The notes below the pieces were generated by a model. It was given only the letters and a program-made list of their open reading frames with translations, had not been told where the DNA came from and ran no database searches. Below are positions 1 through 64,000 of a DNA stretch of 64,000 bases, piece after piece. Source of the DNA: Chloracidobacterium thermophilum B (lineage in GTDB: Bacteria > Acidobacteriota > Blastocatellia > Chloracidobacteriales > Chloracidobacteriaceae); NCBI RefSeq assembly GCF_000226295.1, contig NC_016024.1, positions 851,501-915,500 on the forward strand, read 5' to 3'. Every line of letters starts with the position of its first letter. Position 1 is the first letter of the stretch. A program made the translations under genes and the position numbers.

Positions 1-1331
1 ATGTGTTTTGTCGGGCCGGTGAAATTGCTGTTGAGCGCAACGATACGGAGCAGGCGCTGGTCAGCTACCGCAAGGCCGAACGGCTGGCAGCAGGCGATCT
101 GCGGGTTGAGCTGTGGCACAAGCTGTTTTATCTCAGCTACAAGCTGCGTCGCATGGAGGAGGCTTTCGAGCGGGCCAAGCAGATCGTCGAAACCCTTGTG
201 GAACGTGGCAACACGAAGCGGGCTGCCAACTTTGTCTCCGCCATGCCGGACTTGGGAGCCAAGGATGCCGAATACCGGCAAATCCTCGAAGCCATGGCCG
301 GGGTTGTGCCGCGCCAGACGGGTGCAACTGGAACGGCTGTTGGCACCTGGCGGCGGGCAACCTCCGGCCAACGGAGCGCTGATGAGTACTTTCCGGGACA
401 GACCATCCTGATTGTGGATGACGAGCCGGAGTTGCTGGAAATCCTCGAATCATCCCTGCGGACGCTTGGCGCACGCATCATCACGGCCGCAAACGGTCAC
501 ATAGCCTGCGAAAAGGTCAAGAAGTACGCGCCTTCGCTCATCATCAGTGACCTCGCCATGCCGGGCATGGATGGCAGCCAGTTCTTTGAGTGGGTGAAGT
601 CACAACCCGAACACGCGCGGGTGCCCTTTATCTGCCTGTCTTCGATTGGCTCAGAGGCAGAACGTGTCGCCGCCTTTGAGATGGGCGTCGAGGACTACTG
701 GACCAAACCCTTTCATCCGACGGAAATCCGCTACCGCGTCAAGCATCTGCTGCGGCGTCTGCGGCGGCCCGTGGATTTTCAGGGCAAGCTGTCCCAGGTC
801 AACCTCGCTGAAATCATCCAGATTCTGGAGTCCGGCCGCCGTACGGGATTGCTGACCATCGAATCCGGTGCAGAGCAGGCGTACCTGTACTTCCGGGATG
901 GCTTCATCCTCAATGCCGAGTGTGGAAACCTCGCCGGGGAGCGGGCGGTGTTTCATCTGGTGGGCTGGACCAGCGGTGATTTTGCCTTCTGCACCATGCC
1001 GATGATGCGTGAAAAGGTCATTCAACTGAGTCCACAGCAGTTGTTGATGGAAGCCTTCCGGCGCTTTGATGAAGCCGAGCGCGTGTTGTCGTCCCTGCCA
1101 AACCAGCATGAAGTGTTCGTCTGTCGGCCGGGATTTGAAAAGGCCCCGGAAGTGGCCGAACAGTTGGCGCAGGGGGGCGAATTCGTTGCCAACCTGGAGA
1201 CCATTCGGCAGCTTTTCGACGGCACCCGCACGTTGGAAGCCTGTTGTCAAGTGTTGCGTGATGACCTGGAAACGCTGCTTCTCGTGCGTGAACTCATTGA
1301 CCGCAAGTTACTCGTGCCACGCTCAGGGTAA
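1..1331 (+). CDS. TPR-receiver-DUF4388 regulatory protein, 5' end cut by window
   Basis: Reads open from the first bases of the window to a stop at 1331 (about 443 visible codons). Visible order: TPR-like helical repeats (about residues 1-100), a receiver domain (about 134-255) and a C-terminal DUF4388/PATAN domain. The receiver has acidic DD at 139-140, the phosphoacceptor Asp in SDLAMPGMDG (about 183) and the late TKPF lysine. Alignment with the next gene suggests about 62 N-terminal residues lie outside the window, so the GTG at position 3 is not taken as the real start. It is a likely two-component output protein without a DNA-binding domain; DUF4388 domains are usually protein-interaction modules. 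Its kinase partner is not identifiable here. Confidence 0.85.
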   Translation, partial: VFCRAGEIAVERNDTEQALVSYRKAERLAAGDLRVELWHKLFYLSYKLRRMEEAFERAKQIVETLVERGNTKRAANFVSAMPDLGAKDAEYRQILEAMAGVVPRQTGATGTAVGTWRRATSGQRSADEYFPGQTILIVDDEPELLEILESSLRTLGARIITAANGHIACEKVKKYAPSLIISDLAMPGMDGSQFFEWVKSQPEHARVPFICLSSIGSEAERVAAFEMGVEDYWTKPFHPTEIRYRVKHLLRRLRRPVDFQGKLSQVNLAEIIQILESGRRTGLLTIESGAEQAYLYFRDGFILNAECGNLAGERAVFHLVGWTSGDFAFCTMPMMREKVIQLSPQQLLMEAFRRFDEAERVLSSLPNQHEVFVCRPGFEKAPEVAEQLAQGGEFVANLETIRQLFDGTRTLEACCQVLRDDLETLLLVRELIDRKLLVPRSG

Positions 1332-1481
1332 GGGTAGCTCGTGGCTGCCAGATTGTGGCACGATGGGGACTGATCGTTTCAAAGCCATACCTTCACCTAT
1401 CCTTTGACCTGTTTTTCAGTCTGTTGACGACCGCAGTGCCGCTTTCCCCGGCGTTGTACCAAGGTGACATTCGAGGTTGCC

Positions 1482-3005
1482 ATGGGACTGTTTGATCGGA
1501 TTCTGAATGCCCGCGCACAAGTGACCAACCTGCTTGACAATGCCAAGCTCAACAGCGCCATCGAGCGTCACGAGCGTGAACTCGAACGCGACCCCGACAA
1601 CCTGGGTGCTTTGCAGGAGCTGGGGTTGCTGTATCAGGAGCGCGGTGAGCCGCAAAAAGCCTGTGAGGTGATGCTGCGGGCGGCGACAATTTATTTTGAT
1701 CGTCTGGATTTCGAGCAGGGAATGCTTCTGTGCCGCAAGGCGGAGCGGCTGGCTTCCGGGGAAACCCGGCTCGATGTCTGGCGCAAGCTGTTCGAGATCA
1801 ACCATCGCCTGCGTCGGTATGACGACGCCTTCGGACGCGCCAAACAGATTGTCGAACACCTGATGGAGCTGGGCGAAACAGCGCGCGCGGCGGACTTTGT
1901 CAACCTGATGCCAGACTTGGGGCCGAAAGACATTCTCTACCGCCGGGAACTCAAGCTGCTGGCCGGTCTCGAAGCCGACAACGTCGCCACGGTCGGACAG
2001 GTGTCGAGTACGTGGCAGCGCAAGCAGGCGACGGTACGCGACCCGGATGAATACTTCCCCGAACTTTCGGTGCTCATCGTGGATGACGAGCCGGGGATTT
2101 TGAACGTCCTGGAAACCAGTCTGCGCTCCCTCGGCCCGCAAATCCTCATGGCATCAAACGGGCGGGTGGCCTGTGAGATGGTCAAGGCCCACCAGCCAGC
2201 GCTCATCATCAGCGACCTCAACATGCCGGAAATGGACGGCAGCCAGTTTTTTGAGTGGCTTCGCTCGCAGCCGGACTGCGCGCATATTCCTTTCGTCTGC
2301 CTGTCTTCAGCCGACAGCGAAGCCGAGCGCCTGGCCGCTTTTGACATGGGGGTGGAGGATTACTGGTCCAAACCCTTCCGTCCCATGGAAATTCGCCACC
2401 GCGTCAAACGTCTGCTCAAGCGGGTACGACCGCCCGTGGATTTGCAGGGCAAGCTGGCCCAGGTCAGTCTGGCCGAAGTCATCCAGATGCTTGAAGCCGG
2501 CCGCCGGACGGGGCTTCTGCTCCTGACGCGCCAGCAGGAAGAAGCCAGGGTCTATTTTCGGGATGGGTTCATTCTGGACATCGAATACGGCGCAGCCCGC
2601 GCTGAACGGGCCTTTTTCCGGCTGGTGGGCTGGACGACCGGAAGCTTCACCTTCCGCTCGCTGCCTATCAACCGTGAACCGGTCATCAAGCTCAACCCAC
2701 AGCAGTTGCTGATGGAAGCCTTCCGGCGCTTTGATGAAGTCGAGCACCTCATTGCCGAGCTTCCCAACCGCGACCAGACCTTCATCTGCGGCGATGGTTT
2801 TGAGCGCGCGCCGGAAGTTGCCGAGCAGATTGCCCAGGAAGGCGAATTTGCCGCCAACATTGAGCGCGTGCGGCAGTTGTTTGACGGTTCACGGACGCTT
2901 GATCAGTGCTGCGACGAGCTGCGGGATGACCTCGAAACGTTGCTTCTCGTGCAGGAACTCATCAACCAGAAGCTGCTTGTTCCGGGACAGGTCATCGAGC
3001 TGTGA
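1482..3005 (+). CDS. TPR-receiver-DUF4388 regulatory protein (paralogue of preceding gene)
   Basis: A 507-residue protein: TPR-like N-terminus (about 25-165), receiver domain (about 196-315, phosphoacceptor Asp245 in SDLNMPEMDG, conserved SKPF lysine) and C-terminal DUF4388. The ATG at 1482 is preferred over a GTG at 1464 because GAGG lies six bases before it. The protein is strongly similar along its whole length to the product of the preceding gene, so the two arose by tandem duplication. The 150-bp gap between them contains no recognisable gene. The likely role is phosphorylation-dependent protein interaction in a signalling pathway. The input kinase is unknown, and there is no DNA-binding or GGDEF output domain. 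Confidence 0.88.
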   Translation: MGLFDRILNARAQVTNLLDNAKLNSAIERHERELERDPDNLGALQELGLLYQERGEPQKACEVMLRAATIYFDRLDFEQGMLLCRKAERLASGETRLDVWRKLFEINHRLRRYDDAFGRAKQIVEHLMELGETARAADFVNLMPDLGPKDILYRRELKLLAGLEADNVATVGQVSSTWQRKQATVRDPDEYFPELSVLIVDDEPGILNVLETSLRSLGPQILMASNGRVACEMVKAHQPALIISDLNMPEMDGSQFFEWLRSQPDCAHIPFVCLSSADSEAERLAAFDMGVEDYWSKPFRPMEIRHRVKRLLKRVRPPVDLQGKLAQVSLAEVIQMLEAGRRTGLLLLTRQQEEARVYFRDGFILDIEYGAARAERAFFRLVGWTTGSFTFRSLPINREPVIKLNPQQLLMEAFRRFDEVEHLIAELPNRDQTFICGDGFERAPEVAEQIAQEGEFAANIERVRQLFDGSRTLDQCCDELRDDLETLLLVQELINQKLLVPGQVIEL

Positions 3006-3070
3006 GTATCCAAAGACAACTGCGGCGGGCTTACGCAAACGTTCACCGGTTGCTTTGGATGTAGCCGGCG

Positions 3071-3754
3071 TCAGCCCAATTTTTTGAGCAGTTCCCGGGC
3101 CTCACGTTTGTACCCTTCATCCTCGCGCTCGTGGTGGCGGGAAAGTGGCGCGTCCAGAATCCACTGCAGGTGATGTTTGGCCTTCGCCTTGTTGCCGAGT
3201 GACAGGTAGCATTCGGCAATGTAGAGGTGATTGAGATAGAACTTGGGGCCGAATTCGAGTGCGGCTTCAAAACACTCGATGGCTTTGCGTTTGTCGCCAA
3301 TCGAGACGGGCCAGCCGGGCACCTTGTCGTAGATGCGCCCCAGCACCCGCCACGGGCCGCCGTAAAAGTAGGATTCGTCAATTTCGATGACCCGTTCCGC
3401 GCATCGCTGAATCGGCTTGATGAGCGAAAGGCTCTTCAGAATCCCTTTCTCGTTGCCATACATGCCATAGTTGACGGCCAGCCAGAAGTTGCCCTCCAGA
3501 GAGTTTTCGTTGACTCGGACGGCTTCCTCGCCGTATTCCACGCCTCGTTCAAACAAGGCCAGCTTGTCTTTGGGGGCCGCCATTTCACCGCGCCAGTACT
3601 GGATTTCAGCCAGCAGCCCATAAGCCCAGTCGCACTGCCGGTCTTTTTCCAGCAGAGACACCAGCGCGTCTTCCGCCTGGTCGAGGTTGTCAGCGGCCAG
3701 TTCCCGCTCATTGATGAGTTTGCGAACTTTGGTGAAAACGGCTTTGTGCTTCAT
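3071..3754 (-). CDS. tetratricopeptide-repeat protein
   Basis: A 227-residue soluble protein made of helical TPR-type repeats, with several Trp/Tyr-rich helices and a Lys-rich C-terminus. The start at 3754 is chosen because GGAG precedes it by a few bases; a longer in-frame extension to 3850 lacks such a site and runs into the promoter region. The protein resembles the helical-repeat proteins annotated as TatT-like/TPR, which usually act as scaffolds, but no partner is visible. It is transcribed divergently from the molybdopterin oxidoreductase at 3879 across a 124-bp gap and ends close to the 3' end of the rightward gene before it. Confidence 0.75.
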   Translation of the reverse strand: MKHKAVFTKVRKLINERELAADNLDQAEDALVSLLEKDRQCDWAYGLLAEIQYWRGEMAAPKDKLALFERGVEYGEEAVRVNENSLEGNFWLAVNYGMYGNEKGILKSLSLIKPIQRCAERVIEIDESYFYGGPWRVLGRIYDKVPGWPVSIGDKRKAIECFEAALEFGPKFYLNHLYIAECYLSLGNKAKAKHHLQWILDAPLSRHHEREDEGYKREARELLKKLG

Positions 3755-3792
3755 GGGCAACTCCGCACTGGACGCGAGGCAGGTTTTCAAAA

Positions 3793-3811
3793 AGTATAGG
3801 CCAACTATAGC
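3793..3811. promoter_or_regulatory. candidate divergent promoter core
   Basis: The gap between two divergent genes holds the inverted repeat TATAG-gccaa-CTATA. Each arm resembles a -10 hexamer (TATAGC rightward, TATACT leftward). The -35 matches are weak (TTTTCA at 3784 on the plus strand), so this is only a plausible back-to-back promoter. Confidence 0.25.
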
Positions 3812-3878
3812 GAAGTTGTGTCGCTTCAGACACGCCTTCGTTGTGACCAATCGCTGCCAACCAGGAAAAGGCCAACGT

Positions 3879-5999
3879 ATGGTTGCTCTGAATGTCGTTC
3901 ATGCTGCGTGTCCGCATGATTGCCCGGACACCTGCGCCATTGCCGTCACCACAGAAGGCACATGTGCGGCGCGCCGCGCCATCAAGGTCGAAGGCGATGC
4001 CCGCCACGCCGATACGGCCGGTTTTCTGTGCGCCAAGGTGTCAAAGTACCTGGAGCGCGTCTATGACCCGCGACGAGTGCTGCACCCGTTTCGCCGCTGT
4101 GGGAAAAAGGGCGAGGGCCGGTTTACCCGCATCACCTGGGACGAGGCCATTGCCGAAATCACCGGACGGTGGAAAGACCTGATGGCAACCTACGGACCGC
4201 AGTGCATTCTGCCCTACAGCTACGCCGGAACAATGGGACTGGTACAGGGACAGGGCATGGACCGGCGCTTTTTCCACCGCATGGGGGCCTCCCTGCTGGC
4301 GCGTACCATCTGCGCCACGGCCGGCGCGGCCGGCTACAAGGCGACGATTGGTGCGAGTATCGGGATGGAAGCCCGGCACTTCGCCGAGTCGAAGTTCATT
4401 CTCATCTGGGGAAGCAATCCGGTCACATCGAACGTCCATCTGTGGCGCTATGTGCTCGAAGCCAAAAAGCGCGGAGCGCGGGTCGTCACCATTGATCCCT
4501 ACCGGACACGCACGGCGGCGGCTTCGGATGAACATCTGGCCATCATCCCCGGTACGGATGCGGCACTGGCGCTGGCGATGATGCGCGTCATCGTGGATGA
4601 GCAGTTGTATGACGCCGACTACGTGGCCCGCTACACATTGGGCTTCGAGGCGCTGTGCGAGCGGTTGCAGGCATACACGCCCGCTGCCGTCGCACCGATG
4701 GTTGGTCTTGATGAAGCCACCATCGTCAGACTGGCGCGGGCCTATGCCCGGACGCAGCCCAGCGCCATTCGGATCAACTATGGCTTGCAGCGGCATGCCG
4801 GCGGGGGCATGGCCGTCCGCACCATTGCCTGTCTTCCGGCGCTGGTCGGGGCGTGGCGACATCCGGCCGGTGGCATTCTGCTTTCAACTTCGGGGACGTT
4901 TCCGCTCAACTACGCGGCGCTGGAGCGCCCGGACTGGATTCCGCCCGGGACGCGCACCATCAACATGACGCGCCTTGGCGAAGCCCTGACGAATCGGGAT
5001 GAAGCCGGCCGCCCGGCCGGGTTTGATCCGCCGGTGATGGCGCTTTACGTCTATAACTCAAATCCGGCAGCCATTGCGCCCGATCAGAATCAGGTCCTTG
5101 CCGGACTGCGCCGGGAAGACCTGTTTACCGTCGTGCACGAACAGTTTTTCACCGACACGACTGACTATGCCGACATTGTGCTGCCGGCGACGACCCAGCT
5201 CGAACACATGGATGTGGTCAAACCGTATGGGCATCTGTCGCTGATGTTCAACGAGCCGGCCATTCCGCCACTGGGTGAGGCGAAATCAAACTCCGATGTC
5301 TTTCGTCTGTTGGCGCAAGCCATGGGCTACACCGAGCCGGAGTTACAGGAAAGCGACGAGCAACTCATCCGGGCCGTGCTGGATGTTCGTCACCCGTGGA
5401 TGGAAGGCATCACCTTTGAGCGGCTGCGTACGGAAGGCTACGTGCGACTCAATCTGCCCAGCCCGTTTGCGCCCTTTGCCGAAGGTGGTTTTCCAACGCC
5501 TTCGGGAAAATGCGAGTTCTACTCTGAAAGCCTCGCACGCCAGGGGATGGACCCGCTGCCGGCCTATGTGCCGCCACGGGAAAACGTGCACAGCAATCCG
5601 CCGCTGGCAGCGCGCTATCCGCTGGCGCTCATTTCACCGCCGGCGCATAACTTTCTCAATTCGACCTTCGTCAATCAGGATTCGCTCCGCCGCGTCGAAA
5701 AGGAACCCATCGTCGAGCTGCATCCGTCCGACGCCGAGCCACGGGGTATCAGCGACGGGCAGATGGTCCGGGTGTTCAACGACCGGGGGGCCTTTTGTGT
5801 CCGTGCGCGGGTTTCCGGGCGAATCCGGCCGGGTGTGGCCTATGCTCCCGGCATCTGGTGGGCCAAGTTCAGTCCCGACGGCCGCAACGTGAATGCCACC
5901 ACCGGGCAGGCGCTGACCGACCTTGGCGGCGGTGCTACCTTTTATGATGTCCTGGTGGAAGTGGAACCGCTTGACGCTCAGGGGCGAACCTTGAGCTGA
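3879..5999 (+). CDS. molybdopterin oxidoreductase, Mo/W-bisMGD family
   Basis: A 706-residue catalytic-subunit-type protein. The N-terminus carries a 4Fe-4S site with Cys11, Cys15, Cys19 and Cys51 (Cx3Cx3C, then C), followed by the molybdopterin oxidoreductase domains and a C-terminal dinucleotide-binding barrel from about residue 590. The start at 3879 has a purine-rich AGGAAAAGG site before it. There is no twin-arginine or other signal, so it is probably cytoplasmic. No electron-transfer or membrane-anchor subunit lies next to it, so the substrate cannot be told. Related proteins include formate, thiosulfate and polysulfide enzymes, but this Cx3Cx3C subgroup is largely uncharacterised. Confidence 0.85.
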   Translation: MVALNVVHAACPHDCPDTCAIAVTTEGTCAARRAIKVEGDARHADTAGFLCAKVSKYLERVYDPRRVLHPFRRCGKKGEGRFTRITWDEAIAEITGRWKDLMATYGPQCILPYSYAGTMGLVQGQGMDRRFFHRMGASLLARTICATAGAAGYKATIGASIGMEARHFAESKFILIWGSNPVTSNVHLWRYVLEAKKRGARVVTIDPYRTRTAAASDEHLAIIPGTDAALALAMMRVIVDEQLYDADYVARYTLGFEALCERLQAYTPAAVAPMVGLDEATIVRLARAYARTQPSAIRINYGLQRHAGGGMAVRTIACLPALVGAWRHPAGGILLSTSGTFPLNYAALERPDWIPPGTRTINMTRLGEALTNRDEAGRPAGFDPPVMALYVYNSNPAAIAPDQNQVLAGLRREDLFTVVHEQFFTDTTDYADIVLPATTQLEHMDVVKPYGHLSLMFNEPAIPPLGEAKSNSDVFRLLAQAMGYTEPELQESDEQLIRAVLDVRHPWMEGITFERLRTEGYVRLNLPSPFAPFAEGGFPTPSGKCEFYSESLARQGMDPLPAYVPPRENVHSNPPLAARYPLALISPPAHNFLNSTFVNQDSLRRVEKEPIVELHPSDAEPRGISDGQMVRVFNDRGAFCVRARVSGRIRPGVAYAPGIWWAKFSPDGRNVNATTGQALTDLGGGATFYDVLVEVEPLDAQGRTLS

Positions 6000-6057
6000 A
6001 CGTTGCGGGGCGGAAATACGCTTCCCTATCCCGGCTTTTGAAACCGGTCTGAGGAAG

Positions 6058-7965
6058 CTAGTCCGCGATTACCGTAAGTTGCCAGAGGTGGATGAGGGCA
6101 TCCGCTCCGCCGGAGGCCAGATGCTGTCCGTCCGGCGCAAACGCCAGGGACTGTGCTGCGCCATCGTGGGCCTCGACGGTGACAAGATTGGTGAAGTCCT
6201 GGGTGGCCCAAAGCTTGATGACACCATTCCAGTCACTGGAGGCGAGCCACCGGCCATCGGGCGAAAGCGCCAGCGCCCGGATGGCTTCGAGATGGGCTTC
6301 GACCGTCTGGAGCGGGCCGGTTTCAGTGGTGTGCCAGAGACACAACTGCCCGTCCCGGCCGCCGGAAATCAAGCGGCCGTCGGGCAAATAGACCAGTGAC
6401 GTTGGCGCATGGCCGGACAGCCGCAGCATGGCTTGTTCGGTTTTGGAAATCAGGTCCCAGAAGTGAATGGCGTCATCGGCACCGCCGGAAGCCAACGTAT
6501 GTCCGTCCGGGGAGAGCGCCAGAGCGTCAATGGTTTTGATGTGGCCAAGAAAAGAGGCAATCTGGCGTTGCCGCAGGGCGTCCCAGATTTTCACTTCCGT
6601 GTCAAACGCCGTGATGAGCCAACGGCCGTCAGAGGCAAACAGCAGGGCGCGCACGGCTGTCCGGTGCCCGAAGGAAGCAATCTCAGTGGCATCGCGCAGC
6701 GTCCAGAGCCGGGCTGTGCCGTCGGCCCCGCCGCTGGCCAGGCGGAGTCCATCCGGGGCAATGGCTACGGCATTGACCGAGTATTCGTGACCGCTGAAGA
6801 GTCCGATTTCACGGTTGGTCCGCAGGTCCCACAGGCGAACGCTCCCATCGCCGCTGGCCGAGGCCAGCCAGTCGCCGCTGCCGTGGTAGGACAGACTCTT
6901 GACGATGTGCTCATGCCCGGTCAGGGTGGCGACCAGCTTTAGCTCGACTGGCTTCATCTGCGACAGATCGAGGGTCGGAAACGTAGCCGAAATCTTGGCA
7001 ATGTTGAGTGCCGCGGCCGTTTCCTCAGCTTCGCGCAGCGCCTGTTCAAATTCCTGGTAGAGCCGGAGCGCTGTTGGCTGCCGCTGTTCGCGTACCTTGG
7101 ACAGGGCCCGGAGTACAACGCGCTCGATTTCTTCGGGAATGTCCGGGCGCAGACGCCGCATCAGCGGCGGCGGGTCAACCGCATGCTGGATGATGACGGC
7201 CGATGGCGTCGGCGCATCGAAGGGGACGTGGCCGACCAGCAGTTCGTACAGCGTGACGCCGAGTGAGTAAATGTCCGATGTCCGGTCGAGTTCTTCGCCC
7301 CGGCACTGTTCCGGCGACATGTAGTGCGGTGTCCCCATCACCAGTCCCGGCTCGGTGAGGTTGGAAACCGTAGTCCCGGGCCGTTCCTTGAGCTTGGCAA
7401 TGCCGAAGTCCACGACCTTGACGATTTCTTCGCCGGTTTCGGGCTTGCTGAGCAGGATGATGTTGTCCGGCTTGATGTCCCGGTGGACGACGCCGGCTTC
7501 GTGCGCTGCATGGATAGCCTGGCAGACGGGCCGCAGGATGGACACAATCCGCTGGGGCGACAGCCGTTCGTGGCGTTCCAGTTCTTCGCGCAGGGAATGC
7601 CCGGTCAGCAACTCCATGGCGAGGTAGGCCTGGCCGGTCGGCAGGATGCCAAAGTCATACACACTGATGACGTTGGGATGGTTGAGCCGCGCCGCCGCCC
7701 GCGCTTCCTGGCGGAAACGCTCCAGAGTTTCGTGGTTGGAAACGAAATCAGGCAGCACGATTTTCAGGGCAATCGTGCGGTCGAGTTCCAGGTGCGTCGC
7801 CCGATAGACCGATCCCATCCCGCCCTGACCGATGAGGGCGTCGAGACGATACTTGCCGCTGATGATGCGTGCTCCGGGGAAGGCTTCGGCCAGAAACGCT
7901 CCATCTTTTGTGCAGCGCAACTCGGTGTCGTCGTAACACTGCTTGCAAAGCGGACAGTATCGCAT
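6058..7965 (-). CDS. Ser/Thr protein kinase with zinc ribbon and WD40 propeller
   Basis: A 635-residue protein. The N-terminus has a short zinc-ribbon-like cluster (CPLCKQC, then Cys18). The kinase domain follows at about 38-300: glycine loop GQGGMGSV (46-53), catalytic Lys68, HRDIKPDN (161-168) and DFG at 186-188. The C-terminal 250 residues hold seven WD40 repeats ending in variants of LASGGADGxxxLW, enough for one closed seven-bladed propeller. No transmembrane helix is obvious, so it is probably cytoplasmic. The start at 7965 places the zinc ribbon at the extreme N-terminus, as in the second kinase at 53095-54309. It probably phosphorylates Ser/Thr on proteins recruited by the propeller; targets are unknown. 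Confidence 0.88.
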   Translation of the reverse strand: MRYCPLCKQCYDDTELRCTKDGAFLAEAFPGARIISGKYRLDALIGQGGMGSVYRATHLELDRTIALKIVLPDFVSNHETLERFRQEARAAARLNHPNVISVYDFGILPTGQAYLAMELLTGHSLREELERHERLSPQRIVSILRPVCQAIHAAHEAGVVHRDIKPDNIILLSKPETGEEIVKVVDFGIAKLKERPGTTVSNLTEPGLVMGTPHYMSPEQCRGEELDRTSDIYSLGVTLYELLVGHVPFDAPTPSAVIIQHAVDPPPLMRRLRPDIPEEIERVVLRALSKVREQRQPTALRLYQEFEQALREAEETAAALNIAKISATFPTLDLSQMKPVELKLVATLTGHEHIVKSLSYHGSGDWLASASGDGSVRLWDLRTNREIGLFSGHEYSVNAVAIAPDGLRLASGGADGTARLWTLRDATEIASFGHRTAVRALLFASDGRWLITAFDTEVKIWDALRQRQIASFLGHIKTIDALALSPDGHTLASGGADDAIHFWDLISKTEQAMLRLSGHAPTSLVYLPDGRLISGGRDGQLCLWHTTETGPLQTVEAHLEAIRALALSPDGRWLASSDWNGVIKLWATQDFTNLVTVEAHDGAAQSLAFAPDGQHLASGGADALIHLWQLTVIAD

Positions 7966-8113
7966 GGTGCTATCCGAAGAAGGGATCAGACCGTGAACGC
8001 AGCATAGGCAGGCTGCCGGGCCGGTGTCCAGCATTGTCTTTGGGCAATGATATTGATGCACAGCCGGGTTGGATTCAACACCGGTCGCAGTCGGAGCCTG
8101 CCCGGATGGTCGT

Positions 8114-8365
8114 TCAGTCCGGGGGCAGGGTGTCGTCTTCGGCCGTGATGGCGGTTTCGGGGTTCACAGCCTCTTCTTCCTGCGCGGCCAGCTCAAGCTG
8201 AATGAAGCGCAGCTTGACGGCCGCCACATTGAGCGCCTCACAGGCTGCCTCAAACAGTTCAGCACCGGCCCGCCCGGTGAGCATGTCCTGCACAAGCTGC
8301 GTGGCTTCCTGCAACTGCGCATGGGCTTCGACCATGAGTTGTCGGTGTGCGGGGCTAAGGGACAT
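8114..8365 (-). CDS. small helical protein of unknown function
   Basis: An 83-residue protein rich in Ala, Leu and Glu that is predicted to be mostly alpha-helical, with an acidic C-terminal tail. I do not recognise a family. Its start overlaps the 3' end of the S4-domain gene by 11 bp, which suggests translational coupling as the last gene of the leftward operon beginning at 11450. Confidence 0.6.
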   Translation of the reverse strand: MSLSPAHRQLMVEAHAQLQEATQLVQDMLTGRAGAELFEAACEALNVAAVKLRFIQLELAAQEEEAVNPETAITAEDDTLPPD

Positions 8366-8645
8366 CTTTCACCGGCATCAGGGGGTCTTCGGCCAAAAGC
8401 TCCTCGGAAAGCCGCTCGTAGAGTGTTGCCGGCGCTGTGACGCTTTTCGTTTCCGGGACGGCCAGCACGCGCACGACAAGCCGCCGGCGGCGCAGGTGCA
8501 GCGTCAACGTGTCGCCGGGCCGGACCGGCCGTGAGCTTTTTGCCGAAAGGCCATTGACGAGCACGGCCCCTGCTTCACACAAATGCTGCGCCACAGTACG
8601 CCGTGGCACGAGCCGGCTGACTTTGAGGAACGAGTCAAGGCGCAT
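8355..8645 (-). CDS. S4-domain RNA-binding protein (RqcP/HslR-like)
   Basis: A 96-residue protein beginning with a classic S4 fold (MRLDSFLKVSRLVPRRT, then an AGAVLVNG turn and a PGD loop at about 45). The size and single S4 domain match the RqcP/YabO/HslR group, which binds 50S-nascent-chain complexes during ribosome rescue; that role is inferred from family membership. It lies 16 bp after the crotonase gene and overlaps the following small gene, so it is part of an operon. Confidence 0.8.
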   Translation of the reverse strand: MRLDSFLKVSRLVPRRTVAQHLCEAGAVLVNGLSAKSSRPVRPGDTLTLHLRRRRLVVRVLAVPETKSVTAPATLYERLSEELLAEDPLMPVKDVP

Positions 8646-8661
8646 GGGCGGTGGCTTCCGG

Positions 8662-9444
8662 TCAGTGGTGTTTCCAGTTGGGTTTCCGTTTTTCCCGGAA
8701 CGCCAGCAGCCCTTCCTGCACGTCGCTATAGCTCATCAACTGGTTGAGATACTGGTCTTCGACGGCCTGCATGGCCGCTTCGATGTCGTGAAAATACGCC
8801 GTGTGCAGCGCACGCCGGGCGGATTCCAGCACCGGCGCACTCCAGCCGCGCAGAACGGCCAGCAGTTCTTCGGTTTTGACAGCGAGTTGCTCCGGCGGCA
8901 CGACGTAATCCACCAGTCCCACGCGCTGGGCCTCCGCGGCGTCAAGCACTTCCGACAGCAAGACCATCCGCAGGGTGCGGTGCCAGCCAATGATGCGCGG
9001 CAGGAGCACGCTGGACGTGGCGGGATATAGCCCAAACCGGATTTCCGGTTGCCCAAAGGTTGCCGTCGCCACCGCGATAACCAGGTCACAGTACGCCACA
9101 AGTTCACAGCCCATGCCGAAAGCCTGCCCCCGTACGACGCCGACCACTGGCTTGGACAGCGTCCGCAGGTTGCGGTAGATGGTGTGAAATTCCTGAAGCG
9201 TCTGGTAAGCCGTGGAAGGCTTGTGGTCTTCGACCGAAATGCCGGTCGAAAAGGCGGTGCACTCCGGTTCGGTGGTGATGACGATGGCGTGAAAGCTGTT
9301 GGCTGGCTTTCGCGCCAGCGCATCGAGAAGCTGGTTGATTTCGCGCATCATCGCCAGGGTCAGGATGTTGAGCGGCGGGGAAGTGAGCGTCAGGAAGGCA
9401 ATGTGGTTTTCGATAGCAAGGCGTGCAAGAGGCATGGCAGTCAC
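8662..9444 (-). CDS. enoyl-CoA hydratase/isomerase family protein
   Basis: A 260-residue crotonase-fold protein. The oxyanion-hole region and the conserved segments GQAFGMGCELVAYCD and FGQPEIRFGLYP are present, including a Glu at each of the two positions that act in hydratases. The GTG start overlaps the stop of the upstream thioesterase gene (GTGA), which indicates coupling. The substrate is not evident. Pairing with an acyl-CoA thioesterase suggests handling of an acyl- or aromatic acyl-CoA intermediate. The call could also cover a dienoyl-CoA hydratase or an isomerase. Confidence 0.85.
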   Translation of the reverse strand: MTAMPLARLAIENHIAFLTLTSPPLNILTLAMMREINQLLDALARKPANSFHAIVITTEPECTAFSTGISVEDHKPSTAYQTLQEFHTIYRNLRTLSKPVVGVVRGQAFGMGCELVAYCDLVIAVATATFGQPEIRFGLYPATSSVLLPRIIGWHRTLRMVLLSEVLDAAEAQRVGLVDYVVPPEQLAVKTEELLAVLRGWSAPVLESARRALHTAYFHDIEAAMQAVEDQYLNQLMSYSDVQEGLLAFREKRKPNWKHH

Positions 9445-9860
9445 CGTGACATCAAGCGTTTTTGTGCGCCGGCCAGCAGGCGTTCGACCGTGACGATGGC
9501 GCGGGTGTGTTCGCCTTCGCCGATTTTACCGGCCGGGTCGAAAGCTTCGACGCGAAACCGATGAAATTTTCCATCGTTTCCAAGATAGGTTGCCGTGGCC
9601 GTGACGGTCGCGCCAACCGGTGTCGGAGCCAGATGGCGTACGTTGACTTCCACGCCGACGGAAAGTTCACCCGCCGCCTGGATACGCTCCAGCATCCGCC
9701 CACAGACAAGTTCCATCAGGGCAATCATCCGAATGGTGGCGAACACGTCAATGTAAGCATCCTGGTAGCGTTCATCCTTCCACTCGGCTGACAGGCCGTG
9801 CGCGGTATCGTGTTTGGTGACGACATAGGTGACGGTTTCGGTCTGTCCGACGGCAAGCAT
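9441..9860 (-). CDS. hotdog-fold acyl-CoA thioesterase (FlK-like)
   Basis: A 139-residue protein with the hotdog-fold pattern of fluoroacetyl-CoA-thioesterase relatives. A Thr and Glu lie in the ATIRMIALMELV helix and a His in VEVNVRHLAPTPVG, matching the Thr/Glu/His catalytic set of that family. The ATG at 9860 follows AGGGAG at good spacing, so the slightly longer TTG start is rejected. It overlaps the downstream crotonase gene by four bases and lies 30 bp after the ComM-like gene. The likely reaction is hydrolysis of a short acyl-CoA; real fluoroacetate resistance is not implied. Confidence 0.78.
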   Translation of the reverse strand: MLAVGQTETVTYVVTKHDTAHGLSAEWKDERYQDAYIDVFATIRMIALMELVCGRMLERIQAAGELSVGVEVNVRHLAPTPVGATVTATATYLGNDGKFHRFRVEAFDPAGKIGEGEHTRAIVTVERLLAGAQKRLMSR

Positions 9861-9890
9861 TGACAACTCCCTGCACCGGGCGGTTTTGGG

Positions 9891-11450
9891 CTACTTCCAG
9901 TAACTCCGGTCAAGACTGCGGTACTGAATGGCTTCGGCCACGTGGTGCGCGGCGATGTTGGTTGCGCCTTCAAGGTCGGCGATGGTCCGGCTGACCTTCA
10001 GGATGCGGTCATACGCCCGCGCCGAAAGCCCCAAGCGTGCCATAGCCGTCTCCAGCATCTGCCGGCCGGCACTGTCGAGCCGACAGTAGCGCCGGATAGC
10101 CTGCGGCGTCATGTGCGCATTGCAAAACATGGCTGGCTTTGTCTTGTCGCGTGTTCTGAAGCGTTCGAGCTGGCGTTCGCGCGCCCGCACCACCCGCGCC
10201 CGGATGGCGGCTGAGTCTTCGCCGGGCGCATCCGTGGCCAGTTCCCGGAAATGAACGGCTGGAACGTCCACGTGAATGTCAATCCGGTCCAGCAGCGGGC
10301 CGGAGATTTTGGCGACATACCGCTGAATCTGGGCCGGCGTGCACTGGCATTCGCGGGTGGGGTCGTTGAAAAAACCACATGGGCAGGGATTCATCGCCGC
10401 CGCCAGCATGAAGCGCGCCGGAAAGGTCAGCGACATTGCCGCCCGTGAAATCGTCACCTTGCCGTCTTCAAGCGGCTGGCGCAGCACTTCGAGCGCATTG
10501 CGGTCGAATTCGGGGAGTTCATCGAGAAACAGGACACCGTGGTGCGCCAGACTGACTTCCCCTGGACGCGGAGCCGCTCCGCCGCCGATGAGTCCGGCAT
10601 CCGAAACGGTGACGTGGGGATTCCGAAAAGGACGCTCGCACACCAGACCCTGCCGCTGGGTCAACCCGGCGACGCTGTGAATGCGTGTCACGTCAAGGGC
10701 TTCCTCGAAGGTCAACGGCGGCAGGATGGTTGGAATCCGGCGGGCGAGCATCGTCTTGCCCGAACCCGGCGGCCCGATCATCAGGATGTTGTGCCCGCCA
10801 GCGCAGGCTACCTCGATGGCGCGGCGCACGTGCAGTTGCCCACGAATGTCCCGGAAGTCCGCGTGGCCGTCGGTGGTTGCCGCCAGCATGGCCGAGACAT
10901 CCACGGTGAACGGCGGCGGCAGCGGATCGCTTTCCAGCAGGGTCAGCACATCCGCCAGGGAATCCACCGGATAGGTGGCCAGACCGCTGACCACGGCCGT
11001 TTCGGGAGCGTTGTCGCGGGGGACTACCATGTACCGCAGACCGCTTTCCCGTGCCTTGAGCGCCATGGAGAGCGCACCTTTGACAGGGCGCACCTGGCCG
11101 TCCAGGGACAGTTCGCCGACAAACAGCGTCTCTGCCACATACCGGCCGCGCCACCCGCCGGCTGCCCCAAGAACGCCAACCGCAATCGGCAGGTCAAACC
11201 CGGAGCCTTCCTTGCGCAGGTCGGCCGGGGCGAGATTGACGGTCATCCGCTGGTTGGGAAACAGATACCCGCAGTTGGCAATGGCCGCGCGAATCCGTTC
11301 GCGGCTTTCCCGGACGGCGGCATCCGGCAGACCAACCATGGTCACAGTGGGCTGGCTGTCGCCCATGTGCGGCGTAAGGTGGACTTCGACTTGTACGAGG
11401 TGTGCGTCAATGCCAAAGACGGCCGCACCGAAGGTTTTGAACAGCGCCAT
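9891..11450 (-). CDS. comM: YifB/ComM-family magnesium-chelatase-like AAA+ ATPase
   Basis: A 519-residue protein with an N-terminal Lon-protease-like substrate domain (about 1-170), an AAA+ domain with Walker [11 protein letters not shown] (near 225) and Walker [10 protein letters not shown], then the C-terminal Mg-chelatase-like region. ComM relatives act as hexameric helicases that drive branch migration during natural transformation, so a DNA-uptake or recombination role is likely. The start MALFKTFG is the usual beginning of the family; the extra upstream codons are not needed. It appears to be the first gene of the leftward operon running to 8114. It is not the chlorophyll-pathway chelatase, which is the separate bchI gene at 41103. 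Confidence 0.9.
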
Positions 11451-11637
11451 GGGTGCAACGGATATGACCAGACTGCGAGACCTTGAAACTAGGTTTTCCA
11501 CGGCCGACGCGCAAGCCAAAAACTGCTGTTGTCAGCCGGTTGCACTTGGCAGCCCGACTTGATTGAATCGCGGCTGTCTGGTGTATCCCACCCGGGTGCT
11601 GCTCATCCTGCACCGTGTGTCCGTCAAGTGTTTCCTG

Positions 11638-12501
11638 ATGCTGCCTGCACTTCTTTCCGACAGCCTGCGCCGGGCAACGTCCGGGGCGAAGTGGGCCCTG
11701 CTGCTGACGCTGGTCAACCTGGGGCTATCGGTACTGGCGCTGCTCCCGGTCATTCTCTGGCTCAATGCGGTCAACAGCGCCTCGTTGTTTGCCGAACGTC
11801 TGCTGAAGGACACCCTCGACATCGAATGGCTGTTCGTGGCGCTCCGCATCGGGAAAAGCGCCTTTCCCATCCGTCTGGCCATCACCTCTGGACTCGCCCT
11901 GCTGATCGGCTACCTCATCATCACATTCCTGTCCGGCGGCATCATTGCCACTTTTGCGCCACGCGAAGCGCCGCGCGCGTTCTGGGCGGACTGCCGCCGG
12001 TATGTGCTGCCGTTGCTGGCGGCCGGGCTGCTCACGGGGCTGCTGCTCGCCATAGCCGGCGGTGTGCTGGTGCTGTCCTGGGGGCCGCTGTACAGCCTCG
12101 TGACCGAAAACCAGACGACGCCGTGGCGCGCTGACCTCATGCAGTGGCTTGGCCTTGGCACCGGGCTGGCGATGTTCTGGAGCATTCATCTGGTGATGGA
12201 CTACCTCAAGCTGGCGCTGGTGGTGCATGCGCCGCAGCGGTCGTGGAAGGGCCGCCTCCGGGCGTGGTGGGGGCTGTTTGTCCACCGTCCGGGCACGACC
12301 ATCGGGTTGTATCTTGCGACGACGCTGTTGTGGCTGCTCGTCATCGGCAGCCTGCTGTGGCTGATGGGACAGGTGACGCCGGTGACCTGGTTTTCCGCGG
12401 CCCTGCTGGTGCTGCTCAGCCAGATGCTGGTGTTTGCCCGGCACTGGGTGCGGCTGGTGTTCATCGCGGGCGGGTGCCGTTTGCTGGAAACCGTGCCGTA
12501 A
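11638..12501 (+). CDS. polytopic membrane protein of unknown function
   Basis: About 287 residues with roughly six hydrophobic segments and amphipathic linkers. The start is uncertain: the ATG at 11638 gives a cytoplasmic N-terminus before the first membrane helix, and an in-frame upstream start at 11563 is also possible. No family recognised. It is divergent from the ComM-like gene and is followed after 8 bp by the GDSL hydrolase, so the two may be co-transcribed. Confidence 0.65.
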   Translation: MLPALLSDSLRRATSGAKWALLLTLVNLGLSVLALLPVILWLNAVNSASLFAERLLKDTLDIEWLFVALRIGKSAFPIRLAITSGLALLIGYLIITFLSGGIIATFAPREAPRAFWADCRRYVLPLLAAGLLTGLLLAIAGGVLVLSWGPLYSLVTENQTTPWRADLMQWLGLGTGLAMFWSIHLVMDYLKLALVVHAPQRSWKGRLRAWWGLFVHRPGTTIGLYLATTLLWLLVIGSLLWLMGQVTPVTWFSAALLVLLSQMLVFARHWVRLVFIAGGCRLLETVP

Positions 12502-12509
12502 GGTGTGGA

Positions 12510-13229
12510 ATGAAACAGGACAGACGCCGGTTCCTGTGGCGGTGGAGTTGGGCTTGTCTGACCGTTGCCGCTGGCTGCTTTCCCAGACCGTTGCCCGCAC
12601 CGCAGCCGGCGTCAGACGTGGGAAAAGGTGTCGTCATGAAGCGTTACCTGGCTCTGGGGGATTCCTACACGATTGGGGAAAGCGTGAGCGAAGCGGAGCG
12701 TTTTCCCGAACAGCTTTGCGCCGCCCTGCGCCAGCGCGGGCAGAACTGGGACGCGCCACACATCATTGCGCGTACCGGCTGGACGACCGATGAACTGGCA
12801 GAAGCCATTGCTGCCCATCCGCCGGCAGGACGCTTCGATCTGGTGACGCTGCTCATCGGCGTCAATGACCAGTACCGGCGGCAGACACCGGAAGCGTACC
12901 GTCCCCGGTTTCGTGCGTTGCTTCAGCAGGCCATCGCCTTTGCCGGCGGACAGCCCCGGCAGGTCATCGTCCTTTCCATTCCTGACTGGTGTGTGACGCC
13001 GTTTGCCGCCGAACAACACCGGCAGGGTGAAGGCCCCGTCATTGACCGGTTCAACGCCGTCAACCGCGAGGAGACGCTTGCCGCCGGGGCACACTACGTG
13101 GATGTCACAGACATTTCGCGCCAGGCGGCGCAGGAAACGTCCTTGCTGGCGGCTGACGGACTGCATCCTTCGGGCAACATGTACGCGCTGTGGGTGGCGG
13201 CCATCCTGTCATCCGTTGTGCTGGAGTAG
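12510..13229 (+). CDS. SGNH/GDSL-family hydrolase, probably exported
   Basis: A 239-residue protein. The Arg-rich N-terminus and a hydrophobic stretch ending in VAAGC suggest an export signal and perhaps a lipoprotein Cys. The hydrolase core shows block I LALGDSYTIG, block III GVND and block V DGLHPS, giving the Ser-Asp-His triad of SGNH esterases. The ATG at 12510 starts 8 bp after the membrane-protein stop. An internal ATG (MKRYLALGDS) would give a cytoplasmic form lacking the signal, so the start is somewhat uncertain. The role is likely an esterase or lipase acting in the envelope. Confidence 0.8.
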   Translation: MKQDRRRFLWRWSWACLTVAAGCFPRPLPAPQPASDVGKGVVMKRYLALGDSYTIGESVSEAERFPEQLCAALRQRGQNWDAPHIIARTGWTTDELAEAIAAHPPAGRFDLVTLLIGVNDQYRRQTPEAYRPRFRALLQQAIAFAGGQPRQVIVLSIPDWCVTPFAAEQHRQGEGPVIDRFNAVNREETLAAGAHYVDVTDISRQAAQETSLLAADGLHPSGNMYALWVAAILSSVVLE

Positions 13230-13319
13230 CTTCCGTCCTGCCGGAGTAGCCTCGGCGGCGTGATTCCCGATACACTTTCCGCACCACAACGACTTTGATC
13301 TTCTTCCCGGAGCCAGCCC

Positions 13320-14492
13320 ATGCGTACCATTCGAGACCTTGACCTGCACCAGCGGCGTGTCTTCATTCGCGTAGATTTCAACGTTCCCGTCAAAGACGGT
13401 CAGGTAACGGACGACACGCGCATCCGCGCTGCCGTGCCCACGATTCAACTGGCGCGTGAAAAAGGCGCCAAAGTCGTTCTGGCTTCGCATCTGGGACGCC
13501 CCAAAGGCGCGCCGGAAGCGAAATACAGCCTTCAGCCGGTTGTCAGCGTGCTGAGCGAACACCTGGGTGCGCCGGTACGCTTTGCCCCGGATTGCGTCGG
13601 CCCGGAAGTCGAAAAGCTGGTGGCCGAACTCCAGCCGGGAGAGGTGCTGCTGCTCGAAAATCTCCGTTTTCACGCTGGCGAAGAAAAAAACGACGAAGCC
13701 TTTGCCCGTCAGTTGGCGGCGCTCGCCGAAGTCTATGTCAACGACGCCTTCGGTACGGCACACCGGGCACACGCCTCAACGGCCGGCATGGCGGCTTTCA
13801 TCCCGGAGCGGGGCGTCGGGCTGCTGATGGAGCGGGAGCTGGAATACCTTGGCAAGGCGCTGCATGCGCCGGAGCATCCTTACGTGGCCATTCTCGGCGG
13901 CGCGAAGGTGTCGGACAAAATCGAGGTCATTGACAAAATGCTGGATGTGGCCGACGCCGTACTGATTGGCGGCGCAATGGCTTACACGTTTCTGAAGGCC
14001 CGGGGCGTCGAGGTCGGCCGCTCGCTCGTTGAGGAAGACAAACTCGATGTGGCGCGCGCGCTGGAGTCCAAAGCCCAGGCGCGCAACGTCCGGCTGCATC
14101 TGCCGACCGACCACGTGGTGGGCGATCTGGCGCGTCCTGAGCTGGAACCCCAGACGGTTCCGGTGACGGCAACGCCGCCTGATCTGGCCGGATATGACAT
14201 CGGACCGGAAACCATTGCCGCCTACCAGTCCGAAATTGCCACGGCGCGCATGATTGTCTGGAACGGCCCGATGGGCATTTTTGAGCAGCCGCGCTATGCC
14301 GCCGGAACGAACGCCATTGCAGCCGCCGTGGCGGCCGCTGAGGCCATCAGCATTGTCGGCGGCGGTGACAGTGTGGCCGCCATCAATGCTGCCGGTCTGG
14401 GCGACCGGATTACCCACGTCTCCACGGGCGGCGGCGCCAGTCTGGAGTTTCTCTCCGGCATCGAACTGCCCGGCGTGGCCGCGCTCCGGTAA
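13320..14492 (+). CDS. pgk: phosphoglycerate kinase
   Basis: A 390-residue protein of normal family length. The N-terminal domain shows RVDFNVPV and SHLGRPKG (substrate binding), and the C-terminal nucleotide domain shows the GGAKVSDKI and GGGDS motifs. It catalyses ATP formation from 1,3-bisphosphoglycerate in glycolysis, or the reverse in carbon fixation. GGAG lies just before the ATG. Gene order pgk-recF with a 30-bp gap suggests co-transcription; no gapdh neighbour is visible. Confidence 0.97.
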
Positions 14493-14522
14493 GCCGTTGT
14501 CGGGTTGCGTACAGGGAAGGGC

Positions 14523-15716
14523 ATGGAGATCACATCCGTCACGGTAGATGGCTTCCGCAATCTGGCCGGAACGTTGTCGGCTGCGCCGGGGCTGAACGTT
14601 CTGTGGGGCGGCAACGGACAGGGCAAAACCAACTGGCTGGAAGCCATCTACCTGCTGGCGACGACAAAATCCTTTCGGACGCACCAGCCGCAGGAACTCA
14701 TGGCCTTTGGCGCGGCCGCCGCTCATCTGCGCCTGGAATTGCAACGGCGCACGGGCAGTTCCGTCACGCTGGATATGCACCTTGAAGCCGGGCGCAAGGT
14801 CATGCTGGTCAACGGCAAGCGGGCGGCTCTGCGCGATTACCTGGGACAACTCGTGGTGTTTGCCTACGGGCGCGAGGCGCTGGATGTCGTCTGCGGGGAG
14901 CCGGAGCAGCGCCGGCGGTTTCTCGACCGGGGCATCCTGAGCCTGAAACCGGCTTATGTGCAGACGCTGCTGGATTACGCCCGGGTGCTCAAACAGAAAA
15001 ATGCCCTGCTGCGCGTTGTTGCCGAGCGGCCTGAGCACCGCGACTGGCTGGATTCCCTGGACGCATGGAATGCGCAACTCGTCGAACTGGGGACGGAACT
15101 GCACGTGGAGCGGGCGCGCTACGCCGAACAGCTCGATGCCCATCTGGAACGGCAGCTTTTCGGGGCCGAACGGGTCGCCATCCGCTATGTGTCGTCGCTG
15201 GAGCCGGACCTGCCGCCGACGGCGGAAGCCTTCCGTGCCGCGATGACCGAACGGCTGGCGCGCCGCCGCGCGGCTGAACTGGCCGTCGGGCATGCGCTCG
15301 TCGGCCCGCACCGGGACGATCTGGCCATTCTGGTGGATGGCCGGGAAGTGGCGCGCTTTGGCAGCGCCGGGCAGCAACGCAGTACGCTGCTCGTCCTCAC
15401 GCTGGGGCAACTGGCGCTGTACCGGGCGCACTGCGCCGAGCCGCCGGTGTTTCTGCTCGATGACCTCGATGCCGAACTTGACCCGCGACGGATCACAACC
15501 CTGCTGGCGTATCTGGAGGACAAAGCCCAGACCTTTGTCACCACGACCAAACCGGGGCTGGTACGCTGCGCGGCCCGCTGGCTGGAGCTGCGCGCCGGGC
15601 GGTTTGTCTCCGCCCACGATGGGGACTACCAGCCGCCAGCAGATGTTTTCCCGGAAGCTTGTCTCGAAACACAAACTTCCGCCGCAGGACTGATACCGGC
15701 CGATGGTTTTGGCTAG
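14523..15716 (+). CDS. recF: DNA replication and repair protein RecF
   Basis: A 397-residue SMC-like ATPase. Walker A is [10 protein letters not shown] (residues about 29-38), the signature region is [15 protein letters not shown] and Walker B is [11 protein letters not shown]. RecF works with RecO and RecR to load RecA at single-strand gaps. The ATG at 14523 has AGGGAAGG upstream, better than the slightly earlier in-frame codon. It is unusual that it sits after pgk instead of in a dnaA-dnaN cluster. Confidence 0.95.
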
Positions 15717-15728
15717 GGTCAAACCGGT

Positions 15729-16457
15729 ATGGATGTGGGTACATTGGCCTGGGTTACGGGCGGGGTTCTGGTTGTGGCAATGCTGTATGCCGCCGTCGGG
15801 CATGCCGGAGCTTCGGGTTACATCGCCGTCATGACGCTGGCCGGGTGGGCGCCGAACGTCGTCAAGCCAACGGCCCTGATGCTCAACCTGCTGGTGGCAG
15901 CGCTGGCCACCTGGCAGTTTGCGCCGTACTTCGAGTGGCGGCGCTTCTGGCCGTTTGCACTGCTGGCGCTGCCGCTGGCGTTTATCGGCGGCTACCTCAC
16001 CGTACCGCCGGAGGTCTTCCGGCGGTTGGTTGGCGGGGTGCTCTGGGCATCGGCGGTCAGGATATGGCTGCCGCGACCGACTGCGGCTCCCGTGGCACTG
16101 CCGCCGTTGCGGTTGGCGCTTCCGGGTGGCGCGGGCATCGGTCTGCTGTCGGGACTGACCGGCACGGGTGGGGGCATCTTTCTGACGCCGCTGTTGCTGT
16201 TTGCCCGGTGGGCCGAGACGAAAACGGCTTCGGCCGTTTCGGCGGCGTTCATTCTGGGGAATTCGCTGTCCGGGCTGCTGGGGTACGTGGCCAGCGCGGC
16301 GCCTCTTCCGCCTTTCGTCTGGCCGCTGTTTGTGGCGGCGCTGGTTGGCGGCTGGCTGGGGGCGCACGTCGGGAGCCGGTATCTGTCGGCGCGGGGTGTC
16401 GAGTACGCGCTGTCGGTGGTACTGCTCATCGCCGGTGGAAAACTGCTGTTTGGATGA
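15729..16457 (+). CDS. TauE/SafE-family sulfite/anion exporter
   Basis: A 242-residue integral membrane protein with about seven hydrophobic segments. It has the family features of two related halves, a GHAGASGYIAV loop early and GLTGTGGGIFLTPL in the second half, which match the conserved Gly-rich loops of TauE/SafE permeases. These proteins export sulfite, sulfoacetate or related anions; the substrate here is unknown. It starts 12 bp after recF and probably ends the rightward transcription unit before the island. Confidence 0.88.
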   Translation: MDVGTLAWVTGGVLVVAMLYAAVGHAGASGYIAVMTLAGWAPNVVKPTALMLNLLVAALATWQFAPYFEWRRFWPFALLALPLAFIGGYLTVPPEVFRRLVGGVLWASAVRIWLPRPTAAPVALPPLRLALPGGAGIGLLSGLTGTGGGIFLTPLLLFARWAETKTASAVSAAFILGNSLSGLLGYVASAAPLPPFVWPLFVAALVGGWLGAHVGSRYLSARGVEYALSVVLLIAGGKLLFG

Positions 16458-16543
16458 GATTTCGTGTTCCTTCGCGCACGGGTTTGTGCTAGACAGGGCG
16501 CGCAATGTGGCAGTCGTTGACCGGTTGCCGATACTGACGTTGC

Positions 16544-16556
16544 AAGGAGGTGATCC
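16544..16556 (+). promoter_or_regulatory. full-length Shine-Dalgarno sequence
   Basis: AAGGAGGTGATCC, complementary over 13 bases to the usual 3' tail of bacterial 16S rRNA. It lies directly before two ATG codons at 16557 (18-codon frame) and 16561 (78-codon frame). Such an extended match is unique in what I read of this window. Confidence 0.6.
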
Positions 16557-16560
16557 ATGA

Positions 16561-16797
16561 ATGCAGGAACACTTCCGGGGCCAGCGTCAGCCGACACCTC
16601 ACGTGTGCGCTGACATCTTCCGCTCCGGTTTTCAGAAACCTTGTGCTTCTGAAACGCCAACCGCCGCCACGACACTGGCTTTATATGCCACATGCCGGGC
16701 GGCGGTTGATGTCTGCCGGCGCGGAAGGCTCATCGTAGACGGTTCTGCATCTACAAGTTTATCCGACCATGGAAAAAGCCCCCAGTGGGGGCTTTAG
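16561..16797 (+). CDS. possible small Cys-containing protein near island edge
   Basis: A 78-codon frame after the perfect Shine-Dalgarno, with nine-base spacing from GGAGG. The overlapping ATG at 16557 instead gives an 18-residue peptide, MNAGTLPGPASADTSRVR. The 78-residue product has four cysteines and no recognised domain. Its 3' third includes the left copy of the 32-bp direct repeat, and its stop codon falls at the end of a terminator-like hairpin. It could be a real small gene, a leader peptide, or the start of a gene disrupted by the island. Confidence 0.3.
   Translation: MQEHFRGQRQPTPHVCADIFRSGFQKPCASETPTAATTLALYATCRAAVDVCRRGRLIVDGSASTSLSDHGKSPQWGL
16699..16730 (+). repeat. 32-bp direct repeat, left copy
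   Basis: Identical over 32 bases to 25143-25174 (begins GCGGCGGTTGATG, ends GCGGAAGGCT). Weaker similarity continues for about 20 bases beyond (GACGGTTCTGCAT here versus GACCGTTACGCAT at right). It could be a target-site or att-like duplication, or two members of a dispersed repeat. Confidence 0.9.
16775..16795 (+). terminator. hairpin, probable terminator
   Basis: Perfect 9-bp stem AAAGCCCCC / GGGGGCTTT with loop AGT, with A-rich sequence before it and a short T run in the distal arm. It could work on either strand. It lies just inside the left repeat and would insulate the island from the recF-permease unit. Confidence 0.65.
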
Positions 16798-16950
16798 AGC
16801 AAGACCTACATCCGCCACTATAGACGGGTTTGGACCCGCACAACTACTGTGGTAGATAACTGATACAAAGTCAATCTGGTGAGAAAAACCTTATGCCCAG
16901 TTCCTTCCCAACCGTTCAGGGCGCGTTGAAAGCACTGGGCAAAATGCCTA

Positions 16951-17345
16951 ATGTTAGGACAAAAAACAAAGCTACCTGACAATAACCACACTTCTCCTGA
17001 TGAACTGACGAACATCCTTGAGCACTTGTCTAATGCCGATCCGTGTGTTTAGCCTTTTTGTCTCATGGGTGCTTTGAAGATAGGTTCTGACATCGCGTGT
17101 TTTGCATCGGTACTTGAAATTAGGTGCAATCTACGTTTCTGTCCGGGTAACATGTGCTATGTTGGGCAAGTGTCAAGGTAGATGAGATTCTCGCCGAAGT
17201 CGGACAAAAAGCAGGATATTTGCTTTGTCTCAGCTTGACTGGCGACATCTCCATGGCAACAGTGCCTGACAGATGGTGTGCTTTGAGCACGAATCAGCAA
17301 GAGAGTCTCGTGTTTCTGCAAGAGGCACTTTGTGGATTGGATTGA
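16951..17345 (+). pseudogene. decayed C-terminal part of a DNA methyltransferase
   Basis: Translation gives blocks matching the C-terminal third of the methyltransferase at 23766-25088, in the same order. ELTNILEHLSNADPCV matches RLAKILDLPANADQRV. A segment ending RFCPGNMCYVGQVSR matches RYLKPGGICAFVVGNVRH. VDEILAEVGQKAGY matches VDEILADVGQQAGY (12 of 14 identical). The end SLVFLQEAL matches TVVFLQKVK. An in-frame stop at 17050, small deletions and a frameshift near 17170 break it. Similarity may begin earlier, from about 16800, but is too weak to claim. It is evidently a remnant of a related but not identical copy of the system. Confidence 0.75.
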
Positions 17346-17477
17346 TTGTCAAGGGAATTCTCCCGAAACTGATCTGAGGGAAGCGGAATTGGCATAAAGC
17401 TCAACTCTTACCTACTGCGGGTAACTCTTCCCAGATGTAACGGACCAGATGTACTGAAACCCTGAAGTGGTGCAGAA

Positions 17478-20400
17478 ATGAATAGTTTCGAGAAGTACCA
17501 GGAAATTAGCCAACTTGCCCCAGAGTTTGCGAGCTTTACCAAGCAGGCTGCCCAGAAGGCGCGTAACGAGGCGGAATTTGGACGACAAATGAATAACGAA
17601 ATTGAGCGCTTGGCAAGGCAGTTGGGTACACAATCAGACTTTCGTGAGCAGTACACCCTGGCCACCGGTCGCGCCGATGCGGTCTATAACCGTTTCATTA
17701 TCGAATACAAATCGCCTGGCTCGCTACAGAACAATCTGCGCCACAAGCCTACGGTACGTGCTGTTGGGCAAGTGAAAAAGTACATTAAGGGTTTGGCTGA
17801 AGCCGAGCGCCATGACCGCGATCGCTTGCTGGGCGTGGCCTTCGATGGCATCTACTTCATCTTTGTGCGCTACCATCAAGGGCATTGGATTGTCGAGCCG
17901 CCACTGGAGGTCAACGAGTCTTCCTGCGAGCGTTTTCTGCGCTCGCTATTTTCCCTCTCTTCCGGCCGCGCCCTTATCCCCGAAAACCTGGTCGAGGATT
18001 TCGGCAATCAGAATGTCCTTAGCCAGCAGGTGACCAGCGCCCTCTACTGCGCCTTGGAGCAGCATCCCGACGGGCTGACAGCGCGTCTGTTCAAACAATG
18101 GAAATTATTTTTTGGCGAGACCGCCGGTGCCGATGCTGCCGCCGGCAAAATAGCCCATCGCTCCGAGCTACGTGCATTTCTCAAAGGCATGGGGCTTGAG
18201 CCCGAAAACGCTGACCTGCCACGCTTCTTCTTTGCCCTGCAAACCTATTTTGCCTTTATCGTCAAAAACATCGCCCGCCTGGTGCTCCAGGCATACGCTG
18301 CTGGCGGCCTGGACACCATGCCCCTGACCACTGTTGCTGGGCTGCAGGGCAAAGGGCTGCAGCAGGAACTGCAAAAATTGGAAGAGGGAGATTTTTACCG
18401 GGCTTTGGGTTTGAAGAATCTCCTGGAAGGCGATTTCTTTGCCTGGTATCTGCATGCTTGGGATGCCAACGTGGAGGTCGCGCTGCGCCAGGTGTTGCAG
18501 CGCTTGGCCGAGTACAACCCCGTCACCGTTCAGGATGACCCGCTTTCGGCGCGCGACCTGCTCAAAAAACTTTACCACTACCTCCTGCCGCGCGAGATCC
18601 GCCACGATCTGGGCGAGTTCTACACGCCCGATTGGCTGGCCGAACGCCTGCTCAATCAACTGGGCGAGCCGCTCTTTCAGATGCCCAAACCCGGCGCGTA
18701 CATTCCTACACCCAACAAGCGCCTGCTGGATCCGGCCTGTGGCTCCGGCACGTTTCTCATTCTGGTTGCCCGCGCCCTCAAAGCCAACTGCTTCCAAGCT
18801 AGACTGTCCAAAGCCGACACGCTGGAGGTCATCCTAAGCGGCCTGGCCGGCTTGGACCTGAATCCCTTGGCGGTGATGGCCGCCCGCGTCAATTTCCTGC
18901 TTGCCATCGCCGATCTGCTCCCTTACCGCCGCCGCGAGGTGGAAATCCCCATCTACTTGGCCGATAGCATTCTCACCCCTGTTGAGGGCAAAAAATTCTT
19001 CGACCAGGGCCGCCGCATCCTGGAGACTGCCGTCGGCACCCTGCCCATCCCTGTCGCTATTGACACCCACGCCGAGATGGAATGCCTGACCAATCTGCTC
19101 GAAGAGTACGTACGCGGCGGCTTCGCAACCGAGGCCTTCTTGAAACGCTGCCGCGCCGAATTACCTGACCTGAGCGACCAGGATGAGGCAACATTGCGCG
19201 AACTGTTTGAGACCCTGTGCAACCTGCACCAGCAAGGACTGGACGGCATCTGGGCGCGCGTGGTCAAGAACGCCTTCATGCCACTCTTTTTGAAACCTTT
19301 TGACTACGTGGTTGGCAACCCGCCCTGGATCAACTGGGAGAGTTTGCCGCAGGGGTATCGCCAGCGTGTGGCTCCGCTGTGGCAACAGTACGACCTGTTT
19401 CAGCACAAAGGCTTTGACGCCATCCTGGGAAAGTCGAAAGACGACATTTCAGCACTGATGACGTATGTGGCTGCTGACCGCTACCTGAAACCCGGCGGCA
19501 AGTTGGCTTTTGTCATCACCCAGAGCGTGTGGAAGACCAGCGGTGGCGGACAGGGTTTCCGCCGCTTCCGGCTCCCCCCTCCCAACGGGAGAGGGGCTGG
19601 GGGGAAGGATGTCCATTTGCGTGTGGTACACGTAGATGATCTCAGCCGCCTACAAGTCTTTGAGGGAGCAAGCACGCGCACCAGCGTCTTCGTGCTGCGC
19701 AAAGGCGAGACCACCCGCTATCCCGTTCCCTACACCTACTGGCAGAAAACCAGCCGAGGTCAGAGCCTGGATTACGACAGCACGCTCGACGAAGTGCTGA
19801 AGCAAACCCGCCGCCTGCAATTCCAGGCTGCACCGGTGGACAAGCATGACTCCACCAGCGCTTGGTTGACCGCCCACTGCAAAGCCCTCACAGCCATTCA
19901 AAAGGTACTGGGGCCCTCGGCGTATCAGGCTCGTGCCGGGGTCTGCACTTGGGCCAACGGCATCTACTGGCTGAAGAAAGAAAATGCCCTCCCCTATGGA
20001 CTATGGGTGGTGCGCAACCTGACCAAGGGAGCGAAACGGAAAGTTAAGCCGGTAACGGTGAAACTTGAACCCAACCTGCTCTACCCCTTGCTGCGCGGGC
20101 GGGATGTGCGGCGCTGGCATGCCCAACCATCGGCTTATATCCTGGTAACTCATCTGCCAGACGCTGGACTGAATGCGATTCCTGTCAAGGACTTGCAGAA
20201 CTGCTATCCCAAAACCTGGTCTTACCTGAAAAGCTTTGAAAAAGAACTCCGCGAGCGTTCCGGCTTCAAGCGCTACTTCACCCGTAAGCAGGGCAAACAG
20301 GTAATTGAAACTGGGCCGTTCTACTCCCTCTTCAACATCGGCAAGTACACCTTCGCCCCGTGGAAGGTGGTGTGGCGAGAGCAATCAGCTTGGTTTACTG

Positions 20401-20846
20401 TTGCTGTGGTTAACGAACAGGAGCAAAAGTGTATCGTTCCTGACCACAAACTCATGCTGATAGGCTGCCAAAGCAAGAAAGAAGCCTTTTACCTAGCAGG
20501 TGTTCTGAACAGTGCACCAATAACGTTAGCGGTATGGGCATTCTCAATCTCCATTCAACAGACAACGCATATCACTGATCAAATCGCTGTTCCCCACTTT
20601 GACGCCCAAAACCCTACCCACACCCGCCTGGCGGCGCTCTCTCAGAAAGCGCATCAGATTGCTCCGGAGGTCTATGCTGGCGATGCCAATGCCCAACGCC
20701 GCTTGGCAGCCATCGAGGCCAAGATTGACGGCCTGGCCGCTCAACTGTGGGGACTCACTCAGGCCGAACTGGAGGACATCCGTCGCAACCTGGTCGAACT
20801 CAAAGGCGAGAACTTAGAGGCCACACCTGCTGATGGAGAGGAATGA
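17478..20846 (+). CDS. PD-(D/E)XK nuclease fused to adenine-type DNA methyltransferase (type IIG-like)
   Basis: A 1122-residue protein. The N-terminal 180 residues look like a PD-(D/E)XK nuclease: Asp67 in GRADAV, Glu76-x-Lys78 in FIIEYKSPG, and a QVKKY motif at 98-102, the QxxxY helix of that fold. The middle is a gamma-type N6-adenine methyltransferase: motif X GEFYTP (about 379), motif I LDPACGSGTF (about 416) and motif IV NPPW (about 613). The last 450 residues look like a target-recognition region. This is the layout of single-chain restriction-modification enzymes such as Eco57I/MmeI. A GC-rich repeat-like insert lies at 19572-19611. It is the first gene of a four-gene operon, and the ribosome site before 17478 is weak. 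Confidence 0.85.
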   Translation: MNSFEKYQEISQLAPEFASFTKQAAQKARNEAEFGRQMNNEIERLARQLGTQSDFREQYTLATGRADAVYNRFIIEYKSPGSLQNNLRHKPTVRAVGQVKKYIKGLAEAERHDRDRLLGVAFDGIYFIFVRYHQGHWIVEPPLEVNESSCERFLRSLFSLSSGRALIPENLVEDFGNQNVLSQQVTSALYCALEQHPDGLTARLFKQWKLFFGETAGADAAAGKIAHRSELRAFLKGMGLEPENADLPRFFFALQTYFAFIVKNIARLVLQAYAAGGLDTMPLTTVAGLQGKGLQQELQKLEEGDFYRALGLKNLLEGDFFAWYLHAWDANVEVALRQVLQRLAEYNPVTVQDDPLSARDLLKKLYHYLLPREIRHDLGEFYTPDWLAERLLNQLGEPLFQMPKPGAYIPTPNKRLLDPACGSGTFLILVARALKANCFQARLSKADTLEVILSGLAGLDLNPLAVMAARVNFLLAIADLLPYRRREVEIPIYLADSILTPVEGKKFFDQGRRILETAVGTLPIPVAIDTHAEMECLTNLLEEYVRGGFATEAFLKRCRAELPDLSDQDEATLRELFETLCNLHQQGLDGIWARVVKNAFMPLFLKPFDYVVGNPPWINWESLPQGYRQRVAPLWQQYDLFQHKGFDAILGKSKDDISALMTYVAADRYLKPGGKLAFVITQSVWKTSGGGQGFRRFRLPPPNGRGAGGKDVHLRVVHVDDLSRLQVFEGASTRTSVFVLRKGETTRYPVPYTYWQKTSRGQSLDYDSTLDEVLKQTRRLQFQAAPVDKHDSTSAWLTAHCKALTAIQKVLGPSAYQARAGVCTWANGIYWLKKENALPYGLWVVRNLTKGAKRKVKPVTVKLEPNLLYPLLRGRDVRRWHAQPSAYILVTHLPDAGLNAIPVKDLQNCYPKTWSYLKSFEKELRERSGFKRYFTRKQGKQVIETGPFYSLFNIGKYTFAPWKVVWREQSAWFTVAVVNEQEQKCIVPDHKLMLIGCQSKKEAFYLAGVLNSAPITLAVWAFSISIQQTTHITDQIAVPHFDAQNPTHTRLAALSQKAHQIAPEVYAGDANAQRRLAAIEAKIDGLAAQLWGLTQAELEDIRRNLVELKGENLEATPADGEE
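19572..19611 (+). repeat. GC-rich hairpin repeat inserted in frame
   Basis: About 40 bases containing CTCCC-AAC-GGGAG followed by a run of G. They resemble the short dispersed palindromic repeats common between genes in many bacterial genomes. Here the sequence is read in frame as a Pro/Gly-rich stretch (about residues 697-712) inside the methyltransferase part and interrupts an otherwise conserved-looking region. Confidence 0.6.
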
Positions 20847-20848
20847 AT

Positions 20849-22009
20849 ATGCCCAATCCCTTCGCGCCTTTACAGCCCGCTTTGCGTATCCTGGCTACCG
20901 AGGGGCGCGTTTTGCCTGCTACCGGCCAGGCTATCGTGGATATGGTCTCTCCTGACTTGGAAGAAGCCTATGACCGCGCCACCGGCGGCCCGGGCGAAAA
21001 GGTGACCAAGGTGTGGGAAACACGCCAGGAACTTTATCACCAGGTGAAGCCTATCCACCGCAGTCAAGAACATTGCCTGCGTTATTTTCTCGACGGTTCA
21101 GCCAAAATCTACTTTATCGGCACGTTGCTCGAACATGAACGCTCCAGCCCAGTGCAACTCGGTCAAATCGGTGCGGCGGCAGTCTATCGTGAGGACGATG
21201 GCCGCGTGAGGCGGGCTGCTTTCGAGCACAAAATCTTGCTCTTAATGGACAAGCAGGCCCTTTCCGAGACTTTGTGGAGTGAGGTAGAGAAGGCTATTGC
21301 TGAGCAGGCTATTGCTGGCCATTCTCACCTGCTTCTGCGTTCTACCAACGACAGCCAAGACCGTTTCAGCGAAGCGCTGGGTGTTGTCGAACCCCGGTCC
21401 CGCGGCGCCCATCGCGCCAACTGGGCTATGCGTGAAATGGAGATCGATTTGGCGCGGAATGGCTTACAGCGCAGGGCAGATACGTGGTTGGTGTTGGACG
21501 GCACGCTGGGCACGGAATATATGAATTGGAACGGACCGCCGGTGATTGGTGTGGCCAAGTCTTTCCGCCGCGACACTCAGTTCCACATAAGTGGCCCGCG
21601 TGCCGAGCAAATGAACTTGTATTCCCTGCTTGCTGGATTAGAACTCAATCACCGCACTGCTGTGTTCTCCCGTTGGCCTGGACAGGATCGGGAAGGCGCC
21701 ATCCTGTTCTGGTATGTGCGCATCCGCCCCCAGCGCGGGCTGGACTATCCGCTGATGGGCGTGGTGAAAGTCGAGTGGCCCAATCCGAGCCGCAATCCGA
21801 GCCGCGAACCCATAGACAGCGACTTGGCTGACCAGATCAGCGGCTGGCTGATCGCCGAACGCTGTGTCACCCCACACGGGCGAGATAACCGCTGGCACGC
21901 CCATCTGTACGCGATCAGCCTGGCTGAACGAGTTATCAAGGATCGTTTCTACTCGGAAGAAGTTCTCAAAGCTGCTATCCGCTGGCCGCAGGCGGGTGCA
22001 CAAATCTAA
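20849..22009 (+). CDS. nurA: NurA-domain nuclease
   Basis: A 386-residue protein with NurA-family motifs: FLDGS at 80-84 (metal-binding Asp82), a second acidic block WLVLDGTL with Asp217, and VIGVAKSF at 232-239 with Lys237. NurA is an RNase-H-like 5'-3' nuclease that resects DNA ends together with the HerA translocase, best known in archaea. The ATG at 20849, seven bases after GGAGAGG and two bases after the upstream stop, is preferred to the ATG at 20843, which is too close to that site. The adjacency to a HerA gene strongly supports the call. Confidence 0.8.
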   Translation: MPNPFAPLQPALRILATEGRVLPATGQAIVDMVSPDLEEAYDRATGGPGEKVTKVWETRQELYHQVKPIHRSQEHCLRYFLDGSAKIYFIGTLLEHERSSPVQLGQIGAAAVYREDDGRVRRAAFEHKILLLMDKQALSETLWSEVEKAIAEQAIAGHSHLLLRSTNDSQDRFSEALGVVEPRSRGAHRANWAMREMEIDLARNGLQRRADTWLVLDGTLGTEYMNWNGPPVIGVAKSFRRDTQFHISGPRAEQMNLYSLLAGLELNHRTAVFSRWPGQDREGAILFWYVRIRPQRGLDYPLMGVVKVEWPNPSRNPSREPIDSDLADQISGWLIAERCVTPHGRDNRWHAHLYAISLAERVIKDRFYSEEVLKAAIRWPQAGAQI

Positions 22010-22026
22010 TGTTTGGAAGGAATACG

Positions 22027-23769
22027 ATGGCCTCAGAGAACCCGCAAATTACTCACTCGGATTCACCAGCCGACGCCATTGGCCGTGCTTCGGCCACCGA
22101 ACGCGAACCGAACACAGCCGATCGCTTTTCGTTCTGGATTCGCCCAAGTGCGCGCTTGAATCCTTTTGACATCGTCGCTGCTGAGCATCTGGAGGGCAGT
22201 CACACCTATGGGTTGGTCACCAACATTCGCCACGTCACCGACGCCGCCGGTCATCTTTCCAACTTTATTTCCAACGACTTCGGCGAACTGGTGGAGGAAC
22301 CCAATACCCCGCGCCAAGGTGCTAATGTGGCTGATGTCTCAGTTCTCTCGAACGACAAAGAGATTTACATGCCCGTCCAGAGTGAAGCGCGCGTCCGCTT
22401 TGCCGATGAAGCCGGCATCCACAATGCCTTGGGCATAGACAGTATGGCCGAGAAAGAACAGCGCGAGAGGCGTCGTGTGCGCATCCCGGCCGGCCTGATT
22501 CAAATGAGCAATGGTTCCGAGGCCGTTGCGTATCTGGATGTGGATTACGTCCTGGGGCCGGAAGCCGGGCACGTGAATATCAGCGGCATTTCTGGCTTGG
22601 CCACCAAAACCTCATACATCACTTTTCTCATACAATCCATTTTGCAGACTGTTTCAGCAGAAAACATCGCCGTTATTTTGCTCAACGTTAAGTATGATGA
22701 CTTGCTCCACATTCACGAGGCACGCACTCTGACGGAAGATGAAGAGTCTTTATGGAAGAAGATGGGCCTGCGGTCAGAGACATGGCAGCCTGATCATGTC
22801 CACTACCTGTTGCCTTGGAGCCAAACCACAGGCCGCCCGAACAGTTTTGGGGAGAGTATTCCGCCGCATAGAACCTATGCCTACGATTTGAAGACCACTG
22901 CCCCCAAATTGGATTTGCTGCTCTCCCATGTACCCGATCCATGGGATACGCTGGGTGCACTTATCGGTGAGGTCAGTCAGGGATTGCAGAGCAACGAGCC
23001 TAAGTGGCGGGAGATCGAAACCTGGCAGGACTTGCTTTCCAAACCGCCGCTTTCGGAGAATGGAACGCCAAAATCATTCAAGAACATAACCGCCTCTTCT
23101 GTTGGCCGCTTTCTACGCCTGTTGGGTCGCGCCGTGCAGACCCGCCAGAGTGGCGTGTTTGTGTCTGATCTGGAGAGGATGAAGGTGGAAACCAGCGGCA
23201 CATCCACACTTAGTACGGACATGACCACTATTGAGGCTGGAATTGGCAAAATCAAGGGCGGTCATACTTACGTTGTGGACATTGCCCGTCTGACCGATGT
23301 CGAGCAAACCCTGGTCTTTGGGGATGTGCTACGCACTGTGTACGCCCTTTATTCCGGCGAAACGGGATTGGCAAGGAAAGATAAGTTGCCGGAAAAGGTT
23401 ATCATCTTTGTGGATGAATTGAACAAATACGCTCCTAGCCGGGGCGAAGCTGCCAATTCACCGATTGTGGAGCAGGTTTTGGACATCGCCGAGCGCGGAC
23501 GTTCCTTTGGCATCATCCTGTTCTCAGCGCAGCAATTCCTGAGTGCTGTCCATCCGCGTGTGACCGGCAACGCCGCAACCAAAGTCTTGGGCCGCACTGA
23601 CAGCGCCGAGGTCAACGAAGGCAACTATCGTTTTCTGGATAAGGACATCAAGATGCACCTGACCCGGCTGGATAAAGGAGAACTGATCCTGTCGCATCCG
23701 ATCTACCGTCAGCCAGTCAAAATCCGCTTCCCGCGCCCGCCCTTCCAACAGGGTCGTGTGAAGAAATGA
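22027..23769 (+). CDS. herA: HerA/FtsK-superfamily ATPase
   Basis: A 580-residue protein with a beta-rich N-terminal region (HAS-barrel-like, about 45-180) and a RecA-type ATPase. Walker A is atypical: ISGISGLATKTS (185-196, Lys194), with Thr in place of the usual Gly before the Lys. Walker B is IIFVDELN with Asp463-Glu464. A downstream SAQQF motif probably forms sensor 1. The start at 22027 follows GGAAGGA at ideal spacing; an ATG at 22009 overlapping the nurA stop is possible. HerA proteins form hexameric rings that pump DNA and stimulate NurA. In this operon it probably translocates on DNA for the restriction step. Confidence 0.82.
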   Translation: MASENPQITHSDSPADAIGRASATEREPNTADRFSFWIRPSARLNPFDIVAAEHLEGSHTYGLVTNIRHVTDAAGHLSNFISNDFGELVEEPNTPRQGANVADVSVLSNDKEIYMPVQSEARVRFADEAGIHNALGIDSMAEKEQRERRRVRIPAGLIQMSNGSEAVAYLDVDYVLGPEAGHVNISGISGLATKTSYITFLIQSILQTVSAENIAVILLNVKYDDLLHIHEARTLTEDEESLWKKMGLRSETWQPDHVHYLLPWSQTTGRPNSFGESIPPHRTYAYDLKTTAPKLDLLLSHVPDPWDTLGALIGEVSQGLQSNEPKWREIETWQDLLSKPPLSENGTPKSFKNITASSVGRFLRLLGRAVQTRQSGVFVSDLERMKVETSGTSTLSTDMTTIEAGIGKIKGGHTYVVDIARLTDVEQTLVFGDVLRTVYALYSGETGLARKDKLPEKVIIFVDELNKYAPSRGEAANSPIVEQVLDIAERGRSFGIILFSAQQFLSAVHPRVTGNAATKVLGRTDSAEVNEGNYRFLDKDIKMHLTRLDKGELILSHPIYRQPVKIRFPRPPFQQGRVKK

Positions 23770-25088
23770 GAGCAAGCGACCTGCCGCCTCTGCCAGAAGG
23801 CTTTGAGTACCGCTTGAACCTCAAGCACCATGTCACGCCACGCTTGCTGCGCAATCAGCCTATCCATCGCTGGTTCTGGTTTCCGCACAGTTTCTCTCCC
23901 CAACTGATCGATGAAATTCTGTGCGCCTTCCCAGTAGCCGCTGGCGGACGCATCTTCGATCCCTTCCTCGGAGCCGGCACAACCGTCCTGCGTGCCTTGG
24001 AATTAGGCTATGCTGCCACAGGCAGCGATCTATCGCCACTCAGCCTGTTTGTCAGCCAAGTCAAACTGGCGAACTACGACGGAGTAATGCTCCGGGAATG
24101 TCTGGAAACCATTCTGAACCACTACCACCCATCCTATGGAAATAGCAAAGTGCCTGAGCGTATCCGCAAAGCCTTCACCCCTGGTGAACTGGCTCATCTC
24201 AACGGCCTCCGTCAACAGATAGATACTGCTCCCCAACCGGCGCTGGACTTCTTCCGATTGGCACTTTTGCGCGTTCAGCAAGGCATCAGCCGTGCTTGTC
24301 CCGATGGCGGCTGGTTTCGATGGGTGCCAAGGGAAGATCAGAGCCAGCTCATCAAGCATCTTTTTGCTCAACAAGCCAATATGCAAATTGCAGATGCGAA
24401 GTCAGTCCGATTTCCCCCTTTTCAAATTCTACTTAGTGATGTGCGCCAGCTAGAAAATCTTCAAGGAATCTGTGATTTGGTGATCACATCTCCTCCGTAT
24501 CCCAATCGACACGATTACTCGCGCATCTTTCACATTGAACTTTTATCGTTGGGCATCTCTGAACGTGAGGTGACTGAACTTCGTCGCACATCTATTCGAT
24601 CACATGTAGAAGCAGAAGCACCGCCGTTGAACGCCGATGGCTATGTTATCCCATCGAGGTTGGCCAAAATCTTGGATTTACCGGCCAATGCCGATCAGCG
24701 GGTGGTTCCACTGATAAAGGGATATTTTGAGGACCTGTATTTGACCCTAAGATCAATCAGCCGTTATTTGAAGCCTGGGGGAATATGTGCCTTCGTTGTT
24801 GGGAATGTACGCCATGCTGGGGTGATGGTACCAGTAGATGAAATTCTTGCCGATGTGGGGCAGCAGGCTGGATATAGGTTTATCACTGCCTGGGTTGCCA
24901 GGCTTCGCGGAAATAGTGCCCAACAGATGGGACGCTTTGGACGTGAGCTGTCAAGAGAGACCGTAGTGTTTTTACAGAAAGTGAAAACTACAACTTCCCG
25001 TCTCAAACAGCGCCTTCCGCTGTCTTCTCATCTAGCACTTGAAAAAAACAACCTTTCTACATCAGGGGACCAGACCAATGCTTTGTGA
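23766..25088 (+). CDS. stand-alone DNA methyltransferase (N4-cytosine/N6-adenine type)
   Basis: A 440-residue protein. Motif I is FDPFLGAGTT (64-73) and motif IV is TSPPY (241-245), so the SAM-binding block comes first, unlike the beta-class order. TSPPY motifs are commonest in N4-cytosine enzymes but also occur in N6-adenine enzymes. The C-terminal block YLKPGGICAFVVGNV is typical of class I methyltransferases. Its ATGA overlap with the herA stop shows coupling. It may protect host DNA at a second site or strand for the restriction system. A decayed relative lies at 16951-17345. Confidence 0.85.
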   Translation: MRASDLPPLPEGFEYRLNLKHHVTPRLLRNQPIHRWFWFPHSFSPQLIDEILCAFPVAAGGRIFDPFLGAGTTVLRALELGYAATGSDLSPLSLFVSQVKLANYDGVMLRECLETILNHYHPSYGNSKVPERIRKAFTPGELAHLNGLRQQIDTAPQPALDFFRLALLRVQQGISRACPDGGWFRWVPREDQSQLIKHLFAQQANMQIADAKSVRFPPFQILLSDVRQLENLQGICDLVITSPPYPNRHDYSRIFHIELLSLGISEREVTELRRTSIRSHVEAEAPPLNADGYVIPSRLAKILDLPANADQRVVPLIKGYFEDLYLTLRSISRYLKPGGICAFVVGNVRHAGVMVPVDEILADVGQQAGYRFITAWVARLRGNSAQQMGRFGRELSRETVVFLQKVKTTTSRLKQRLPLSSHLALEKNNLSTSGDQTNAL

Positions 25089-25142
25089 TATTTGTCCAAT
25101 CCACTTTTGTAATGCGTTGGATTTTCTGCCGTAACCAGTTTT

Positions 25143-25174
25143 GCGGCGGTTGATGTCTGCCGGCGCGGAAGGCT
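25143..25174 (+). repeat. 32-bp direct repeat, right copy
   Basis: Perfect copy of 16699-16730, 8444 bp away in the same orientation. It lies 54 bp after the last methyltransferase stop and 52 bp before the 3' end of the converging gene at 25227. Confidence 0.9.
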
Positions 25175-25226
25175 GAATCTACAGACCGTTACGCATTCAC
25201 CCACGTCACCCACGCCGGGCCGGGGG

Positions 25227-25856
25227 TCAGTGATGAAGCGACTCGTGCGGTTCCTGGCTGTAGTGAGCCGCCAGATCGGCCGGAGCCGGTTCGCCCAGAA
25301 AGATTTCCCGCAGCTTGTGCCAGAGCGCCAGCCGGTTCCAGTCCGGCGTTTGGCGGACCTTCATCTCATCCGTCAGATAGGGATTGGGCAGAAAGACCGT
25401 CGTCATCTGCTCGCCCGCGCCGTTCCACAGGCGCAGGCCCCAGCTCCGCCCGCCGCCACAACGCTGCCCACGCTGTAAAAAGAAGGCTATTTTGGAAACC
25501 TGCCGCTGCCGGGCCACTTCGGGCGTCGGCGCCTGCCGGTGAATGCCGGTGCACAGGTGAAAGTGCCAGTAACCCAAATCCACCGTGAGGTAGCCGTCGA
25601 GAAATGTCACTTTGGGCGCTTTCTCAAAGCGGATTTCAAAAACCGCGCCCTCGATGCACGGCCCGACCACGATGTCCCGCCAGTGTTCTTTGAAAAGCAC
25701 GTCGGTCAGGCGTTCCATGGTCGCCGGGCTGGCGTCGAAGTAGTCGTATTCAAGGGTTCTACCGCCGGGCAGGGCGATGACTTCCCGTACCAGACAGCGG
25801 GGCGAAGGAGTAGCGGCAGTTTCGGATACAACATCGGGCAGGGTGACAACGGTCAT
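25227..25856 (-). CDS. conserved protein of unknown function with HFHLC motif
   Basis: A 209-residue soluble protein from the ATG at 25856, which has GGAG about ten bases before it. It contains EYDYFDASPATMERL, a WHFHLCTGIH segment with His/Cys spacing that could bind metal, and a Gly/Trp-rich block SWGLRLWNGAGEQMTT. From memory, similar proteins of about 200 residues are annotated as hypothetical in cyanobacteria and other phototrophs, but I cannot confirm this. The gene converges on the island's last methyltransferase and is divergent from the polymerase delta-prime gene across 182 bp. No function is proposed. Confidence 0.7.
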   Translation of the reverse strand: MTVVTLPDVVSETAATPSPRCLVREVIALPGGRTLEYDYFDASPATMERLTDVLFKEHWRDIVVGPCIEGAVFEIRFEKAPKVTFLDGYLTVDLGYWHFHLCTGIHRQAPTPEVARQRQVSKIAFFLQRGQRCGGGRSWGLRLWNGAGEQMTTVFLPNPYLTDEMKVRQTPDWNRLALWHKLREIFLGEPAPADLAAHYSQEPHESLHH

Positions 25857-26038
25857 GGGGTCTTTTCTCCGTGGGGTGTTTTCTGGTGGGCAGGTGATGC
25901 CCGCAGCATCTGGGTCGTCAGCCGGGCCGGGCTGAGGTAGTGTAGGCGGCCGGTAGGCTGTCACCAAAGGGCTTTTCGTGCACAAGCAGGAATTTTGCGA
26001 ACACTGTGGCTTTCGGCCACAGTGGCACTTTCGTCAGC

Positions 26039-27049
26039 ATGGCTTTCCATGAACTCATCGGACAATCGGCTGCCAGAGCCTTTCTCCAGCGCGCGCTTGT
26101 CACCGGACGCCTGCCGGCCAGCCTGTTGTTTACGGGGCCCTCCGGGGTGGGCAAGCGCCAGTTTGCCCTGTCCCTGGCACAGGCGCTGAACTGCCCGGAA
26201 GCACCGGACACCGGCTGCGGCATCTGCGCAACCTGCCGGCGCATCGCGCAGGGGGAGCATCCCGATGTGAAGCTGATCGTCCCGGATGGCGCACACATCA
26301 GGATCGGGCAGGTACGCGAAGCCATCCGCTTCGCTACCGACCTGCCTTACGAAGGCCGGCGGCGCGTTGTCATCTTCGAGCGCGCTGATACCTTCAACAC
26401 GGCGGCCGCCAACGCCTTTCTCAAAACGCTTGAAGAACCGCCCGCCCATGCACAGCTCATCCTCATCAGCGCCCGCCCGGATGCCCTGCCGGCCACCATC
26501 CGTTCGCGCTGCCCGGTCGTGCGGTTTGCGCTGCTGTCACCCGAAGAGGTTGAGCGTTGTCTGGAGCGATATGCCCGGCGTCCACCGGCCGATCAGCGGC
26601 TGCTGGCGCGGCTGGCACAGGGACGCCCCGGTACGGTTACGGGGTTGGACCTGGAAGTGTACCGCCAGCAGCGCCGCGCCCTGCTTGAACTGTTGACGTT
26701 GCTGGGGCAGGGCAATGCCATCCCACGCCTGCTGAAAGCCGCCCAATACTTCGGAAAACTCGAACGCCCGGATTTTGAATTCGCACTGGACATCCTGGCC
26801 AGCCTGGTACGCGACCTGGTATGCCTGAAGGTTGCACCGGCGGCCGCGGAAACGTCCCGTTCGCTGGAAGACCGGCTCGTTCACAGCGATGTTCAGCCCA
26901 AACTGGCGGAACTGGCCGACCTGTTCCCGCTGGAGCGTTTGCACCAGACGCTCAACCGGTTCGAGGCCATCCGGCGCGATCTTGACCGCAACATCAACCG
27001 CGTCCTGGCGCTGGAGGCAGCGCTGCTGGAACTGAGCGCCAGACCGTGA
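26039..27049 (+). CDS. holB: DNA polymerase III delta-prime subunit (clamp-loader)
   Basis: A 336-residue AAA+ clamp-loader protein. The P-loop region is GPSGVGKRQF, with Arg after Lys in place of Ser/Thr, a common degeneracy in delta-prime. A four-Cys zinc module follows (Cx8Cx2Cx2C, ending CGICATC). NAFLKTLEEPP and RSRCPVVRF are the typical SRC-motif surroundings. It assembles with tau/gamma and delta to load the sliding clamp. The start MAFHELIG is the usual beginning of the family. Confidence 0.9.
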   Translation: MAFHELIGQSAARAFLQRALVTGRLPASLLFTGPSGVGKRQFALSLAQALNCPEAPDTGCGICATCRRIAQGEHPDVKLIVPDGAHIRIGQVREAIRFATDLPYEGRRRVVIFERADTFNTAAANAFLKTLEEPPAHAQLILISARPDALPATIRSRCPVVRFALLSPEEVERCLERYARRPPADQRLLARLAQGRPGTVTGLDLEVYRQQRRALLELLTLLGQGNAIPRLLKAAQYFGKLERPDFEFALDILASLVRDLVCLKVAPAAAETSRSLEDRLVHSDVQPKLAELADLFPLERLHQTLNRFEAIRRDLDRNINRVLALEAALLELSARP

Positions 27050-27151
27050 AGCCGTTGGCGCGGGGGCTGGCGCGGCAGCATCGGTTACCTGGAGGATGGC
27101 GATGTGTGGGTTAAGGGTGTCTGCCCGTTGCTGCGTAAACATCAGCCGCCC

Positions 27152-27200
27152 CACTCTCCATTCGCCACTCACCACTCGCCACTCGCTACTCGCCATTCCT
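27152..27200. repeat. seven-base tandem repeat
   Basis: Seven near-identical heptads of the form CACTCGC (with CATTCGC, TACTCGC and CACTCAC variants) in the 252-bp gap between holB and the E1-beta gene. It resembles a short-sequence tandem repeat found between genes in several bacterial lineages. The rest of the gap holds nothing I can identify. Confidence 0.8.
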
Positions 27201-27301
27201 AACCCCGGACAGCCATGAATCCTTCGACGACGGGACACAACTTCGGTTATCGTGAGGCGCACCAGCCACACAGGAATCATCCCACAACGAGCTGAACAGT
27301 C

Positions 27302-28279
27302 ATGGCACTGACGACTTACCTTGAAGCCATCCGGCAAGCCCTGTTCGAGGAAATGCGCCGCGACCCCAACGTGTTTTGCCTTGGGGAAGACATCGGAGTG
27401 TATGGCGGCGCGTTCAAGGTCACGGCCGGTTTGCTGGAGGAATTCGGGCCGGAGCGCGTCATTGACACGCCCATTTCAGAGGCGGCCATTGTCGGCGCCG
27501 CCTGCGGTGCGGCGCATCTGGGGCTGCGTCCGGTGGCCGAAATGCAGTTCATTGATTTCATCTCCTGCGCTTTTGACATGCTGACGAACTATGCGGCGAC
27601 GAGCCGCTACCGGCAGGGACTGGCCGTGCCCATCGTCGTACGCGGCCCGTCCGGCGCTGGCGTGCGCGGCGGACCGTTTCACTCGCGCAACCCGGAAGCC
27701 TTCTTCATGAACACGCCGGGGCTGAAGATGGTTGAACCGGCAACGGCATACGATGCCAAGGGGCTGCTCAAGGCGGCCATCCGCGATGATGATCCGGTAC
27801 TCTATTTCGAGCACAAGTACCTCTACCGCCGCATCAAGGAAGACCTGCCGGAAACGGACTACATTGTGCCGATTGGCAAAGCCGCTGTACGCCGGGCCGG
27901 GACGGATGTTTCCATCATCACCTTCGGGGCCATGGTTCACGTCGCCCTGGAAGCCGCCGAAACCCTTGCGCGCGAAGATGACATCCAGGTGGAAGTGCTC
28001 GATATGCGGTCGCTGCTGCCTTACGACAAGGAAGCCATGGCGCAAACGGTACGGAAAACCAACAAGGTCATCATTCTGCACGAGGCGACGTTGACCGGCG
28101 GAATTGGCGGCGAATTTGCTGCGTTTATTGCCGAAGAATTGTTCGAGCACCTGGATGGCCCCATCGTGCGCGTGGCTTCCATTGACACGCCAACCCCCTA
28201 CAGTCCGCCGCTCGAAGATTTTTTCCTTCCCAACGCCGGGAAAGTCATGGCAGCCGTGCGGCGGCTGGTAGAGTATTGA
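27302..28279 (+). CDS. 2-oxoacid dehydrogenase E1 component, beta subunit
   Basis: A 325-residue transketolase-like protein with the E1-beta hallmarks GEDIGVYGGAFKVT, DTPISEAAIVG, FIDF and GPSGAGVRGGPFHS, plus the C-terminal EATLTGGIGGEFAA block. With an alpha subunit it decarboxylates pyruvate or a branched-chain 2-oxoacid using thiamine diphosphate and passes the acyl group to E2. The E2 gene follows after 68 bp. No alpha-subunit gene adjoins it, so the complex is encoded at more than one locus. Pyruvate versus branched-chain specificity cannot be decided. Confidence 0.93.
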   Translation: MALTTYLEAIRQALFEEMRRDPNVFCLGEDIGVYGGAFKVTAGLLEEFGPERVIDTPISEAAIVGAACGAAHLGLRPVAEMQFIDFISCAFDMLTNYAATSRYRQGLAVPIVVRGPSGAGVRGGPFHSRNPEAFFMNTPGLKMVEPATAYDAKGLLKAAIRDDDPVLYFEHKYLYRRIKEDLPETDYIVPIGKAAVRRAGTDVSIITFGAMVHVALEAAETLAREDDIQVEVLDMRSLLPYDKEAMAQTVRKTNKVIILHEATLTGGIGGEFAAFIAEELFEHLDGPIVRVASIDTPTPYSPPLEDFFLPNAGKVMAAVRRLVEY

Positions 28280-28347
28280 AACGAACCAACCGGGCTATGC
28301 ACTCTGCACGTGTGGCCCACAAGTCATCTTGGTAAAGGATTTCAGTT

Positions 28348-29745
28348 ATGCGTTACGAAGTTGTCATGCCTCAGATGGGCGAGTCCATCACGGAAGGCAC
28401 CATCATCAAGTGGTTGAAACAGATTGGCGACCGCGTCGAGCGGGATGAGCCAATCTTCGAGATTTCAACCGACAAGGTGGATGCAGAAATACCGGCCCCG
28501 CAGGCCGGTTTTTTGGTGGAAATCCTCGTCGGTGAGAACCAGACCGTGCCGGTCAATACGGTGGTGGCCTACATCAGCGATGAAGTCCCGGCTTCCGCGC
28601 CGGATACCCAACCGGCACCGGCCGAAGCTCCGGCGGCGGTCAGCGCCGCCGTTTCCGCGGCCACGCCTTCGGCAACCGCAGCCCCCTCCAACGGTGTGAC
28701 GGCCGCCACCCGGATTGATGAAGCCGATGTCGAGGACGCTTCGGAAACCACCGACGCTTTTGGCGTGCGGTCTTCACCGCTCGTGCGCCGGATGGCGCGC
28801 GAACATGGCATTGATTTGCGCCAGATTCGCGGCACGGGCATCGGCGGACGCATCACCAAGCACGATGTTCTGGCCTTTCTGGAGCGGCGCCAGGCCGCGG
28901 CTTCGACGGTAGTTGCGCCACCCGCCACACCGGCCGTGACGCCGCCCGCGCCACCGGCTCCGGCAACGCCGTCCGTGATGCCGCCGGCCACACCGGCAAT
29001 GACTGCGCCGGCTGTTGCCGCGCCGCCCCCGGCCGCCCTGCCGGGCGATGAGGTTGAAGTCGTCCCGATGACGGCGATGCGCAAAAAAATTGCCGAGCGC
29101 ATGGTGCTCAGCAAGCATACGTCGCCGCATGTCACTTCCGTCTTTGAAGTGGACATGACGCACATTCACCGGCTGCGGGAGCGGAACAAACGTGAGTTTG
29201 AAGCGCAGCATGGCGCCAAGCTGACGTTTTTGCCCTTCATCGTCAAAAGCGTCGTGGATACGCTCCGCGCCTGGCCGGCGCTCAATGCCTCTATCGAAGG
29301 TGACAACATCATCTACAAAAAGCACTACCACATCGGGATTGCCGTTGCGCTTGACTGGGGCCTGATTGTGCCAGTCATTCGCCATGCCGAGGAGAAAAAC
29401 CTCATCGGGCTGGCGCGCAGTATCAGCGATCTGGCGAACCGGGCGCGCGCCAAACAGCTCAAGCCCGATGAAGTCGTGGGCGGAACCTTCACCATCACGA
29501 ACTACGGGAGTTTCGGCAGCCTCATCGGAACGCCCATCATCAACCAGCCGCAGGTGGCCATTCTGGGCGTGGGCGCGGTGGTCAAACGGCCGGTCGTCAC
29601 GGAAGACGATGCCATTGCCATCCGCCACATGTCCTACCTGTCGCTGACGTTTGACCATCGCCTGATTGACGGCGCGGTGGCGGACCAGTTCATGTCCCAG
29701 CTCAAGCGAACGTTGGAGACGTTCCAGGCGACGGAACTGAGTTAG
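28348..29745 (+). CDS. 2-oxoacid dehydrogenase E2, dihydrolipoyl acyltransferase
   Basis: A 465-residue protein in the standard E2 order: one lipoyl domain (Lys43 in STDKVDAE is the lipoylation site), an Ala/Pro-rich linker, a peripheral-subunit-binding domain around SSPLVRRMAREHGID, a second Ala/Pro-rich linker and the acyltransferase domain ending in DHRLIDG (catalytic His and Asp). It transfers the acyl group from E1 to CoA. Co-transcription with the E1-beta gene is likely. The single lipoyl domain and sequence style fit branched-chain or 2-oxoglutarate/pyruvate E2 enzymes. Confidence 0.93.
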   Translation: MRYEVVMPQMGESITEGTIIKWLKQIGDRVERDEPIFEISTDKVDAEIPAPQAGFLVEILVGENQTVPVNTVVAYISDEVPASAPDTQPAPAEAPAAVSAAVSAATPSATAAPSNGVTAATRIDEADVEDASETTDAFGVRSSPLVRRMAREHGIDLRQIRGTGIGGRITKHDVLAFLERRQAAASTVVAPPATPAVTPPAPPAPATPSVMPPATPAMTAPAVAAPPPAALPGDEVEVVPMTAMRKKIAERMVLSKHTSPHVTSVFEVDMTHIHRLRERNKREFEAQHGAKLTFLPFIVKSVVDTLRAWPALNASIEGDNIIYKKHYHIGIAVALDWGLIVPVIRHAEEKNLIGLARSISDLANRARAKQLKPDEVVGGTFTITNYGSFGSLIGTPIINQPQVAILGVGAVVKRPVVTEDDAIAIRHMSYLSLTFDHRLIDGAVADQFMSQLKRTLETFQATELS

Positions 29746-29829
29746 ACACCACCGTGACTAACCCCGGTTGTGCGGGCGTGGAGGAGGCTGTCCACCCTCC
29801 ACGCCCACCCAGCCGATGAAGTGCGCCTG

Positions 29830-32181
29830 ATGACGGAAGGTTCGGCAAAAGCCGCTGCCAAAAGCGAGCCGCTGCATCTGTCGGCCAATGCCATTCCTGC
29901 CTGGACGGATGAAGCCCGGCGGGCGGACCGGCTGGCGGGGTTGCTGCTGGCCGGACTGGCGGCGCTGTTTGCCTTCTTCGTCACCCGGCGCATTGGCGCC
30001 ATCCCAGCGCCGACGGCGGCCGAAGGTTTCCTGGCCCATGAGGCTCTGACGGGCGGACTGATGCTCTCCCGTCCGGCGCTGGACTGGACGCTATGGGCGG
30101 CGCTCGTGGCCTTTGGCGATGGCGTGGCGCAGGTGCGCGTGTATGGCGTCCTGCTGGCGCTGGCGACACTGGTCATCATCTATTCCATCGGGCGCAAACT
30201 CCACAGTCGCGCGGCCGGGCTGCTGGCAGTGGCATGCCTGATTGGTGATCCCAACTTCTTCAACAGTCTGCGCACGTTCCGTCCCGAAACCGGTGCTGTT
30301 ACCTTTGCCCTGCTCGGCTTTTATCTGTTTTTGCGCGCCCAGGCCACCGACCGCCTGGGACGCAAGTGGCTGTGGGGACTGCTGGGCGGTGCGGCCTCGC
30401 TGCTGGCCGGGTGGTTTGATCCGATTGGATGGAGCGGTTTTCTGTGGGTGCTCGCCTGGGGACTCATCCAGCGCGGCGACCTGCTGGGGAGCACCTCGTG
30501 GCGCATCTTTCTGCTTGGCGCTGGAGCGTTGCTGCTTCCCTACCTGCTCTGGATTGGAACGCACTGGGCCGAATACCAACGGCAGGCCGCACAGGTTGCC
30601 GCCGTCCTGTATGGGCAGCCCGGTCTGTCCCTGTGGGAGAACCTGCTGGCCGAAGGACGGCGCTATGCCGGTTGGTCTAACGGTATCCTGCTGATTCCGA
30701 CCCCGGACAGCCTTAGCGTGCGGCTTTTCCAGGGGATGACCTTGGGTGCGCTGGCCTATCTGGGCGTCCGCACCGCCCGGACGATTTCCCACATGGTGTC
30801 CCACTGGCAGTTTGTCCGCGAACTGCGCCGGCGGTTTGGCGGGATGCCCGCTCCAGCCGAGCTGAAAGAGCTGTATGAGAGTGGGGAAGTCCGGCTCCCC
30901 AAGGTCGGCACGCTGGAAAGCTGGATGTTTGAGCGTGGGGGGCTGCTGCGTCGGCTTTCGCTCATTGTGCAGGAAATTGAAAAAGACACGCGCCCCATCA
31001 CCCACTGGCTTCAGGTGTTGGGCGCACCGTCGCACCCGGACTGGCGGATTCCGCGCACAGGTCTGTTGGTCGTCACCTTGACCGGCATCGTGAGTCTGGC
31101 GCTGTTTGACAGCTATAAACTCCCGGCCTCGTTGCCCATACTGACGGCCTGGTTTGCCTTGTGCGTCGGGGTGTTTGTGGTGGATGCGCTGCGCTGGGCT
31201 GTGGAGCAGCGGCGGCGTACCGTGCCGCGCGTCCTGCGTGGTCTGGCAGTGGGGGTGACGATGCTGGCGCTGGTCACGGCCACGCTGGGTTCAGGCGGGC
31301 GGGCTGTCTGGCGTTTTCACCGCTGGACACGAACCTTCACCCCGGCGCCCTATGCCGATCTCGCCTTGGTGTTGCGGCAGGTCGTTCCGCCGGGCGCAAC
31401 GATTGTGGCCAGCAACACCCACCGCTTTGCTTTTCCACTGGGCACCCGCTACGTCGCCCCACTTGATGAGGAGCCGTTTCCAGCTCAGATTGCCGACGAG
31501 AATCAGCCGGTGGTGATGATCACTGATGAAACACGGGCGTCCGCGCCTCTGCGGAAGCTGGCCGCTCAGTCCCAATGGCCGCTCATTGCCGAGTTGTCAG
31601 GGACGCTCTACGGTACGGTGCGCGTGTACCGACTGACCGGAACGGAAAGCGCCCCGTCACTGCCCGCGCGGTACTACTTCATGGGAAGCACCAATGGTTA
31701 TGCCCGGCGTGGCTATTACACGGAGCAGCAGCGCCAGGAAGCCACGCTCGTCTGGCTGGCCGAGCCGACTGAGCTTGAACGCCTGACAAAAAACCTGCCG
31801 CATGCCGGGATGCGTCCGCCGGAAGTGCAGCGCGACGGCAGCCAGCTTGCCCTGCGGATTGTGACCGATGTCTCCAACTACACCACCCGCCTGCGGCTGC
31901 CCTTGCCCCCGCTCAAGCCAAACGTGATGTATCGCCTTCAGACCGCCGTGCGCGTCACGCAGGGCGGGGCGGTGATTGGCGTCCGGGATCAAACCGGGTT
32001 GTGGCTCAACGAACCCGTGGCGCTGAGCGAGAGCCAGACCTACGTGCCCATTGACATTCTGTTCGTCACCAACGGACGCGGCGATGCCGAGCTGGCCATT
32101 GGCAACCGGCGAAACCAGCCGGCCGCTTCCGCCCTGTATCTTGGGCGGGTGGAAGTCCGGGAGATTGGCGCCAATCCATAG
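29830..32181 (+). CDS. large membrane protein, ArnT/PMT-like glycosyltransferase family
   Basis: About 783 residues with an N-terminal hydrophobic core (roughly residues 35-270), a soluble middle part (about 310-400), further hydrophobic segments near 420-510 and a 250-residue extracytoplasmic C-terminal domain. The first loop has an acidic residue after the first helix and the next helices follow the pattern of GT-C transferases that use lipid-linked sugars. No catalytic motif is certain, so the family call is tentative. It follows the E2 gene by 84 bp. The start at 29830 is one of several possible. Confidence 0.6.
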   Translation: MTEGSAKAAAKSEPLHLSANAIPAWTDEARRADRLAGLLLAGLAALFAFFVTRRIGAIPAPTAAEGFLAHEALTGGLMLSRPALDWTLWAALVAFGDGVAQVRVYGVLLALATLVIIYSIGRKLHSRAAGLLAVACLIGDPNFFNSLRTFRPETGAVTFALLGFYLFLRAQATDRLGRKWLWGLLGGAASLLAGWFDPIGWSGFLWVLAWGLIQRGDLLGSTSWRIFLLGAGALLLPYLLWIGTHWAEYQRQAAQVAAVLYGQPGLSLWENLLAEGRRYAGWSNGILLIPTPDSLSVRLFQGMTLGALAYLGVRTARTISHMVSHWQFVRELRRRFGGMPAPAELKELYESGEVRLPKVGTLESWMFERGGLLRRLSLIVQEIEKDTRPITHWLQVLGAPSHPDWRIPRTGLLVVTLTGIVSLALFDSYKLPASLPILTAWFALCVGVFVVDALRWAVEQRRRTVPRVLRGLAVGVTMLALVTATLGSGGRAVWRFHRWTRTFTPAPYADLALVLRQVVPPGATIVASNTHRFAFPLGTRYVAPLDEEPFPAQIADENQPVVMITDETRASAPLRKLAAQSQWPLIAELSGTLYGTVRVYRLTGTESAPSLPARYYFMGSTNGYARRGYYTEQQRQEATLVWLAEPTELERLTKNLPHAGMRPPEVQRDGSQLALRIVTDVSNYTTRLRLPLPPLKPNVMYRLQTAVRVTQGGAVIGVRDQTGLWLNEPVALSESQTYVPIDILFVTNGRGDAELAIGNRRNQPAASALYLGRVEVREIGANP

Positions 32182-32208
32182 GGGCCCGTCTGCTAAGCTC
32201 GACGCGCC

Positions 32209-32328
32209 ATGGCGTCCCGTCAGTCATCACCTGTCTGGATTCTGTTGATGATTGGGCTTTCGTTGTTGGGTCTGTTGGTATCGGTCGCCTGGGGCGTGGC
32301 TATTCGCTTGGGCTACCTGCCGCGCTGA
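32209..32328 (+). CDS. 39-residue single-pass membrane microprotein
   Basis: ATG at 32209 and TGA at 32326. The product has a short polar N-terminus (MASRQSSPVW), a single hydrophobic helix of about 22 residues and the tail RLGYLPR. It lies 27 bp after the glycosyltransferase-like gene in the same direction and overlaps the 3' end of the converging HD-GYP gene by 16 bp. There is no strong ribosome site, so it is a candidate only. Confidence 0.45.
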   Translation: MASRQSSPVWILLMIGLSLLGLLVSVAWGVAIRLGYLPR

Positions 32329-33941
32329 CGGAGAACGGCGCTGCTTTCGGGCTTCAAAACCGGCTTACAGAAAACGATGGATTGATTCAGCAGGGTGCCA
32401 CACTCACCGGCCGCCTTGGTTGCCACCTCAGTGATGGGCCGAAAGGCGCTGATTTCTTCCAGCAGGTCGCGCGGCGGTTCGGCTTCATGGGCAAAGCCGA
32501 TCAGCCACCGGGGGAAATGTGGAAGCCGCCGGAGCAGGGAACGAAGCGCAGCGCGGTATTCACGGCGCGAGGTGAGATAGCCGCCAAAGCGTCCGGCGTG
32601 GGCCCGCGTCAGTGACCCAAGTGCATCCGGGTGATGACTGACCCAGATTTCGCGCCAGCCATCCCGGTGTCCGGTCACGTGGTCGTAAGGGGCAAGCGGC
32701 GGCAGACGCAGGTACACCACATCGGCAGCCGTCTGCACGGCAAATACGTGCGCCGGAAGGCAGGTGGCCTGGTTGTCCAGCCGGTTGTCCACGGCACGGT
32801 TGAGCCGTGGCAGGGCTTCGGTGGCCGCTTCCTCCAGGCTTTGGCACAGGTGACGGACAGACGCATCAAAGCCCAGCCAGTAATCCCCAAGGTATAGCCC
32901 CAGACTCATCCCCAGCGCCTGCGTGATACGGTCCGGCGTCTGGAGGACGGCCTGCCGCAGTCCGGCCAGCCACCGGACGTGGGGCAGCGGCAGCCAGCGC
33001 GTCAGGGCGGGATTGATGGGCGTTGCGTCGTCCTGGGCGGCATCGCGCGCCGCCCCCAGCCAGGCATCCACCTGGCTGGCCGTAAGCACATAGCCGTTGT
33101 TTTCAACGGTGGCAATGGCCCGGCAGGTCTCTGCCTGACGCGGATCATTGGTCAACACCTGTTTGCCAAGCAGCTTGAGCCGCCAGCCCAGGCTGCCATC
33201 GCCGCCAAAGGGCAGGGCAATGGAGTGGAACGGTTCTTTCTGCAGGGCCGCCACCTCAAAACCGAGCAAAGGCGCCTGGTGCAGGGGGCTTTGGGAGACT
33301 GTCCAGGGCATCAGCCCAGAGATACCCACAACACCACTGCCGGACGGGTTATGGTCCGTTGTTGGGTCGGCCAGCCAGCAGGCCGTCACCGTTGGGTCAA
33401 GCGCCGTCCCGGCCATAGCGCGCAGGTGCGCCAGAGCTTCCGTTTCCTGATAGGCACTGCGGAACGGGCGGTCCTGCGTCAGCGCACACCACACGTCAGC
33501 CAGGCGTAACAGGCGCGCCGCCAGCGGAATCTGCTCGCCACGGAGGCCGTCCGGGTACCCGGACCCGTCCCAGTTTTCGTGGTGCCAGCGAACCAGCAGG
33601 CCAATGGCTTCAGGAAGGTTGCGGTCATACATCACCCGCTCGCCGACGACGGGATGCCGCCACAGCATCTGCCGTTCCCCAAAGGTCAGGGGCCGGGAAG
33701 CCGTCAGAAAAGGCAGGTCAAGCTGGCTTTCGCCGATGTCGTGCAACAGCGCCGCGATGCGCAGGTCACGGCGGCCACGCTCGGAAAACCCAAAGGCAAC
33801 CGCGAGTTTGTCCGCAACGGCCGCCAGACGAAGGGCGTGGGGTGCCGTGTAGCCTTCGACAAGATCAAGTCGGGTACTTTCAGCTTCGTACTCGGCAAGA
33901 CGGGCGGCCCAGGTGTCCGGCGCGGAAGCCTGTTTGGACAT
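32313..33941 (-). CDS. HD-GYP domain protein, predicted cyclic-di-GMP phosphodiesterase
   Basis: A 542-residue protein. The N-terminal 220 residues contain an HD-GYP domain with LLHDIGES (metal-binding HD) and HHENWDGSGYPDGLRG, a canonical HHExxDGxGYP motif that supports activity on cyclic di-GMP. The remaining 320 residues are Trp/Leu-rich and match no domain I recognise. No transmembrane segment is seen. The ATG at 33941 lies just after the stop of the upstream membrane-protein gene (33947), so the two are probably co-transcribed. Confidence 0.82.
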   Translation of the reverse strand: MSKQASAPDTWAARLAEYEAESTRLDLVEGYTAPHALRLAAVADKLAVAFGFSERGRRDLRIAALLHDIGESQLDLPFLTASRPLTFGERQMLWRHPVVGERVMYDRNLPEAIGLLVRWHHENWDGSGYPDGLRGEQIPLAARLLRLADVWCALTQDRPFRSAYQETEALAHLRAMAGTALDPTVTACWLADPTTDHNPSGSGVVGISGLMPWTVSQSPLHQAPLLGFEVAALQKEPFHSIALPFGGDGSLGWRLKLLGKQVLTNDPRQAETCRAIATVENNGYVLTASQVDAWLGAARDAAQDDATPINPALTRWLPLPHVRWLAGLRQAVLQTPDRITQALGMSLGLYLGDYWLGFDASVRHLCQSLEEAATEALPRLNRAVDNRLDNQATCLPAHVFAVQTAADVVYLRLPPLAPYDHVTGHRDGWREIWVSHHPDALGSLTRAHAGRFGGYLTSRREYRAALRSLLRRLPHFPRWLIGFAHEAEPPRDLLEEISAFRPITEVATKAAGECGTLLNQSIVFCKPVLKPESSAVLRQRGR

Positions 33942-33946
33942 TGCGC

Positions 33947-34561
33947 TCAAAACGGCGTAGGCCGCCGACGCAATGGATGATCAACCGGGATGAGTACGCT
34001 GAGAACCGCGCCGATAAAGCCGCCGCCCAAGGCAAAGACCAGCCCCCCAAAGGTGCAGAACGCCAGAAACCGCAGAAAGTCCATCCCGTCGAGATCGGGC
34101 GCGGCAAAGCGGAGCAGATAGAGCAGACCTGTCAGGATACCTCCGAAAATGAAGCCCAGTGCGGCATTGTGGGCGGCAATCCGGGGCGTCTCAGCGTGGC
34201 CGCCGTGGCGGAGCACACCGGCAAAGGTTCCGATGAGAAACCCGATTTCGGCAAACATCGCCCCGTTGCGGATCGGATGGGCATCGGGAAAGCCAAGCTG
34301 TCGCCAGACCAGATACAGGGCAACCATCACCAGACTGCTTACCGCACCGACGCGGCTGCCGGCCAGCAGCATCGTCCAGAAATGTTCGAGGGAATCAAAC
34401 GTCGGTTGCCGGAGCGGCTTTTGCGGCGCAACCAGATGCAGCACGTCCTGACAGCGGCTACAGGTGTTTGTCACCGGATCATAGCAATCGCTCTGGTGAC
34501 AAATCTCGCACCGTACGGCAAGGGAAACCGACTTAACTCGCAACGGCTGGACTTCCGCCAT
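33947..34561 (-). CDS. zinc-ribbon membrane protein of unknown function
   Basis: A 204-residue protein. The N-terminus carries a CxxC...CxxC zinc ribbon (CEIC, CSRC), and four hydrophobic segments with Gly-rich turns follow. Start at 34561 (MAEVQPLRV). It is co-directional with and nearly touches the HD-GYP gene, so a linked sensory role is possible. No family recognised. Confidence 0.7.
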   Translation of the reverse strand: MAEVQPLRVKSVSLAVRCEICHQSDCYDPVTNTCSRCQDVLHLVAPQKPLRQPTFDSLEHFWTMLLAGSRVGAVSSLVMVALYLVWRQLGFPDAHPIRNGAMFAEIGFLIGTFAGVLRHGGHAETPRIAAHNAALGFIFGGILTGLLYLLRFAAPDLDGMDFLRFLAFCTFGGLVFALGGGFIGAVLSVLIPVDHPLRRRPTPF

Positions 34562-34921
34562 GACGTTCAACCTCAGCAGAACAAGTCTGGAATTTTGGGG
34601 ACGCCGTGGTGCCGCGTCCCGCGCTGACCTCCACGGTCTCGGCTGTAATGGATGGGGCAAATGCCGTCAAATGATTCCGCGATGATGATGGCGAGGGCGC
34701 GTTGCTGACTGTGCGTCCGGCAACGCTAGGTGCCATTTTCCACGGGGTAGTAGCAAAAGTCTGACCAAAGATGTTGGCAAACGGGAAAAAGTTGTGTTTC
34801 TTTATTGTCACCTTCAACGTCCAAGCGATAATCTGCCGGTATCATTTTTGAACTACCCTATACGGCGGTTTGGGCAACCCCCCCCTCTTGCCCGGATAAG
34901 CCTGCCTGCCAGAGAAGGCTT
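34562..34921. other. intergenic region between divergent genes
   Basis: 360 bp with no supported gene. It contains the candidate promoter listed at 34805-34832, a run of C near 34876-34884 and AGAGAAGG before the ATG at 34922. Nothing else is recognised. Confidence 0.6.
34805..34832 (+). promoter_or_regulatory. candidate sigma-70 promoter for response regulator
   Basis: TTGTCA, 16 bases, GATAAT, about 90 bp before the receiver-protein start. Good agreement with the vegetative consensus for both hexamers. Confidence 0.45.
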
Positions 34922-35323
34922 ATGAAAGCACCGGTGTTGCTGGTTGTTGACGATGATGAACTCGTTTTGGAGTTGCTCAATGACATCCTACAGGACGAGT
35001 TTACGGTTGTCACGGCGACGGATGGCCCATCGGCCCTGGAGAAGCTGCGCTTACTGAGCGAACTTGATGGCGTCATCACGGACTTCGACATGCCCCGCAT
35101 GAGCGGCCTCGAACTGATGTGGCGGATTCGCCAACGTTACCCAACCCTGCCCATGGTTGGGCTTTCGGGGACGCTCCGCTCCCACCATCAGATTGCGGGC
35201 CGCTGCCCGGAAGGCGCTGTCTTCCTTCAGAAACCCTTTGAGGTGTCAGAATTGCTGACTTTAGCCCGCCGGCTCTTCCAACCGCCCGGCAATCAGGACT
35301 ATGCTGGGCGCACACAACTCTGA
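34922..35323 (+). CDS. single-domain response regulator
   Basis: A 133-residue protein consisting of a receiver domain only. Acidic pocket VVDDDE, phosphoacceptor Asp in TDFDMPRMSG (about residue 57), Ser in GLSGT and the conserved Lys in LQKPFE are all present, so it should be phosphorylatable. No output domain follows, like CheY or Spo0F. No cognate kinase is adjacent. It is followed after 27 bp by a CoA-transferase gene. Confidence 0.9.
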   Translation: MKAPVLLVVDDDELVLELLNDILQDEFTVVTATDGPSALEKLRLLSELDGVITDFDMPRMSGLELMWRIRQRYPTLPMVGLSGTLRSHHQIAGRCPEGAVFLQKPFEVSELLTLARRLFQPPGNQDYAGRTQL

Positions 35324-35350
35324 ACCTGATGACGGGTAAACACATCTCGC

Positions 35351-36223
35351 ATGTCACAGAAGGTACTCGATCTGTGCCGCCTTCTGCCCGGCCCGCTGGC
35401 CGGGCGGATGCTTGCGGACCTTGGCTTTGAAGTCGTACGTCTGCTGCCGCCGGCTGGCGACCTGACGCAGGCGCTGTCACCACAGCTTTACAACTGGCTG
35501 GCAGCCGGAAAGCAGACAATCACCCTTGATCTGAAAACCCCCGATGGCGTCGGGCAACTCAAGGCACTCGTCGCCGAAGCGGCCATCCTGCTGGAAATGA
35601 ACCGTCCGGGTGTCATGGAGCGTCTGGGCGTCGGGCCGGAAACACTGCGCGCCATCAACCCAAAGCTGACCTACGTACGGATTGCCAGCTACCGCGAAGC
35701 GGCCCTGTACGAAGCGCCGGGCCATGATCTGACCTATCTCGCGGGCGGCGGTTTCATCCCCCGCTTTGGCGACGGCTGGAAGTACCTGCAAATTGCGGAC
35801 GGGGCCGGGGCCTACTGGGCGGTCATCGCAGCGCTGGACGGGCTGCGCAAGGGCGGCGGCTTCTATGAAGTGTATTTGTCCGAAGCGGCAGCCGGGCTGG
35901 CCTATCCGCCGCCCGTCAAGCTTGATGGAAGCATCGTCTGCTACGGTATCTATCCGACCCGCGAGGGGCAGTTGGCGCTGGGGCTGCTGGAGCCGCATTT
36001 CTGGCAACGCTTCTGCGCTGCCGTCGGACGCGAAGACTGGAAGGCTTCGGCGTTCTCGCCGGCTATTGAAAGCAATCCGGTGTACGTCGAAATCAGAACC
36101 CTGCTTGCCGAACGGACGGCGGACGAATGGGAAGCTCTGGCGCTGACCCACGGTTTTCCCGCCCGCAAGGTGCAACCCTACGTTCCGCCACCGAGCACCA
36201 TTCCCTGGCGCGAAGTGCGCTGA
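35351..36223 (+). CDS. CoA-transferase family III (CaiB/BaiF-like), short form
   Basis: A 290-residue protein, shorter than the usual 360-400. The N-terminal Rossmann-like half (VLDLCRLLPGPLAGRMLADLGFEV) and the conserved Asp in LQIADGAGAYWAVIAAL match the family, whose catalytic Asp sits in that segment. These enzymes move CoA between carboxylic acids or racemise acyl-CoA. The C-terminal cap appears trimmed. It lies 24 bp before a molybdopterin oxidoreductase and is probably co-transcribed with it. Confidence 0.82.
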   Translation: MSQKVLDLCRLLPGPLAGRMLADLGFEVVRLLPPAGDLTQALSPQLYNWLAAGKQTITLDLKTPDGVGQLKALVAEAAILLEMNRPGVMERLGVGPETLRAINPKLTYVRIASYREAALYEAPGHDLTYLAGGGFIPRFGDGWKYLQIADGAGAYWAVIAALDGLRKGGGFYEVYLSEAAAGLAYPPPVKLDGSIVCYGIYPTREGQLALGLLEPHFWQRFCAAVGREDWKASAFSPAIESNPVYVEIRTLLAERTADEWEALALTHGFPARKVQPYVPPPSTIPWREVR

Positions 36224-36247
36224 CGCCCATACCCTGGAGCCGAACCC

Positions 36248-38428
36248 ATGGCGACTGACCGGCAGCATTACCGGACGTGCAACCTGTGCGAGGCCATGTG
36301 CGGTCTCGAAATCACCGTTCGCGGCAATGACATCGTACGCATCGAAGGCGACCGGCAGGACCCTTTCAGCCAGGGGTATATCTGCCCGAAAGGGGTTGCC
36401 CTGCAAGACCTGCACACCGATCCCAACCGGCTGCGGCATCCGGTCCGCCGCACCCGTGGCGGCAACTGGGAGCGGATCACCTGGGAGGCGGCTTTCGATG
36501 AAGTGGCCGGGCGTCTGCGCGACATCCAGGAACGCCATGGCAACAACGCCGTGGCGACCTACCAGGGCAACCCGGCCGTGCACAACTTCGGCACGGTGCT
36601 TTCGTTCCCGTCCTTTGTGCGGACGCTGAAGACCAGGAACATCTACTCCGCCAGTTCAGTTGACCAGTTGCCGCACATGGTCGCGGCCCACGCCATGTTC
36701 GGCCACGGACTGCTTTTGCCCGTGCCGGACGTGGAGCGGACGCAGTTTTTTCTCATCATGGGGGCGAATCCGGTGGTCTCGAACGGCAGCCTCATGACCG
36801 CGCCCGGCATGTCGCGGCGGTTACAGGCGTTGCGCGCCCGTGGCGGCAGGGTGGTCGTTGTGGACCCGCGCCGGACGGAAACGGCCGAACTTGCCGACCA
36901 GCATCTTTTCATCCGGCCGGGAACGGATGCCTACCTGCTGCTTGCCATGCTGCACGTCCTGTTTGCCGAAGGGCGCGTTCGGCTGGGGCGGCTGGCGGCA
37001 TTTACCGATGGCGTCGAAACGCTGGCGGCCATCGTGCGTGATTTCCCGCCGGCGCGCGTCGCGCCACTCACCGGCATTGCCGCTGAGACCATCGAGGCAC
37101 TGGCCCGTGAGTTTGCCACCGCGTCGGCGGCCGTGTGCTACGGCCGCGTCGGGCTTTCCATCCAGACCTTCGGGACAAGCGCCCAGTGGCTTGTCAACGC
37201 ACTGAACATCGTCACCGGCAACCTTGACCGGGAAGGCGGAGCCATGTTTCCCAAAGCGGCGCTTGACCCGCTGGAGCGGTTCACGGCCGGGCATCTGGGA
37301 GCGTGGAAAAGTCGCGTCCGCGGCCTGCCGGAGTTTGCCGGTGAACTGCCCGTGGCGGCGCTGGCCGAAGAAATCCTGACGCCGGGTAAGGGGCAAATCC
37401 GCGCTCTGGTGACGATTGCCGGCAATCCCGTCCTTTCGACGCCCAACGGTCGGCAACTCGATGCGGCGCTGGCCACGCTGGAGTTCATGGCGGCGGTGGA
37501 CATCTACATCAACGAGACGACCCGCCACGCGCACATCATCCTGCCGCCGACGGGTTCGCTGGAGCACGAAAACTACGCGGCGATTTTTCACCATCTGGCC
37601 GTTCGCAATACGGTCAAATACTCGCCGGCCGTGTTTGCTCCGGCGGACGATACGCGCCACGACTGGCAGATTTTTCTCGAACTCGAAACGCGCCTCGCCA
37701 GCCGGACACCACTGGAAGCCATCCGGGCGCAACTGCGGCGGGGTGTCCGGTTGGGGCTTGGCCTCGATGGCATGCTGGATTTGGCATTTCGTTTCGGTCC
37801 TTACGGAACGGGACTGTTCGGCGACGGCTTGACATTGGCGAAAGTCAAGGCGGCTCCGCACGGGATTGATCTGGGGCCGCTCCAACCGGCGCTGCCCGGA
37901 CGGCTCTGGACAAAAAACAGGCGCATTGCTCTTGCGCCGGAGATGTTGACGCAGGATGTGCCGCGTCTTCAGGCGCAGCTTCAGGCCCAGCCGATGCCGC
38001 CTGCTGCCAATGGGATGCTGCTGCTCATTGGCCGGCGTCAGCTTCGCAGCAACAACTCGTGGATGCACAACAGTGAACGGCTGGTACGCGGCAAAGCCCG
38101 CTGCACGCTGTTGGTGCATCCTGACGACGCCCGGCGGTATGGCATTACCTCCGGGCAGATGGTGAAGGTTATGTCCCGTGCCGGGGAAATCACCGCCCCG
38201 GCAGAAGTTTCCGATGAGGTCATGCCCGGTGTGGTCAGCCTGCCGCACGGTTGGGGGCATGACCGTCCCGGCGTCCAGCTCGACGTTGCCCGGCGCTATC
38301 CCGGCGTCAGCATCAACGACATCACCGACGAGCAAATGGTGGATGAAGTCAGCGGAAACGCCGCCCTCAGCGGCGTGCCGGTACGCCTTGCCCCTGTCGC
38401 CGGGAAAGCCGTGTCGCGCCCGGCCTGA
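36248..38428 (+). CDS. molybdopterin oxidoreductase, Mo/W-bisMGD family
   Basis: A 726-residue catalytic-type subunit. The 4Fe-4S ligands are Cys11, Cys14, Cys18 and Cys46 (CxxCxxxC, then CPKG). The molybdopterin core follows, with MGANPVVSNG and the C-terminal barrel from about 575. No twin-arginine signal is present, so it is probably cytoplasmic. No selenocysteine or formate-specific feature is visible, and no partner subunit is adjacent. It has only distant similarity to the oxidoreductase at 3879 and a different Cys spacing, so the two are not recent duplicates. Substrate unknown. Confidence 0.88.
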   Translation: MATDRQHYRTCNLCEAMCGLEITVRGNDIVRIEGDRQDPFSQGYICPKGVALQDLHTDPNRLRHPVRRTRGGNWERITWEAAFDEVAGRLRDIQERHGNNAVATYQGNPAVHNFGTVLSFPSFVRTLKTRNIYSASSVDQLPHMVAAHAMFGHGLLLPVPDVERTQFFLIMGANPVVSNGSLMTAPGMSRRLQALRARGGRVVVVDPRRTETAELADQHLFIRPGTDAYLLLAMLHVLFAEGRVRLGRLAAFTDGVETLAAIVRDFPPARVAPLTGIAAETIEALAREFATASAAVCYGRVGLSIQTFGTSAQWLVNALNIVTGNLDREGGAMFPKAALDPLERFTAGHLGAWKSRVRGLPEFAGELPVAALAEEILTPGKGQIRALVTIAGNPVLSTPNGRQLDAALATLEFMAAVDIYINETTRHAHIILPPTGSLEHENYAAIFHHLAVRNTVKYSPAVFAPADDTRHDWQIFLELETRLASRTPLEAIRAQLRRGVRLGLGLDGMLDLAFRFGPYGTGLFGDGLTLAKVKAAPHGIDLGPLQPALPGRLWTKNRRIALAPEMLTQDVPRLQAQLQAQPMPPAANGMLLLIGRRQLRSNNSWMHNSERLVRGKARCTLLVHPDDARRYGITSGQMVKVMSRAGEITAPAEVSDEVMPGVVSLPHGWGHDRPGVQLDVARRYPGVSINDITDEQMVDEVSGNAALSGVPVRLAPVAGKAVSRPA

Positions 38429-38514
38429 ACCACAGGTTTGAACCAGTCCTTGCCTTCCGGTGACCGGTCAGGCTGCTTTTCTCCAGGCGGTCACGTGAGA
38501 ACCCGTATGCACGG

Positions 38515-38542
38515 TTGACGCAAAAAAAAAGTCCTGTAGGCT
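38515..38542 (+). promoter_or_regulatory. candidate promoter of the collagen-like gene
   Basis: TTGACG, 16 bases including a nine-A run, then TAGGCT, about 40 bp before the ATG at 38583. The A-tract spacer would bend the DNA. A TGACCGGTCA palindrome at 38461-38470 lies upstream. Confidence 0.4.
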
Positions 38543-38582
38543 TGCAGCATCCTGAATGCTTTTCCAAGGTGAGGTTGTGGTG

Positions 38583-40187
38583 ATGTCTTTTGCCTGTCGT
38601 CGCTGGTGGTGTCTGGGGCTGGTGTGGCTGCTGGTGGTTGCCACACCAGTCGGGGTGATGCGTGTGCCGGCGCAGTCGCCGGTGCTTGGCGGGAGTGCCG
38701 GGCAGGAAGCTGGGGCTTCCGCGAAGTCGGCAGCTTCCCCTGAGCCGTTGGAGATCGTTGTTTTGCGGCGGGTTGACGACATTGACCGGCCGCCGACGGC
38801 AGAAGAGGTGAAAGACTTTCTGAAAAAATCGCCGGAGTACGGCATGGTGCTGGCGTGGCGGGTGTTGACGCGGCAGGCGCTGGCGTTCCGGGCTGGGGCG
38901 GCTTTGCTGCGGCGGAGCGGCATTGGCTTTAATCCATACCTGCTGCTGGGTGGGGAGTGGTATCCACGGCTGCGGGCGCAGTTGGAGCGGGAGGCTTTGT
39001 TCCGGGCGGTGCAGCGGCTGGGCGGGCAGGCGCAGGGGGTGTGGATGGGAGACACGGTGGTGGTGCCGGAGCGGGTCGAGGCAACGGGGGATGTGGTGAT
39101 TGTTGCGCGGCAGATGGTGGTTGAAGGACGGGAGGTGGTGTTCGAGGGGTCACATCACATTTACCTGTTTCAGGCAGAGCCGCCCCGGTTCATGGGTGCG
39201 CAGGCAGGGCGTGTGATGATAGTTGTGAAGGGTTTTGGGCGGGATGAATGGCGGGAAATGGTGCGGAAAGGGAAGTGTCCGCCGAACTGTGATGAACTGC
39301 CGGGGGCCGATGGGGCGGATGGGAAGCACGGTGCGAATGGAGCGGATGGGGCAAATGGGGCCGATGGAGCGGATGGAACCTGTGACAGTGCCGATACGAT
39401 AGATGGGCGGCCCGGAGAGGCCGGTCAGCGCGGGGGCGATGGAGAGCATGGGAGTGACGGACAACCGGGCAGGGATGGAGAGACTGCGCCTTCTATCACA
39501 TGTGATATTCCTGCCAATGATACGACTGACTACATTTTTACTGCACGGGGTGGTGATGGCGGTAGCGGTGGCAGAGGTGGTGATGGCGGGCGTGGTGGGC
39601 GCGGTGGCAACGGTGGACGGGGCGGAGATGGCGCCAGTTGTAACTATCAGTATGGACGCGGCGGCTGTGGTGGGAATGTCGGGGCGGCTGGGAGGGGTGG
39701 TAATGGTGGTAACGCTGGGAAAGGTGGTAAGGGGGGCAATGGTGGCAACGGCGGTGATATTACCGTGACCTACTGCGGCCTCGCCAAGATCAGAATGTAC
39801 AGTGGTCCCGGCAGAGGAGGCTATGGTGGAAATTTAGGTCATGCTGGACATCTGGGTTCGGCAGGGCACCCAGGTGCCAGACCGGGACACGACAGCGCTC
39901 TTTGTTCTGTCAGGAAAGATAAGAAATACCCGGAGTTTCCGGGCCACGGGAATTACGGTCAGCACGGAAAGTATGGTGAACCTGGTGAACATGGGGCTCC
40001 CGGCAGTACCCTTGGTGTTGCACGAGCAGAGTATAGTGGCAGTAACAGCGTATCCGACGATAAGGATTTCAAGTTTTGCTACTACGTTTCCACTGATGGC
40101 GGTCGGACGTGGCAGCTTCTCGGCGTAACCATGTTGGCTGACGGACAGCCATCGGGCAGCAGTGCTACGCCCGCCACCGAAAGGTAA
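38583..40187 (+). CDS. secreted collagen-like, Gly-rich repeat protein
   Basis: A 534-residue protein. A signal peptide covers about residues 1-30 (Arg/Trp-rich start, hydrophobic core, cleavage near VPAQS). A globular part (about 35-235) has no recognised family. It then changes to Gly-x-y triplets of the GADGADGANG kind (about 240-300) and to RGGDGGxGG-type runs (about 320-460), with several interspersed Cys. The last 60 residues are less repetitive. Each repeat tract has perfect Gly periodicity, so this is a structural fibre- or matrix-like surface protein. It is not a collagen by descent, and its role is unknown. Confidence 0.82.
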   Translation: MSFACRRWWCLGLVWLLVVATPVGVMRVPAQSPVLGGSAGQEAGASAKSAASPEPLEIVVLRRVDDIDRPPTAEEVKDFLKKSPEYGMVLAWRVLTRQALAFRAGAALLRRSGIGFNPYLLLGGEWYPRLRAQLEREALFRAVQRLGGQAQGVWMGDTVVVPERVEATGDVVIVARQMVVEGREVVFEGSHHIYLFQAEPPRFMGAQAGRVMIVVKGFGRDEWREMVRKGKCPPNCDELPGADGADGKHGANGADGANGADGADGTCDSADTIDGRPGEAGQRGGDGEHGSDGQPGRDGETAPSITCDIPANDTTDYIFTARGGDGGSGGRGGDGGRGGRGGNGGRGGDGASCNYQYGRGGCGGNVGAAGRGGNGGNAGKGGKGGNGGNGGDITVTYCGLAKIRMYSGPGRGGYGGNLGHAGHLGSAGHPGARPGHDSALCSVRKDKKYPEFPGHGNYGQHGKYGEPGEHGAPGSTLGVARAEYSGSNSVSDDKDFKFCYYVSTDGGRTWQLLGVTMLADGQPSGSSATPATER

Positions 40188-40235
40188 GCCAAACCAAGTA
40201 CCTGTGATGCGCGATGCGGTTGCCAGCCGCGCCGG

Positions 40236-41090
40236 TCAACGCATCTCTGTGGGGCGCAGAAAACGCCGTGGTTCGCGGCCCAGCGGAACCTGCCACTCGC
40301 CATACACGGGATTTGGCAGAATGAACCAGTCCGTTCCGAACCGGTAAGCATGTTGCTCAACCGCCATCCGGCGCTTTGCCAGCGCCTGCCGCCGGGCGTC
40401 GTCCGTCGCGTCGGGCGCGAGTTCGGGCGTGACGAAGATTTCCGAAAAGTCACGCAGGTTGTCACCGATGTAGAGCAGGACGCGGTATCGTTCCTCAACG
40501 GCCTTGCGGCGGGCGGTTTTGTCGGCCGTATCCGTACGCAGCAGGAGGCGGTCGGCAATGCCTTCCACAGACAGCCCGTTGTGGCGCAGGGCGGCCACCG
40601 TCGCTTCCCGGTCGGTACGGTTGGAGATGTACACCACCGTCACGCCAGCGCGTTCGGCTTCCTCAATGAAACCTTTGGCTCCGGGAACAAGGCGTGTTTC
40701 TGTAGGAAAATCCCGCTCCCAGCGGTCCCAGAGGGCTTTTTCGTAGGACTTGCTTTCGCGGTCAAGAAACGACTGGAATCCGGCGTTGTCCAGAACGGTT
40801 TCATCGAGATCGAGGATGACGGCCGGCGGCCGTTCCGAGGGCGCGAGTGCCGCGAGGCGCTGGCGCAGCCGTTCGCTGGCCCAAGCGTAGGTTTGCAAAC
40901 AACAGGCGACATACTCCGCTGAGGTTTGCATAAACAGGTTGGCGTCGAGCGTCCGTTCCTGTGGGTTGAGGCGCGGTGCCGCTTCCCGCTGTCCCCACAC
41001 GGCGGTGCCGGTTGAACCCAGGCCCAGACCCAACAGCAATCCCACCACGAGGGTGATGCCGGTGTGAGCCGTCGGCTTCAGACGTGCCAT
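40236..41090 (-). CDS. exported HAD-family acid phosphatase (lipoprotein e(P4)/class B-like)
   Basis: A 284-residue protein. An N-terminal hydrophobic segment (about 12-33) probably acts as a signal. The HAD motifs are ILDLDETVLDN (nucleophile Asp94, general acid Asp96), VYISNRTD, and GDNLRDF for metal binding. Members hydrolyse nucleotide or sugar phosphates outside the cytoplasm. It lies 12 bp after the bchI stop in the same direction and may be co-transcribed with it. A lipobox is not evident. Confidence 0.85.
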   Translation of the reverse strand: MARLKPTAHTGITLVVGLLLGLGLGSTGTAVWGQREAAPRLNPQERTLDANLFMQTSAEYVACCLQTYAWASERLRQRLAALAPSERPPAVILDLDETVLDNAGFQSFLDRESKSYEKALWDRWERDFPTETRLVPGAKGFIEEAERAGVTVVYISNRTDREATVAALRHNGLSVEGIADRLLLRTDTADKTARRKAVEERYRVLLYIGDNLRDFSEIFVTPELAPDATDDARRQALAKRRMAVEQHAYRFGTDWFILPNPVYGEWQVPLGREPRRFLRPTEMR

Positions 41091-41102
41091 GATGCTTGCT
41101 CC

Positions 41103-42275
41103 CTACTGCGATTCTTTTTCGAGTTTTTCGAGCGCCCACCGGATTTTTTCGCCGCCGTCCGTGCGGTCCAGCGGGTCCTTGCGCAGTCGGTGGCGAAGAG
41201 AGAGCGTCGCCACCGCCCGGATGTCATCGCGCGTGACGTGGGCGCGGCCTTCAAATGCCGCATTTGCCAGAGCGGCATTCAGCAGGGTGATTTCGCCCCG
41301 GTGGCCGTCCACATCGAGCGCCACGCAGAGCCGGGCAATGAAGCGCAGGATGTCATCGGGTACGTCCAGCGTATCCAGCCGGTCGCGCGCCTGAACCAGG
41401 CGCGTACGGAGGGCCTGCTGGGCTGGTTCATACTCGGCGCGAAACCCGATGGGATCGCGCTCAAAAGCCAGTCGCCGTTTGACGATGGCAATGCGCGTGT
41501 CAATGTCGGTAATCGTGCGGATTTCGGCCATAAGGCCAAAGCGGTCAAGAAGCTGCGGGCGCAACTCACCTTCTTCCGGGTTGCCGGAGCCGATGAGCGT
41601 GAACCTGGCCGGATGGGCAATCGAAATGCCTTCCCGCTCAACGATGTTGATGCCGCCGGCGGCGGAGTCGAGCAGGACATCCACGAGGTGGTCTTCGAGC
41701 AGATTGACTTCGTCAATGTAGAGAAAGCCGCGATTGGCCTTGGCCAGCAGCCCTGGCTCAAAGGCTTTCTGCCCCTGGCTGAGGGCCCGTTCGATGTCGA
41801 GTGTGCCGCACAGACGGTCTTCAGTTGCGCCCAGCGGCAGGTCCACCACCGGAACCCGCCCAACCATCGTCGGCAGCTTGGCACGTGGTTTGGCATTGCG
41901 GCAGGTGTCACACAACCCGGCCGGTTTGTCGGGAGGGCAGCGGTAGGGACATTCGGCGACGAATTCGATTGGCGGCAGGACATCGGCCAGTGCGCGGATG
42001 GACGTGGATTTGGCCGTGCCCCGGTGGCCCAGCACCAGAATGCCCCGAATGTTGGGGTTGACGGCATTCAGCAGCAACGCCCGCTTCATTTCTTCCTGCC
42101 CCAGAATGGCCGTGAAGGGAAACACCGGCTGGGCATCCGCCAGCGACTGGGGCGCGGTGGCATCGGATGAAGTCCCTTTTCCGGTTTTGCGCGTGGTTTT
42201 GACGTTGGTGGCCCTAGCGGTTTGCGAGGTGCCGGCGCGCGTCGCAGACGCCGCAGATGTGGATGATGAAGCCAT
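41103..42275 (-). CDS. bchI: magnesium chelatase ATPase subunit I
   Basis: A 390-residue AAA+ protein: Walker A GHRGTAKST (83-91), Walker B GFLYIDEVNLL and the Arg-finger region near RFGLMAEIRTI. A Cys-rich insert ECPYRCPPDKPAGLC is typical of BchI/ChlI. BchI hydrolyses ATP with BchD to drive insertion of Mg2+ into protoporphyrin IX by BchH, the first committed step of bacteriochlorophyll synthesis. The start at 42275 leaves a 50-residue Ser/Thr/Ala-rich extension before the conserved part. Neither bchD nor bchH is adjacent. It is divergent from thiE and is the strongest evidence for a phototroph. Confidence 0.93.
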   Translation of the reverse strand: MASSSTSAASATRAGTSQTARATNVKTTRKTGKGTSSDATAPQSLADAQPVFPFTAILGQEEMKRALLLNAVNPNIRGILVLGHRGTAKSTSIRALADVLPPIEFVAECPYRCPPDKPAGLCDTCRNAKPRAKLPTMVGRVPVVDLPLGATEDRLCGTLDIERALSQGQKAFEPGLLAKANRGFLYIDEVNLLEDHLVDVLLDSAAGGINIVEREGISIAHPARFTLIGSGNPEEGELRPQLLDRFGLMAEIRTITDIDTRIAIVKRRLAFERDPIGFRAEYEPAQQALRTRLVQARDRLDTLDVPDDILRFIARLCVALDVDGHRGEITLLNAALANAAFEGRAHVTRDDIRAVATLSLRHRLRKDPLDRTDGGEKIRWALEKLEKESQ

Positions 42276-42327
42276 TGAGTGCGTATCAGTTGCAGATGGA
42301 ATCGAGGGTTGCTGTCTCGAACATACC

Positions 42328-42356
42328 TTGAAAGCAAGGCGAAAAGCGAGATATTG
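42328..42356 (+). promoter_or_regulatory. candidate thiE promoter
   Basis: TTGAAA, 17 bases, ATATTG, ending about 30 bp before the thiE start, in the 111-bp gap shared with bchI. No riboswitch-like structure was recognised. Confidence 0.35.
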
Positions 42357-42386
42357 AGCAGCCTGAGTTGGTACAGCCTTCCCCGG

Positions 42387-43025
42387 ATGAAAATGAACGC
42401 TGTGTTGTCCTGGACGTTGCCGCCGGTCTATCCCATTACTTCGCCGCAGGTTGGGCTTTCCCTTCGGACGGTGGTCGAAGCGCTCATCGCCGGCGGTGCA
42501 ACCATGGTGCAGATTCGGGACAAGCAGGCCGCTGCCCGAACGCTCTACGAGGCGGTCTGTGCCGTTATGGAGCTGGCCCGTCCGCGTGGCGTCCGGGTGA
42601 TTGTCAATGACCGGGTGGATGTGGCCCGGGCTGCGGCGGCCGATGGTGTTCATCTCGGACAGGACGATCTCGATCCGGTGGCAGCCCGCGCCATTCTGGG
42701 GCCGACGGCCATCATCGGCTACTCGACGCACAACGTCGCCCAAGCAAGAGCCGCTGACCGCCTGCCCGTGGATTACCTGGCAATCGGGCCGGTTTTCGAG
42801 ACCCAAACCAAAGAACAGCCCGATCCGGTCGTTGGGCTGGAAGGCGTGCGCGCTGTCCGCGCTGTCACGACGAAACCCCTGGTGGCCATTGGTGGCATCA
42901 CCGCCGACCGGATAGCGCCTGTCCGGGCCGCCGGAGCCGATGCCGTCGCCCTGATTTCGGCGCTCTACACCGGGCCGGATGACATTGCCGGACGGATGGC
43001 CGCGCTGCTTGCCCTGGCGCGCTGA
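42387..43025 (+). CDS. thiE: thiamine-phosphate synthase
   Basis: A 212-residue TIM-barrel protein with the conserved segments MVQIRDK, VNDRVDVA, GVHLGQDDL and a C-terminal phosphate-binding GGITADR. It condenses the pyrimidine and thiazole phosphates to give thiamine phosphate. The start is taken at 42387; an ATG six bases later is equally possible. It stands alone here without thiC or thiG. Confidence 0.93.
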   Translation: MKMNAVLSWTLPPVYPITSPQVGLSLRTVVEALIAGGATMVQIRDKQAAARTLYEAVCAVMELARPRGVRVIVNDRVDVARAAAADGVHLGQDDLDPVAARAILGPTAIIGYSTHNVAQARAADRLPVDYLAIGPVFETQTKEQPDPVVGLEGVRAVRAVTTKPLVAIGGITADRIAPVRAAGADAVALISALYTGPDDIAGRMAALLALAR

Positions 43026-43037
43026 TGGCGTCGGCTA

Positions 43038-44030
43038 TCAGGCGGTTTCTTTGGGATAGCCGTCCGGGTGGCGGCTGTGCCACTGCCAGGCCGAGCGGAT
43101 GATGTCTTCCAAATCCGATTGTGCCGGCCGCCAGCACAGGTAGTCCTGGGCGGCGCGTGGATCGGCCACGAGCTGCGGCGGGTCGCCGGGCCGCCGGGCG
43201 CGGATGCGGGTCGGAATGGCGTGGCCGGTGACGCGCCGGGCCGTTTCAATCACTTCCAGCACGGAGTGTCCCCGTCCAGTACCAAGGTTGAGAAAGGCTG
43301 AAGGTTGACCATCCGCTAAAGCGTCAAGGGCGGCAATGTGGGCAGCGGCCAGATCGCTGACGTGGATGTAGTCGCGGATGGCCGTGCCATCGGGTGTCGG
43401 ATAGTCGTTGCCATACACTTCAACGGCTTCGGCCCGCCCGCCGGCAACCCGCAACACATTGGGAATGAGATGGGTTTCCGGTTCGTGGTCTTCACCGTGG
43501 ATGACTGTTGCGCCGGCGGCGTTGAAGTACCGCAGGGCCACAAACCGCAGGCCATAAGCCCGGTCATAATCGGCCAGAATGCGTTCCACAAACAGCTTCG
43601 ACCAGCCGTAGGGCGTGATGGGCTGCTGCGGATGGCTTTCGGCCATCGGGATGGATTGCGGCAGGCCGTACGTGGCACAGGTCGAGGAAAAAACAAAGCG
43701 CCGGATGCCAGCTTCCAGGAGCGTGTCCAGCAGTATCTGGCACTGGCCAACGTTGTTGTCGTAGTAGCGCGCCGGGTTGGCAACTGACTCCGGGACCAGC
43801 GCCAGCGCCGCAAAGTGGATGCACGCCGTGATGTTCTGTTCCCGGATGACCCGGCGAACCAGGTCACGGTCGCCGATGTTGCCGACATAGAGCGGCACCG
43901 CTGCCGGAACGGCCGCCCGGTGGCCGCGCGAAAGGTTGTCCAGGATGGCCACCGGACGTTTGGCCCGCTGCAGGTGTTCCACGGTGACGCTGCCGATATA
44001 CCCGGCGCCGCCGGTGATGAGAATCGTCAT
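43038..44030 (-). CDS. galE: UDP-glucose 4-epimerase
   Basis: A 330-residue extended short-chain dehydrogenase. N-terminal NAD motif GGAGYIGS (residues 7-14), the catalytic region with SST and YGWSK (YxxxK) and the sugar-binding C-terminal half are all present. Length and order match GalE. It interconverts UDP-glucose and UDP-galactose for envelope or polysaccharide sugars. It is divergent from the RNase H gene and converges on thiE with a 12-bp gap. Confidence 0.92.
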
Positions 44031-44141
44031 AGGGAAGACGAAAGGGTGAGGCCGGAGTGACGCTTTCCTGCGGATGTTGTCACCCGACAGGCTGTCGGCT
44101 ATCTTGCCGGGCTGTGTCGGGAACGACAAGTTACCGTGTGC

Positions 44142-44633
44142 ATGAAGGTTATGACAACGCTCCCGGAAGTACGCATCGTGTGTGACGGTTCAAGTCTCGG
44201 CAACGGACGTGACACGGCTTCAGCCGCTGCCGCGGCACTGCTTGAACACCGGGGGCAGAAAGGGCTGACGCGCAAGTTTGTCGTCGAGTATCTCGGCCCG
44301 GCCACGAATCAACAGGCGGAAATCGTGGCGGCCTGCATCGGGCTGGAGGCGCTGCGGCAGCCCTGCCGGGCGGCCGTTGTGACGGATTCGCGCTATGTCG
44401 TTGAGACGATGAACGGCCGCTTCCGGCGGCGGGCCAACCACGCGCTGTGGGAGCGGCTCGACCGCGCTGCGGCCGCGCATGAAGTCACCTGGCAGTGGAC
44501 GCAGGGCCACGCCGGCCACCCGGAGCAGGAAGCCTGTGACCAGGCGGCTCGCCATACAGCCGAACATCGCGGCCGGGATGACGCCTTCCTGAATCGCCTG
44601 CTGGCGTCCCTGCCGTCAGCGTCTTCGGCCTGA
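44142..44633 (+). CDS. RNase HI-fold ribonuclease
   Basis: About 163 residues of RNase H type 1 fold. The acidic catalytic residues are in VCDGSS (Asp), NQQAEIVA (Glu), VTDSRY (Asp) and a later Asp in the EACDQAA helix. It probably degrades RNA in RNA-DNA hybrids. Whether it is rnhA itself or a paralogue is unclear. The start is uncertain between 44142 and 44151. A histidine-phosphatase gene follows 13 bp later. Confidence 0.82.
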
Positions 44634-44646
44634 GCTGGCAACCGAG

Positions 44647-45273
44647 ATGGCGACCCGTCTGTTGCTTTTGCGCCATGGCAAAACCGACAACCCCGAACAA
44701 CGGTGTTATGGCTGGCGGGATGTTCCGCTGCATCCCGAAGGACACCGGCAAATGGCCCGATGTGCCGCCAGACTGCGCCGGGTGACGCTGGCCGCTGTTG
44801 CTGCGAGCGACTTTACACGGGCAATCACCAGTGCCGACTACTTTGCCCGGCCGCGCGGTCTGCCGGTGCAAACCGACCCGGCCCTGCGGGAAATCCATTT
44901 CGGGGCCATTGAAGGATTGACGTTCGCCGAGGTCGAAGCCCGCTACCCGGCGACGGCACGGGAGTGGGTCGCCACGCCAGCCACGGTACGCTTTCCCGAA
45001 GGCGAGTGCTTTGCCGATGTACAGGCGCGGGTCATCCCGTGGGTCACGTCCTGGCTGTACGACTGGCAGGACAGAACCACGCTTCTCGTCATCCACAGCG
45101 GCACAATTCGCGCACTGCTTCAGTGGATGACCGGTTGTGACCCACAGGCGACACTCAGCATCAGGATTGCCTACGGAGATGTCTTTCGGTGTACCCGGAC
45201 AACCCCGACGGGGAACTGGCAGCTTGAACAGTTGCCGTATGGCGGGACGGACTGGACACCCGTCCCGCTTTGA
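44647..45273 (+). CDS. histidine phosphatase superfamily protein
   Basis: A 208-residue protein with the RHG motif at 9-11 (LLLRHGKTD) and a later catalytic His in LVIHSGTIRAL. This branch contains phosphoglycerate mutases and alpha-ribazole phosphatase (CobC). The N-terminal LLLRHGKTDN resembles CobC-type proteins, and B12-dependent pathways are plausible, but the exact substrate is not determined. It converges on the phenylalanine hydroxylase gene. Confidence 0.85.
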   Translation: MATRLLLLRHGKTDNPEQRCYGWRDVPLHPEGHRQMARCAARLRRVTLAAVAASDFTRAITSADYFARPRGLPVQTDPALREIHFGAIEGLTFAEVEARYPATAREWVATPATVRFPEGECFADVQARVIPWVTSWLYDWQDRTTLLVIHSGTIRALLQWMTGCDPQATLSIRIAYGDVFRCTRTTPTGNWQLEQLPYGGTDWTPVPL

Positions 45274-45281
45274 GCATTTGG

Positions 45282-46139
45282 TCAGGCTGGCATCAGGCCC
45301 TGGGCGGTTGCCCAGGCTTCAAAGGATTGTTCGAGTTCATCGAAGGAAGCAATCTCGAAGAGTTCTTCCTGCATGTGGTGGATTTCGACCGGCGTTTCCG
45401 TTATGCGCTCGATGTCGAAGGGAATTTTCCTGACCCGGTCGGAGAGGGCGTGTTCGATTTCCCCCACGGAGGAGCTGATACCGGCCCCGTAGATTTTCGT
45501 CAGCCGTGGATCGCGGTCAGCGCCGGCATGCGCCGTGGGGTTGATGAGACCGAATTCGACTGTGTACCAGTAAATCCGTCCCAGCCTGACCGTATCGGCT
45601 TCGTCCCGCGCGTTAATTCCGGCCTCGCCAAATTTGCGGAAAAACGAAGCAAAACGCGGGTTGGTAATCATCGGCAGGTGCCCCATCAGATCGTGGAACA
45701 TGTCGGGCGCCGGCGTGTATTCGAGTTCGGTTGGATGGCGCAGGAAGTCCGTGCAGGGAAAGAGCTTCTGGGCCAGCAGCAGGAAAAACGTCGCTTCTGG
45801 AACGTAGCCTTCCACCCGAATGCACTGCCATCCGGTGCAGGCGCGGAGGCGTTCGCTCAAATCCGCCAGCCGTGGCACCCGTTCCCGTTCATACTGGAGC
45901 TTTTCACGCCCGATGAGATACTCCTCGCACACCCGTCCCTGAATGGCGGCCAACTGGCGGTCGTAGAGCATGCGCCACGTCTCGTGCTGAATCGGCGCAT
46001 AGATTGGCGGTTGGATGTCGCGGCCAATGGTGCCTTCAGGCGATGGGCTGGGCGCAATGGGTGGCGATGGCTTGGCTTTGAAGACGCCTTCCGTGGAGAG
46101 CTTTTTTGGAAGAGGTCGAAGGGCTACCGCGGCAGACAT
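45282..46139 (-). CDS. phhA: phenylalanine 4-hydroxylase (aromatic amino acid hydroxylase)
   Basis: A 285-residue monomeric bacterial-type enzyme. The iron ligands are His149 and His154 in the HDLMGH motif and Glu195 in WYTVEFGL. The conserved NP-x(5)-FFRKFGEAG region is also present. It hydroxylates phenylalanine to tyrosine with tetrahydropterin and O2. The start at 46139 is fixed by AGGAGG nine bases upstream; longer frames extend into the promoter. A pterin-recycling dehydratase is not adjacent. Tryptophan or tyrosine substrates are less likely. Confidence 0.9.
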   Translation of the reverse strand: MSAAVALRPLPKKLSTEGVFKAKPSPPIAPSPSPEGTIGRDIQPPIYAPIQHETWRMLYDRQLAAIQGRVCEEYLIGREKLQYERERVPRLADLSERLRACTGWQCIRVEGYVPEATFFLLLAQKLFPCTDFLRHPTELEYTPAPDMFHDLMGHLPMITNPRFASFFRKFGEAGINARDEADTVRLGRIYWYTVEFGLINPTAHAGADRDPRLTKIYGAGISSSVGEIEHALSDRVRKIPFDIERITETPVEIHHMQEELFEIASFDELEQSFEAWATAQGLMPA

Positions 46140-46341
46140 AACAGCTCTCCTCCTGACAGGATGTGCGACTTGGGGACGCTGACCCGAAGTTAGTGGATCG
46201 GCCGGGCCAGACCAACGGCCATCTCGGACAAGTTGCCCCAACCAATCTTTATCGCTGCACGCCAGCTGAAGTGCCGGATTTTTGGCTGAGCCATAGCCTG
46301 TTGCTGTGCGCCAGGGATTTGCCGGCTTTCTGAAAAGCATC

Positions 46342-46374
46342 AAAAAAACGTGCCTGCCGCTTCGGCAGGCACGT
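46342..46374 (-). terminator. rho-independent terminator of the cytochrome b operon
   Basis: On the minus strand: ACGTGCCTGCCG / CGGCAGGCACGT, a 12-bp perfect stem with a three-base loop, followed by seven T. It lies 28 bp after the cytochrome b stop. Confidence 0.88.
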
Positions 46375-46401
46375 CCATTGAGAACCATACAGTCAGGAAG
46401 G

Positions 46402-47835
46402 TTACTTGAGCGTGTGAATCCAGTCGGCAATGGCAACCCGGTCGGCAGCCGAAACCTGGGGCATAGGCGGCATCTTGGAGGCACCATAGGCCGATGGATT
46501 TTCAATCAGCCCGGCAATCTCTTCCTTGCTGCGTCCGGGTTTTTTCGCCACACCGACGAGTTTGGGTCCGGCCGGCCCACCTTCGCCCTGTTCACCGTGG
46601 CAGACGGCGCAGTTTTTCACAAAGGCTTCCGGTGCTGGAGCGACCGCAACCGCCGCTTTCCGGCTGATGTCCTTCGGCTCAAAGGGTTCCTTGAGGAAAC
46701 GGGCGCCTTCTTCTTCCTGCGCCTTGAGCTGGGCAGCGAAATTCTGCTCATCATCCCGCTTGGCCAGCAGGTGCAGGGTGCCCATGGCGACGAGCAGCCC
46801 AATCGTGCCCAGCATGACGAAGGGACGCTTGAGCGGATGCCGTTCCGGGTTGCGGTCAAGGAACGGCAGGAAGGTAATGATGGCCATCACAATGCCGGGA
46901 ATGACCAGTGAGCCGATGATCGCCGTCGAACCGGGGAAGTATTTCAGAAGCTGGAACAGAAACAGGAAGTACCACTCCGGTCGGGCAACATACTGGGTCT
47001 GGGACGGGTCGGCTTTGGGTTCAAGTGGGGCCAGGGTCGTCAGGGACAGATAAGCCAGGATGGCGAACACCACCAGCGAAAAGACGGCATCCTTGAAGAC
47101 CTGTCCGGGCCAGAAGGGTTCAACCTTGAACATGGCTTCCTGCTCGGTCATGTTGAAGGGCCCGGCCGGCTGTGCTTTGCGGAACAGGTAGAGATGCGCC
47201 GCGATACCACCAGCCATCAGCGCCGGCAGCAGAAAGACGTGAACCATGAAAAAGCGCGAAATGGTGATGGTGCCCATCTCGGTGCCACCAATGATGATGC
47301 GCTTGATGGTATCCCCGATAATGGGAACTTCACTGGCGATTCCAACCGTGACTACCGTCCCGTAGTACGCTTTCATATCCCACGGGAGCAGGTAGCCGGA
47401 AAGTGAAAACGCCAGGACGAGTTGCAGCAACCCGGCCCCGACCAGCCAGAGCAGTTCACGTTTCTGTTTGTAAGCACCCCAGATGACAATCTGGAGAATG
47501 TGCAGCACCACCATGATGACCATGGCGCTGGAGCCATAGTGGTGCATACCGCGCATGAAAGCCCCAAAGGGAACTTCCTTCATGATGTACTCGACCGATT
47601 TGTGCGCATCTTCAGCACTCGGTACGTAGTACATCGCCAGAAAAACACCGGTAATGGATTGCAGGGCAAAAATGAACAGGAGCGCACTGCCAAAGGCGTA
47701 GGCGTATTTCGTCCCACCTGGAATCGGCTCATCAAGCAACTCATGCATGATTTCGCTGATTCCGGCGCGCTCATCAATCCAATCGTAGATTTTTCCCAAC
47801 GTACCGTTTGACTGTGGAATTGCCGGAGAAGCCAT
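46402..47835 (-). CDS. cytochrome b with fused C-terminal cytochrome c domain
   Basis: A 477-residue membrane protein. The haem-b His pairs are His98/His112 (13 residues between) and His199/His214 (14 between), the spacing of b6f-type cytochrome b. PEWY forms the quinol-oxidation loop. About seven or eight membrane helices are followed by a C-terminal domain with CAVCH (Cys409, Cys412, His413) and likely Met455 as axial ligand. It transfers electrons from quinol via the Rieske protein to a c-type carrier, and the fused c domain replaces a separate cytochrome c1. The ATG at 47835 lies about 95 bp after the Rieske stop and the genes form one operon. Confidence 0.93.
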   Translation of the reverse strand: MASPAIPQSNGTLGKIYDWIDERAGISEIMHELLDEPIPGGTKYAYAFGSALLFIFALQSITGVFLAMYYVPSAEDAHKSVEYIMKEVPFGAFMRGMHHYGSSAMVIMVVLHILQIVIWGAYKQKRELLWLVGAGLLQLVLAFSLSGYLLPWDMKAYYGTVVTVGIASEVPIIGDTIKRIIIGGTEMGTITISRFFMVHVFLLPALMAGGIAAHLYLFRKAQPAGPFNMTEQEAMFKVEPFWPGQVFKDAVFSLVVFAILAYLSLTTLAPLEPKADPSQTQYVARPEWYFLFLFQLLKYFPGSTAIIGSLVIPGIVMAIITFLPFLDRNPERHPLKRPFVMLGTIGLLVAMGTLHLLAKRDDEQNFAAQLKAQEEEGARFLKEPFEPKDISRKAAVAVAPAPEAFVKNCAVCHGEQGEGGPAGPKLVGVAKKPGRSKEEIAGLIENPSAYGASKMPPMPQVSAADRVAIADWIHTLK

Positions 47836-47929
47836 AGTTGGAAAACCTTTCTTGTCTCCTGTAGTGAGCAACAGATGCCGATGCGTGGGGGCTATCGCCG
47901 GCTGAAGTCTTCAGGAATACTGTGTGTCT

Positions 47930-48463
47930 TCACGAAAAGACCTCTTTGGTCGGAAGCAGGTTTTTGAACTTCTGGAAAACGATCTGAAGTTTGCCATCCG
48001 TAACGCGGTATTCGAGCGTGTCCAACCCACGCGCCGAAGCCGAACCAGGTTTTCTCTCACCGTTGATATCAAAGGCGCTGTTGTGACAGGGGCAAAAATA
48101 CTCGTTCCGTTCGGGAATCCAGTTGACTTTGCAGCCCAGATGCGGGCAGGTCGCCGTAAAGGTCAGAAATTCATTGCCCCGCTTCACAACCCAGATGGTT
48201 TCGTCCGAAGAGGACTTCACCCATCCATCACGAATTTCAATGGTAATCTTTTTGGCAGTTGGCTTACCTTCTTCAAAATCGGCAACTGAACCGAGGTCAA
48301 TCCAGTTTTTGTCTTCACCGCCTTCGCCGGTTTTGAGTGCGTTTCCGACAGCAAATTGAAAAATCGGATAGGCCAGTGCGCCACCAATGCCGGCACCGAT
48401 CACAATGGAGCCAAGCCCCATAAACAGACGTTTGGTTTTGTCCACTTCGGACAGTTCAGACAT
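47930..48463 (-). CDS. Rieske iron-sulfur protein of the quinol-oxidising complex
   Basis: A 177-residue protein. One N-terminal membrane helix (about 15-38) and a soluble domain with the 2Fe-2S ligands Cys106 and His108 (CPHLGC) and Cys124 and His127 (CPCH), and a disulfide pair Cys111/Cys126. The membrane helix may stay as an uncleaved signal-anchor. It precedes the cytochrome b-c gene in one operon and works in the same bc complex. AAGGAG lies before the start. Confidence 0.94.
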   Translation of the reverse strand: MSELSEVDKTKRLFMGLGSIVIGAGIGGALAYPIFQFAVGNALKTGEGGEDKNWIDLGSVADFEEGKPTAKKITIEIRDGWVKSSSDETIWVVKRGNEFLTFTATCPHLGCKVNWIPERNEYFCPCHNSAFDINGERKPGSASARGLDTLEYRVTDGKLQIVFQKFKNLLPTKEVFS

Positions 48464-48565
48464 AGAGACTCCTTGCTCGTGAAGCCGGAATTCAAGAGAT
48501 CATTGTTCCAGAAAGCATGTGCCGGGGAAGAAGCTGCCACGCCTGTGGAGGGGTTACCGGCGCCA

Positions 48566-48617
48566 GTATAGTGAGAGGTAAAATCAGCATGTGTAAGTAA
48601 GCTTACAGTGTGTAAGG
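48566..48617 (-). promoter_or_regulatory. candidate promoter and operator of the Rieske/cytochrome b operon
   Basis: On the minus strand a good -10 hexamer TATACT (48571-48566) lies about 100 bp before the Rieske start. No good -35 hexamer precedes it at the normal distance. That position is instead occupied by a perfect palindrome GTAAGCTTAC (48598-48607) flanked by two direct copies of TGTGTAAG (48591-48598 and 48610-48617). An activator-dependent promoter is possible. Confidence 0.4.
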
Positions 48618-48657
48618 CTTTTACCCAAGTTTTCCCCGCCCGGAGACAAACCGGAGA

Positions 48658-48843
48658 TCAGCCTGCTTCCGCAAAGACACAGACCGTTTCGCCGTCGGGT
48701 TCAAGGGTGACATAAAGCACGTTTGGCTGACAGCAAACTGTACAATCCTCGATGTATTGCTGCCGGCGGCCACCGCTCCAGTCGGGAAAGGTGACGTTGG
48801 GTTCACCACAGTAAGCACAAGTGTAGGTGGCAGTATCCTGCAT
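48658..48843 (-). CDS. CPxCG-motif small cysteine-rich protein
   Basis: A 61-residue protein with a CxxC pair TCAYCGE early and DCTVCCQP in the second half, giving a small zinc-ribbon type fold. This matches the CPXCG cysteine-rich family, of unknown function. It lies between the Rieske operon and the signal peptidase gene, all on the minus strand. Confidence 0.75.
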   Translation of the reverse strand: MQDTATYTCAYCGEPNVTFPDWSGGRRQQYIEDCTVCCQPNVLYVTLEPDGETVCVFAEAG

Positions 48844-48915
48844 GCGCGCCGGATTCCCTGTGAAGTGATGTGAAGTTGTGGGGGGCTGTTCTCCGGGTTT
48901 GCTGCGCGCCGCCGT

Positions 48916-50028
48916 TCACTCCGCCGGTGGGAGTTCCATCCGGTCTTCCATCCGTTGCAGACGGCGGAGCGGTTCGAGGAGGGTTGGCTCATCCTCGATG
49001 AAGCCCATCTCGCTTACCGGCCAGTAACGATAGACGGCCTTGCCATAGATGTACATTTCCGGGACAAGTCCCCAGTTGCGACTGTCGTTGCTGGCATCGC
49101 GGTTATCGCCCATCACGAAGTAGTGGTGGGGTTCAACGACCCACGTCCGGGGCGGGCTGACAATCGTCGTGTAGTCACTCGACAGATAACCTTCCGGCAC
49201 GAGCTTGCCGTTGATGTAGAGCTTGCCGTTGGCCAGGGTGACTTCATCGCCGGGCAGGCCGATCACGCGCTTGATAAAGCTTTCCTGGGGATTTTTGGGG
49301 TAGTAGAACACGACAATGTCGCCACGCTCGATTTTGGAAAAGTTGTAGATAAAGCGGTTGACAAACAGCCGTTCCCCCTCACGCAGGCGTGGCAACATAC
49401 TTGTGCCTTTGACATAGACCGGCTGAATGACAAAAAGCCCGATGAGCAGCGCGATAACAAGCGCCAGAAGCACGTCCCGTCCAATGCTCAACCCTTCCCG
49501 AACCCAGTGTTTCCAGGCTGGCGGTGGCCCGGTGAACGTCGAAATGACCACGCCAGCTTCGTCGCCGAGTCCGGAACCGGATGACGACCCTTGGCTGTCC
49601 ACCGTCCACAGTGGTCGAAAGACAGGTTGTGACCAGGTATCCGCCTGAGAGGCCGCTATGGCCTCACTGGTCAGGCACGGTGTGGCAGTTTCCTGTTCAG
49701 TCCCTTCCCCTCCGTCTTGAGCGAGGGGCGTTTCTGGGGCCTGCGCCAAAGGTTCAGAGCAGGTTTCTGTAGCGACAGCATCCGGTAGAGCAGTTTCCGG
49801 TTGCGGGAGCTGGCCTGTGTCCAGAGCAGCCGCTGACGTCGTCGCTTCACTGTTCACGGCTGCTTCGACTTCAGACCCGAATGAGCTGATTGGTGCCGTT
49901 TCATTCCAAGGGCTATCCGCAGCCCGCATCCCCGAAGATGCTTCTGCTGCCCTGTAGTCAGAAAACGGGTATTCGGGGAGCCGATGGTTGGAGAACTGAT
50001 CATTGTGGAAATCGTCGTGCATCATCAT
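48916..50028 (-). CDS. lepB: signal peptidase I with long N-terminal extension
   Basis: A 370-residue protein. Residues 1-175 are a low-complexity acidic and Ala/Ser-rich extension. A single membrane helix follows (about 185-203), then the catalytic domain with Ser210 in KGTSMLP, Lys253 in FIKRVIGLPGDE and the later MGDNRDASNDSR box. It cleaves signal peptides from exported proteins. The start at 50028 is one of three adjacent ATG codons with GAGG upstream; TTG at 50061 is less likely. It is the only signal peptidase in the window. Confidence 0.88.
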   Translation of the reverse strand: MMMHDDFHNDQFSNHRLPEYPFSDYRAAEASSGMRAADSPWNETAPISSFGSEVEAAVNSEATTSAAALDTGQLPQPETALPDAVATETCSEPLAQAPETPLAQDGGEGTEQETATPCLTSEAIAASQADTWSQPVFRPLWTVDSQGSSSGSGLGDEAGVVISTFTGPPPAWKHWVREGLSIGRDVLLALVIALLIGLFVIQPVYVKGTSMLPRLREGERLFVNRFIYNFSKIERGDIVVFYYPKNPQESFIKRVIGLPGDEVTLANGKLYINGKLVPEGYLSSDYTTIVSPPRTWVVEPHHYFVMGDNRDASNDSRNWGLVPEMYIYGKAVYRYWPVSEMGFIEDEPTLLEPLRRLQRMEDRMELPPAE

Positions 50029-50111
50029 CCGCTCTGCCTCATCCTGAGGTACGCAGGTCAAGCCGAGGGGGCAAGACGTAACATTCTTGAGCCTACTCTA
50101 GCACGCATTGG

Positions 50112-51524
50112 TCACGGCTGGATGGTTTCGACGGTTCCAAATTTGGCCAGGGTGGCCTGTAACGAAGCCGCCCCGCCATAAACGACAATCAATCGCCCCC
50201 GCCCCAGCATCTCACGCGCCAGTGCGTGGCAGTCTGCCGGCGTTACGGCTGCCACGCGGTTGAGCACCTCGGCTTCGGCCGTCGGGCTGCGGCCGTAGGT
50301 TTCCAGTTGCGCGAGGCGCCGTGCCAGATCGCGGTTGTTGGGTACGCGGTCACGGTATGCTGCTGCCACAGCGGCCTGTGCCGCACGAACATCGGTCTCA
50401 CCCGGTGGCGCATCCCGTAACTCACCAAGAAGCTGGAGTACCCGTTCGAGCTGTGCCGGGGCCGTTTCCGGGGTGCATACCCCGCTGAGCATCCACGGGC
50501 TGTCCGGGAGCCGGCGGTGGGAGAGCATCAGTTGCCAGGGCTGACAGCGGCGCTTGAGCAACTCCGTCAGCACCAGCCACGTGGCGCGGGTCTCAGCCGT
50601 GGCTTCAGGTAGAATTCCGCCCAGCCGAAGGTGAATCGGCCCGCTGGCAGGTCCGGTCTGAGGTTGGTGTACCAGGCGAAGCTGCTCTGGAGGGTTAGGC
50701 GGCAGGAAGGTGGCCGGTGCCGGCTTGCCCTTTGCCCAACCGCCAAAGGCACGGCGCGTGACACTGCGTACCTGGGAGGCGGTGATGTCGCCGACAATGA
50801 TGACGGCCGCATTGTTGGGGAGCCAGTGCCGACGGTAAAAGTCAGCCACATCGGCCGGCGTAATTGCGGCGAGGCTCTCTGGCGTCCCCAGCAGGTTGTG
50901 ATGGTAGGGGTGGGCCTCATAGAGGGTCTGGAAAAACAGCGCATCCGCCGCAGCTTCCTCGGTTTGTGCCGCACGGGCGGCTGTGATGGCCGCTTCCTGA
51001 AAGGGCTTGAAGCGGGCTTCGGCAAAATCGCGCCGGGCCAGGTCAGGCATTGTCACCAGCCGTCCCAGCAGATCAATCAGGGGCGCTGCCTGGCGTGCGG
51101 GGCCAGTCACCAGGAGGCAGGTTTGGTCCCAGTCCACATCAACTTCAAGCTGGGCTTCGGCTTCTTCCAGTTCAAGCCGAACCCGTTCGGCGTCGTAGCC
51201 GCCGCCTCCGCTACGGATGCACTCGGCCGTCAGGCGGGCCAGTCCTGCTTTACCCACCCGGTCAAACGTCGCGCCTACCTTGATGACGACCGCGACGGCG
51301 ACGGAGGTCGAGCCGGGACGTTCCACCACCAGGATGGGCAGCCCGGTCAGCAGGGTGTCCCGTTGAACCGGGGGAAGGTCACTGTCCGGCGGGGCTTCCG
51401 GCTTCAGGACGGTTGGCTGTGCTTGTGCGTTGGCCACAGGGTTCCCGGGCATTCCAACCAACAGCAGCCAGCCGGTGAGAAACCATAGTATCCAGCGGCG
51501 GGAACGCATTGGCGCAAAAGACAT
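50112..51524 (-). CDS. M16-family peptidase-like protein lacking the zinc motif
   Basis: A 470-residue protein with an N-terminal signal-like segment (about 10-35) and two M16 halves. In a usual M16 protease the first domain carries HxxEH; here the equivalent segment reads GLARLTAECI, so the zinc-binding His and Glu are missing. The second half (LGTPESLAAITPADVADFYRRHW) is intact in style. Such proteins serve as the non-catalytic partner of an active M16 peptidase. No active partner is next to it. Confidence 0.8.
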   Translation of the reverse strand: MSFAPMRSRRWILWFLTGWLLLVGMPGNPVANAQAQPTVLKPEAPPDSDLPPVQRDTLLTGLPILVVERPGSTSVAVAVVIKVGATFDRVGKAGLARLTAECIRSGGGGYDAERVRLELEEAEAQLEVDVDWDQTCLLVTGPARQAAPLIDLLGRLVTMPDLARRDFAEARFKPFQEAAITAARAAQTEEAAADALFFQTLYEAHPYHHNLLGTPESLAAITPADVADFYRRHWLPNNAAVIIVGDITASQVRSVTRRAFGGWAKGKPAPATFLPPNPPEQLRLVHQPQTGPASGPIHLRLGGILPEATAETRATWLVLTELLKRRCQPWQLMLSHRRLPDSPWMLSGVCTPETAPAQLERVLQLLGELRDAPPGETDVRAAQAAVAAAYRDRVPNNRDLARRLAQLETYGRSPTAEAEVLNRVAAVTPADCHALAREMLGRGRLIVVYGGAASLQATLAKFGTVETIQP

Positions 51525-51610
51525 GGCTGGTAAATGACGACGGAAACCAATAGGAAAATGTCGGCGGCACTGCCGCAACGGACTATCGTAGCCGAACGTC
51601 GCCTTTCAAT

Positions 51611-52999
51611 CTACCGTTCTGATTCTTCCGATGGACGTGGAAAGCGCAACTCGCTGATGGGAATTTCCCGCTTCCACTGCTCATCGCCGTTCTCGTCAAA
51701 GCAGCGCATGGTGAGCAGCCGGTTGGCGCGTGGGCCGGAAAACTCCAGAATGCCGAAGTTGTGCTTCTCAACGAGTGTCCCCGGCACCCGGCAGGGGTTG
51801 TCCTGCTCGGCTTTGGAGAGCTTGGCCACACCGGCGGTCAGGGAACTCGATGTGAAGTCGTAGAGCGGATAGAGATTCGGTTCCAGGCGCCGGTTGAGTT
51901 CGGCCAGGTGGCGATCTCCCGAAATGAAGACGACACCGGGGATTTTCTCCGAACGGATGAAATCGAATATCCGGGACTGTTCAACCTTGAACCGGCCGAA
52001 GCACTCCCAGGGAGAAACAGGGTTGAGCACCTGTCCGCCGCTGGCGACCACCTTGAACGTGGCCTCGCTGGAACGCAATGACTCCAGCAGCCAGCCGAGT
52101 TGCTCCGGCCCCAACATGGTTTTGTCTGGTGCGTCGTCGGGCAGGTGATTGGGCATCCGGTGGTAACGCCCGTCGAGCATGAAGAACTCAACATCAGCCC
52201 AGTCAAACCGGAAAAAGCAGCCCGGCGTTTCTGGTGTGCCGTGGGTCGGGTTACACCAGTAGTCCCGGAAAATGCGCAGGGCCGTATCCCGACGGCGGAA
52301 CGTGCGATCCGAATCATTCGGCCCGTAGTCGTGGTCATCCCAGATGGCGTAGTGGTGAACAGCCGCCCACAGCGGTTGGAGTTCCGCCTGGGCGCGGGTG
52401 TGGGCATAGCGATACCGCATCCCGGCTTCTGTCTGGTAGTCCGCTTCGCGGTAGTAGCAGTTGTCGCCGAGCCACAGCATCAGGTCCGGCTTCTGAGCCA
52501 GGATGGCGGAAAATACCTTGGGCGAATCGCCATAGGGTCGCCCCGGACGGTCAAAGGGCGGGTCATTGACGTAGTGGCACGAACCAAAAGCCACTTTGAA
52601 GGGCGGTGGCTCCGTCCGCCATTTCCACATCGGCTGGGTTTGAAAGGTCATCGGATAGGGCCGCTCAATGCGCGCTCCATCCACATAAACTTCGTAGTCA
52701 TAGCGTGTGCCAAAGGTCAGCCCGGAAAGGGTGAATTTGGCGATGCCGTCTCCGGCGTGGGTTGTGCGGTATTCCTCACTGAGCCGGGTCGTCTCCGGCT
52801 TGCCCTGCACCCAATAGCGTACCTGGACGCGGGCCGGCCGCCGGGTTTGCAGCCAGATCATCGTTTCGGTCATTTCGCTGTAACCAACCAGCGGACCGGA
52901 AAGCAGGGCATCCGTCTCTGCCCCTTCCGTCTGTAGCCGCAGGAGGGACCAGGCCACCGGGGAAAAGGCCAGGTGGCTGAGAAAGGAACGTCGCTTCAC
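51611..52999 (-). CDS. PhoD-family alkaline phosphatase/phosphodiesterase
   Basis: A 462-residue protein. N-terminal MKRRSFLSHLAF resembles a twin-arginine export signal, fitting the usual Tat secretion of PhoD. The metallophosphatase core shows AFGSCHY, WLGDNCYYREADYQ, WDDHDYGPND and FISGDRHLAE. It hydrolyses phosphomonoesters and diesters outside the cytoplasm, using Ca and Fe in known members. The start is GTG at 52999. It converges with no gene and precedes the M16-like gene on the same strand. Confidence 0.88.
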   Translation of the reverse strand: MKRRSFLSHLAFSPVAWSLLRLQTEGAETDALLSGPLVGYSEMTETMIWLQTRRPARVQVRYWVQGKPETTRLSEEYRTTHAGDGIAKFTLSGLTFGTRYDYEVYVDGARIERPYPMTFQTQPMWKWRTEPPPFKVAFGSCHYVNDPPFDRPGRPYGDSPKVFSAILAQKPDLMLWLGDNCYYREADYQTEAGMRYRYAHTRAQAELQPLWAAVHHYAIWDDHDYGPNDSDRTFRRRDTALRIFRDYWCNPTHGTPETPGCFFRFDWADVEFFMLDGRYHRMPNHLPDDAPDKTMLGPEQLGWLLESLRSSEATFKVVASGGQVLNPVSPWECFGRFKVEQSRIFDFIRSEKIPGVVFISGDRHLAELNRRLEPNLYPLYDFTSSSLTAGVAKLSKAEQDNPCRVPGTLVEKHNFGILEFSGPRANRLLTMRCFDENGDEQWKREIPISELRFPRPSEESER

Positions 53000-53094
53000 A
53001 GGGAGAAGTCCTCACACGTGGAATCACACGACACGCCTGGCTGCGGTGAAATACGACAGGGAAGGCACGCGGCATGTCGTCAAAAGACCGTTGG

Positions 53095-54309
53095 CTAACC
53101 TCGCAGGGACCACCAAATGATGCTGCCCAGAAGCACACACGCTATGACGACAGCCACAATGATGACTGTGCGCCAGGTTGCGCTCCGCCGGGGAACTTCA
53201 CGGGCCACGACTGTCTGGGAGGCCATGACGGTATCAACCGGAAGGCTTGGCGGCGGCGGTGGTGGTTCAACCACTTCCGGCGCACTGGGAAGTGCCGGTA
53301 CGGTGATGACCGGTGTGCGCTCTGTCTCCCGCTTGGTCATGGTGGCTGCCAGGCGCACTGCCAGTTCCAGTTCACGGGCAAATTCACTGCCTGACTGCTG
53401 CCGCCGCAGGGGGCTTTTCTCAAGCGCCCGCATGATGACGCGCTCGACATGCGCCGACAGGTCGGGCCGCAGCCGGCGGGGCGAAGGGGGAATCTCGTTG
53501 GCATGCTTGCTCAGGATGACTTTGGATGGGCCGCCGTGAAATGGGGTTTTGCCGGTCAGCATTTCGTAGGTGATGATCCCCAGACTGTAGATGTCTGACC
53601 GGGCATCGAGTTCGAGTCCCTTGGCCTGTTCGGGAGACATGTACTGCGGCGTGCCCATAACCATGTTCTGCGCCGTGAGTGGAGCGCTGTCCGTGGTGTC
53701 TTCCTGTACCTTGGCGATCCCGAAATCAAGCACCTTGACCCGTTCCCGCTCGGCTTCTTCCGTGGGCAGGAGCATGATGTTTTCCGGTTTGAGGTCGCGG
53801 TGAATGACATTCTGGGCATGCGCGGCATCCAGGGCGTCCCCAATCTGCCGTACGATGTGCACCGTCCGTTCGAGCGTAAACGGCCCGTCGGTCTGGATGG
53901 CCCGCTTGAGTGTCGAGCCTTCCAGATACTCCATAACCAGATAGACGTAGCCTTCCTCGCTCGTCCCGAAGTCCGTGACCTGAATGACATTGGCGTGGTC
54001 AATGCGGCTGGCTGCCTGGGCTTCTTTCTGAAACCGCTTGACCGCACGGCGCTGGGCCGCCAGTTCGGCGTGGAGAATCTTGACCGCCCAGAGTTTGCGC
54101 GTCAGGACGTGAGTGCCACGGTACACCGTACACATCCCACCTTCACCAATGCGCGCCGTGAGGTGGTAGCGGTCTATGAAGACCCGCCCTACGAGCGGGT
54201 CTTCGCCCAGTTCTTCTTCATCGGACACCTGGGACAGTGGCCTTCCGTCGTAGGGACAAAAGGCGATGTCTGCCGTGTACGTGCGCCGACATTGCGGACA
54301 GGCTTTCAT
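53095..54309 (-). CDS. Ser/Thr protein kinase with zinc ribbon and C-terminal membrane anchor
   Basis: A 404-residue protein with an N-terminal zinc ribbon (CPQC, then Cys18) and a kinase domain from about 48: GEGGMCTV loop (55-62), Lys77, HRDLKPEN (170-177) and DFG. A Pro-rich spacer follows, then a single membrane helix at about residues 378-402, so the kinase domain faces the cytoplasm. Its ribbon-kinase layout matches the WD40 kinase at 6058-7965 with a different C-terminus. Substrate unknown. Confidence 0.9.
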   Translation of the reverse strand: MKACPQCRRTYTADIAFCPYDGRPLSQVSDEEELGEDPLVGRVFIDRYHLTARIGEGGMCTVYRGTHVLTRKLWAVKILHAELAAQRRAVKRFQKEAQAASRIDHANVIQVTDFGTSEEGYVYLVMEYLEGSTLKRAIQTDGPFTLERTVHIVRQIGDALDAAHAQNVIHRDLKPENIMLLPTEEAERERVKVLDFGIAKVQEDTTDSAPLTAQNMVMGTPQYMSPEQAKGLELDARSDIYSLGIITYEMLTGKTPFHGGPSKVILSKHANEIPPSPRRLRPDLSAHVERVIMRALEKSPLRRQQSGSEFARELELAVRLAATMTKRETERTPVITVPALPSAPEVVEPPPPPPSLPVDTVMASQTVVAREVPRRSATWRTVIIVAVVIACVLLGSIIWWSLRG

Positions 54310-54368
54310 GACTTACACACACTGCGAAAACCCATAGTACAGCAGACGACGCTTGACAGACGAGATGG

Positions 54369-56081
54369 TTACTTGAGGTAAAGCTCCTCGAGATTCCACG
54401 TGGCAGCGGGGTCGAATTTCGCCAGGCGGATGTTCAGCACATTGGAGCGGGCCCCGGCAATGGTGTGTTCCGAGACAAGGTGCAGAACCGGCGTGACCTC
54501 ATTCCAGCTTCGCTGAAAATCGTTATAGAGTTTGCGCCGCTCTTCAATGGTTTTCTGGCGCAGTGCCAGGTCGAAGTTTTTGGCTATTTTCTTGAACCAG
54601 TCGTAGCCCCGCAGGTCCGTTTGCGCGTTGGTAATAACCGGTTCGGCAAAGTAGGGGCGGCTGCCGGTCACAAAGGGCTGAAGGAAGATGGGGTCGGGAA
54701 GTTCCGGCTGAATTTCGACCAGAATCATGTCGAAAACCCCGGAGGTCAACGCTTTCCACCACTTTTCCAGGGGTTGTTCGTCCAGCACGATGTCCAGTCC
54801 GGCCGCGGTCAGGTCCTGTACGATGGACTGCCCGATGGCAACAGCGGTTGGCTCTTTGGGAACAGTGAACTTGAAGCGTACCGGCGTCTTGATCCCGTCA
54901 ATGAGTTTGCCGTCCCGGTAACTGTAGCCGGCGGCCTGCAGGGCCGCTTTGGCCGTTTCCACATTGGGTTCATAGCGGGGTGCATTCGGGTCATACCAGG
55001 TGGTATTGCCGGGGGTGATGAGACCAAAGCAGGGGTCGGCGTTGCCCCCCAGCACGGACGCGGCCAGGCGTTTGCGGTCAATGAGCCGTGAGACAGCTTC
55101 CCGGAAGTCATCATTGAGAAAATGCTTGGCGCGGTTCCGGTCCACCTTGGTCTGGTCAATCCGCGTGTTGCCGACCAGCGTCCACACGCGCAGCGAGCCG
55201 CCGGCATTACGTACCTTGGCCTGTCCCTCCACGGCCTTGGCCTGCTCTGGCAGCAGGTAGTCAATGACATCGTACTTGCCTTCGACGAACCGCTCCGACT
55301 GGGTCTTGCGATCCACCCCCAGGTCATAGACGACTTCGTTGAGGTAGGGCAGCACCGTACCGGCATTGTCCACTTTCCAGTAGTTCGGATTGGCTGCCAG
55401 CCGAAGCTCCTTGTTGGGTGAAAATGATTTGACGACAAAAGGCCCGGAGCAGGCGATTTTGGTCGGGTCATCCGCAACCGTCGGGAAGTTGGTTTTGGAG
55501 ACAATGGGAATCCGGGCAAAGACAAACTTCGCAGCATCAGCCGAGATGGCATCGTTGAATTGAATCTCTACGGTTTGGGCGTCAACGATGCTGAACCTGG
55601 CTTCCCCGCGTTCATTGCCCACGCCGGTTTTGAGCAGGTCGCTCAGGGCAGAGCCAGCCTTGAGAGCTTGTTCGTACGAGAAGACCACATCATCCGGCAC
55701 CAGGGGAGAGCCATCCGAAAAAAAGCACTTGCGGAGCGTCACCCGGTAGGTTTTCCCGTCACCGGCCAGGGAGACCGCCGTGGCCAGACCGCTGTCCTCG
55801 ACAACCTGTTTTTCAAAGTCGTAATCCAGCAGCGTGCCGTAGAGCTTACGCAGGACAGCCAGCGTATCGGGGGTGGAATCCACGAAGGGGTTGAAGGTCA
55901 AAGGTCCAAAGGACAGCGCCAGCCGGAGTGTCCCGCCTTGTTTGCCCGGCTCACATTTGGCCGGCTTGGCATCTGTGCCGGCCATGAGTTTGCGGGAGGC
56001 CGTTCCACATCCCGTCGCCAACGTCAGACAGAGGGAAAGCGCCAGCGAAAGCGCTGTCGCCGCTCGAGTTGTTGTCTGCAT
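54369..56081 (-). CDS. ABC-transporter solute-binding lipoprotein, family 5 (peptide-type)
   Basis: A 570-residue protein. Signal peptide with lipobox LATGC (Cys25), then the bacterial extracellular solute-binding family 5 fold: GGTLRLALSFGPLTFNPF near the start, SDGSPLVPDDVVFSYE and a C-terminal lobe near 400-560. Family 5 proteins capture peptides, nickel or similar ligands. No permease or ATPase gene is adjacent, so its transporter partners must be elsewhere. Confidence 0.88.
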   Translation of the reverse strand: MQTTTRAATALSLALSLCLTLATGCGTASRKLMAGTDAKPAKCEPGKQGGTLRLALSFGPLTFNPFVDSTPDTLAVLRKLYGTLLDYDFEKQVVEDSGLATAVSLAGDGKTYRVTLRKCFFSDGSPLVPDDVVFSYEQALKAGSALSDLLKTGVGNERGEARFSIVDAQTVEIQFNDAISADAAKFVFARIPIVSKTNFPTVADDPTKIACSGPFVVKSFSPNKELRLAANPNYWKVDNAGTVLPYLNEVVYDLGVDRKTQSERFVEGKYDVIDYLLPEQAKAVEGQAKVRNAGGSLRVWTLVGNTRIDQTKVDRNRAKHFLNDDFREAVSRLIDRKRLAASVLGGNADPCFGLITPGNTTWYDPNAPRYEPNVETAKAALQAAGYSYRDGKLIDGIKTPVRFKFTVPKEPTAVAIGQSIVQDLTAAGLDIVLDEQPLEKWWKALTSGVFDMILVEIQPELPDPIFLQPFVTGSRPYFAEPVITNAQTDLRGYDWFKKIAKNFDLALRQKTIEERRKLYNDFQRSWNEVTPVLHLVSEHTIAGARSNVLNIRLAKFDPAATWNLEELYLK

Positions 56082-56226
56082 GTGTCATGGTCGCCGACCG
56101 CCCAGCCACCTGAGAACAATCGCGCCAGCTTGGGGCAGGCGGTGGTGTGTCGAAATGAAATACGGGTACTGCCCGTACCTTTATCAGAGTAGCCGGGAAA
56201 ATGCCACGCTTTGCTTTACAAACCAC

Positions 56227-59019
<2,793 letters not shown>

Positions 59020-59503
59020 GAATGTGCCTTGGGCTGGAAGGAAATCGGGAGAGGTGAAGTAAAATCAGCGTTGCCAAGACCGCTTGCCTGACGTGCCGGA
59101 CGCTTCAGCGGAGAAGTCAGGCCCGGTGGGGGATACTAAGGAATCACCTGGGTGGCGTCAAGAAAGCCTTGGTTTTGTGATTCCCTTGGGAAGCTGCGGT
59201 CGCACCTGCCCGGTTGGTGGTTTGGCTTCCGAGAAATGCCCTTGAAAGCGTTTTTTCGCCTATGCTATGAAACTGGTCACTTCAGGCACATTGCTGCGCT
59301 GGTGCGGGACTTGGATGGCGGATGGCAATAAAATGGAGTTTCAGCCTGGTATCCAAGCCGCGCCTTGTAAGCCGCCAACGTATGAATGACGGAGCTGATG
59401 CTTCGACCGCGTCCACTGGACGAGAGATTATGGCTGCTGATGTAATATGGGAATAGCCAAACCAGGCAGCACGCGCTACCTTTCTCGACGAGGATGGTAA
59501 AAC
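59020..59503. other. intergenic region between divergent secA and mglB
   Basis: About 480 bp without a supported gene. An inverted repeat GGAATCAC / GTGATTCC (59140-59147 and 59177-59184) lies in the middle, and a candidate promoter is listed at 59242-59271. No RNA gene recognised. Confidence 0.6.
59242..59271 (+). promoter_or_regulatory. candidate promoter toward mglB
   Basis: TTGAAA, 18 bases, TATGAA, leaving a leader of about 230 bases before the mglB ATG. The spacer contains a six-T run. Confidence 0.35.
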
Positions 59504-60001
59504 ATGTCAAGTGCCGCGCTGGTGCTCTACGGTGAAGAGTATCAGCAAATCAAGAACATCATTGCCCGCCTGTGTGAAGACGCCAACGCCCGGATGGTGT
59601 TTCTGATCGACAAGAACGGTCAGAAGATCGCCGACCACGGAGATGTTGGCGCCATTGACACCACGAGTCTGGCTTCACTGACCGCCGGCAATGTCGCTGC
59701 CACGGATGCACTGGCGCATCTGGTTGGCGAGAAAGAGTTTCCGGTTCTGTCACACGAGGGGGAACGGGATAACATCCACATCTCGATTGTGGCACAGCGG
59801 GTGATCCTGGTCGTCATCTTTGATGAGCGGTCGAGTTTGGGGCTGGTGCGCCTCCGGGTCAAGCGGGCCGCAACCGATATGGCGGAAGTGCTGGAAGCCA
59901 TCGCCCGCAAGGTCGAGGAAGAAAAGGCCCGTGGCGTCAATCTTGAATCACCCTTTGCCGAAATCACCGAGGACGATATTGACAACTTGTTTTCTGATTG
60001 A
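59504..60001 (+). CDS. mglB: roadblock/LC7-domain protein (MglB-like)
   Basis: A 165-residue protein with the longin/roadblock alpha-beta-alpha fold typical of MglB, the GTPase-activating partner of MglA. The DKNGQKIADHG and FDERSSLGLVRLRV stretches are the expected strands. An acidic C-terminal tail follows. GAGGA precedes the ATG. It is followed after 76 bp by the MglA GTPase; together they set polarity in gliding and twitching bacteria such as Myxococcus. Their use here is inferred. Confidence 0.88.
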   Translation: MSSAALVLYGEEYQQIKNIIARLCEDANARMVFLIDKNGQKIADHGDVGAIDTTSLASLTAGNVAATDALAHLVGEKEFPVLSHEGERDNIHISIVAQRVILVVIFDERSSLGLVRLRVKRAATDMAEVLEAIARKVEEEKARGVNLESPFAEITEDDIDNLFSD

Positions 60002-60077
60002 GAAGGTGTAGAGGAACAACATTTCTACGCCCAAGCGCTTTTTCAGGTTCTGTCTGTAGTGCGAGGAGTGGCTTGCC

Positions 60078-60668
60078 TTGACGTTCATCAATTACGCTGC
60101 CCGTGAAATCAACTGTAAGCTCGTCTATTACGGCCCCGGTCTTGGCGGGAAGACGACGAACCTGCAATATATTTACGACACGACTTCTCCGCAGGCGAAG
60201 GGCAAGCTGATCAGCCTGGCCACGGAAACCGACCGGACGCTGTTTTTTGACTTTCTCCCGCTGGAACTCGGCACCGTACGGGGCTTCAAGACCCGTTTCC
60301 ACCTCTACACCGTGCCGGGACAGGTCTTTTACGACGCCAGCCGCAAGCTGATTCTCAAAGGCGTGGATGGTGTGGTCTTCGTGGCCGACTCGCAGGAAGA
60401 GCGTATGGATGCCAACATCGAGTCGCTCTGGAACCTGGAGCAGAACCTCAAGGCACAGGGCTATGACCTGATGAAAATTCCGTACGTCCTGCAGCTCAAC
60501 AAGCGTGACCTGCCCAGCGCCCTGCCGGTCGAAGAACTCAAAAAAGAACTCATGCGCAAAGGCGAGCCGGTGTTTGAAGCTGTCGCCTACAAGGGCACGG
60601 GTGTTTTCGATACGCTCAAGGCGGTGGCCAAACAGGTACTGGTCGAACTCAAGAAAGGCGGCGGTTAG
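60078..60668 (+). CDS. mglA: MglA-like small GTPase
   Basis: A 196-residue Ras-like GTPase. P-loop GPGLGGKTT (19-27), switch region [13 protein letters not shown] in the G3 position (usually DxxG) and NKRD as G4. The G3 Asp is replaced, as in known MglA proteins. The TTG start at 60078 has GAGGAG at suitable spacing. Downstream there is a strong terminator. It probably partners the mglB product in controlling cell polarity or motility. Confidence 0.93.
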
Positions 60669-60740
60669 TCCTGATCCAATCCTGATCTGTGGTACGTCCG
60701 GCCCTTCACCGGCCTGGCCGCAGGAAGCAGCGACAGACAC

Positions 60741-60756
60741 AACGGGCATGCCCGTT
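60741..60756. repeat. 16-bp perfect palindrome
   Basis: AACGGGCATGCCCGTT, immediately before the mglA terminator. It may be an operator or a second hairpin that strengthens termination. Confidence 0.6.
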
Positions 60757-60758
60757 TG

Positions 60759-60787
60759 AGGCTTCGGTAGTCAACCGAAGCCTTTTT
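60759..60787 (+). terminator. rho-independent terminator after mglA
   Basis: Stem AGGCTTCGGT / ACCGAAGCCT with a five-base loop, followed by a T run. It ends the mglB-mglA unit, 90 bp after the mglA stop. Confidence 0.88.
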
Positions 60788-60853
60788 CCATTATGGTTGG
60801 CAGTGGTTTGGCCCGGCCATCCATATCCTCACTGTGTGGTAGGACCCCTCATC

Positions 60854-61639
60854 ATGCTTACCGGTAAAAAAGGTGTGATTCTCGGCGTGGCAAATAAGCG
60901 CAGCATCGCCTGGGGGATTGCCCAGGCGACGGCACAGGCCGGTGCAACGCTGGCGCTCAACTACCAGAACGAACGTCTTGAAGCCAACGTCCGTGAACTG
61001 GCGGCCACGCTGGACAATCCGTTCGTCGCCCCCTGTGATGTCACCAGTGACGCCGACATTGCGGCGTTCTTCGAGGCTGTCAAAACCAACTTTGGTACGC
61101 TGGATTTTCTCGTGCATGCCGTGGCCTACGCGCCCAAGGAAGACCTGGAAGGAGCGTTTGTGGACACCTCCCGCGAAGGCTTCCGCATCGCCCATGACAT
61201 CAGCGCCTACTCGCTGACGGCTGTGGCGCGGGCAGCACTGCCCCTGATGAAAGACCACGGCGGCAGCATCGTGACGCTGACGTATCTCGGCAGTGAGCGG
61301 GCTGTCGTCGGATATAACGTCATGGGCGTGGCCAAGGCGGCGCTCGAAGCCAGCGTACGGTATCTGGCGGCCGACCTGGGCCCTTATGGCATTCGTGTCA
61401 ATGCCATTTCTGCCGGCCCCATCAACACGCTTGCGGCACGGGGCATTCAGGGATTTACCAAAATGCTCAAACACCATGCCGCCGTGGCCCCGCTGCGCCG
61501 GCCCACGGAAGTGGCCGAAGTCGCCGACACGGCCCTGTTTCTGGTGTCGCACATGGGGCGTGGCATCACCGGTGAGGTCATTTACGTGGACGGCGGCTAT
61601 CACTGCATCGGCCTTGTGCCCAAGGATGAGCCGGCCTAG
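60854..61639 (+). CDS. fabI: enoyl-[acyl-carrier-protein] reductase FabI
   Basis: A 261-residue short-chain dehydrogenase. NAD site GVANKRSIAWGIA (11-23), and the FabI active-site pattern with Tyr144, Tyr154 and Lys161 (YNVMGVAK). Length and positions match E. coli FabI (Tyr146, Tyr156, Lys163). It reduces the enoyl-ACP double bond in fatty-acid elongation. Start at ATG 60854. The gene after it begins 5 bp downstream, so they are likely co-transcribed. Confidence 0.95.
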   Translation: MLTGKKGVILGVANKRSIAWGIAQATAQAGATLALNYQNERLEANVRELAATLDNPFVAPCDVTSDADIAAFFEAVKTNFGTLDFLVHAVAYAPKEDLEGAFVDTSREGFRIAHDISAYSLTAVARAALPLMKDHGGSIVTLTYLGSERAVVGYNVMGVAKAALEASVRYLAADLGPYGIRVNAISAGPINTLAARGIQGFTKMLKHHAAVAPLRRPTEVAEVADTALFLVSHMGRGITGEVIYVDGGYHCIGLVPKDEPA

Positions 61640-61644
61640 GTCGC

Positions 61645-62283
61645 GTGGATGTGTTGAGAACGTGGCTGGCCCGGACGCGCACACCCATTGATGAGCCGTC
61701 CCTGCCCACCTGGGATGCCCTGCACCCATCCGTGCAGGCCGAGTTGGGCGTGGCGGGGGTGACGGCCACTGACTTTGCCTGGTTTGGTCGGCGGCGGGGC
61801 GACCTGCTCAACTTCTACTGGGCGCTCAAACGCAAGCATCTGTGGCAACACGTCGGGTTCGAGCAGCCGAACCAGGAAGTGGGCTTCAACGGTCTGCGCT
61901 TCCATCCGCGCTACGGAACGGCATCCCTGCTTTCTGATCTGCGCGCTGACGCCACTTTTACCGATCTGCGCCAAACCTGGCGTGGCCGGTTCAACAGCCG
62001 TCTGCATCCAGAGCGATACAACTTCTCGGAAAACGACACGCCCGTGGCGTCGCTGCACTTCAACTTCGACGACGCCGACACAGCCGACGTGCATTTTGAT
62101 TACTTCAATGCGCATGCACCGGGCGGCTGGCCGCTCATCGCCCACGCTTTCTGGGAGTACCCACTCAAATTTCTTGTGGACTACTCGAATGCCGAAGACA
62201 TCCGGCGCTGCCTGCACGCGCGGGACGGATATGATCCCTGGCAGGTCGTCCGCCGGAACTGCGCCCGAAATTTGCTTGCCTGA
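61645..62283 (+). CDS. conserved-looking protein of unknown function
   Basis: A 212-residue soluble protein rich in Phe, Trp, His and Asp. There is a His/Asp-rich central region (FNFDDADTADVHFDYFNAHA) and no recognised domain. The start is GTG at 61645, five bases after the fabI stop, which suggests coupling. The aromatic-rich composition could form a compact globular domain. I give it no function. Confidence 0.65.
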   Translation: MDVLRTWLARTRTPIDEPSLPTWDALHPSVQAELGVAGVTATDFAWFGRRRGDLLNFYWALKRKHLWQHVGFEQPNQEVGFNGLRFHPRYGTASLLSDLRADATFTDLRQTWRGRFNSRLHPERYNFSENDTPVASLHFNFDDADTADVHFDYFNAHAPGGWPLIAHAFWEYPLKFLVDYSNAEDIRRCLHARDGYDPWQVVRRNCARNLLA

Positions 62284-62305
62284 GCTATTTGAGGGTGGAC
62301 GCCGC

Positions 62306-62376
62306 TCACAAAGTCCCTGGCGGGGCCGATTGAAACAGTTTAATCACGCTTTTTTGGTTTTTGTGTCACAAAGTCC
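62306..62376 (+). promoter_or_regulatory. pair of 11-bp direct repeats before the TonB receptor
   Basis: TCACAAAGTCC at 62306-62316 and again at 62366-62376, exactly 60 bp apart. The second copy is 21 bp before the receptor ATG. A T-rich tract lies between them. It may be a regulator-binding pair. Confidence 0.3.
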
Positions 62377-62396
62377 ATCAAGGTCAGACTTGGGTC

Positions 62397-64000
62397 ATGG
62401 CAGTTCGTGTTCCCTGGATTATCAGCTTGTTGGTTCTGGCGCTGTGGTTGTTTTCACCGGTGGGCTACGCCCAGAGCGGTTCAACAACCGGCACGATCAC
62501 CGGGCGGGTCTGCGACGCTTCCGGGGCGGTCATCGGCGGCACGGAAATGGTCTGCCTTCAGGTGGGAACCGGGATACAGCGTACGGTTCAATCCCGTGAG
62601 GACGGCACGTACGAATTTCTCAACCTGCCGCCGGGGGACTACGAACTGCGCGCCCGGGCGGCCGGCTTTGAGGACAGGCGGCAGACCATCCGCCTTTCGC
62701 TTGGCACAACGGCGCTGGTGGTTATCACACTGGCCACGGCTGGGACGACCGACGTTATCGAAGTCGTGGCCGATGCCCGCAATGCGGCTGAATCGGCCAC
62801 GAACATCCGGCAGAATGAAATCCCGGCACTCCCCATCAACCGGCGTGACTTCCTGCAATTTGCCATTACAGCGGCGCGAACTGTCCCGGACAACCTGCCC
62901 GACCAGGGCGCTACGGCAACGTCGGGCATTTCCTTCAATGCCCAGTCACCACGGCTGAACAACCTCACCATTGACGGGCTGGACAACAACGATGCCACGT
63001 CCGGGAGCATCCGCTCGACATTTTCGCAGGAGGCGGTGCGTGAGTTTCAGGTTGTTTCGGATGGCTATTCCGCCGAGTTCGGACGCGCGCTGGGCGGCAT
63101 CATCAACATCATCACAAAGTCCGGCGACAACCAGTTTCGCGGGTCACTCTTTGGCTTCTTTCGCAACGCCGCCCTGAGTGCGCGGGAATCCCTCACGCCC
63201 GGCAAGCCGCCTTTCGAGCAGTACCAGTATGGCCTCACGGCCGGGGGCCCGCTGTGGCGCAACCGGGCGTTTTTCTTTGTGACCGGAGAGCGGCTCAACA
63301 TCAGGCAGAACACCGTCGTGACCATTTCCGACACCGTGCGCGCTGCAGCGCTGCGCAATGGATTTCGGTTCGAGACCGGAAGCATTCCCTTCAGCACCGG
63401 TGGCTCGACGGCCCTTGTCCGGGGGGATTGGCAGATCACACCGGAAGACAACCTCACGGTGCGCTACAACTACGGGGGGCAGGTGAATACGGCTTTTGAA
63501 CCCTTCGGAGGGTTGACCGCCAGCACCTTCACCGGAGAGCAGCGGCTGACCGATCACAACCTGGCCGTCAACAACACATTTGTCAGCCAACAGGCCTTTG
63601 TGGTGGAAAGCCGCTTTCTCTACAGCACCCGCCTGCAGGACATCGGTGCCACCGATCCGGGGCCGCGCATTGCCATCAATGCCCCGGAAGGACAGGTCAT
63701 TTTTGGGAAATCCCTCGTTCTGCCCCAGTTCCGCGACACCCAGACCTACCAGTTTTTCACCTCGGTAGGGTTGGTGCGTGGCCGCCACCAGATGAAATTC
63801 GGCGGGGATGTCCTGCGGGTGGATTCACGGCAGCGCCAGCCGGCCAGTGAAGGTGGTCAGGCTATCTTCTCAGCCGTCAGCCTTGCCGCCTTGGGCGGTC
63901 CGCCCGGCTCGCCGTCCATGTCGGCGCTCCAGGCTTTTGACCCGACATTGCGCACACCCCAGCAGCAGGCGGTGCTGGCACTCATCGGGGCTGGTCTGCC
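62397..64000 (+). CDS. TonB-dependent receptor with carboxypeptidase-regulatory domain, 3' end cut by window
   Basis: Open from the ATG at 62397 to the window end (534 codons visible). Signal peptide about 1-25. A carboxypeptidase-regulatory-like (Ig-like beta) domain follows (about 28-115: ITGRVCDASGAVIGG, EDGTYEFLNLPPGDYEL), then the plug domain around 120-235 (PRLNNLTIDGLDNND, SAEFGRALGGIINI) and the start of a beta barrel. These outer-membrane proteins take up large substrates, often in Acidobacteria; the substrate is unknown. There is no partner SusD-like gene in view. Confidence 0.9.
   Translation, partial: MAVRVPWIISLLVLALWLFSPVGYAQSGSTTGTITGRVCDASGAVIGGTEMVCLQVGTGIQRTVQSREDGTYEFLNLPPGDYELRARAAGFEDRRQTIRLSLGTTALVVITLATAGTTDVIEVVADARNAAESATNIRQNEIPALPINRRDFLQFAITAARTVPDNLPDQGATATSGISFNAQSPRLNNLTIDGLDNNDATSGSIRSTFSQEAVREFQVVSDGYSAEFGRALGGIINIITKSGDNQFRGSLFGFFRNAALSARESLTPGKPPFEQYQYGLTAGGPLWRNRAFFFVTGERLNIRQNTVVTISDTVRAAALRNGFRFETGSIPFSTGGSTALVRGDWQITPEDNLTVRYNYGGQVNTAFEPFGGLTASTFTGEQRLTDHNLAVNNTFVSQQAFVVESRFLYSTRLQDIGATDPGPRIAINAPEGQVIFGKSLVLPQFRDTQTYQFFTSVGLVRGRHQMKFGGDVLRVDSRQRQPASEGGQAIFSAVSLAALGGPPGSPSMSALQAFDPTLRTPQQQAVLALIGAGL

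Follow-up and report, generated by a model that had tools for sequence, protein, structure and literature searches.

The four co-directional genes between positions 17478 and 25088 of the analyzed stretch of the Chloracidobacterium thermophilum B genome (64,000 nt, below called the window; the genome has 3,695,372 bases in two contigs of 2,683,362 and 1,012,010 bases) almost certainly constitute a tdtA-type operon, and the best overall explanation of the data, in our judgment a probable one, is that such an operon sits on a small mobile island. The original prediction had regarded the gene set as matching no named system and possibly undescribed. This view has to be abandoned, because the literature describes like genes in like order, namely the tdtA operon of ICEth1 in Thermus thermophilus HB27, in which TTC1877 (Tth111II), TTC1878 (NurA-like), TTC1879 (TdtA), and TTC1880 (N4/N6 methylase) form one operon, according to the accessible text of the source (PMC5365140). 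The window operon has the same succession of a type IIG restriction-modification enzyme, NurA, TdtA, and a methylase, in one direction and with close spacing, and its third product has the predicted fold and the Walker motifs of a HerA/FtsK-type ATPase. A tdtA-like cluster in C. thermophilum B was in fact named in 2017 (WP_014099240.1, 66% identity to Tth111II), and Chloracidobacterium is listed first among the TdtA homologues in the legend of S1 Fig, as far as the accessible parts of that paper go (PMC5365140).

In Thermus, the ICEth1 counterparts of the first three genes serve DNA donation by "transjugation," as described in the accessible parts of two papers (PMC5365140, PMC7767461), with experimental evidence that DNA is pushed out to recipient cells (PMC5365140). 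In the same partial sources, mutants without TdtA do not donate at all, and donation drops by 4–5 orders of magnitude when the NurA-like protein is missing and by about 3 when the IIG enzyme is missing (PMC5365140); a methylase mutant shows minor effects only, and the cuts made by the IIG enzyme have been proposed as transfer origins (PMC7767461). A match to a fully characterized system, which the original prediction had named as a finding that would speak against it, was largely obtained, although tdtA has been characterized for DNA transfer and not for defense. A count of "phage" in the accessible text of these two papers gave 2 and 1 occurrences, none of which concerned a phage test, and neither a phage test nor a wide survey of the four-gene set was found in the open-access literature searched.

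The open reading frame coordinates confirmed four intact genes, all on the plus strand, and the predicted parts list held in family profiles, structural models, and domain searches. Gene A (17478–20846, 1122 aa) codes for a single-chain type IIG enzyme, a restriction endonuclease fused to a methyltransferase, that resembles TspDTI and Tth111II, as indicated by alignment, by the Pfam domains N6_Mtase and Eco57I, and by a match of 1479 bits over residues 12–1110 to the PADLOC model PDLC03630 (type IIG RM). Gene B (20843–22009, 388 aa) had no counterpart in Pfam, PADLOC, or NCBIfam at a cut-off of E ≤ 0.1. A profile of its 47-sequence family retrieved the Deinococcus radiodurans NurA 7f6d (E 1.2e-5), which was also the sole PDB match below E 0.001 of the AlphaFold model (pLDDT 91; E 1.4e-12, TM 0.51/0.58, rmsd 6.9); B combines the predicted fold with the conserved aspartates of a NurA-like nuclease. 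For gene C (22009–23769, 586 aa), no Pfam match and only weak HerA-type matches in PADLOC and NCBIfam were obtained; its family profile found D. radiodurans HerA with E 2.7e-63, and its AlphaFold model (pLDDT 84) matched the HerA structure 7wrw with E 8.9e-41, in agreement with the HAS-barrel/RecA fold of HerA. By profile and predicted fold, B and C thus correspond to NurA and HerA of D. radiodurans, which form a single complex of solved structure. Gene D (23766–25088, 440 aa) encodes a DNA amino-methyltransferase (N6_N4_Mtase in Pfam, MTase_II in PADLOC) with the motifs DPFLGAGTT (65) and TSPPYPNRHDY (241) in this order. A TSPPY motif is usually tied to N4-cytosine methylation, and the weak matches of D in the PDB include two N4-cytosine enzymes (E about 0.01).

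With the first possible start codons, the A-B, B-C, and C-D junctions overlap by 4, 1, and 4 bases, respectively. The predicted 4-base overlap was therefore seen, whereas the predicted spacings of 2 and 17 bases arise if B starts at its third codon and C at its seventh, both Met. A sigma-70 promoter scan of positions 16600–25300 yielded no site on the plus strand and one site on the minus strand, inside A. The single match in a scan of the island for known RNAs was Phe_leader on the minus strand; its score of 23.5 bits (E 2.4) falls short of the gathering score of 55.

The conservation of the catalytic motifs was assessed in alignments of full-length family members, the window included (39 sequences for A, 57 for B, 58 for C, and 28 for D). 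A carries a nuclease motif, Asp67-Glu76-Lys78, the SAM motif DPACGSG (418), NPPW (614), and a C-terminal TRD. The nuclease Asp, the Glu, and NPPW are each kept in 39 of 39 sequences; at the third nuclease position, 15 sequences have Lys, among them the window protein with its D-ExK form, and 24 have Glu. Both forms, D-ExK and D-ExE, are described for TspDTI relatives in the accessible part of PMC3384240. In B, Asp84 (YFLDGS) and Asp219 (LDGT) are each kept in 56 of 57 sequences, the exceptions being L056, in which the first Asp is replaced by Ala and no A was seen in the stretch examined, and L097, in which the second Asp is missing at that place of the alignment. C has the P-loop GISGLATKTS (193) and the Walker B motif IIFVDELNKY (465), of which the P-loop Lys and the Asp-Glu are kept in all 58 sequences. 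The P-loop is atypical compared with the classical form, which was counted against the tdtA reading, yet it is constant across the family except for its seventh residue. The SPPY of D is kept in 28 of 28 sequences. The nuclease and methyltransferase motifs of A are thus intact, the aspartates of B are conserved, and C is, by sequence and model, a predicted translocating ATPase of the HerA type.

The operon evidently entered this site in a single piece, with a direct repeat on either side. A repeat search of the 3.7-Mb genome found a 29-bp core at exactly two sites, with up to 3 mismatches allowed. The core extends to 32 bp in two identical copies that flank the operon, an attL-like copy at 16699–16730 and an attR-like copy at 25143–25174, both on the plus strand. 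The congener G157 has the corresponding empty site, with flanks that are 96% identical and are joined at one repeat copy with 5 differences. The flanks were also matched in four more congeners (G096, G396, G397, and G398), none of which has a close A; G399 was uninformative at this site. Altogether, a close A is present in two of seven genus genomes, the window genome included, and in the other one, G157, it lies elsewhere and without D. The island comprises 8.4 kb, and its GC content of 54.6%, versus 60.6% for the window, equals the lowest value among the 8.4-kb stretches sampled. Between the left repeat and A lie two relics on the plus strand. One is non-coding (16759–16944) and is 75% identical in blastn to the stretch after A and a 239-aa ORF in the relative L052; the other (17178–17345) is, by blastn and translation, what remains of the 3′ end of a former D-type methyltransferase gene, now decayed, with a DNA match at 17178–17305 (72% identity to the 3′ end of D of L052 and 69% to the window's own D) and a readable frame to about 17345. 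Because both relics match L052 in order and strand, an older like copy has probably decayed at this site. The direct repeats that bound a segment missing from a relative are a feature expected of an ICE, whereas two further such features, an integrase within the element and a tRNA target, were not found, there being no integrase ORF between the repeats and no tRNA in the 64-kb window. In 33 relatives, nothing comparable to the flanking repeats was present within 3.5 kb; the longest shared flank string had 18 bp, versus shuffled maxima of up to 16 among the results listed, and flanking direct repeats were therefore rejected as a general mark of the family.

The window operon is a mosaic. Comparison with the relatives L052 and L044 revealed that the residues common to the window and only L052 versus only L044 number 156:22 for A, 11:106 for B, 8:111 for C, and 71:29 for D. 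This split indicates that the outer pair A and D and the inner pair B and C differ in history. Among 19 complete systems, D follows A when C is accounted for (partial rank correlation 0.53, Mantel p 0.0005, a type of test that can be liberal), whereas D does not track C when A is accounted for (partial −0.07). With D accounted for, however, A is itself correlated with C (partial 0.61), and it is correlated with B as well (0.77), so that some dependence remains between the two modules. A specificity signal linking D to the TRD beyond the body of A was also sought and rejected; its partial correlation of 0.185 was not above that of B (0.201) or C (0.337), so the link between A and D holds at the gene level only. 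The covariation of D with A and the split of this pair from B and C in the window operon support the view that D is the methyltransferase belonging to A and, with it, the predicted role of the extra methyltransferase in marking self.

To delimit the family, a pattern-based scan was applied to one genome per species in 84,980 species and yielded 61 loci. After 7 loci of a distant clade had been set apart and one near copy (L051) dropped, the remaining 53 and the viral-collection contig L105 made up 54 tdtA-clade loci. B adjoins C in every one of these loci, whereas A occurs in 43 and D in 27; the gene sets are ABC (22 loci), ABCD (21), BCD (6), and BC (5). The linkage of B to C and the frequency of A exceed chance, and the earlier idea of a single unit holds. 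Some of the contigs end where D was not seen, and 5 of the 11 loci without A have room for it in the stretch examined (L054, L055, L056, L086, and L104). In the tree of C, the D-less members form one group (97/95). The absence of D from half of the relatives and the minor effect of the Thermus mutant in its partially accessible source (PMC7767461) indicate that D is not essential to the core. The 54 loci span about 15 phylum labels, many of them from metagenome bins, some possibly mis-binned; the "Clostridiales" bin L075 is nearly identical to Thermus L074. Among 396 genomes of the window's phylum, Acidobacteriota, any C match was found in 17 and a close C in 4; a close C occurs in two of the three genus genomes sampled. 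A full-length A with at least 45% identity is present in four of the 396 (G000, G157, G224, and G307). In G307, there is no B or C beside A in the 5.7 kb examined and no close C in the genome, and distant plasmid relatives of A (about 30%) share no record with C in the part of the listing covered, 20 of 37 records. The idea that A is obligatorily tied to B and C was rejected.

The gap between A and B carries extra ORFs in 10 of the 40 loci in which both genes were called as ORFs. L044 has an IS200-like transposase gene there, and the families recognized in the part of the gap ORFs that was scanned include an AAA ATPase resembling HEC-01/AriA (E 4e-41), accompanied by a sub-cut-off Pfam match to DUF4276, a HEPN-like product weakly similar to PDC-M05B (E 1e-4), a BrxD-like ATPase with a weak BrxD match (E 1.3e-5), and an ImmA/IrrE-type gene. 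Outside the operon, 83 of the 232 neighboring ORFs of the relatives were scanned; in the 25 of 94 families listed, AAA_21 has three members and a phage integrase one, and this rarity of integrases argues that most copies are not plainly ICEs. A regular expression for tyrosine integrases on called ORFs, a crude test, detected one locus in each clade, L045 among the 54 of the tdtA clade and L106 in the distant one.

We propose that A nicks or cuts DNA at its own sites when these are unmethylated or incompletely methylated, that a NurA-HerA ring would load on the ends made by A and pump and trim the DNA, and that methylation by D, on the opposite strand or at a linked site, would protect most of the resident DNA. 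This mechanism, in which A cuts, B and C act at the ends, and D protects, we consider likely. In Chloracidobacterium, the same chemistry would most likely be used either for donation or for the destruction of unmodified DNA. Donation as the main role in C. thermophilum comes close to an even chance in our estimate. The genome encodes ComEC and two secretins, which were counted for the tdtA reading because transjugation recipients would need both. However, ComEC is present in 10 of 14 control genomes and secretins in 6 of 14, and thus they discriminate little. Rather improbable is the generalization that the tdtA operon is a widespread bacterial machine, across about 15 phylum labels, that converts restriction cuts into DNA pumping, with a swappable NurA-HerA core inside a swappable restriction-modification pair, and that combines the destruction of unmodified DNA with the export of DNA from the host, the A-B gap serving as a cargo slot for extra defense genes.

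HerA ATPases are known to act in Nezha and DUF4297-HerA defense, as PDB titles also attest. An anti-phage function was weighed as an alternative, in which A restricts unmodified invaders, NurA-HerA degrades them from the cuts, D protects self, and the donation seen in Thermus is a side effect of cuts in the cell's own DNA. In the window's lineage, A and D act like a restriction-modification pair, some of the scanned A-B gap ORFs are defense-like, and the operon copy on L105 lies beside phage replication genes. The model of C, however, is nearer to D. radiodurans HerA than to the defense HerAs (E 9.2e-20 for DUF4297-HerA), no frequent defense family was found among the 83 scanned neighbors (at most 3 members each in the 25 of 62 PADLOC families listed), and the sole tested relatives act in DNA donation, according to the accessible part of PMC5365140. 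A defense role is possible and supported by context only, but as the principal explanation we are inclined to doubt it.

The repeat-bounded insertion with its low GC content and its adjoining relic, the patchy occurrence of a close A in the genus, the second one at another place, and the spread over many phylum labels would also suit a selfish restriction-modification island of small benefit to the host, in which NurA-HerA mainly aids its own spread. No mobilization gene lies inside the island, comparable repeats were not found within 3.5 kb in the 33 relatives examined, and the conservation of gene order between very distant relatives points to a shared biochemical task; this reading appears unlikely. 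HerA-NurA has a repair role in Deinococcus and archaea. With D. radiodurans HerA and NurA as the nearest folds, B and C might likewise be a repair pair for end resection and the restriction-modification genes mere neighbors. Against this stand the patchy occurrence of close A and C in the genus, the location on an island, the presence of A in most loci, and the TdtA mutant of Thermus, for which the accessible text reports no heat-shock difference and a marginal UV difference only (PMC5365140). We regard this possibility as highly improbable.

The four-gene operon and its service in DNA transfer to neighboring cells were already known from Thermus. What the present comparisons add are the 8.4-kb repeat-bounded island with the putative relic of an older copy and its absence from the site in a congener, the mosaic in which A and D are nearest to one relative and B and C to another, and the distribution over about 15 phylum labels with extra ORFs, some weakly defense-like, at the A-B junction. 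The false notion of an undescribed defense system is thereby removed, and two separate literatures, on DNA donation in Thermus and on HerA-NurA and restriction-modification biology, are joined. The wide spread, the mosaic, and the cargo slot make transfer, defense, or both directly testable.

Compared with known systems, A-D gave only partial matches to single PADLOC models of BREX, DISARM, and MADS, and NCBIfam scores far below the cut-offs, so that membership was rejected on the scan of these four proteins, the neighboring window genes having been read as ORFs only. Nezha (SIR2-HerA) and DUF4297-HerA share the combination of a HerA-type ATPase with a partner. However, the partner in the window is neither SIR2 nor DUF4297 but, by profile and fold, NurA, together with a IIG enzyme, and the fold match is weaker; membership was therefore rejected as well. 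The HerA-NurA pairs of D. radiodurans and archaea share both folds and the gene pair, whereas the pair in the window is mobile, is tied to a restriction enzyme, and has the unusual P-loop. A resembles the TspDTI subfamily (type IIC/IIG: TspDTI, Tth111II/TthHB27I, and TsoI), as described in the accessible part of PMC3384240, in its length as one chain of about 1,100 aa and in its domain layout from the N-terminal D-ExE/K nuclease through DPACGSG and NPPW to the C-terminal TRD; the C-terminal part of A diverges strongly among some relatives, and the Thermus IIG enzymes have D-ExE in place of D-ExK. ICEth1, according to the accessible text of its description, is larger (14.9 kb with 47-bp repeats, versus 8.4 kb with 32-bp repeats), its repeats match a tRNA-Ile end, and it has a XerC-type integrase, whereas no tRNA was found in the window and no integrase in the island. 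Both are repeat-bounded low-GC insertions that are missing from a close relative, and their operons, the HB27 genes being compared by their published description, agree in the four families, in gene order and direction, and in the methylase gene, which is last and overlapping.

The complete four-gene operon of the tdtA type (A, type IIG restriction-modification enzyme; B, NurA-like nuclease; C, HerA/TdtA-like ATPase; D, DNA methyltransferase) is also carried by a contig from a viral collection (L105), close to RusA-like and replication-initiation genes. The phage record of Marinitoga camini virus 1 (L038) contains a NurA-HerA pair at 6957-9665, beside which no restriction enzyme is annotated in that record. 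Relatives of C are found on plasmids of Streptomyces, Chlorohelix and two cyanobacteria (L040-L043), where they adjoin genes of the SbcD/exonuclease and SbcC/SMC types.

In the tdtA-clade locus L056, the alignment places an Ala at the position of the first conserved Asp of NurA (8847-9944). An AAA-DUF4276-like pair lies upstream of this gene, and a search of the locus for a restriction enzyme found none.

Within the island of the window, the stretch 16759-16944 is non-coding and hairpin-rich (fold z of -2.1 for 16755-16950). Among the loci compared, it has a match only in L052 (75%).

The distant NurA-HerA clade comprises eight loci identified by clustering (L090-L095, L101, L106) and L032, which was observed separately. 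We know of no name for its gene set, the last two members of which were labeled by eye from their sequences. The conserved set of this clade differs from that of the tdtA operon and consists of NurA, HerA, a putative GHKL/Hsp90-like ATPase and a putative B12/radical-SAM-like protein.
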